Source: Thermoplasmata archaeon
GTDB taxonomy: Archaea; Thermoplasmatota; Thermoplasmata; Halarchaeoplasmatales; Halarchaeoplasmataceae
DNA length: 33,694 nucleotides
Direction: 5' to 3'
Assembly (NCBI GenBank): GCA_003551065.1
Contig: PULU01000071.1
Location: 1 to 33,694, forward strand
Within the stretch, counting starts at the first letter, position 1. Each line of letters opens with the position of its first letter. Of this stretch, positions 1-33,694 are shown one piece after another. A program made the position numbers and the translations under genes. The notes under the pieces are model-generated. The model was given only the letters and a program-made list of their open reading frames with translations, searched no databases and had not been told where the DNA came from.

Positions 1-1
1 A

Positions 2-1045
2 GAGACAGGGTTGACGGGTGCTAAAGGGTTAGAACCCGGTTTCTTCGAGGGTAGGACCCTGATCAATCTTGATAGTGAAGAGTTCGGTACTTTCACCATC
101 GGTTGTGCCGGTTCTGGTGATAGTTTTCTAAAGATCCCAGTTAGATATGAGAAAACGGATCCTGAAGGATTTTATGAGATCAAACTAGATGGATTAAAAG
201 GAGGTCATTCAGGGCTAGACATCCATAAAGGAAGGGGTAATGCTATCAAGATATTGAGCCGTCTCATCTATGAGTCCTGTCTCAATCCCCCAAACCCCAT
301 ATCTTTTTGTGTTCACAGTATAGACGGTGGAAACGAGAAGAATACTATACCTTCGCGCTCCTCACTTATATTAAAATTTGAAAAGGGAAAAAAAGAAGCA
401 TTGGATAATATGGGCGAGATATTTTTAGATATAAAACAAGAGTATATAGCCGTTGAAGAAAACATGGAACTCAAGGTAAATCCCGTCGATATAAAAGATA
501 AGGATAGAATGGTCATGAAAAAAGAGGATTCGATTAGAGTTTTAGAACTCATAATATCACTTCCCGACGGGGTGATGTCTATGAACCAGGAGGTCCCAGG
601 CCTTGTGAAAACATCCACTAATCTAGGTACAGTCAGTACGAAAAGCACCAATATTGAAATCAGTATGATGACCAGGAGTAATTTGAAATCGGAGATATTA
701 GCTATCCGGGATAGAATAAGGGTCATAGCTAATAGATTCGATTCAGAAGTTGATGAAAGTGAAGCCTATCCTGGTTGGAATTTGGATACAAATTCTAAGA
801 TACTTGATTTATCTAAAAAAGTTTACAAAGATATCTTTAATAAAAACCCGGAGATAGGTGCAATGCATGCAGGGTTAGAGACCAGAGTGATAGCAGTCAA
901 GTTCGAATATATGGATATGATATCGTTTGGCCCTACTTTGAAAGGTCCTCATACTACTTCGGAAAAGGTAGATGTTTTATCTGTAAAGAAACTATGGGAA
1001 TTGGTGACAGCTATCTGCGAAGAATTTGCTCGAGTTGATCCTTAA
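2..1045 (+). CDS. pepD: Aminoacyl-histidine dipeptidase-like M20 peptidase (PepD-type), 5' truncated by window edge
   Basis: Frame stays open to the window edge (codons before the listed TTG read E-T-G-L-T-G-A-K-G-L). Motifs LINLDSEE, IGCAGSGD, GGHSGLDIHKGRGNA and GPTLKGPHTTSEKV are typical of the M20C PepD family. Confidence 0.85.
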   Translation, partial: ETGLTGAKGLEPGFFEGRTLINLDSEEFGTFTIGCAGSGDSFLKIPVRYEKTDPEGFYEIKLDGLKGGHSGLDIHKGRGNAIKILSRLIYESCLNPPNPISFCVHSIDGGNEKNTIPSRSSLILKFEKGKKEALDNMGEIFLDIKQEYIAVEENMELKVNPVDIKDKDRMVMKKEDSIRVLELIISLPDGVMSMNQEVPGLVKTSTNLGTVSTKSTNIEISMMTRSNLKSEILAIRDRIRVIANRFDSEVDESEAYPGWNLDTNSKILDLSKKVYKDIFNKNPEIGAMHAGLETRVIAVKFEYMDMISFGPTLKGPHTTSEKVDVLSVKKLWELVTAICEEFARVDP

Positions 1046-1193
1046 AAGAAATTCAACTACCATAACTACGAAGTGGATGAACGATATCAAAACATGTGAA
1101 ATATGATATATATTAAGAAGGGATATATACGTTGGTTAATTCACTGTAGTAAAATCGACTGTTCAAAGGATATCAGGAACAGGAGGAATAGAT

Positions 1194-2294
1194 ATGGCCA
1201 AATCGAAGATAGATTTATTGATAAAAAAACATGAAAAAACTAGAAACAGAGGATTGAATCTCATCGCATCGGAAAATTTCGTGTCTAAAAGAGTGAGAGA
1301 AGCACTTTCTTCAGATCTTGCCGGGAGGTACCACACAGATCATTATGGTGGTTCTGAATACATCCGGGATATAATAGAGATCACAAAAGAATTAGCCAAG
1401 GAGTTATTCGATGCAAAATATATATTTATAGAACCTATCTCTGGGAATATATGTGATCTATGTGTTATATTATCCTTCACCGAACCAGAGGATCAAGTCG
1501 GGATGATCCCCGTCGAAAATGGAGGTTATCCCCTAGGGATTAAAAAATTTGCCAGATATCGGAAGGATATACCTGTAAAAAATAGCTCCTATGAAATAGA
1601 TATTGAAAAGATGCAGAAGAGGTACATCAAAAATCTTCCTGAACTAACATTATTGGGTTCATCTTGTATTCCGTTCCCCAGTCCTCTAAAAGAGATATCA
1701 AGTTCTATACAAGAAAAACATCCAATCGCCTACGATGGTTCTCATGTTCTTGGTTTGATAGCTACGGATGAGTTCCAGGACCCCCTTAACGAAGGAGCAG
1801 ATATATTGTTCGGTAGCACACATAAGTCATTTTACGGTCCTCAGGGCGGGATTATAGTCACCAATAACGATGAATACGCCTACATGATGAATGAATATTT
1901 AGAAAAAGAATCAGAGGGCGGAGTAGGGCTAGTTAACAACCCCCACCCAAATAGGATAGCAGCCTTAGGTATAGCTTTAGAAGAGTTATTGGATGATTAT
2001 GAGTATGGAAAAAGGGTCGTAAGGAATGCTAAAACATTGGCTTCTACTTTATTTGATCTTGGAGTCCCTGTTAGGTTTCCAGATAAAGGATTCACAAAGT
2101 CCCATCAGATATTTTTGGATATGGGTAAGAAAAAAGCTGTGGCCTTTTGTAAAAGATTAGAAAAAGAAAAAATATTCATCGATATCTCTGGAAGGATCGG
2201 TGTTGCTGAAGTTACACACCGAGGGATGGATGTAAATGATATGGAGGAAATAGCACAGAAGATCTCAGAGGTCTATCGAGGTTTTTCTGACTAG
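1194..2294 (+). CDS. Divergent serine hydroxymethyltransferase-like PLP enzyme (fold type I)
   Basis: N-terminal NRGLNLIASENFVS, D-x-x-H in YDGSHVLGLIA, PLP-lysine motif GSTHKSFYGPQGG, and C-terminal THRGM Arg. Perfect SD AGGAGGA at 1181-1187. Shorter (366 aa) than typical GlyA. Confidence 0.8.
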   Translation: MAKSKIDLLIKKHEKTRNRGLNLIASENFVSKRVREALSSDLAGRYHTDHYGGSEYIRDIIEITKELAKELFDAKYIFIEPISGNICDLCVILSFTEPEDQVGMIPVENGGYPLGIKKFARYRKDIPVKNSSYEIDIEKMQKRYIKNLPELTLLGSSCIPFPSPLKEISSSIQEKHPIAYDGSHVLGLIATDEFQDPLNEGADILFGSTHKSFYGPQGGIIVTNNDEYAYMMNEYLEKESEGGVGLVNNPHPNRIAALGIALEELLDDYEYGKRVVRNAKTLASTLFDLGVPVRFPDKGFTKSHQIFLDMGKKKAVAFCKRLEKEKIFIDISGRIGVAEVTHRGMDVNDMEEIAQKISEVYRGFSD

Positions 2295-2308
2295 GACGAA
2301 CACCAATA

Positions 2309-3082
2309 CTAAATATCGTAGTCTTTGTATAAATTCCAAGACCTTATTTCTTTCTGAGGAGGAGATTCATATCCGCCGATCTTACTCTGTTTCCAGTCAA
2401 ACCTATTTTTCAATTCGGCAAGAAACTCAGCGAACTTAAATGGGGCAACTACGGTATCTATAACGGGAACCCCTATCTCCTCTTGTAGTTCTTTATAAAA
2501 ACCATATTGTTTTGTACATCCTAAAATTATGACTTCTGCCTGGTCTTCTTCGACGGCCTTGATGGCTTCTTCTTTTATTATTCTGGTGGTTCTTTCAGGA
2601 TCTTCGTGAAAATCTAGTACCCCTAGTCCTACACTCCTGAAAGAGGCTAATCGGTCTTTAAATCCATACTTTACTACATTATTTTCCATCTGTGGTATCC
2701 ATTTCTTTCTTCCTACTATTATCGAGAATTTATGTCCGTAGGTTGATGCCAAATTCATGCTAGATTCAGCAGGTCCAGCGACTATCATATCGTTAGTTAT
2801 TTCTCTTGCAGTTTGTAAACCAGGATCATAGAAGCATCCGATAATCGATGCATCGAACCCACTTTCTTCAGATTCTCTTATCTTCTTCATCAATGGGATG
2901 AGTATCATGTCCTCGTAAAAGTGATACTCAAGATGTTCCGGTCCCATCCTCCCATTGAGGGCCACTACATCGATTTTGGTGTCTTTCTCTTTACAAGATT
3001 CCAAAATCATCTTGATTTCCTTATCAAATCCATCACTTTTACCGAGAGGGTGTGCTATGATCCACCTTATTTTTTTATCCAT
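2309..3082 (-). CDS. Aspartate/glutamate/hydantoin racemase family protein
   Basis: Two Cys motifs expected of the family, IIGCFYDPGLQTARE and VIILGCTKQYGF, plus C-terminal GVPVIDTVVAPFKFAE. Confidence 0.75.
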   Translation of the reverse strand: MDKKIRWIIAHPLGKSDGFDKEIKMILESCKEKDTKIDVVALNGRMGPEHLEYHFYEDMILIPLMKKIRESEESGFDASIIGCFYDPGLQTAREITNDMIVAGPAESSMNLASTYGHKFSIIVGRKKWIPQMENNVVKYGFKDRLASFRSVGLGVLDFHEDPERTTRIIKEEAIKAVEEDQAEVIILGCTKQYGFYKELQEEIGVPVIDTVVAPFKFAEFLAELKNRFDWKQSKIGGYESPPQKEIRSWNLYKDYDI

Positions 3083-3240
3083 AGAATTTGCCTCAACACC
3101 TAGATAGGAATGTTTTATTATTTAAATTTAGAGTATTCATGACGATTTATTTTGTAAGAACAACGGAACTACTCGGTTATATTTTCTTATTATTTGAATA
3201 AATTTTACCCTTATCTACGAAATTAAAAAAATATTCACAA

Positions 3241-3249
3241 ACTATATAT
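3241..3249 (+). promoter_or_regulatory. Putative archaeal TATA box (actatatat) for the M29-like gene
   Basis: AT-rich box about 45 bp upstream of ATG 3286; GGTGG Shine-Dalgarno at 3276-3280. Confidence 0.4.
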
Positions 3250-3285
3250 CTCTCCAAGATCATAGTATCTAGATAGGTGGAGAAT

Positions 3286-4329
3286 ATGGCATATGATTTT
3301 GAATTAGGCAGGTCTGGAAGGACTTTAGTTAGAGATATAATGCGAGTGAAAGAAGGAGATAATGTAGTTCTCACTGCTGATACAAATTCACATGAAGACG
3401 TGGTTAAAGCAACGGCTTCTGAAGTCTTCAGTGCAGGGGGTAAACCTATGGTTATATGGACAGCTACTCCTGAGGGTGTGGGCAAAGCTGCCGATGCGAT
3501 GTTACCTCAGAGAACACTTGCAGGAGCATTAAAAGATGCTGACATTTGGATCGAATTCAATGAACAATGGTTGCTATATTCTACGGTATTCGATAAAACC
3601 ATGGAGGAAAATGAAAAGATAAAATACATCTGTCTTGTTGAGATGAACCCTGATATGATGGTGAGGACAATCGGAAGAGTAGATATTCCAAAATTGGCGA
3701 AATTTTTAAAGTTGGTTGCAGAGAAAACTGAAAACGCAAAAAAACTCAAAGTTACATCACCTGCAGGGACAGACATAGAATTCGAAAATCATCCTGAAAG
3801 AACATTATCAGTCCGTACTGGAGAGGTAGAAGAAGGCATGGCCGCCATGTTACCCGGTCAGATCAGTTGGGCTCCAAATTTTGATACTATCAATGGTACT
3901 ATTGTCTTCGACGGTTCTGTTGTACCTCCCATCGGCCTGTTAGATAATCCCATCGAAATGACCATCGAGAAAGGGAAGATAGTAGATATCCAAGGCGGTA
4001 GAGAAGCACAGCAGTTCAAGAATTGGCTTGAAAGTTTTAACGATGAACAGATGTTAAGATTAGCGCATATGGCTTATGGGTTTAATCCAGGTGCTAAATT
4101 GACCGGTAACATCGTAGAAGATGAGAGGATTTGGGGAGGTACAGAGTGGGGTATAGGGAACGTAGGTTCTCAACATCTTGACGAACGTGAAGGAGGAATA
4201 GCTGCAGCTTCTCACTGCGATGGTATATGTACTAACTCATCCGTATGGTTAGACGGGAAACAGTTGTTAGACGAAGGAATGATTGTGAATTTTCCCGAAT
4301 TGATAGAACTTGAAAAAGAACTGTTGTGA
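3286..4329 (+). CDS. M29 aminopeptidase / NicX-like metalloenzyme family protein (COG2309-like), copy 1
   Basis: Track start is GTG 3277; ATG 3286 with SD GGTGG is more likely. C-terminal motif ASHCDGICTNSSVWLDG carries the H-x-D expected for metal binding in M29/NicX enzymes. Close paralogue of the CDS at 8746. Confidence 0.7.
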   Translation: MAYDFELGRSGRTLVRDIMRVKEGDNVVLTADTNSHEDVVKATASEVFSAGGKPMVIWTATPEGVGKAADAMLPQRTLAGALKDADIWIEFNEQWLLYSTVFDKTMEENEKIKYICLVEMNPDMMVRTIGRVDIPKLAKFLKLVAEKTENAKKLKVTSPAGTDIEFENHPERTLSVRTGEVEEGMAAMLPGQISWAPNFDTINGTIVFDGSVVPPIGLLDNPIEMTIEKGKIVDIQGGREAQQFKNWLESFNDEQMLRLAHMAYGFNPGAKLTGNIVEDERIWGGTEWGIGNVGSQHLDEREGGIAAASHCDGICTNSSVWLDGKQLLDEGMIVNFPELIELEKELL

Positions 4330-4349
4330 GTATTGACAAAACATATTAG

Positions 4350-4372
4350 AACCCCTAATAGGGGTTTTAATT
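4350..4372. terminator. Palindromic terminator-like hairpin between convergent genes
   Basis: AACCCC (4350-4355), loop TAATA, GGGGTT (4361-4366), followed by a T-rich run, in the gap between the 3286 and 4397 genes. Confidence 0.5.
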
Positions 4373-4396
4373 TTTATTTCTATATCTTGTTTAAGG

Positions 4397-6838
4397 TCAG
4401 AAATCTTTATGTTCAGTTCTCTTTATGATTTCTTCTTGAAGTCCCTTGGGAAGATTGATAAAGTAGTCGCTGTAACCAGCTACCCTGACCATAAGATTTC
4501 TGAATCCCTCTTGATCTTCTTGTGCTTTTCTCAGGAGTTCAGCACTCACTACGTTAAACTGAACATGGTGAGCATCCATAAGGAAATATCCTCTGATCAG
4601 GTCTCGTAATTTTTTCCTACTCTCATCGTTGTGGATCAGATCAGGAGATAACTTTTGATTTAAAAGCGTACCTCCGGATTTTTTATGATCTAGTTTGCAC
4701 ACAGAACAGAATACCGCTCCTATTCCTTTACGATCCATACCCTGAACCGGAGATATGCCTTCGGACAGGGGTCTTCCTGAAAGCCTTCCATCCGGGGTCG
4801 CTCCACACACTGAACCAAAGTAAACGTGGACAGTTGTAGGAAGTCCATATATCCTCCTCGAAGCCTTTCTTATGGGGGTTAAGGGATTATCTTCTACTAT
4901 CTCAGCACATTTATCGAAGATCGATACTGCAATATCATCCGCTGAATCGTCATCGTTTCCATATTTTGGCGTTTTGTTTAAAAACACTTGTCTCATCTTC
5001 TCTCTGTCTTTAAAATCAGAGGATAGTGCCTCGATCACGTCTTCAAAACCATATCTTTCCTTTTCGAATACATTATGTTTCAGAGAGACCAAGGAATCGG
5101 TTACAGTACCAAGTCCGACCATCTGGATGTATTGGGTATTGTATCTAGCTCCCCCTCTATTATAATCTAAAGCATTCTCAACACAATCTTCTATCCATAG
5201 TGAGAGAAAAGGTACAGGCAAATTCTCAGCATAGATCCTTTCTATAGTATCGTTTCCCTTTATTTTGATCTTGATAAAATGGTTCAATTGTTCTATAAAA
5301 GCTTCGTAAAGGTCTTGAAAATCTTCGAATTTAAAAGGCTCATCTCTGCTGATACCGATCTTCTTACCGGTTTTAGGGTCTAAACCGTTATTAAGAGTAA
5401 CCTCTAAGACCTTTGGCAGATTGAAATAACCAGTTAGTATATAACATTCTTTACCGAAAGAACCAGTTTCAACACAACCACTGACTCCACCTGTCCTAGC
5501 GTCATTTATGGATTTTCCCTGCCTTAATAGTATCTTAATTATCTCGTCATGATTGAAAAACGGAGGTTCTCCAAAACCGGGCTCTACGACTTCTAAAGCT
5601 CTATCTAAAAAGTTATCTGGAGTTTTCTTACTGGTCAGAACGGCAGTGTTAGGTTGAACGGTTCTCATCTCATTCAGCACTTCCAGAATTAGGTATGAAA
5701 GATCATTGACAGCATCGGATCCATCTTCATTCAACCCTCCTATATTGATCTTACAGAAATCGTTGTACGTATTACTCTCCTGGGCTGTGATACCCACTTT
5801 GGGAGGTGCAGGTTGGCTGTTAAATTTCAACCAAAAAGCTTCTAAAAGTTCTTTTGCCTTTTCTCTATCCAACGTACCATTTTCCATATCCGTTTTATAA
5901 AATGGGTGAAGGTGCTGATCTAATCTTCCTGGATTGAAGGAATCCCAGGGGTTTGATTCGGTAACTATTCCTACATGGATGAACCAATAATGCTGTAAAG
6001 CTTCCCAGAAAGTTCTTGGAGATTTTTTAGGAACCCTGCGACATATTTCGCACATCTTTTTTAGTTCCCTTTTTCGCTTTTCATTTTTCTCAGTTTTTAA
6101 CACGTCTTCAATTTTGTCTGCATATCGTTCAGCATAAGTTATCATCGCTTCGGCGCATATCTTCATAGATTCGAGCTCTTTCTTCTTGGATTCATCGTTT
6201 GTGTCAATATTTTTCATGGCGTAGTCGATCTCTTGGATGATATCTTCAAGCCCCTTGCTGAATATTCTACTACCTCCTGCTGTATGCCCGGGAACTCTTT
6301 GTTCCATGAACTCTGTGAAAATACCTGCTTCGTAGGAATCTAACCAGTCTTGACTCATACTATTGAATATCTTTTCTCTTATCGTTTTTCTCTGCCAATA
6401 GGAATAGATCTCTTTTTCATACAATTTTCTATCTTCTTTATCGTTCTTGTAGGGATTTTTCTCACGGGAATCCAATATCTCTAGATCTTCTTCATTATGA
6501 CAGCATACCTCCGGATAAGTTGGCACTTCCTTTATACCTGTACCTCTCAATCCGACTATCAACTGATCATCTTCGATGGGTAGACTGACGTTTTCCATCA
6601 GATGCTTGAAGGCCAACGCTCTCTGGATTGAGGTAGGGTGTCTGCTGATTTCGTTTTGTTTGTAAAATTCGGTGATCAATTCTGCTCTTTCGGTAGAGAT
6701 GGCGACTCTTTTTTCAACACAATCGGTCCTCAATTTTTTGATCCTTTCGTTGATTGGACTTATGAAAGCCTCTCGTTTCTTCATCTCCTCGTTAAGGTCT
6801 ATTTCTTCATTTCCGTTAACTATGAGATCTTCAACCAT
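4397..6838 (-). CDS. Glycyl radical enzyme (pyruvate formate-lyase family; resembles the trans-4-hydroxyproline dehydratase/HypD clade)
   Basis: Active-site Cys-x-Glu loop GGVSGCVETGSFGKECY, C-terminal glycyl radical loop RVAGYSDYF, and VPGHTAGG and NPWDSFNPGRLDQHL motifs. ATG 6838 with upstream GGTGG preferred over GTG 6850. Confidence 0.92.
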   Translation of the reverse strand: MVEDLIVNGNEEIDLNEEMKKREAFISPINERIKKLRTDCVEKRVAISTERAELITEFYKQNEISRHPTSIQRALAFKHLMENVSLPIEDDQLIVGLRGTGIKEVPTYPEVCCHNEEDLEILDSREKNPYKNDKEDRKLYEKEIYSYWQRKTIREKIFNSMSQDWLDSYEAGIFTEFMEQRVPGHTAGGSRIFSKGLEDIIQEIDYAMKNIDTNDESKKKELESMKICAEAMITYAERYADKIEDVLKTEKNEKRKRELKKMCEICRRVPKKSPRTFWEALQHYWFIHVGIVTESNPWDSFNPGRLDQHLHPFYKTDMENGTLDREKAKELLEAFWLKFNSQPAPPKVGITAQESNTYNDFCKINIGGLNEDGSDAVNDLSYLILEVLNEMRTVQPNTAVLTSKKTPDNFLDRALEVVEPGFGEPPFFNHDEIIKILLRQGKSINDARTGGVSGCVETGSFGKECYILTGYFNLPKVLEVTLNNGLDPKTGKKIGISRDEPFKFEDFQDLYEAFIEQLNHFIKIKIKGNDTIERIYAENLPVPFLSLWIEDCVENALDYNRGGARYNTQYIQMVGLGTVTDSLVSLKHNVFEKERYGFEDVIEALSSDFKDREKMRQVFLNKTPKYGNDDDSADDIAVSIFDKCAEIVEDNPLTPIRKASRRIYGLPTTVHVYFGSVCGATPDGRLSGRPLSEGISPVQGMDRKGIGAVFCSVCKLDHKKSGGTLLNQKLSPDLIHNDESRKKLRDLIRGYFLMDAHHVQFNVVSAELLRKAQEDQEGFRNLMVRVAGYSDYFINLPKGLQEEIIKRTEHKDF

Positions 6839-6842
6839 GATA

Positions 6843-7754
6843 TCATCCACCTATGTGGACTCTAAACCCGGCTTTACTAAATTTATCTTTCATTTTTTTT
6901 ATCTCTCTTTTAGTGGGTGCCCTTATATCTATACTTGATAAAGAATATGGTCTGCCTAACTTTTTATACTTTTCTTCTACATCATGAAATGGTAAAATAT
7001 AGATATCTTCGATCGAATTTAAGTCAGAAAGAAAGCCTATCATGTCCTCGATATTAGCTTCGGTATAGGTTATATCCGGGATCATGGGGAATCGAATCCA
7101 TACCTCTCCTCCTCTTCCCTGTTCGGATAGTTCTTCGAGATTTTGGATCACATATCTATTTGTAACCCCAGTGTACTTTATATGTTCATCCTCATCTATG
7201 ATCTTCAAATCATATAAGAAAAGATCAAAATATTTCATGATCTTTTTGAATCGTTTTGGTTGTATATGTCCCGCAGTGTCTAATGCCACATGGATGTTTT
7301 CCTCTTTGCACTTTTTAGCCAGTTCCTTTACGAAATCGAAATGAAAAAGAGGTTCACCTCCAGATATAGTTACCCCCCCTCCGGAGGTTTCGTAAAATAT
7401 TTTAGATCTTTTTATGGTATCCATAAGTGCCTGTAAATGTACATCCCTTCCAGCTCTAGTCAATGATTCTGTTGGACATACTTCGACGCATGCTCCACAT
7501 GTTGAACATTTTTTTCTATCGATCATGGTTTTATTATTCATCACCAATGCATCCTCTGGACATGCTGTAATACAATCACCACAGCGGATACATTTTTCTT
7601 CGTAATAAAAAATATCATTTGACTCATCAAGCCCTTCTGGATTATGACACCATAGGCATTTCATGTTGCATCCTTTAAAAAATATTGTTGTCCTAATACC
7701 AGGCCCGTCGTGGATGGCGAATCTTTTTATATCGAAAATCTTGCCTTGGAGCAT
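6843..7754 (-). CDS. Glycyl radical enzyme activating enzyme (radical SAM, two extra [4Fe-4S] clusters)
   Basis: Radical SAM motif CNMKCLWC plus CIRCGDCITACP and CSTCGACVEVCP, and TISGGEPLFH. Its stop lies 2 bp past the alternative GRE start and 5 bp before ATG 6838, so the two are translationally coupled. Confidence 0.93.
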   Translation of the reverse strand: MLQGKIFDIKRFAIHDGPGIRTTIFFKGCNMKCLWCHNPEGLDESNDIFYYEEKCIRCGDCITACPEDALVMNNKTMIDRKKCSTCGACVEVCPTESLTRAGRDVHLQALMDTIKRSKIFYETSGGGVTISGGEPLFHFDFVKELAKKCKEENIHVALDTAGHIQPKRFKKIMKYFDLFLYDLKIIDEDEHIKYTGVTNRYVIQNLEELSEQGRGGEVWIRFPMIPDITYTEANIEDMIGFLSDLNSIEDIYILPFHDVEEKYKKLGRPYSLSSIDIRAPTKREIKKMKDKFSKAGFRVHIGG

Positions 7755-7904
7755 GTTAATTAACTAGGTAATTAAATGGTATTTAGAATTTTTTAAAGGA
7801 TAAGAAATAACTGCTAACATAAAAAATTTGAACATGATATTAAAATTATTTAGATAAAGTATTTATACAACAACGTCTAAATTATTACGAGGTAAGATAA
7901 CGAT

Positions 7905-8741
7905 ATGGCACCTTCGTCGGATGACTGGGATTTTATAATCGATAGGTTTAGAGATTTAAGAGATGAACACAATAGGTATGTTGTTTATCTTATATTCGTT
8001 TTTATCTTTTCTTTACCGCTGATATTTATCCTGCTTTATGTCGATCCTTGTTTATTCAATCTAGCTGTTCCAGGTTTTGCTCTCCTTATCCCCTACCATC
8101 TGTTCAAAGAGAGGAATTTAAAAGTTGTAGGTATAGTAGGTGTCATAGCTTTACTTCTGTTGGGATTGACTTTCACTGCCTATCAAGTTGAAAGTATATA
8201 CATAGGTCGCTCTCCTGAAGTGGTCTCCTCGGATCACTTGATAGATGGTCAGATCGATAGGGTTCATGGAAGACCCGATGATAGGTTCGAATTCACAGTG
8301 ATAGTTAGTCAGGATGCTTATGCAGACCTGATCTTAGATTACAATTATACGATACAACTTAATTTGAGTTATTATGTGGGTGAGGAAGAAACAGTTCAAG
8401 ATAGGTATTTGATGGAATACAGGGAAAATATTTCGGATATCGGTAAACTTTATCATATTGAGATAAGTGATCTTGACGAAGAACTCTACGAGCATCATTT
8501 TACGTTGGATATAGAACGAGAAGACGAGGATTATAGTGAAGAAACAACGACCGCTTTTGGCCCTTTTACTGTCGGCAGGGGTGATCTCTACATTGCGATA
8601 TTCGCTCAGTTGGTCTCTTCTTATATAATCACCTTTTCCATATTTTTTGCATTTTTATGGTGGAGAACTGGGACTTTAGAAAAAGCTGAGAAAAAAAGGA
8701 AAGCAAAGAAAAAAGGAGACCTGTCAGAAGAAGAGGATTGA
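7905..8741 (+). CDS. Membrane protein of unknown function (N-terminal TM bundle, extracytoplasmic domain, C-terminal TM)
   Basis: Three hydrophobic segments near the N-terminus, one near the C-terminus (LYIAIFAQLVSSYIITFSIFFAFLWW), then a basic tail. SD GAGGTAAG upstream. Confidence 0.65.
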   Translation: MAPSSDDWDFIIDRFRDLRDEHNRYVVYLIFVFIFSLPLIFILLYVDPCLFNLAVPGFALLIPYHLFKERNLKVVGIVGVIALLLLGLTFTAYQVESIYIGRSPEVVSSDHLIDGQIDRVHGRPDDRFEFTVIVSQDAYADLILDYNYTIQLNLSYYVGEEETVQDRYLMEYRENISDIGKLYHIEISDLDEELYEHHFTLDIEREDEDYSEETTTAFGPFTVGRGDLYIAIFAQLVSSYIITFSIFFAFLWWRTGTLEKAEKKRKAKKKGDLSEEED

Positions 8742-8745
8742 AATC

Positions 8746-9786
8746 ATGACGAAAATCTATGAGTACGAATTGGGTATGGCTGCGGATAGATTGGTCAAAA
8801 ATTGCTTGAATTTGAAAGAAAACGAAACATTCTTGATCACCGCGGACACTCAAAGCAATGAAAGGGTTGTCAATGCTACTGCCCGAAAAGCTTTCGAGGT
8901 TGGTGCAAAACCGATGGTTTTATGGTTGCCATCTCCTCTGGGAGTTGGAAAGGATGCCGATCCAATGCTCCCTGTTGATGCTTTAACCGCTCTTTTGAAC
9001 GAAACGGATGTCTGGGTAGAATTTAACAACCAGTGGTTATTGTATTCTACTCCTTTCGAAAGATCGATGGAGGAAAATGATAGATTGAGATATCTCTGTC
9101 TTGTTGGGTTAAACGAGGAGATGATGGTCAGGACGATTGGCAGGGTAAAAAGAGAAAGTCTTGAGGCGTTCATGATGAAAGTATCCGAGTTGACGAGACA
9201 AGCAGAAGATGTGAAGGTGACCACCCCTGCAGGAACCCATCTAGAATTCAAGAATGATCCAAATCATCCTGTTGATTGTGATGCCGGTGATGCTAGCAGC
9301 CCTGGCATGCATTTCTTAGCAGGTCAGATCGCATGGTCACCCGATTTAGAAACTATAGATGGAAAGCTAGTTTTCGACGGATCTGTAGATCCTCCTATCG
9401 GTCTATTAGAGGATCCAATCGAGATCAAGGTTGAAAAGGGAAGGGTTGTTGAGATAGATGGTGGCAGAGAGGCCGTAGAGTTTAAAGATTGGTTGAACAG
9501 CTTTGAACATCCTAACATGAAAAGATTGGCACACATAAGTTACGGTTTTAACCCAGGAGCTAGATTATCTGGAAATATCCTAGAAGATGAAAGAGTATGG
9601 GGATGCACCGAGTGGGGATTGGGTTATCTCAGTTCCCATAACGCTCCTCCTGAAGGGATTGATGCCCCCTCTCACACCGATGGAATTTGTTTGAATTCGA
9701 CTGTTTGGTTGGACGATATCAAGCTATTAGATAAGGGGTCCATCGTTCATCCTGAATTAAAGAAATATAAGGAAATGTTTGAATGA
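8746..9786 (+). CDS. M29 aminopeptidase / NicX-like metalloenzyme family protein, copy 2
   Basis: Alignable over full length with the 3286 CDS (e.g. MEEN[DE][RK][LI][RK]Y[LI]CLV, GRVKRESLEAF/GRVDIPKLAKF, SHTDGICLNSTVWLD). Confidence 0.7.
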   Translation: MTKIYEYELGMAADRLVKNCLNLKENETFLITADTQSNERVVNATARKAFEVGAKPMVLWLPSPLGVGKDADPMLPVDALTALLNETDVWVEFNNQWLLYSTPFERSMEENDRLRYLCLVGLNEEMMVRTIGRVKRESLEAFMMKVSELTRQAEDVKVTTPAGTHLEFKNDPNHPVDCDAGDASSPGMHFLAGQIAWSPDLETIDGKLVFDGSVDPPIGLLEDPIEIKVEKGRVVEIDGGREAVEFKDWLNSFEHPNMKRLAHISYGFNPGARLSGNILEDERVWGCTEWGLGYLSSHNAPPEGIDAPSHTDGICLNSTVWLDDIKLLDKGSIVHPELKKYKEMFE

Positions 9787-9837
9787 TGATCCGTTTTATC
9801 TTTATCTTATCAAATTTTTAAGCTTATAGGCAGGAAG

Positions 9838-10752
9838 ATGATGGATGTACCGATAAGTGATCTTTTGGGCGCTTTCCTTGCGCTAATAGGAGCATTGGTT
9901 GTAGCGATCCAGAGTGTATTAGTGAGAAAAAAAACGGTAACCGGTTCCGTTGAAAAATTGATAGGTATGGTCATCTTGATAAACTTCATTCTGTGGACTC
10001 CTTTGTCCCTAATTTTATATTTCCCATCTTTCAATGTTACCTTAATAGGATTCACTGCATTTATTTTATCAGGCATATTCGGTTTTTTCTTAGGATATCT
10101 CTTTATCTTTTATTCTATTAAGCGTATAGGTGCTTCGAAGACCCACCCACTAATGAAGATACAAGTTGTCGTAGCTCTCATATTATCTGTTGTTTTTCTG
10201 AAAGAGACACTCACATCATATCATTTGGCGGGTGTCATATTTTTATTATTTGGTACCATGTTAGTATCAAAAGAGATCACCGGTGATAACAATAGTGGGA
10301 GATCTATAACAAGAAGTGGATATATCGATCTATCGCTACCTTTTATCGGCGGAATATTTTGGGGTTTTAATTGGTATTTTACTAGACTAGGACTACTAGA
10401 GGGGGTACCGATATTACTAGGCTTGTCCATCAGCTCCGGTGGAGGATTGATGCTTTTTGTGTTATTCCAGGTAGTTTCCAATCGAAGTTTAAAATCTATC
10501 AAGATACTTTTACCTAATTCTAAACCGTTCATTATCATCGGTGTGATCTGTTCCTTTGCATTCCTACTAAATTTTTCTGCTTTATCTATCGCTAGAGTGG
10601 TGGTTGTCAATCCTATCTGGCATATCTCACCTTTGTTCGTTTTGATCTTGTCTTATCTTTTTCTTCCAAAGCTTGAACAGTTGAGTGTAAAAATAATACT
10701 TGGCTCTCTTCTGATAGTCTTTGGGACTGTTTGTGTGATAATATTCATGTAA
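9838..10752 (+). CDS. EamA/DMT-family transporter
   Basis: About 10 hydrophobic segments in two half-repeats, typical of DMT permeases. Confidence 0.75.
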   Translation: MMDVPISDLLGAFLALIGALVVAIQSVLVRKKTVTGSVEKLIGMVILINFILWTPLSLILYFPSFNVTLIGFTAFILSGIFGFFLGYLFIFYSIKRIGASKTHPLMKIQVVVALILSVVFLKETLTSYHLAGVIFLLFGTMLVSKEITGDNNSGRSITRSGYIDLSLPFIGGIFWGFNWYFTRLGLLEGVPILLGLSISSGGGLMLFVLFQVVSNRSLKSIKILLPNSKPFIIIGVICSFAFLLNFSALSIARVVVVNPIWHISPLFVLILSYLFLPKLEQLSVKIILGSLLIVFGTVCVIIFM

Positions 10753-10820
10753 GACTTCTAAAGGCTGAAAAGATGAAGCACAACAGATAAATACCCCATC
10801 TACTTAAAAACCTTCAAGTA

Positions 10821-10862
10821 GCGGGTGAAGACCCGCCGGAGATGTGCCCTTTTAAGGGTGAA
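10821..10862 (+). promoter_or_regulatory. Structured leader upstream of the L15e gene
   Basis: Perfect hairpin GCGGGT-gaag-ACCCGC (10821-10836), then CCCTT-TT-AAGGG. TATA-like CTTAAAAA at about 10803-10810. Confidence 0.45.
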
Positions 10863-10889
10863 TCCATAAGCAGCGAAGAAAGTGATAAG

Positions 10890-11519
10890 ATGGCAGAAGA
10901 AGAATTCACATTGGAAGATGAAGAAGAGGAAATCGAGAACAAGCAGAGCATGTATAAGTACATTGAAGATGCGTGGAAGGATCCTGATGAGGGTTATTTG
11001 AAAAAACTAAATTGGGAACGTATCCAGAGATGGAGACGTGAAGATAATTTTACTCGAGTCGAAAGGCCCACTCGTTTAGATAAAGCTCGCAAATTAGGCT
11101 ATAAAGCTAAACAGGGATATGTTGTTGTACGATCAAGGATAAGAAGAGGAGGTTTACAGAAACGTAGACCCAAAGGAGGGCGTAAACCAAAGAAACTAGG
11201 GTTGAAAAAGATCACACCTAGGAAGAATCTACAGCGTATCGCAGAAGAGAGAACTTCTAAAAAGTATCCCAATTTAAGGGTTTTAAATTCCTATTGGATC
11301 GGACAAGATGGAAGACATAAGTATTTCGAGGTTATATTGGTAGATCCACACCATCCAGTTATCAAGAACGATGAAAAGATCAACTGGATATGTGATGATT
11401 CTCAGAAGGGAAGGGTTTTCCGTGGACTCACATCTGCCGGAAGAAAATCTAGAGGGTTACATAAAAAAGGAAAGGGTGCTGAAAGATCCCGTCCATCTAA
11501 AACGAAAACTGAAAGATAA
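10890..11519 (+). CDS. rpl15e: 50S ribosomal protein L15e
   Basis: [10 protein letters not shown]..., [67 protein letters not shown]. Start uncertain: ATG 10842, 10890 or 10950. Confidence 0.95.
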
Positions 11520-11573
11520 AAATACCACCTTTCCGATATACTCTCCATATGTTCCTAACTGAAGCTTAGACAT

Positions 11574-12005
11574 ATGCATTGTTTTTTTCTAGTGGGTTGT
11601 TTCTCCGTAAAATCCCTACTTGATCTTCAGAGTTGGGCCTCTCGCAAAAACCTTTGGGAACTATGGGTCGTTTTTATCATCGCCATGATCGGTCATGATA
11701 TTATTTTATTTCCTTCCTCAAGGACCTTTTTAGGTATCAAATGGTCCATATTTTTGATAATAGTATTGTTCTTTTACTTTAAAGAAATAAGATTCCTAGT
11801 ATTAGATGATAAGATAGCTTTACTTGCAGTGGTATCATTGCTCCACCTATACATGATCTCTGTATTTTTAATCCTATACACAGTATTATTACTTTTATTA
11901 AAAAGAAGGATTAAGCACGGTTTCAGCCATTCGAAAAAGATACCTACTTTACCTTTATCTACATCACCAGTTGTGTTCACAGTTGCTTTGTTTTTATTCC
12001 TATGA
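11574..12005 (+). CDS. Small hypothetical membrane protein
   Basis: 143-aa ORF with about four hydrophobic segments; no strong RBS. Confidence 0.4.
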   Translation: MHCFFLVGCFSVKSLLDLQSWASRKNLWELWVVFIIAMIGHDIILFPSSRTFLGIKWSIFLIIVLFFYFKEIRFLVLDDKIALLAVVSLLHLYMISVFLILYTVLLLLLKRRIKHGFSHSKKIPTLPLSTSPVVFTVALFLFL

Positions 12006-12007
12006 TA

Positions 12008-12304
12008 TTATCTTACATAGGGTAATAAATAATGCCTTAGAGCAGAGAGTATGTTGGCCTGTGATCCATGTATAAAAATTCTCAGGCTTGATAGGTTTAA
12101 AAGTAAAGATGGATTGTCATAGTCTAAATCTATGATATCTTTTACCTCGTTAAATGGTATCTGGTACCATGAACTACCATCGGATAATAGAAGACCATTA
12201 TCAGTTATGTATAATTTTCCTCCTCCGGAGGCTAGATTATACTCTTTAGAATTGTCCTTCATCCTAAAATCAAACTGTACTATATCTATAAGCCTTGCAA
12301 ACAT
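12008..12304 (-). CDS. Hypothetical protein (small, possibly PH/GRAM-like beta domain)
   Basis: 98-aa ORF directly downstream of the NOG1 gene on the same strand; predominantly beta-like pattern. Confidence 0.5.
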   Translation of the reverse strand: MFARLIDIVQFDFRMKDNSKEYNLASGGGKLYITDNGLLLSDGSSWYQIPFNEVKDIIDLDYDNPSLLLNLSSLRIFIHGSQANILSALRHYLLPYVR

Positions 12305-12319
12305 CTAGTTGAATCAGGT

Positions 12320-13285
12320 TTATAACTCATATTTATATTTTAGCCCGTTTTTTATTAGTTCCTTTAGTTTATCTAAATTCTTATCTTCTAGTGCCGATAT
12401 ATGTAAACGTTTATTTTGGACCTCATCCACATCTAATTTATTATCTATCTCTATAATTTTTACGTCGGGGAAGCTCTCTTTAAGTTCAGAGGCGAGAGCT
12501 TCCTGTTTTTCGAGAGGGTAACCACATGTACCACTGGGATCATATAGATACAATATAAGATCCGCCAAACTCTCCAAAGCATTTACTGCTTGTTTTTCAA
12601 TCTCGTTCCTTTCTTCATCCGGCCTATCCAGGAGTCCAGGCGTATCCAATAACTGACATCTATGCCTTCCTATTGTGAAATGTCCTATACCGACTTCTTT
12701 GGTCGTGAAGGGATACACGGCGACTTTTGGTTTACCACTGGATATCTTAGAAACTAGCAGAGATTTACCTACGTTGGGATATCCTGCTACGACGACGGTA
12801 GGTAGATCCGAACGTATATCCGGTAGTGAGTTGAGCTTCTTTCTACACTCGTTTAAAAATGCAAGATCATCATCTATTTGCTCGAGTATCGACGATGTTC
12901 TACCGTAGGCTTGCTTTCTAATCTTTTCCATCTCCTCTACGGTATTTTTCTTCATCAAATTTCTAGCGGACTCCATGAGTATCCTCTTAGTCCTACGTCT
13001 TGCCCAGTTGACTGCACCGATACTTTTCTTTAGTTTATCTACGCCTATCATTATGTCTATGATCTCATAATAGAAAGGTGGAAGTATATCTATAGAGGGA
13101 AATTCCTTTTCGTATCTTTTAAGGGTGTCTTCTAATGTGTGGGCGATCTTATTGAGTTTCGCCGAATTAGTTTTTTTTGTACTTTCTTCCCTAGTGTTGC
13201 CCTTTTTATCGAGTTTAGATGCCCTTCTGAATGCTTTGTCTACGAGTTGTTTTGAAGTTAATATCGGAGGTATATTAAAGTCCAT
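12320..13285 (-). CDS. NOG1-like GTPase
   Basis: G1 AGYPNVGKS, G3 DTPGLLDRP, YPFTTKEVGIGH switch, and NOG1-type N-terminal helical domain. Confidence 0.88.
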   Translation of the reverse strand: MDFNIPPILTSKQLVDKAFRRASKLDKKGNTREESTKKTNSAKLNKIAHTLEDTLKRYEKEFPSIDILPPFYYEIIDIMIGVDKLKKSIGAVNWARRRTKRILMESARNLMKKNTVEEMEKIRKQAYGRTSSILEQIDDDLAFLNECRKKLNSLPDIRSDLPTVVVAGYPNVGKSLLVSKISSGKPKVAVYPFTTKEVGIGHFTIGRHRCQLLDTPGLLDRPDEERNEIEKQAVNALESLADLILYLYDPSGTCGYPLEKQEALASELKESFPDVKIIEIDNKLDVDEVQNKRLHISALEDKNLDKLKELIKNGLKYKYEL

Positions 13286-13382
13286 GAAACCCGTTAGATT
13301 CTCATATCGGTTAAATTTAACGGACTATTTCGACGAAAACGCTTAAAAAGGACCTGTTTCTTTGGCCGTATAGGTGCTACGT

Positions 13383-14168
13383 ATGGAAGAAGGAGACCTA
13401 GTTTACGTGGATTTCGATCTATGGATAATGCCTGATGATGAGGAAGAAGAGCCTATACTCTTCGACACCACAGATGAGGAAAAGGCTGAGGAAGAAGAAA
13501 TCTATAATGAAGATGCCTCATATGGCCCCACCCCCTTTGTAATTGAAGAAGGAGAGATTTTAGAAGGTTTCTACAAAGCCCTCTTAGAAAGCGAAGTCGG
13601 TGAAGAAAAATCGGTCGAGGTCCCTCCTGATGAAGGAATCGGTAACAGGGATCCGGGTAAGATTGAATTGTTCAGCAGAAGAGAACTTGATAGAAAAGGT
13701 ATCGATCCTGTCGTAGGCAAGGAAGTCGAGATAGATGATAGACGAGGCACGGTTATCCAAGCTACAGCTGGAAGGATCAGGATCGATTTCAACCATCCAT
13801 TAGCTGGAAAAACTTTGAGATATGATTTTGAGATAGTGGATAAACCAGAGGAAGAAGAAGAGATCGTTAAAGCCATCTTCGAAAAGGATTTCAGAAAGTC
13901 TGAATTAGAGATTCAGAAGGAAGAAGATGCTTTAGATATAGTACTTCCAGACGAGTGTAAGTATGATCAAGGTTGGATCGTCAGCAAATATCGTATCGTA
14001 GGCGATCTTAGGAAGTACATAGATGTAAAAACGATCAATTTCATCGAGCAGTATGTCGAAGAAGATGAAGATGACATCGATGAAGAGGAATTAGAAGCAG
14101 AATTAGAAGAAGAAGTGGAAGCAGAACTAGAAGAAAAAGCAGAGGAAGAAGTAAACGAAGAGGAATAA
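13383..14168 (+). CDS. FKBP-type peptidyl-prolyl isomerase (SlyD-like) with C-terminal domain and acidic tail
   Basis: EEGDLVYVDFDLWI, GFYKALLESEVGEEKSVEVPPDEGIG, DFNHPLAGKTLRYDFEI. ATG 13383 preceded by GGTG; track start is GTG 13374. Confidence 0.9.
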   Translation: MEEGDLVYVDFDLWIMPDDEEEEPILFDTTDEEKAEEEEIYNEDASYGPTPFVIEEGEILEGFYKALLESEVGEEKSVEVPPDEGIGNRDPGKIELFSRRELDRKGIDPVVGKEVEIDDRRGTVIQATAGRIRIDFNHPLAGKTLRYDFEIVDKPEEEEEIVKAIFEKDFRKSELEIQKEEDALDIVLPDECKYDQGWIVSKYRIVGDLRKYIDVKTINFIEQYVEEDEDDIDEEELEAELEEEVEAELEEKAEEEVNEEE

Positions 14169-14217
14169 ATTCGCTCTCTAAATTTTAACCAACCCCATTT
14201 CCCTAATTGGATTAATC

Positions 14218-14400
14218 ATGACCGTCAGAATAACCCACAAGCAGATGATCGTTATATTCATATTGATAGCGATATTCATAAGTCTATTATCATTTATGTT
14301 AGGGCCTGCTGGATCGATGTATGTAACTGTCGGTTTGGTAGTTATTTTTATAATCTTCAAGCTGCGTCAGTATGTAAAGGGAGAAAAGGAAAACGACTGA
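14218..14400 (+). CDS. Small two-TM membrane protein
   Basis: 60-aa ORF with two hydrophobic segments and a basic C-terminus. Confidence 0.45.
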   Translation: MTVRITHKQMIVIFILIAIFISLLSFMLGPAGSMYVTVGLVVIFIIFKLRQYVKGEKEND

Positions 14401-14420
14401 TTTTTAAAAAGAATTATTAG

Positions 14421-14495
14421 CGGGCGTAGGGGGATTCGAACCCCCGTTCTACAGCTTAGGAGGCTGTCGCCATATCCAGACTAGGCCACACGCCC
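14421..14495 (-). tRNA. tRNA-Arg (anticodon CCT)
   Basis: Reverse complement folds GGGCGTG...ACAGC-CTCCTAA-GCTGT...GGGGG-TTCGAAT-CCCCC-TACGCCC with a G discriminator. Confidence 0.95.
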
Positions 14496-14515
14496 ATTTT
14501 GTTTGTTTAATGGGT

Positions 14516-14563
14516 TAGTCTGGAGATAAGAGGAATTTGTAATTCCTTGGCATATCCAGACTA
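14516..14563. repeat. Nested palindrome in the tRNA-Arg leader
   Basis: Outer arms TAGTCTGGA (14516-14524) / TCCAGACTA (14555-14563); inner arms AGGAATT (14531-14537) / AATTCCT (14541-14547). Confidence 0.85.
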
Positions 14564-14580
14564 TATTCAAGGGCATAGAG

Positions 14581-14627
14581 ATGGCCTTGAAGGTTCGGGG
14601 AAAATTATAATTTCCCAGTAAGGCCAC
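14581..14627. repeat. Second nested palindrome in the tRNA-Arg leader
   Basis: Outer arms ATGGCCTT (14581-14588) / AAGGCCAC (14620-14627); inner arms GGGAAA (14598-14603) / TTTCCC (14611-14616). Confidence 0.8.
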
Positions 14628-14639
14628 ACGCCCATTTTG
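14621..14639 (-). repeat. Partial duplicate of the tRNA-Arg 5' end plus immediate upstream bases
   Basis: AGGCCACACGCCCATTTTG is identical to 14483-14501; CATATCCAGACTA at 14551-14563 is identical to 14471-14483. Confidence 0.9.
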
Positions 14640-14692
14640 AGTCGAATTTTTCATATGGATGTATATTAGATAAGTCTTACGCAGGAAAAAGC

Positions 14693-17600
14693 TCATCTTT
14701 GGATTTTATAGTCTGTGTGTTCCTGAGGTATTTCTTTTCTATATTCAATATCTAAGATATCCTCTTGTTTTCTATCTTTACTCGACTTCATCAGGATTCG
14801 AAAGCCTAAGAATAGAGTCAAGATCGTTATCGAACCCAATGGAACCAATATATAGACCTCTTGGGCGTAAACATAGAATGTCACTTTTTGAGTTTCACTA
14901 TTTCCAGCCCTATCCCATGCTCTTACTTCGATCTGGTTTTTTCCATTCCTCAATCTACTTGCTTCATATTCAAGTTCCTGATCCACATCCACCCATCTTC
15001 CTTTATTTATCCTGATCTCGTATCCATCGATGCCCGATAATTGATCATAGGCTTCCCATCTGATATCAACTTTCCTTGAATGGAAAAGATCTTCTTCCTT
15101 TGGCTCCGATATCTTCAGAACCGGAGATGTGGTGTCCACTGTAAAACTAGTATTAGAAACAATATAGTCTTCGGTATTGTCACTCACCTTTAGTTGAATC
15201 GTATGAGCACCTTCTTCAAGATTTTCGAGTATATGAACTGTTTCCTGTCCTATATGTTTCCATTCCTCACCTTCTTTTCTAATGTAGTGTTCCCTTATTC
15301 CAATACCACCTTCGGATATCCACTCTATTCTCACATCTTCAGTATTCAAGTAAATACCATCTTCTGGCTCATCTATCCGAATTTCTAATTGTTCGAAAGG
15401 ACTAATTAAAGGGTATTTGTCAGTAAAACCAATACCCTCAAAAGGTGTATCTGCGAAGCCATCCGATCCTTCCTCGTCACGTTCTACTCCGGAGTATCTA
15501 TCCTCCCCATCATGATCATACCAATAATTTCCACCACCTGGGTATTCTCTGTACCAGCTATTTTCTTTGCTCGTGTCTCTACCTGGCCCTAGTTCACTTT
15601 CAAAAAAATTGTTGTGATATACGTCGTTATATTGTGATTGGAGTAATAAAGAAACACCCCTTCTACCTTTTGAAAAATCATTTCTATAAATTTCGTTATT
15701 ATGTGAATTAGCCAATAATAAACCTTGTGTGTTATTTCTAAAAGTATTACTAGAAATTATATTCCGACCAGACGATATCAGAGTAGCGCCTTCAGTATTG
15801 TCTACAAATACGTTTTCCTTGATGAGATTATCAAAGGAATTGATCATGTATAATCCCCAACTATTGTTTTTTAAAACACATCCAGTTATAATATTATGAT
15901 CGGAGAAACCCATGAGTATCCCATCAGTTAACCCGTCCAAATGTTGATCTTTGATCTCAACTCCTGTACTATTTGAAAGGATGATCTGACCCGCTTCTTT
16001 TTCTAAAATTCCCTGTGTTTTATTGTTCAAATAAATTACGGGTTTTCCATTTACTTCGTTATCGGTACTTATAATATGTGTATTCCAGTGTTTCACTTCT
16101 GGTCCGCTTAGAAATATACTTGAATCTTCAATAGAGTTTCCATCTAATCGATTGTTCATAGACCTTAATAATCCGATGGCATAGCTACTATACTTGATAT
16201 CATTATCTTCTATACTGTTATAGTTTGAACGGAATAACCTAATGTTATAGATCTCATTTCGTTCTACAAAATTAGAATTGATCTTATTGTGATGGGAATT
16301 ATATAGATAAATGCCAAACTTATTCTCTGCTAGGGTGTTATTGATGAGAACATTATCTTCAGAAAAGGCCAACTTGATACCTGCTGAGGAGTTATACAGA
16401 TTAAGATTTTCCACTAGCATGTTATTACAGTTAACGAGGATGACCTGACCTGCATCTTCTGGAATACTTCCATATTCATCGTTTTTCCAGTAGTAGATTG
16501 GTTGGCCGTTGACAGTATTTGATGAGTCTATATCGTGACTTGTCCAATGGTACAATATATCGCTGTAAAACATTAGTCCGGTTCGTTCTAATGAGTTCTT
16601 AGTAAGATCACTCCTCTGAGAATAGTGATGCACAATACCATAGTCTCCTCCTTGGATAATATTATCATGGACAATGCTATCTATCGATGAGAATAAACTT
16701 AAAAAATAGGTATTGTTTTTTCCGGTATTGTACATAATATGGTTACTTTTTGACCCATATATCTCTATAGAATAACTACACTCAGTAAAAAAGTTATCTT
16801 CTATCCTATTATTATTAGATTCGGATAACATAAGACCTATGAAAGAATCTTTGAAATTATTTTCAATGATCAGGTTATTGTTTCCCAGATCTATCGATAT
16901 ATCCATAAGATTATCAGTAAATTCGTTCTCCATCACCCCTGTCAGTCCGGATTTTATCATTAATATACCATCAGAGATGTCGAAGAATTCGTTATTAGAA
17001 ATAATCGTGTGGTTTGACTTCTCTATTATTAATCCATTTCGATTGTAAGAAAAATTGTTTTGGTGGATCTTATTGTGATCCGATTCTAAAAAGCTCATGC
17101 CTGTATGATAACCTGATATGTTATTTTCCATAAAATCATTATTTCTAGATGTCATTACTTCGATGCCTGCATCTCTTCCAACATCTACTTGGACTTTTTC
17201 GATCATCTCCCAGTTCTCAGAGCTAGCTGTAAATGTCAGTTCTATTTCTCCATGTACCTCAGGTTTCCAACTGCCTGAATAATATCCATCACCTTTTACC
17301 TGGTCCCAATCAACACCATCGTCTTCGAGATAGATCTTATCTTCTTCAGTGTCGAATTCAACTGATACGTTGATATCTGATATAGGATGAACCCCATCGG
17401 TTATGGAGACCATCAATCCGGTTTCTGATAGAACATCATGTCTAGACGAATTGCCAGGACTGTGGACCCAAAAGTATGGTTCTTCAGGTGTGATTGTCGG
17501 CTCCATGGCTTTAGAGGCATTTATCCTACCTTCAGTCAGACTGGTATCTTTCAATGAATCTAATCTATCTGCTGATGAGAGTATTATATTCTTGATTTGG

Positions 17601-19471
17601 TTATGATTATAAGAAGCGTTAGAGGATGCGATGAGTGCTGCTAATCCTGATACATGAGGGGCGGACATAGACGTTCCGGACCTGTACGTATATCTATTAT
17701 CGATATCAGTGCTATTTATGTCTTCACCAGGAGCACTAACATGAACACTGTTTTCTCCATAATTGGAAAAGCTTGTCCTACTATCATCATGTTCTGATGC
17801 GCCAACAGTTATGATATTTGTGTGTTTGAAACTAGCTGGATAAATAGGATGCCGCTCTATATTTCTGTTAGAGTTGCCTGCAGCTGTTACGAAAAGTATA
17901 CCAGCGTCTCTTTGTCTAGCTATAGCTTCTGATAGTATCTGACTTTTTCCAGTGCCTCCCCAGCTGTTAGATGTTGCTACAATGTTATCTCCCATGACCC
18001 TCCGTGTTAGAACGTAATCCAAAGAAGCTACTGCATCGGAAATTGTACCTCTACCACCCCGATCAAGGAATTTTAGACTCATCATACTGATATTCCAGTT
18101 GACGCCTACGAGACCTTTGTCGTTGTTTCCTACTGCTCCGATAGTACCGGCTACATGGGTGCCGTGACCATGATCATCCAACGGGAAATAAGAGTCGTTC
18201 ACGAAGTTGTATCCGTGATGCCCTGCCTCATTCTCCCACATATTATGTGCTAGGTCTTCATGATTATAATCGATACCTGTATCTAATACAGCTACAACGA
18301 TATCTTCATCTCCAGTAGTTATATCCCACGCTCCCGGTGTATCTATGTTTTGCATACCCCATAGTGAGGGAAATCCTGGATCATTCGGGATTTTATTCGA
18401 TCCTTGATCCTCGAATAATTCAACCAGATAATTCGGTTCTGCATGCTCGACACCGGGCAAACTAGAAAGTATCCTGATAGCAGTTTTTACGTTTATATCT
18501 CCTTCGAGTTTTAGTTCAGCAGAATCCATGTAGGAAAATATCCTTTTGGAACATATATCGATGTGATTTCTGATCTTTTCTATTCGATTGTAGATATGGT
18601 CTTTTCTCGTATCCACACAAGTTGTTTCAGGTACGGCCTGTGTATCGAATTTTACCAGAACAGTTTCTTCTTCGTATTCTATATCCTCATACTCTTCAAT
18701 CTCATTTTCTTTTATTTGGTTTTTTGATATATCGTTCGATTCTGATTCCAGAAGAAATATACCGGGACCAGCATTTCTAGATATAACATTTTCTTTGATG
18801 GTATTATCGCTAGATTCATGCAGATAGATACCGTATCGATTATCCGTTAAAACGTTGTTTTTTATCAATCCATTAGATGCATTGAATAGATAGATCCCAC
18901 TATCTCTATAATAATTTAGGCTGTTACCCTCTGCACTGTGTATGGAGGAATAACGAATTGTAAAATGCTTGGTCACGTTCCCGATATAGATACCATAACC
19001 TTTATTTTCACCATCCACCTCAAGATATTCCAAGATGAAAGGTTGCTCTTCACTCCCATCTCCTTCCCATCCTTTCGTATCTGCTAATTCATCGAATTCC
19101 CTGTTAGAATCTATGCGTATTGATTCGATCTTCCTCAGTCCATTTATATCAAATTTACTTTCTTGGGAGACCTGTTTCTGTGGACGGATCGGATCATATT
19201 CAAAACCTTCTTGATCGCTGATTTGCCTTCTCGAAAAATTTGACCTTATATCCATATCGTGCCCCTCCGGTGCAGAATGCTGATAGTTGTTGATCTCATC
19301 CATTTCAGCTCTTACACCGGGTTCATTTTCTTTTTCTGATATAGATGAAATGGATTCCCCTCCATTTTCTATATTTTCAATGCTATCATGGGTGTTGTTT
19401 ATGGAAAAAGCAAATGAACTGCTTATAATTATCGAAACCACTAAGCATAATAATATCTTTTCAGCGGGCAT
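14693..19471 (-). CDS. Secreted, C-terminally anchored subtilisin-family (S8) protease with NosD-type beta-helix segments on both sides and Ig-like C-terminal repeats
   Basis: Signal peptide KILLCLVVSIIISSSFAFS; catalytic Asp VAVLDTGID, His DDHGHGTHVAGT, Ser SGTSMSAPHVSG; many N-x-I/S-x-N-x-F-like repeats; NosD-type GGNYWYDHDGEDRYSG; C-terminal TM VYILVPLGSITILTLFLGF. Confidence 0.92.
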   Translation of the reverse strand: MPAEKILLCLVVSIIISSSFAFSINNTHDSIENIENGGESISSISEKENEPGVRAEMDEINNYQHSAPEGHDMDIRSNFSRRQISDQEGFEYDPIRPQKQVSQESKFDINGLRKIESIRIDSNREFDELADTKGWEGDGSEEQPFILEYLEVDGENKGYGIYIGNVTKHFTIRYSSIHSAEGNSLNYYRDSGIYLFNASNGLIKNNVLTDNRYGIYLHESSDNTIKENVISRNAGPGIFLLESESNDISKNQIKENEIEEYEDIEYEEETVLVKFDTQAVPETTCVDTRKDHIYNRIEKIRNHIDICSKRIFSYMDSAELKLEGDINVKTAIRILSSLPGVEHAEPNYLVELFEDQGSNKIPNDPGFPSLWGMQNIDTPGAWDITTGDEDIVVAVLDTGIDYNHEDLAHNMWENEAGHHGYNFVNDSYFPLDDHGHGTHVAGTIGAVGNNDKGLVGVNWNISMMSLKFLDRGGRGTISDAVASLDYVLTRRVMGDNIVATSNSWGGTGKSQILSEAIARQRDAGILFVTAAGNSNRNIERHPIYPASFKHTNIITVGASEHDDSRTSFSNYGENSVHVSAPGEDINSTDIDNRYTYRSGTSMSAPHVSGLAALIASSNASYNHNQIKNIILSSADRLDSLKDTSLTEGRINASKAMEPTITPEEPYFWVHSPGNSSRHDVLSETGLMVSITDGVHPISDINVSVEFDTEEDKIYLEDDGVDWDQVKGDGYYSGSWKPEVHGEIELTFTASSENWEMIEKVQVDVGRDAGIEVMTSRNNDFMENNISGYHTGMSFLESDHNKIHQNNFSYNRNGLIIEKSNHTIISNNEFFDISDGILMIKSGLTGVMENEFTDNLMDISIDLGNNNLIIENNFKDSFIGLMLSESNNNRIEDNFFTECSYSIEIYGSKSNHIMYNTGKNNTYFLSLFSSIDSIVHDNIIQGGDYGIVHHYSQRSDLTKNSLERTGLMFYSDILYHWTSHDIDSSNTVNGQPIYYWKNDEYGSIPEDAGQVILVNCNNMLVENLNLYNSSAGIKLAFSEDNVLINNTLAENKFGIYLYNSHHNKINSNFVERNEIYNIRLFRSNYNSIEDNDIKYSSYAIGLLRSMNNRLDGNSIEDSSIFLSGPEVKHWNTHIISTDNEVNGKPVIYLNNKTQGILEKEAGQIILSNSTGVEIKDQHLDGLTDGILMGFSDHNIITGCVLKNNSWGLYMINSFDNLIKENVFVDNTEGATLISSGRNIISSNTFRNNTQGLLLANSHNNEIYRNDFSKGRRGVSLLLQSQYNDVYHNNFFESELGPGRDTSKENSWYREYPGGGNYWYDHDGEDRYSGVERDEEGSDGFADTPFEGIGFTDKYPLISPFEQLEIRIDEPEDGIYLNTEDVRIEWISEGGIGIREHYIRKEGEEWKHIGQETVHILENLEEGAHTIQLKVSDNTEDYIVSNTSFTVDTTSPVLKISEPKEEDLFHSRKVDIRWEAYDQLSGIDGYEIRINKGRWVDVDQELEYEASRLRNGKNQIEVRAWDRAGNSETQKVTFYVYAQEVYILVPLGSITILTLFLGFRILMKSSKDRKQEDILDIEYRKEIPQEHTDYKIQR

Positions 19472-19540
19472 ATCTTTTACAGTCTTTATAACGTCTATTA
19501 TCCGTATTATTACTTTTTGGTAATTAGTTATAGAAGAGTA

Positions 19541-19614
19541 TGGGCCCGGCCGGATTTGAACCGACGACCATCTGGTTATGAGCCAGACGCTCCGCCATAC
19601 TAAGCTACGGGCCC
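19541..19614 (-). tRNA. tRNA-Met (anticodon CAT), elongator type
   Basis: Reverse complement GGGCCCG...TCTGG-CTCATAA-CCAGA...GTCGG-TTCAAAT-CCGGC-CGGGCCC-A. Anticodon stem lacks the initiator GGG/CCC. Confidence 0.92.
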
Positions 19615-19626
19615 TTGAGATGGCTC

Positions 19627-19643
19627 ATAACAATACTTGTTAT
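19627..19643. repeat. Hairpin in the tRNA-Val/tRNA-Met spacer
   Basis: ATAACAA-TAC-TTGTTAT, perfect 7-bp stem. Confidence 0.8.
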
Positions 19644-19657
19644 TTAAGATTGATGTA

Positions 19658-19749
19658 TGGGCCGAGGCGGAATCGAACCGCCGATCTTCGCCTATCCTAC
19701 CGTTTTAGCGGTTGTAAGGGCGACGTCATGACCCCTAGACCACCGGCCC
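19658..19749 (-). tRNA. tRNA-Val (anticodon TAC) with a 19-nt intron at 37/38 (intron 19694-19712)
   Basis: 5' exon of exactly 37 nt. BHB: TCGCC-[CTTA-CAA-CCG-ctaaaa-CGG-TAGG-ATA]-GGCGA with two 3-nt bulges and a 4-bp central helix. Splicing gives anticodon loop CTTACAA. T-arm GGCGG-TTCGATT-CCGCC. Confidence 0.93.
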
Positions 19750-19878
19750 ATTTGGTTTACTATTCAAGATGAATCAGATTAGTCTTAAATATTTAACTCT
19801 TTTTGACTGTCGCCTTCCAAAAGACTAATAACGATGTTATTGATTGATACTACATAAATCGAACACTGAGGTATAGAT

Positions 19879-21069
19879 ATGGCTGTTAAGAAAATAAAAG
19901 AAGGCATCTTCGAAGTGGGAGCACCACATTATGATCGAGAACTGTTTGACGAACTTATCCCTTTACCGGACGGTACTACATACAACGCCTACCTGATCAG
20001 AACTGATGGTGAGACCATCTTACTGGATACGGTGGACCCGGTTAAAACCGAGAGACTCATGAAAAACCTAGATGCTTTGGATGTGGAAAATATAGATTAT
20101 TTGATATCACATCATGCTGAGCAGGATCATTCTGGGTCGATACCCGCTGTTCTAGACAAATACCCAGAAGCAAAAGTTTTGACTAACAAAAAGTGCAAGG
20201 GAATGCTGATAGATCATCTTGAGATTCCGGAGGATAAATTCCAAGTGGTCGAAGACGGAGAGGAGATGACCATCGGTGATAAAACCTTCAAGTTCATGGA
20301 CATGCCGTGGGTACACTGGCCCGAAACCATGGTCACTTACCTAGAAGAAGATAAGATACTTTTCTCATGTGATTTTTTCGGATCCCATTTAGCTGTTAGC
20401 AACCTTTTTGTAAAAGATAAAAAGAAAGCATATCTTTCAGCCAAGAGGTATTATGCTGAGATAATGATGCCTTTCAGAACACCCATCAAAGGACACCTAG
20501 AAAGAATTGATGACATGGAGATAGATATAATCGCCACAAGTCACGGACCGATCTACGACGAACCAGAATTCATCCTTGATGCTTACAAAGAATGGGTTTC
20601 TGACACCGCAAAACCAGAGGTCGTCGTACCTTACGTTTCCATGCACGGAAGTACCGACAAGATGGTCGAACACTTTGTAGATCACCTGACAGAGCAAGAC
20701 TTCAAGGTGATGCCTTTCAACCTAACCACTACGGATCTCGGAGAGTTAGCCATGGCACTGGTTGATGCATCGACGGTTGTGATAGGAACGCCAACGGTTC
20801 TAGCTGGACCTCATCCAAAAGCGGTTAACGCTGCATACTTGGCAAATGCCCTCAGACCAAAAATGAAGTTCGCATCGATCATAGGATCTTATGGCTGGGG
20901 TGGCAGGATGCCCCAAACAATAAAGGACCTTTTGAAGAGTTTCAACGGAGAATTCATCGAGCCGGTTATCGCTAGAGGACACCCTTCGGAAGATGATTTC
21001 AAGAGCTTAGAAGAGCTTGCAGACAAGATAATCAAGATGAATGATGGATCAGAGGGGGTAGAAGGGTAA
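19879..21069 (+). CDS. fprA: FprA-family A-type flavoprotein (flavodiiron; F420H2 or rubredoxin oxidase)
   Basis: Metallo-beta-lactamase diiron motif SHHAEQDHSGSIP plus flavodoxin domain VVVPYVSMHGSTDKM and GTPTVLAGPHP. Confidence 0.92.
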   Translation: MAVKKIKEGIFEVGAPHYDRELFDELIPLPDGTTYNAYLIRTDGETILLDTVDPVKTERLMKNLDALDVENIDYLISHHAEQDHSGSIPAVLDKYPEAKVLTNKKCKGMLIDHLEIPEDKFQVVEDGEEMTIGDKTFKFMDMPWVHWPETMVTYLEEDKILFSCDFFGSHLAVSNLFVKDKKKAYLSAKRYYAEIMMPFRTPIKGHLERIDDMEIDIIATSHGPIYDEPEFILDAYKEWVSDTAKPEVVVPYVSMHGSTDKMVEHFVDHLTEQDFKVMPFNLTTTDLGELAMALVDASTVVIGTPTVLAGPHPKAVNAAYLANALRPKMKFASIIGSYGWGGRMPQTIKDLLKSFNGEFIEPVIARGHPSEDDFKSLEELADKIIKMNDGSEGVEG

Positions 21070-21123
21070 GTTCTTTTCCAAAGATTTTATGTATATCTCA
21101 TATAATATCAATATGGTGATAAT

Positions 21124-21411
21124 ATGTTCGCGAAAGAACCCATAGATTTGAAGAAAGTAAAGAAAGAAAATTCTGATAAGGAGATATTGAGGTTCGCTCT
21201 GGCTGCAGAACTAGATGCGATAAACTTCTATGAACAGATGGCCGATTATACAGAGAACAAACATCTTAAACAAGTATTGTTAGATGTTGCTAAAGAAGAA
21301 AAAGAACACGTCGGCGAGTTCCAGACACTTCTATTAAAATATGATAAACAGCAAGTCGAGATGATGGAAGAGGGCGAAGAAGAAGTAAAGGAAATCTTGG
21401 GAGAAGACTGA
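21124..21411 (+). CDS. Short ferritin-like protein (possible encapsulin cargo type)
   Basis: Two-helix unit LAAELDAINFYEQMADYTE...VLLDVAKEEKEHVGEFQTLLLKYD; E and ExxH iron ligands. Confidence 0.8.
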   Translation: MFAKEPIDLKKVKKENSDKEILRFALAAELDAINFYEQMADYTENKHLKQVLLDVAKEEKEHVGEFQTLLLKYDKQQVEMMEEGEEEVKEILGED

Positions 21412-21424
21412 AAAAAACCCTTTC

Positions 21425-22207
21425 CTATTCTTTTAATATCTCAATCAAGCTTTTGGCATTCTCGAACATCTCGAAGTTGTTGAACATACAGTACACCTTT
21501 TCGAAATCTCTATCTAAGCCTTTCAACCTTCCAGCTAGCTTCATCAATTCTTCTTGTGAATAATTGTAGTCATAATCATATAGATCTTCATTGAGCCCGT
21601 GTGATCTCACATAAACGATATCATTTTTTGAAACTGGTCTCTTTCTCATTATATCCACACTATGGATCAGATCAAATTCGCTGCATATCTTTCTGATCTC
21701 ATCTTCGTTCTCAGTCCAGTCCCCTCTTGGTTCCCATGCGATATTTAGTTCACCTTTATCGATCTCCTGAAAAAACTCGCGCATATTTTCTTTGTTCTCC
21801 TCAATGCACTCAAAGCTCGGAGGAGTCTGTAGAACCACTACTTTTGCTTCTAATGCTTCAGCAATCTTCTTCGTTTCATACCAAGCATCGAAGACCTCTT
21901 CATTAGGTCTTAGATAACCAAAATTCTTTTTCTGGTCCTCAGTTAAATATTCTTTGTTTTTACTCCAGGTAGGACTATCCGTGGTGTGAGTCAAGGCCTG
22001 CCAAGCCTTCATGGTGAATTCAAAATCTTCGTAAGCCTCTTCACTCCATCTTTTTGCAGTTTCTAATTTCGGTAAACTATAAAAGGTCCTATTGATCTCA
22101 ACACACGGATAAGCGTCGCTGTATGCCTGCAATTTGCTTTTATAATTTTCTTCCCAATCTTCCCCGGGTTTGTAATATCTGTAACCGCAGGTCCCTATCT
22201 TGATCAT
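21425..22207 (-). CDS. DUF72 family protein
   Basis: MIKIGTCGYRYYKPGEDWEENY start, YPCVEINRTFYSLP, FEFTMKAWQALTH. ATG 22207 preferred over 22249. Confidence 0.9.
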   Translation of the reverse strand: MIKIGTCGYRYYKPGEDWEENYKSKLQAYSDAYPCVEINRTFYSLPKLETAKRWSEEAYEDFEFTMKAWQALTHTTDSPTWSKNKEYLTEDQKKNFGYLRPNEEVFDAWYETKKIAEALEAKVVVLQTPPSFECIEENKENMREFFQEIDKGELNIAWEPRGDWTENEDEIRKICSEFDLIHSVDIMRKRPVSKNDIVYVRSHGLNEDLYDYDYNYSQEELMKLAGRLKGLDRDFEKVYCMFNNFEMFENAKSLIEILKE

Positions 22208-22236
22208 AATATCCCCATCAGCGCATAATGCTATTA

Positions 22237-22280
22237 TAGTAAAAGACACGACCTTTTTTACTTTTTTGTGTCTTTTACTA
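22237..22280. repeat. 13-bp perfect inverted repeat upstream of the DUF72 gene
   Basis: TAGTAAAAGACAC (22237-22249) and GTGTCTTTTACTA (22268-22280), 18-nt spacer. Confidence 0.9.
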
Positions 22281-22329
22281 GCAGTGGAGCTCGTAACTTA
22301 GTTCAAAAAGTCGCGAGTTCCAATATACT

Positions 22330-23127
22330 TTATAAATTTGACCTACTTCCTCCACCATCTATAGGTATGGCTACGCCGTTTAAGTAGCTCGATCTTTTGG
22401 AACATAAGAAGGCTACGACTTCCCCTAATTCATGAGGCTTTCCTATCCTAGCTGATGGTACGTCCTCGACCCATGACTGGAGACCTTCCTCATAATCTTC
22501 AACATCACCCCTCTCAACGGCCTCATCTACTAGGTTCTGAATACGCCCAGTTTCATGTGGTCCCGGTAAAACTGAATTCACTCGTATCTCTGGGCCGAGT
22601 TCTCTAGATAACGTTTTCTCTAAACCGACGACGGCCATGCGGACTGAATTTGACAGTACCAGCGACTCTAATGCTTCTTTGACGCTTATAGATGTTATGT
22701 TCACGATGGTCCCAGAATCACTCTCTTTTAGATATTCAACTGATTCCCTAACAACTCTGACTACACTCATAACAAGCAGGTCGAAGGATCGATACCACTC
22801 CTCATCCGAAGTTTCTAGAAACGGTTTACTTGGCGGTCCTCCTGCACAAGTCACTAGATGATCCATACCTCCGAATTCGTCAACGGTAACCTCGACCAGT
22901 TTTTTAATATCTTCTTGATCTGTGATGTCGCCCTGCTGTGTGATCACTCTTCCTTTTGCAATGTTTTCTATTTCTCTTTTAGCCTCTTCCAATTTTGACC
23001 CATCTCTTCCGTTTATTACGACGTTCACACCTTCCTTTGCTAAAGCGGTTGCAGATGCCTTCCCTAGCCCGCTGCTGGATGCTAGAACGAGTGCGGAATT
23101 TCCATCTAATCCTAAATCCATTTTCAT
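22330..23127 (-). CDS. SDR family oxidoreductase (3-oxoacyl-ACP reductase-like)
   Basis: Rossmann ALVLASSSGLGKASA, NVVINGRDGSKLEEA, VTCAGGPPSKPF, C-terminal LNGVAIPIDGGGSRS. Confidence 0.9.
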   Translation of the reverse strand: MKMDLGLDGNSALVLASSSGLGKASATALAKEGVNVVINGRDGSKLEEAKREIENIAKGRVITQQGDITDQEDIKKLVEVTVDEFGGMDHLVTCAGGPPSKPFLETSDEEWYRSFDLLVMSVVRVVRESVEYLKESDSGTIVNITSISVKEALESLVLSNSVRMAVVGLEKTLSRELGPEIRVNSVLPGPHETGRIQNLVDEAVERGDVEDYEEGLQSWVEDVPSARIGKPHELGEVVAFLCSKRSSYLNGVAIPIDGGGSRSNL

Positions 23128-23215
23128 TCACCTTTATACAGTAAAACAGTTTGGATTGTATAAAAGTATCGAAGACAATAAAATTTAATTCCTTAAGGAT
23201 ACATTCTATCTATAG

Positions 23216-24367
23216 ATGTTGACCAAATATGGGAAAGGCAAGATAGTGGCGTTCTCGAGTATATTATTGAACGTAGTTATCTTTGTAGTAAAGATCTACA
23301 TTGGACTTCTAGTAGGAAGTTTAGCTCTGTTATCTGATTCCATGCACAGCCTTTCCGACAGCGCCAGTTCCATAGCGGTTTTATTAGGTCTTTACATCGC
23401 TGAAAAACCGGCGGATGAGGAACATCCATTTGGACATGGAAGGGCTGATCAGGTAGCTGTTCTAGCTGTTGGGATCATACTTGTCCTAGCGGCCATCACA
23501 TTTTTATCCGATGGTATTCAATCAATTTTGGTAGGTCCAGAACCGATATTTATGGGTCGGTCGTTCTATTTCTATATATTTTTAACTGCTGTGGCTAAAG
23601 AGATCATAGGTGAGATCAGTTATTATGTGGGTAAGAAAACCAGATCTGATGCTTTAAAAGCCGATGCTTGGCATCATAGGGGTGATGCCCTCACGACGAT
23701 CTTGGTCATCGGTGCGATCTACGGATCTGGAAGAGGATATTTGTTTTTGGACCCCCTAGCCGGTATAGGGATAGCTTTACTATTGGGGTACATAGGAGGG
23801 TCTTACATCAAAAAGGCTACCAACAAACTATTGGGTGAGAAACCCTCGAAAGAATTATTGGATGATATCAAAAGCGTTTCGATTGAACAATCTGGTGTTA
23901 CGGATGTTCACAATATACATGTTCACGAGTATGGTGATAAAAAAGCGATCTCACTGCACATGCATTCAGTACCAGGTACCACGATGAAAGGACATGAGAT
24001 AGCTCACACCCTTGAAAATAAATTAGAAAGGGAATTTAACGCCGATGTGGAAGTCCATTTCGATCCCTGGGAACCACCAGTTAAAGGGATAAAGGATGAC
24101 GTGATCCAGATCGTCAAAGATCGAAAAGATGTTAAAGATATTCATAAAATCGAGATATCTGAAACCGAAGATGGTCTTTTGATATCCTTCCATCTGATAG
24201 TTCCAAAACATTCCAAAGTAGGTGAAGCTCATGATAAGATCACCGATGTGGAAAGGTCTATCAAGAACATTTTAAAAGATAAAATACCGGCTGAAGTGAA
24301 GATCCAGGTACATGTCGAGCCTTGTGAAGAGGACTGCGAATACTGTGATATTGGAAAGGATAACTAA
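23216..24367 (+). CDS. Cation diffusion facilitator (CDF) transporter
   Basis: LLSDSMHSLSDSASS, HPFGHGRADQVA, DAWHHRGDALTT; two tandem C-terminal cytoplasmic domains; Cys-rich tail CEEDCEYC. Confidence 0.93.
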   Translation: MLTKYGKGKIVAFSSILLNVVIFVVKIYIGLLVGSLALLSDSMHSLSDSASSIAVLLGLYIAEKPADEEHPFGHGRADQVAVLAVGIILVLAAITFLSDGIQSILVGPEPIFMGRSFYFYIFLTAVAKEIIGEISYYVGKKTRSDALKADAWHHRGDALTTILVIGAIYGSGRGYLFLDPLAGIGIALLLGYIGGSYIKKATNKLLGEKPSKELLDDIKSVSIEQSGVTDVHNIHVHEYGDKKAISLHMHSVPGTTMKGHEIAHTLENKLEREFNADVEVHFDPWEPPVKGIKDDVIQIVKDRKDVKDIHKIEISETEDGLLISFHLIVPKHSKVGEAHDKITDVERSIKNILKDKIPAEVKIQVHVEPCEEDCEYCDIGKDN

Positions 24368-24442
24368 GTCATATAGACACTCGTCGAGGGAAACCTTATA
24401 ATATAGGCGATATTTTTCAGCGATTAGCATATAGGTGTTACC

Positions 24443-25714
24443 ATGGCAAGGACCAAATTATCTGATGATAGAGATCTTACTGAGGAGCAGAAATTATTTA
24501 AAGAAAGTATAAACGACTGGGCGGAAAGGAATTTCCCTCTGGAAAGAGTGATAAGGATCAATAGGGAAGGACATCCGTTCCCCCAAGATATCGTAGAAGG
24601 ATTAGCAGAATTAGGATTGATTATGGTAACTGTCCCTGAAGAGCAGGGTGGAATGGGATTAACGTGGAGTGATCAGATCGTTATCGCTGAACAGCTCGGT
24701 TATATAGATCCAAGTATAGCAACTGCGGCAGGATTCATGGCAGTTGAAACCGGATGGGGATTCACCATCAATCGTTATGCCAATGAAGAGATCAGAGAGA
24801 GATATATCAAACCTGCGATACAGGGTGATAAATTCGTAGGTATCGCAACCACAGAACCAAAAGGTGGATCCGACGTAGCCGGTTTCGAATCGACCGGTGA
24901 AAAAGACGGTGATGAATGGGTGTTGAACGGTGAAAAAACATTCATCAGCGGAGTCGAAGAGTGCAGAAGGATGGGTGGAGGATATTGGGTCAATGTAAGG
25001 ACCGGACCGAAGATCCCAGAAGCACCTCATAAAAACATGACAGCCTTCTTCGTACCGATAGACACAGATGGTGTTCAACCCCAAGAACCATACGATGACG
25101 CTGGAAGAGGTTCTTTATCTACATCGGGATTCATCATGGAAGATGTAAGGATACCAGATGAATACATGCTCGGTGAAGAAGGAAAGGGTTTCTACTATAC
25201 TATGGAAGGTGTTGATAACGCTAGGATACTGATCGGTGCAAGCTCAGTTGGAGTGACTAGAAGGATCTTGGAAGAAGCAGCTGATTACATCAAAGAAAGA
25301 GAGACCTTCGGAAGACCCTTAGCCAAATACGAAGGGATACAGTTCCCATTTGTTGAAAGGTACATCGAGTTAGAAGCAAGCGATCTGATGGTTAAAAAGG
25401 TCGCTAAGATGCAGGATCAGAGATATGACGAGGAGGGATGGCTGGAAAGAACTGGTAAAGCCAAGACCTACAAACCAACAGAGATCGCAAAATGGATATC
25501 CATGATTAAATACAAGGTACCTCACCTTGCCAAGGATACCGCTGACGATGCCATGCATTGGTTAGGAGCGGCAGGATACAGTTCTGAGTACATCTTTGAG
25601 ACCGCATGGAGAGGAGTCATGTCTTACTGTGTCGGTGCAGAAGGCGGAGCGAATATCCAGAAGTTGGTCATAGCCAGAGAAACCCTGGGTAAGGATTACA
25701 TACCTTACAAGTAG
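24443..25714 (+). CDS. Acyl-CoA dehydrogenase
   Basis: FVGIATTEPKGGSDVAG, WVLNGEKTFISG, ERETFGRPLAKYEGIQF, C-terminal AEGGANIQKLVIARETLG (Glu aligns with the catalytic base of Bcd/MCAD). Confidence 0.93.
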   Translation: MARTKLSDDRDLTEEQKLFKESINDWAERNFPLERVIRINREGHPFPQDIVEGLAELGLIMVTVPEEQGGMGLTWSDQIVIAEQLGYIDPSIATAAGFMAVETGWGFTINRYANEEIRERYIKPAIQGDKFVGIATTEPKGGSDVAGFESTGEKDGDEWVLNGEKTFISGVEECRRMGGGYWVNVRTGPKIPEAPHKNMTAFFVPIDTDGVQPQEPYDDAGRGSLSTSGFIMEDVRIPDEYMLGEEGKGFYYTMEGVDNARILIGASSVGVTRRILEEAADYIKERETFGRPLAKYEGIQFPFVERYIELEASDLMVKKVAKMQDQRYDEEGWLERTGKAKTYKPTEIAKWISMIKYKVPHLAKDTADDAMHWLGAAGYSSEYIFETAWRGVMSYCVGAEGGANIQKLVIARETLGKDYIPYK

Positions 25715-25730
25715 ATCGATCGGTGATCAG

Positions 25731-26531
25731 ATGCTGTTCGTAGTTCTGGTAAAACAAGTTCCCGATACGACTGAGGTGGAAGTGGATGAAGAAACTGGTA
25801 CTATAATCAGAGAAGGAGTCCCTTCGGTACTCAACGCCTTCGACGAGTTCGCGCTGAACGAAGCTATAGATTTAAAAGAGAGGATGGACGAGGATGTCGA
25901 GATAATAGCGGTCAGCATGGGCCCACCACAAGCTAAAGATGCACTTAAGAAATGCCTTGCCATAGGAGCCGATAGTGCTATTCTTCTCACAGACCGTGTT
26001 TTCGCAGGAGCCGATACTTGGGCTACAGCAGTCACCTTGGGTAGAGCTGTGAAGAAAATAGGGGATGTCGATGTTGTTTTTGCGGGCCAAGAAGCATCAG
26101 ATGGGAACACAGCCCAGGTGGGGCCTGAAGTCGCTGCTCAGTTAGGTATCTCCCAATTGACTTTCGTCGCGGATATCGAGAAAGTGGATAAAGAAAGTGG
26201 CCATATAATCTGTAAAAAGGAAACGGATGAGGGTCACGTGAGGATAAAAGCAGAGCTGCCTGCCGTTATTGCTTGTATGCCTGAACCTGGATTTGAACCA
26301 AAGATACCCAACGTTCGGGACATAATGAAAGCTAAAAAGAAATCCCTCGATGAGTGGACATTCGAGGATCTAGGTGGAGATGAAGAGGAATACGGTCTAG
26401 ATGGATCCGAGAGTGTTGTGATTAGAACTTATTCTCCTCCTCCAAAAGGTGAAGGTATCAAGATAGAGGAAAAACCGGAGATCGCTGCTGAAAAGATCAT
26501 CGAGTTCATGGAAGAGGAGGGTTTACTATGA
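25731..26531 (+). CDS. etfB: Electron transfer flavoprotein beta subunit
   Basis: VLVKQVPDTTEVEVD, SVLNAFDEFALNEAI, VSMGPPQAKDALKKCLAIGAD, FAGQEASDGNTAQVGPEVA. Confidence 0.94.
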   Translation: MLFVVLVKQVPDTTEVEVDEETGTIIREGVPSVLNAFDEFALNEAIDLKERMDEDVEIIAVSMGPPQAKDALKKCLAIGADSAILLTDRVFAGADTWATAVTLGRAVKKIGDVDVVFAGQEASDGNTAQVGPEVAAQLGISQLTFVADIEKVDKESGHIICKKETDEGHVRIKAELPAVIACMPEPGFEPKIPNVRDIMKAKKKSLDEWTFEDLGGDEEEYGLDGSESVVIRTYSPPPKGEGIKIEEKPEIAAEKIIEFMEEEGLL

Positions 26532-27730
26532 TCATCATCGATATAGAGACTTGTACTGGCTGTGAGAAATGTCTGAAAGTTTGTCCAGTTGATGCATTGG
26601 AGATGGAAGATGGAGTGGCTAAACTGATAGAAGAGCTCTGTATCTCATGCAGTGCGTGTGTAACGGCCTGTCCCGTTGATGCCATCGAACCCGAATTGAA
26701 AGCTCAAAGGGCTGATTTTTCAGAATACAATGGTGTATGGGTATTTGCAGAACAGCACGAAGGTAAACTAAAGGCTACTGGACCACAATTACTTGGGAAA
26801 GGTAGAGAATTAGCAGATGAACTCGGTGAAGAACTCTGTGCAGTCCTTTTAGGACATGATGTTAAGGGTCTAGCAGATGAATTAGGGTCTTATGGCGCTG
26901 AGAAAGTTTACGTTGTAGAGGATAAATCCTTGAAGGGATACACAACTGAAGCATATACCACTGCCCTGACCACATTGATATCAAGATATAAACCAAGTGT
27001 TTTCATATACGGTGCCACCCATCTAGGTAGAGATCTAGCTCCATCCGTTGCGGGACACGTAGGTTTGGGACTGACAGCTGACTGTACCGGACTTTCCATA
27101 AAGGAAATCGAGGGACAGAAAGTACTACTTCAGACGAGGCCAGCTTTCGGTGGAAATGTCATGGCAGATATCGTCTGCCCCAATACAAGACCACAGATGG
27201 CAACCGTTAGACCACACGTTATGGAACCTATGGAGCCAGAACCCGGTAGAGATTACGAGTTGATCGAAGAAAAAGTGAAGATCGATCCGGATTCGATAAG
27301 CACTGAGATCTTAGAAGTTTTAGAAGCTGAGGATAAAGGGGTTTTACCTGTTGAAGAAGCAGATAGGATCGTATCCGGTGGTAGGGGAGTCGGGAATTGT
27401 CAAGAAGACTTCGAGTTACTTAGAGAATTGGCTGAAGAGCTTGATGCTGCCGTAGGATGTAGTAGGCCTATCGTTGAAGAAGACATAATGCCAAAATGTC
27501 ACCAGGTCGGTCAGAGTGGGAAAACGGTTTCACCGGATCTTTACATCGTTTGTGGTGTATCCGGTGCCGTTCAGCATCGAGTCGGTATCAGAGGTGCTAA
27601 GAGGATCATCGCCATCAATAAAAACTCAGATGCACCTATATTCGATATGGCAGATCTGGGTATAGTTGGGGATCTTAGAGAGATAATTCCTCTTCTCGTG
27701 GAGAGGTTAAGGAAGAAGAAAAGCGAGTGA
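26528..27730 (+). CDS. etfA: Electron transfer flavoprotein alpha subunit with N-terminal 2x[4Fe-4S] ferredoxin domain
   Basis: CTGCEKCLKVCPVDAL and CISCSACVTACPVDAI, then an ETF-alpha FAD domain (VGCSRPIVEEDIMPKCHQVGQSGKTVSPDLYIVCGVSGAVQH). ATGA overlap with etfB. Confidence 0.95.
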   Translation: MIIIDIETCTGCEKCLKVCPVDALEMEDGVAKLIEELCISCSACVTACPVDAIEPELKAQRADFSEYNGVWVFAEQHEGKLKATGPQLLGKGRELADELGEELCAVLLGHDVKGLADELGSYGAEKVYVVEDKSLKGYTTEAYTTALTTLISRYKPSVFIYGATHLGRDLAPSVAGHVGLGLTADCTGLSIKEIEGQKVLLQTRPAFGGNVMADIVCPNTRPQMATVRPHVMEPMEPEPGRDYELIEEKVKIDPDSISTEILEVLEAEDKGVLPVEEADRIVSGGRGVGNCQEDFELLRELAEELDAAVGCSRPIVEEDIMPKCHQVGQSGKTVSPDLYIVCGVSGAVQHRVGIRGAKRIIAINKNSDAPIFDMADLGIVGDLREIIPLLVERLRKKKSE

Positions 27731-27735
27731 TCAGG

Positions 27736-28947
27736 CTAGAATAAGAATATCGCACCCGATATCACCGCCCATAACGAGATAGATATTACAAGTAAAACTG
27801 CAGGTTTCCAGATGTGTTTATAGAACTCTTTGAGGTTTATACCAAAGTACTCAACGGTCAATATAATACACAAATGAATAGGACTCATGAGATATCCCAG
27901 GAAAAGAAATAGATAGAGCACACCGACAGTTCTCACCGAAACTGTTGAGATCAAAGGGAGAAGTACAGGCACTCCGATGCCAGCAGCACTGGGTAGATGA
28001 CCTATAAAGATCCCTATGGCTAAAGCTACTATTATAACCACAAGGAATATCGGGATGTGGTTTTGAAGAGAACTCACCGCAGGTTCAACGCCGTTCGTTC
28101 TTTCAACTATACCCTTGAAAAGCATTATACCATAGGCCGCAAATACAAGATTATAAGACAATCCTTCTTTTAACTTAGAAGCCATATTAGATAGACAATA
28201 TCTGTCCCTATTCTGTAGCAACATGAATAATATCGCTACTACAAGTGTGATGTAGAATGGGATGCCAAATATGATATTCAACCCTAAGGCTATTATTATA
28301 GGTAGAAATTCTCTAACGAGTATAAATGGATCAAATTTTAAATCTTCAGATATCACTGGTTTTATTCCACCTAAACCCCATATGAATCCGGAGATCAGTT
28401 GTATCGCAAATATGGGAGTATTGTATATGGCTATCCGATACAAACTGACACCAGAATGACGCGAAGCTAGTATCAATCCTAAGGAAAGGGGATATATAGA
28501 GAACCAAATATGTCTGAACCACCAGTTAAGGAATGTTTTGTGAACCTGATCTACTTTCAATTGATCGCCTTCGTCATCTATCATCGGTGCTGTAACCAAT
28601 GCTCCTCCTGGCATGGGCATCAGTCCAAAGATCGCGGGTATAGATGTGATCACCATCCTTCTATCTGGATATACTCCCCTTAACTCTTTTATCATCCTCA
28701 TGACCTGTCCAGAATCACTGTAAAGGAAGCCAAGAAAAGCTATCATATTGATTATCAATATCAACTCGATGGTTTCAAATTCTAAAGAAATTTCAAACAG
28801 CCAGTTCAATCCTTCTAATGACGGATTAGACAGAGCTAACAATACTCCGACAGCTATTAGAATAGAGTATCCGAATCCAACTTTTTTATAAATCAAAGTG
28901 CCCAGGACCACGAAGGCGATCAGTACTCCTATCAAGGACTGCATCAT
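27736..28947 (-). CDS. DUF401 family membrane protein (putative permease)
   Basis: About 10 TM segments, LMPMPGGALVTAPMIDDEGD and SAAGIGVPVLLPLIS motifs, YLMSPIHLC. Confidence 0.85.
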   Translation of the reverse strand: MMQSLIGVLIAFVVLGTLIYKKVGFGYSILIAVGVLLALSNPSLEGLNWLFEISLEFETIELILIINMIAFLGFLYSDSGQVMRMIKELRGVYPDRRMVITSIPAIFGLMPMPGGALVTAPMIDDEGDQLKVDQVHKTFLNWWFRHIWFSIYPLSLGLILASRHSGVSLYRIAIYNTPIFAIQLISGFIWGLGGIKPVISEDLKFDPFILVREFLPIIIALGLNIIFGIPFYITLVVAILFMLLQNRDRYCLSNMASKLKEGLSYNLVFAAYGIMLFKGIVERTNGVEPAVSSLQNHIPIFLVVIIVALAIGIFIGHLPSAAGIGVPVLLPLISTVSVRTVGVLYLFLFLGYLMSPIHLCIILTVEYFGINLKEFYKHIWKPAVLLVISISLWAVISGAIFLF

Positions 28948-29052
28948 CTACACTCAAAAGCAGGATGATTTAAAACCTTACTCTTATTTACTCACATTTA
29001 AAAAAAGAGGCGAAACTGTTATATTTGAACTCTAAATTATTATAGATGTAAT

Positions 29053-30141
29053 ATGACAATTGACCCTATTTGGTTTTTGATCATAGTGATAGTTGTTCTT
29101 GTGGGTTTTTCAGCGGGTATCCTTTTCTATTTAGAAAAAACCAAAGATAAACGTGTATCTAAAAAAAGAAAAGCTTCAGGTTTGGATCCAGAAGACGCGG
29201 CTTATAATAAAGTAAAAAGCACAAAAAGTATAGCAAATGTGATGAGAAGGAGTGGAAAAGATACATCAGATGCTGAAGTGATCCTTGAAAGAGCTGAGAT
29301 GGCTTTAGAATCTGGTGATCATTCTAGAGCTTCCTCTTTAGCCGATGAGGCTAAGTCCAAATTGGAAAAGGCAACCGGTGCTAGTAAAGCTTCCGTAGAT
29401 CATGAGGATAGATCCATGACTGAAGATGATGAATCAAAGATGAAAAAGGCCTACACCCTCGAAGAAATTGACAAAATAGATGTCGAAGAGGATACCGAAG
29501 AATTCGAAGCTAAAAGTGAGGAACTAAGAAAACAGAAAGAGAGGATCCAGAATCTACCAGAAAATTATTTAGAATCTAAATTCGAAATACAGCAGGCCAG
29601 TGATATGTTGGAAGAAGAGGGGGGAGATTTAGAAGCAGAAGAACTCCTTGAAAAAGCTAAGATAAGTTTCGACGAGGAAGATTATACTGAAGCCTTGAGA
29701 TTATCGCTGAAATGTAAAAAGACAATAGATGAAGATAAAGCTGGACTAATAAAAGTTCAAAAGATCGGAAAAAAAGAACCTATTTCAAAAACAGGTGAAC
29801 CCCAGAGACCTGATGAAATAAAAAAAGATACTGTCGTAAAAAAGATAGGTGAAGAAGAACAAGCAACAGGTAAAACCGAGATGGGCCGGATAACCACTCC
29901 TAGTTGTCCAGATTGTGGTTACGTGGGTGAAGAGGGAGATAAGTTCTGTCCTAAATGTGGTAACGAGATGATAACATCAGATTCATGTCCTTCATGTGGT
30001 AGTGACGTCGATGAAGAAGCTAATTTCTGTCCAAAATGTGGACAAGAACTATCATCAATTACATATGAGTGTCCAGAATGTGATAGTGAAGTCGATGATG
30101 ATGTTAAATTCTGTCCCTCGTGTGGTCTACAGTTCGCTTGA
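29053..30141 (+). CDS. N-terminally membrane-anchored protein with coiled-coil region and three C-terminal zinc ribbons
   Basis: TM IWFLIIVIVVLVGFSAGILFYL; CPDCGYVGEEGDKFCPKCG, CPSCGSDVDEEANFCPKCG, CPECDSEVDDDVKFCPSCG. Confidence 0.8.
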   Translation: MTIDPIWFLIIVIVVLVGFSAGILFYLEKTKDKRVSKKRKASGLDPEDAAYNKVKSTKSIANVMRRSGKDTSDAEVILERAEMALESGDHSRASSLADEAKSKLEKATGASKASVDHEDRSMTEDDESKMKKAYTLEEIDKIDVEEDTEEFEAKSEELRKQKERIQNLPENYLESKFEIQQASDMLEEEGGDLEAEELLEKAKISFDEEDYTEALRLSLKCKKTIDEDKAGLIKVQKIGKKEPISKTGEPQRPDEIKKDTVVKKIGEEEQATGKTEMGRITTPSCPDCGYVGEEGDKFCPKCGNEMITSDSCPSCGSDVDEEANFCPKCGQELSSITYECPECDSEVDDDVKFCPSCGLQFA

Positions 30142-30142
30142 C

Positions 30143-30937
30143 TTAGATTTTATCGTTTTCTAAAAGATACTCTGTAATTTCGTTAATCTGTTCAGGCGTT
30201 AGGTTACCGACTCTTCTATCATCATATGGAACATCTTCTAATCCTTTTATATTGAAACCTGTTTTCAAAGCATTCCGTATCATCTTTCTTCTGTAATTGA
30301 AGAGCTCTCTAACAACAACAGTAAAAATCCTAGGATATCTCAGCTCAAAATCAGGTTCTCGAGGTATCAATTTTACGACAGTAGCATTTACTCTAGGTCT
30401 TGGATAGAAACATTCTTTAGAGATGTCGAATAATTTTTCTACATCTGCGAATGTAGAAGTCATGACAGACAAGCGGGAGTAATTTTCTTCCCCTGGTTGT
30501 GCGATCAATCTATCAGCATATTCCTTCTGATAGGTGAGAACGCCTAGTTCGAAATCTTGTTCTAAGACCTTAAAAGTGATCGGTGATGATATCGAGAAAG
30601 GTAGATTAGATACTATTTTATCGAAATAAGGAAGATCGATTTCAAGAACATCATCATTTATAATGGTCAAATCTTTTTTAGTCTTGTATTTTTCTTGTAG
30701 ATGACTGTAAATTTTTTCATCTTTTTCGACTAATATGAGTTCTCCTACTTGGTTTACCATCCTGTCTGTTAGCATCCCTAATCCAGGTCCGATTTCTAAC
30801 ACGACTTCATCTTCAGATATATCCGCTGAAATTACGATCTTATCGGCTATATTTTCATCGATCAAAAAATTCTGCCCTAATGTTTTGGTAGGTGTTATAC
30901 CTATTTTTCGTAGCTTATATCTTAAGTCGCTGTGCAT
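30143..30937 (-). CDS. ksgA: 16S rRNA (adenine(1518)-N6/adenine(1519)-N6) dimethyltransferase
   Basis: LGQNFLIDENIADKIV, VLEIGPGLGMLTDRM, VSNLPFSISSPITFKVL, FYPRPRVNATVVKL. Confidence 0.96.
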   Translation of the reverse strand: MHSDLRYKLRKIGITPTKTLGQNFLIDENIADKIVISADISEDEVVLEIGPGLGMLTDRMVNQVGELILVEKDEKIYSHLQEKYKTKKDLTIINDDVLEIDLPYFDKIVSNLPFSISSPITFKVLEQDFELGVLTYQKEYADRLIAQPGEENYSRLSVMTSTFADVEKLFDISKECFYPRPRVNATVVKLIPREPDFELRYPRIFTVVVRELFNYRRKMIRNALKTGFNIKGLEDVPYDDRRVGNLTPEQINEITEYLLENDKI

Positions 30938-31015
30938 ATTATGCTAAATCCTATAGCAATATAAATCAAACTGAACCGAGGCAAATGATGTATTCCTGCC
31001 TCCCGATTTTAGAAT

Positions 31016-31279
31016 CTATTCCATACTTATATTTTCCATTACCACGACATCTCGGACGGCCTTCATACCTTTGAACGGTAAGACCAATCGTCCCTCAGCA
31101 TCTGTATCGAACAATCGAGGTTCGATTTCCTCTGCTGGTGTTACTAGTACATGTTCCATATCTCCTGTCTCGGTATTAACAACGAAATTATCGATCATAC
31201 CGAGTATCTGGCCGTCGTTCGTCATCACGGTCTTACCTCGTAGTTCGGTCACGAATTTTTTCATATCTAGTTCCTCCAT
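31016..31279 (-). CDS. PRC-barrel domain protein
   Basis: ELRGKTVMTNDGQILGMIDNFVVNTETGDMEHVLVTP...LPFKGMKAVRDVVVM. Stand-alone 82-87 aa PRC barrel. Confidence 0.88.
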   Translation of the reverse strand: MEELDMKKFVTELRGKTVMTNDGQILGMIDNFVVNTETGDMEHVLVTPAEEIEPRLFDTDAEGRLVLPFKGMKAVRDVVVMENISME

Positions 31280-31303
31280 TTATTGCAAATGAGCTTTATT
31301 TCA

Positions 31304-33508
31304 TTACCTGTATAATCCAACCCCATTATAATCTTTCTTCTTTCTCAAGGTCTTCTGCATCATATCTTCGATCTCTTCATACATATCCAATACTTCTTCA
31401 TCAACTGATGGTATGGAACCTTCTATCACTTCTCTGAAGTATTCTGTTTTTACTTTTTTGCTTCTTTCTTTGATAGCCAATAAACCAGCTTCTCTACATA
31501 TCGCTTCGATGTCTGCTCCTACATACTGATCGGTCATAGATACCAGCCAATCTAGGTTAACATCATCAGCCAAAGGCATATGCTGTGTGTGGATCTCGAA
31601 GATCTCTCTCCTTGCTTTTCTATCTGGAATCGAAATATTCAAAGTAAAGTCGAATCTTCCAGACCTAAGTAAAGCAGTATCGATCCTATCCGGTCGATTG
31701 GTAGCGGCTAATACGATTATACCAGAGTTAGGTTCGATACCATCAAAACTGGTAAGTAACTGATTAACAATTCTATTGGTGACATTTTCTTGACCGTCAC
31801 CACCTCTTTCCGGAGCTAATGCATCTATTTCGTCTAAAAAGATAACAGATGGTGCAGCTTGACGAGCCTTTTTAAAGATCTCGCGTATCGCTTTCTCGCT
31901 TTCACCGACCCATTTTGACAGTATCTCTGGACCCTTTATAGAGATGAAATTGGCGCCGCTCTCATATGCCACTGCCTTAGCTAACATGGTCTTACCGGTT
32001 CCTGGAGGCCCATAGAGAAGTATGCCCTTCGGGGGGGATATCCCCATCTTGGTGAATGATTCTGGTTCCTGGATCGGCCTTTCTACTGCATCACTCAATC
32101 TTTCTTTTATCTCCGTGAGTCCTCCTATATCTTTCCAGGATACTTCTGGGATCTCAACCATTATCTCCCTTAAACTACTAGGTTCTATCTCCCTTAATGC
32201 GTTCTGAAAGTCCTTTAAGTTGACTTCCATCCTTTCTAATATATTACTGGGTATAGGTTCATCTAGATCGAACTGAGGCGTATATCTCCTCAATGCTCTC
32301 ATGGCAGCTTCCTTAGCAAGTGATTCTAGATCCGCTCCGGCAAAACCGTGAGTCATCTCCGCCAGTTTATCTAGATCAACATCATCTGAGATAGGCATAA
32401 CCCTTGTATGGATCTGGAGGATCTCCTTTCTACCTGTTTTATCGGGTAGCCCTATCTCTATCTCCCTATCGAACCTTCCGGGTCTTCTGAGGGCTGGGTC
32501 GATAGCGCTTTCCCTATTAGTAGCTGCGATGACGATGGTCTCCCCTCGTTGTGTCAATCCATCCATCAATGTCAGGAGTTGAGCGACGACCCTTCTTTCA
32601 ACTTCTCCTTTAACGTCGTCTCTTTTAGGGGCGATGGAATCCAATTCATCTATAAAAATGATCGAAGGAGATTGCTCTTCAGCTTCTTCGAATTTCTCTC
32701 TTAACTTCCCCTCACTCTGGCCATAATATTTGGACATTATCTCCGGTCCCTGAACTGAAAAGAAATTTGCACCAGCCTCGTTGGCTACGGCTTTTGCGAT
32801 CCAAGTTTTACCTGTACCCGGCGGTCCATATAGTAACACACCTTTAGGTGGATCTATACCTAGTCTATCGAACATTCTGGGATGTTTTAGAGGTAATTCT
32901 ATCATCTCCCTGACCCTTTCCAATTCATCATCTAGACCACCAACATCTTCATATGTCACTTTGGTAGCGTTGATTATCTCGGATTCACTGACTGGTTCGT
33001 CCTTGACGACCACTTCGGTTTCTTGTATGACCTCTACTGGTTCGATGGGGTTGGTAGTTATTACGATAAATGGAACACTCCCCCCCATCAGTGCTATACC
33101 AGGAACAACTATTGCATCGCCTGCCATGACTGGCCTATCCAATAATCTTTTTTTAACATACGACTCTATCCCTTCCCCGAATCTCAATCGATTTCCCTCT
33201 TCTATGACCGGTGCTATAACGATCTTCTTAGCTGAACTAGTTTTAACTTTTTTTACCTTGACTTTTTCTCCAAGAGATATCTTCGCGTTTTTTCTGACCA
33301 GTCCATCTATCCGGATTATCCCCTTTCCTTCGTCTTCTGAATGGAGTCTAAATATTTTAGCGACAGTATCCTTCTCACCTTTGATCATCAAAACGTCGCC
33401 GACGTCCACATCTAGTTCCATCCTCGTCTTTGGACCGATCCTGGCTCTGTTCCTTCCCACGTCTTCCTGGGGAGCTTCTTTTACAGTCAAAACTATCTCG
33501 TCAGACAT
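31304..33508 (-). CDS. CDC48/VCP-like AAA+ ATPase
   Basis: N-domain plus two AAA modules: [30 protein letters not shown] and [30 protein letters not shown]; Walker [15 protein letters not shown] / [16 protein letters not shown]. Confidence 0.98.
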
Positions 33509-33561
33509 CTAATTCTCCAGATATAAGAAATCAAAACTTTATTAAAGATTTTTCGTCGAGT

Positions 33562-33694
33562 TCAGAAATTTAATCTTACATCTAATCTTTCAGAGACCTC
33601 TGCTTCGTTACCGTGTATGTCTTCCATCCGGAATGCTATATCTGTATGTCCCTCCCCTACCTCAATTTCTCCGAGATCAAAACGGTATTCATGC
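33562..33694 (-). CDS. C-terminus of a protein running off the window (beta-rich, Ig-like appearance)
   Basis: Open minus-strand frame not in the ORF track: ...HEYRFDLGEIEVGEGHTDIAFRMEDIHGNEAEVSERLDVRLNF-stop. Confidence 0.55.
   Translation of the reverse strand, partial: HEYRFDLGEIEVGEGHTDIAFRMEDIHGNEAEVSERLDVRLNF

What the first reader, a model, noticed from the sequence alone, without database searches (positions are those of the whole stretch)
14471..14640. tRNA-Arg(CCT) is preceded by a broken copy of its own 5' end folded into two nested palindromes
Seen directly: the 19-mer at 14483-14501 (tRNA 5' end plus 6 upstream bases) recurs at 14621-14639, and the adjoining D-arm 13-mer at 14471-14483 recurs at 14551-14563. 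In the gene these two blocks share one base; in the copy they are separated by 57 nt. Each duplicated block is one arm of a hairpin. Hairpin A is TAGTCTGGA...TCCAGACTA with inner AGGAATT/AATTCCT. Hairpin B is ATGGCCTT...AAGGCCAC with inner GGGAAA/TTTCCC. Both have the same plan: outer stem, internal loop, AT-rich inner stem, short loop. No obvious TATA box was seen immediately upstream of the real tRNA, while AT-rich sequence lies upstream of the copy, so both may be on one transcript. Inference: either a tRNA-derived structured leader or ncRNA, or a scar of template switching or element insertion at the tRNA.
Basis: partly seen in the sequence, partly recalled or inferred. Interest (0 to 1): 0.66.

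Follow-up and report, generated by a model that had tools for sequence, protein, structure and literature searches.

The report
Hairpin inserts in broken tRNA copies
In several lineages of Thermoplasmata archaea many tRNA genes are flanked by broken copies of their own end with a pair of hairpins inserted in the D-loop or T-loop, and the window's tRNA-Arg leader is one probably co-transcribed, decaying example of this recurrent and apparently undescribed process.

Summary
It is not a one-off. The 57-nt insert (14564-14620) is a two-hairpin element at the 5' edge of the D-loop of a partial tRNA copy. The same element (10 of 18 pairs with compensatory changes) precedes tRNA-Arg(CCT), Arg(TCT), Ser(GCT) and Met(CAT) in related haloalkaliphilic Thermoplasmata, beside a copy of the cognate tRNA. 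A different two-hairpin element does the same in a second family (13-20 hits per genome). Copies of tRNA 5' ends lie upstream and of 3' ends downstream; swapped controls are 0 or 1. Break points cluster at D-loop edges and in the T-loop. A conserved promoter-like box lies upstream of the copy, so leader and tRNA are probably co-transcribed. Presence turns over quickly at orthologous loci. Best reading: recurrent insertion of hairpin elements into tRNA-gene loops, coupled to partial tandem duplication that spares one intact tRNA. The enzyme is unknown; a function of the leader RNA is not excluded. No earlier description was found in an open-licence library.

The parts
14420..14495 (-). intact tRNA-Arg(CCT) gene
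   Evidence: ARAGORN and Rfam RF00005, 64.5 bits
14496..14515 (-). spacer before the tRNA; its last 6 nt (14496-14501) repeat the 6 nt before the copy
   Evidence: direct repeat D1; coordinates
14516..14563 (-). hairpin A: tRNA D-loop copy, inner stem AGGAATT/AATTCCT, complement of the D-loop copy
   Evidence: inverted repeat I2, 92% complementary; MFE; similar hairpins in G001, G005, G009, G013, G015
14551..14563 (-). copy of tRNA positions 13-25 (D-loop)
   Evidence: direct repeat D2, identical 13-mer
14564..14620 (-). 57-nt two-hairpin insert at the 5' edge of the D-loop of the copy
   Evidence: exact position; R1 hit 88.1 bits; covariation
14598..14616 (-). hairpin H1 (GGGAAA...TTTCCC)
   Evidence: alignment A1/A3
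14566..14591 (-). hairpin H2 (TTCAAGG...CCTTGAA)
   Evidence: 8 of 11 pairs with changes on both sides across homologues
14621..14639 (-). copy of tRNA positions 1-13 with 6 nt of 5' flank
   Evidence: direct repeat D1, identical 19-mer
14666..14681 (-). promoter-like box CGTAAGACTTATCTAA shared with G001, upstream of the copy
   Evidence: comparative spacing; not experimentally mapped

Best explanation
The leader is a decaying example of a recurrent process at tRNA genes of several Thermoplasmata lineages. A short two-hairpin element (about 50-60 bp) enters the D-loop or T-loop region of a tRNA gene, coupled to or followed by a partial tandem duplication that keeps one intact tRNA. A 5' part of the tRNA with its flank remains upstream, or a 3' part with its trailer remains downstream, carrying the element. 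Units can multiply in tandem and then decay. Upstream units are probably transcribed with the tRNA and removed with the 5' leader by RNase P. Shown here: the anatomy, cognate matching, loop-edge break points, side specificity, compensatory changes in the hairpins, and fast gain/loss. Inferred: insertion as the direction of change, co-transcription, and recognition of a folded strand (ssDNA or RNA) by an unidentified enzyme as the reason the stems are kept.
For: Same element beside cognate copies of Arg-CCT, Arg-TCT, Ser-GCT and Met-CAT. A different element does the same at many tRNA types in f4, nearly always next to tRNAs: 18 of 20 regions picked by model alone. Covariation in both elements. 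Break points at tRNA 11-13 or 19-24 and at T54+3 to +6. 5' copies upstream and 3' copies downstream with swapped controls 0-1. Near-empty site in congeners. Recurrent gain/loss at the orthologous TCT locus: 5 changes, not clustered. Tandem arrays with exact units.
Against: No transposase or integrase identified; Y1 transposases do not track the load. In f1 no copies were found away from tRNAs, unlike most mobile hairpins. In several f4 copies the element is not at the duplication junction, so two events are needed. Compensatory changes within one orthologous locus of genus g5 would also fit an RNA function. Orientation is strongly biased (23:2).
Confidence: 0.5

Rival explanations
1. Functional structured tRNA leader (and trailer): the hairpin units act in the transcript, for example as processing, stability or feedback elements in which the 5' copy competes with the real 5' strand for the tRNA 3' half, and selection keeps the stems.
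For: Covarying stems; probable co-transcription; in many predicted folds the copy's acceptor strand pairs with the tRNA 3' strand; inserts mostly in tRNA orientation.
Against: Patchy presence between congeners at the same locus; the tRNA type that bears a unit differs between species; mirror-image downstream copies; unrelated hairpin sequences in different families; in G001 the acceptor arm of the copy has decayed (GAACTTG).
Confidence: 0.22
2. Replication template-switching scars: the nascent strand snaps back at tRNA stem-loops, giving a copy of the 5' end, its reverse complement and a repeated flank; no mobile element is involved.
For: In f1 and in the mixed control families the complement of the tRNA 5' piece is longer than in shuffles (5.3 against 3.9 and 5.9 against 4.4 nt); variable repeat lengths; nested palindromes.
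Against: The same multi-pair element recurs at different tRNAs; f4 units show no such complement (4.6 against 4.8); conserved loop TATCCTCA with covarying stems.
Confidence: 0.18
3. Residues of ordinary integrative elements (viruses, plasmids) that integrated at tRNA genes and were then deleted down to 50-200 bp.
For: The layout of a complete tRNA plus a displaced end fragment is that of integrated elements (PMC9897764).
Against: Known archaeal examples span about 9-23 kb (PMC9897764); here the insert is tens of bp, structured, repeated in tandem, and on both sides of many tRNAs. Integrase genes were not searched genome-wide.
Confidence: 0.07
4. An archaeal tRNA intron in the D-loop of a duplicated tRNA.
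For: Insertion at a tRNA loop; archaeal introns are thought to transpose between tRNA genes (PMC4090602).
Against: No bulge-helix-bulge beyond shuffled expectation in 14 elements; the hosts are broken copies beside an intact tRNA.
Confidence: 0.02

Closest known systems
Mitochondrial double-hairpin / repetitive hairpin-forming elements (RHE/DHE; PMC2800124)
   Same: Short paired hairpins, potentially mobile, repeated in intergenic regions and inside RNA genes, family-specific sequences
   Different: Here prokaryotic, almost only in partial tRNA copies that flank an intact tRNA, with 5' copies upstream and 3' copies downstream
Partial tRNA genes left by integrative elements at archaeal tRNAs (PMC9897764)
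   Same: One complete tRNA and a displaced end fragment on the matching side
   Different: Insert is tens of bp with no genes; many tRNAs per genome; tandem units; no integrase seen
REP/REPIN elements with RAYT (Y1) transposases (PMC3116915)
   Same: Miniature paired palindromes, non-autonomous
   Different: tRNA-restricted; number of Y1 transposase genes does not track the load
Archaeal tRNA introns (PMC4090602)
   Same: Insertion at tRNA loops and occurrence in several tRNA genes
   Different: No bulge-helix-bulge; insert sits in a broken copy, not in the functional gene
CRISPR-like repeat/spacer arrays
   Same: Tandem units in which a repeat (flank + tRNA end) alternates with a variable insert
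   Different: Inserts are hairpins; repeat length varies; link to Cas1 not examined

Membership tests
Double-hairpin / repetitive hairpin-forming element | two adjacent stem-loops kept by base-pair changes | tested here: met
   R1: 10/18 pairs, R2: 9/13 pairs with changes on both sides
Double-hairpin / repetitive hairpin-forming element | multiple copies at different loci of one genome | tested here: met
   G004 about six loci, f4 genomes 13-20 hits
Double-hairpin / repetitive hairpin-forming element | demonstrated mobility | tested here: inconclusive
   presence/absence turnover and a near-empty site, no observed event
Integrative element at a tRNA (attL/attR layout) | complete tRNA and displaced fragment on the matching side | tested here: met
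Integrative element at a tRNA (attL/attR layout) | kilobase-size insert with integrase between the repeats | tested here: not met
   inserts of tens to about 200 bp without genes
REPIN/RAYT | Y1 (RAYT-type) transposase in genomes that carry many copies | tested here: not met
   PF01797 absent in G018, G041, G049, G057, which carry 13-20 hits each; draft genomes, absence not absolute
Archaeal tRNA intron | bulge-helix-bulge at the junctions | tested here: not met
Known Rfam RNA family | covariance-model match above the gathering score | tested here: not met
   only tRNA in 14380-14760
H/ACA or C/D guide RNA | kink-turn and box motifs | not tested
   inspected by eye only; hairpins look too short

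The most novel reading that the evidence does not exclude
A new class of prokaryotic mobile element: tiny paired hairpins that recognise folded tRNA-gene DNA (or pre-tRNA), integrate at D-loop or T-loop edges, and regenerate the intact tRNA by duplicating the outer tRNA end and its flank, so that every insertion is survivable and tandem arrays grow outward from the gene.
Probability: 0.3. Interest if true: 0.9.

Novelty: new variant of a known kind. Interest (0 to 1): 0.74.

Why it matters
tRNA genes are essential and are favourite landing sites of mobile DNA. A process that leaves partial copies with hairpin inserts beside roughly 40% of the sampled tRNA genes of a genome (G004, G049), in several archaeal lineages, would be an unrecognised route of genome change at these sites. 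It may explain spurious tRNA fragments and contig breaks in assemblies, and it makes two questions testable: which enzyme acts on tRNA loops, and what an extra tRNA 5' half in the primary transcript does to tRNA processing. One unit precedes the initiator tRNA of G027, which appears from its contig length to be the cultured species Aciduliprofundum boonei.

Tried and rejected
Exact scan of genome contigs with the 19-mer: no hits, solved by searching relatives. Rfam at low threshold: only tRNA is credible. H/ACA or C/D guide RNA: considered by eye and dropped (hairpins too short, no kink-turn or boxes seen); not formally tested. Intron/bulge-helix-bulge: tested, negative. RAYT/Y1 transposase: no correlation. 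R1 hit in G211: lies inside what reads as a ribosomal-protein coding region, far from any tRNA, taken as chance. Literature searches for a prior description found none; the library holds only open-licence papers, so a report elsewhere cannot be excluded.

Full report
Observation. The window lies in a 64%-complete genome (G000, contig C164). Its closest named relative is Candidatus Saliniplasma halalkaliphilum HAP6, whose contig length of 22,102 bases equals that of G001:C86; this is a haloalkaliphilic member of the Thermoplasmata. The tRNA-Arg(CCT) gene is at 14420-14495 on the minus strand. The reported repeats are exact, and the 19-mer is the only direct repeat of at least 14 nt at 30-200 nt spacing in the window. 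The leader folds far better than shuffles (z = -5.97).

Anatomy in transcript direction. Promoter-like box (14681-14666), flank, tRNA positions 1-13 (14633-14621), a 57-nt insert with two hairpins H1 and H2 (14620-14564), the tRNA D-loop (14563-14551), a third hairpin A that ends in the complement of that D-loop (to 14516), spacer, intact tRNA (14495-14420). The insert sits at the 5' edge of the D-loop of a broken tRNA 5' copy.

Relatives in the same family (f1). The full element occurs before tRNA-Arg(CCT) in G001, G004, G009 and G010, and before tRNA-Arg(TCT) in G002, G004, G009, G011, G012 and G015. Shorter versions without H1-H2 occur before CCT in G005, G013 and G015; in G012 only the 3' part of one is seen, at a contig start. 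Many genomes lack it. A covariance model (R1) found further copies before tRNA-Ser(GCT) in G004 and with Met(CAT) sequence in G011 and G004, and an array at a contig end in G008 that begins with the 5' end sequence of tRNA-Ser. The flanking tRNA pieces match the cognate tRNA. In G009 the H1 parts of the CCT and TCT inserts differ at one base while their tRNA arms differ as the two tRNAs do. H1-H2 show changes on both sides at 10 of 18 pairs (41 double-changed cells against 12.1 +/- 2.6 in shuffles and 1-8 in slid controls). That alignment was fitted to the model; an independent MAFFT/RNAalifold run gives 6 such pairs of 19.

Beyond arginine. A survey of tRNAs in G004 showed units before Asn, Thr, Val, Gln, Arg(TCG), Leu and Ala tRNAs, often 60-75 nt each: the first 10-16 nt of the cognate tRNA, an inner hairpin, often a complement of the tRNA piece, and the flank. 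In family f4 (G018, G031, G041, G049, G057) the copy often runs to the anticodon and carries a different two-hairpin insert at the D-loop (positions 13|14 or 24|25) or in the T-loop. A second model, R2 (9 of 13 pairs with changes on both sides), finds 13-20 hits per f4 genome and only few, weak hits elsewhere among 300 genomes of the class. Of 20 regions chosen from these f4 hits, 18 hold a tRNA. Two f16 loci read by eye show a further two-hairpin insert in D-loop copies.

Symmetry. Copies of tRNA 5' ends are found upstream (f4 25/57, f1 12/46, G036 4/10, G016 2/6) and copies of 3' ends downstream (f4 12/44, f1 9/45, G036 7/10, G016 2/5). Swapped controls give 0 or 1. G027 has 1/25 and 0/26; G037, G050 and the f6 genomes have none. 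The pooled f1 and f4 counts include loci that were fetched because they carry the element and so overstate prevalence; counts from whole-genome tRNA searches are G004 10/27, G049 10/26 and G000 2/19 (the G004 figure adds three loci fetched earlier). Break points sit at tRNA 11-13 or 19-24 and at T54+3 to +6, that is at D-loop edges and in the T-loop. In L359 tandem 70-nt units follow tRNA-Leu, each restarting at the 3' side of the T-loop.

Expression. The promoter-like box lies 28-45 nt before the copy where a leader is present and 31-53 nt before the tRNA where it is absent, so leader and tRNA are probably one transcript. This is comparative inference, not mapping.

Turnover. The Arg(TCT) loci placed on the tree lie downstream of a gene that I read as gyrA (recognised from its sequence, not searched). 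Leader presence needs 5 changes on that tree and is not clustered. G013 against G002 and G007 gives a near-empty site for the short form.

Mechanism. I favour insertion of small hairpin elements at tRNA loops, coupled to or followed by partial tandem duplication that preserves an intact gene; stems persist because the folded strand is needed either for mobility or in the RNA. The strand bias (23:2) and the conserved loop TATCCTCA in f4 suggest recognition of one folded strand. The enzyme is unknown: Y1 transposases do not correlate, introns are disfavoured, and integrase families were not searched. Topology alone cannot separate site-specific integration from tandem duplication with one breakpoint inside the gene, because both give 5' copies upstream and 3' copies downstream; the recurring element at the junction or in the copied loop is what points to insertion.

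Caveats. Most genomes are draft MAGs and several arrays sit at contig ends, although the window's leader is reproduced in other assemblies. Samples outside f1 and f4 are small. The identification of G027 as A. boonei rests on contig length and memory. E-values from the shortened model calibration are rough. The literature library is limited to open-licence papers.

Noticed in passing
window 14693-19471 (-): A 1592-aa ORF with a subtilase domain and NosD/beta-helix repeats, apparently a large secreted protein, begins right upstream of the leader region.
   Followed up: no
window 10822-10869 (+): eL15-Euryarchaeota ribosomal leader just above its gathering score (33.8 against 33.7 bits), overlapping the start of an eL15 gene at 10842.
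   Followed up: no
window 19657-19750 (-): tRNA called with an odd four-base anticodon (taca), probably an intron-containing tRNA-Val, next to tRNA-Met.
   Followed up: no
G000:C106 (L268): tRNA-Ala(TGC) of the window's own genome also has a 5' copy hairpin 71 nt upstream.
   Followed up: partly
L098 (G011:C89), start of contig: Tandem repeat of about 66 nt downstream of tRNA-Met without an obvious tRNA piece.
   Followed up: no
G004 and G049 contig ends (for example G004:C93, C119, C17; G049:C121, C152, C184): Many contigs break at or near these tRNA arrays, so they probably disturb short-read assembly.
   Followed up: partly
L298, L310 (G016), L120 (G004): Inner hairpins are framed by GAG...CGA or TGA, possibly tandem G-A pairs between outer and inner stem.
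   Followed up: no
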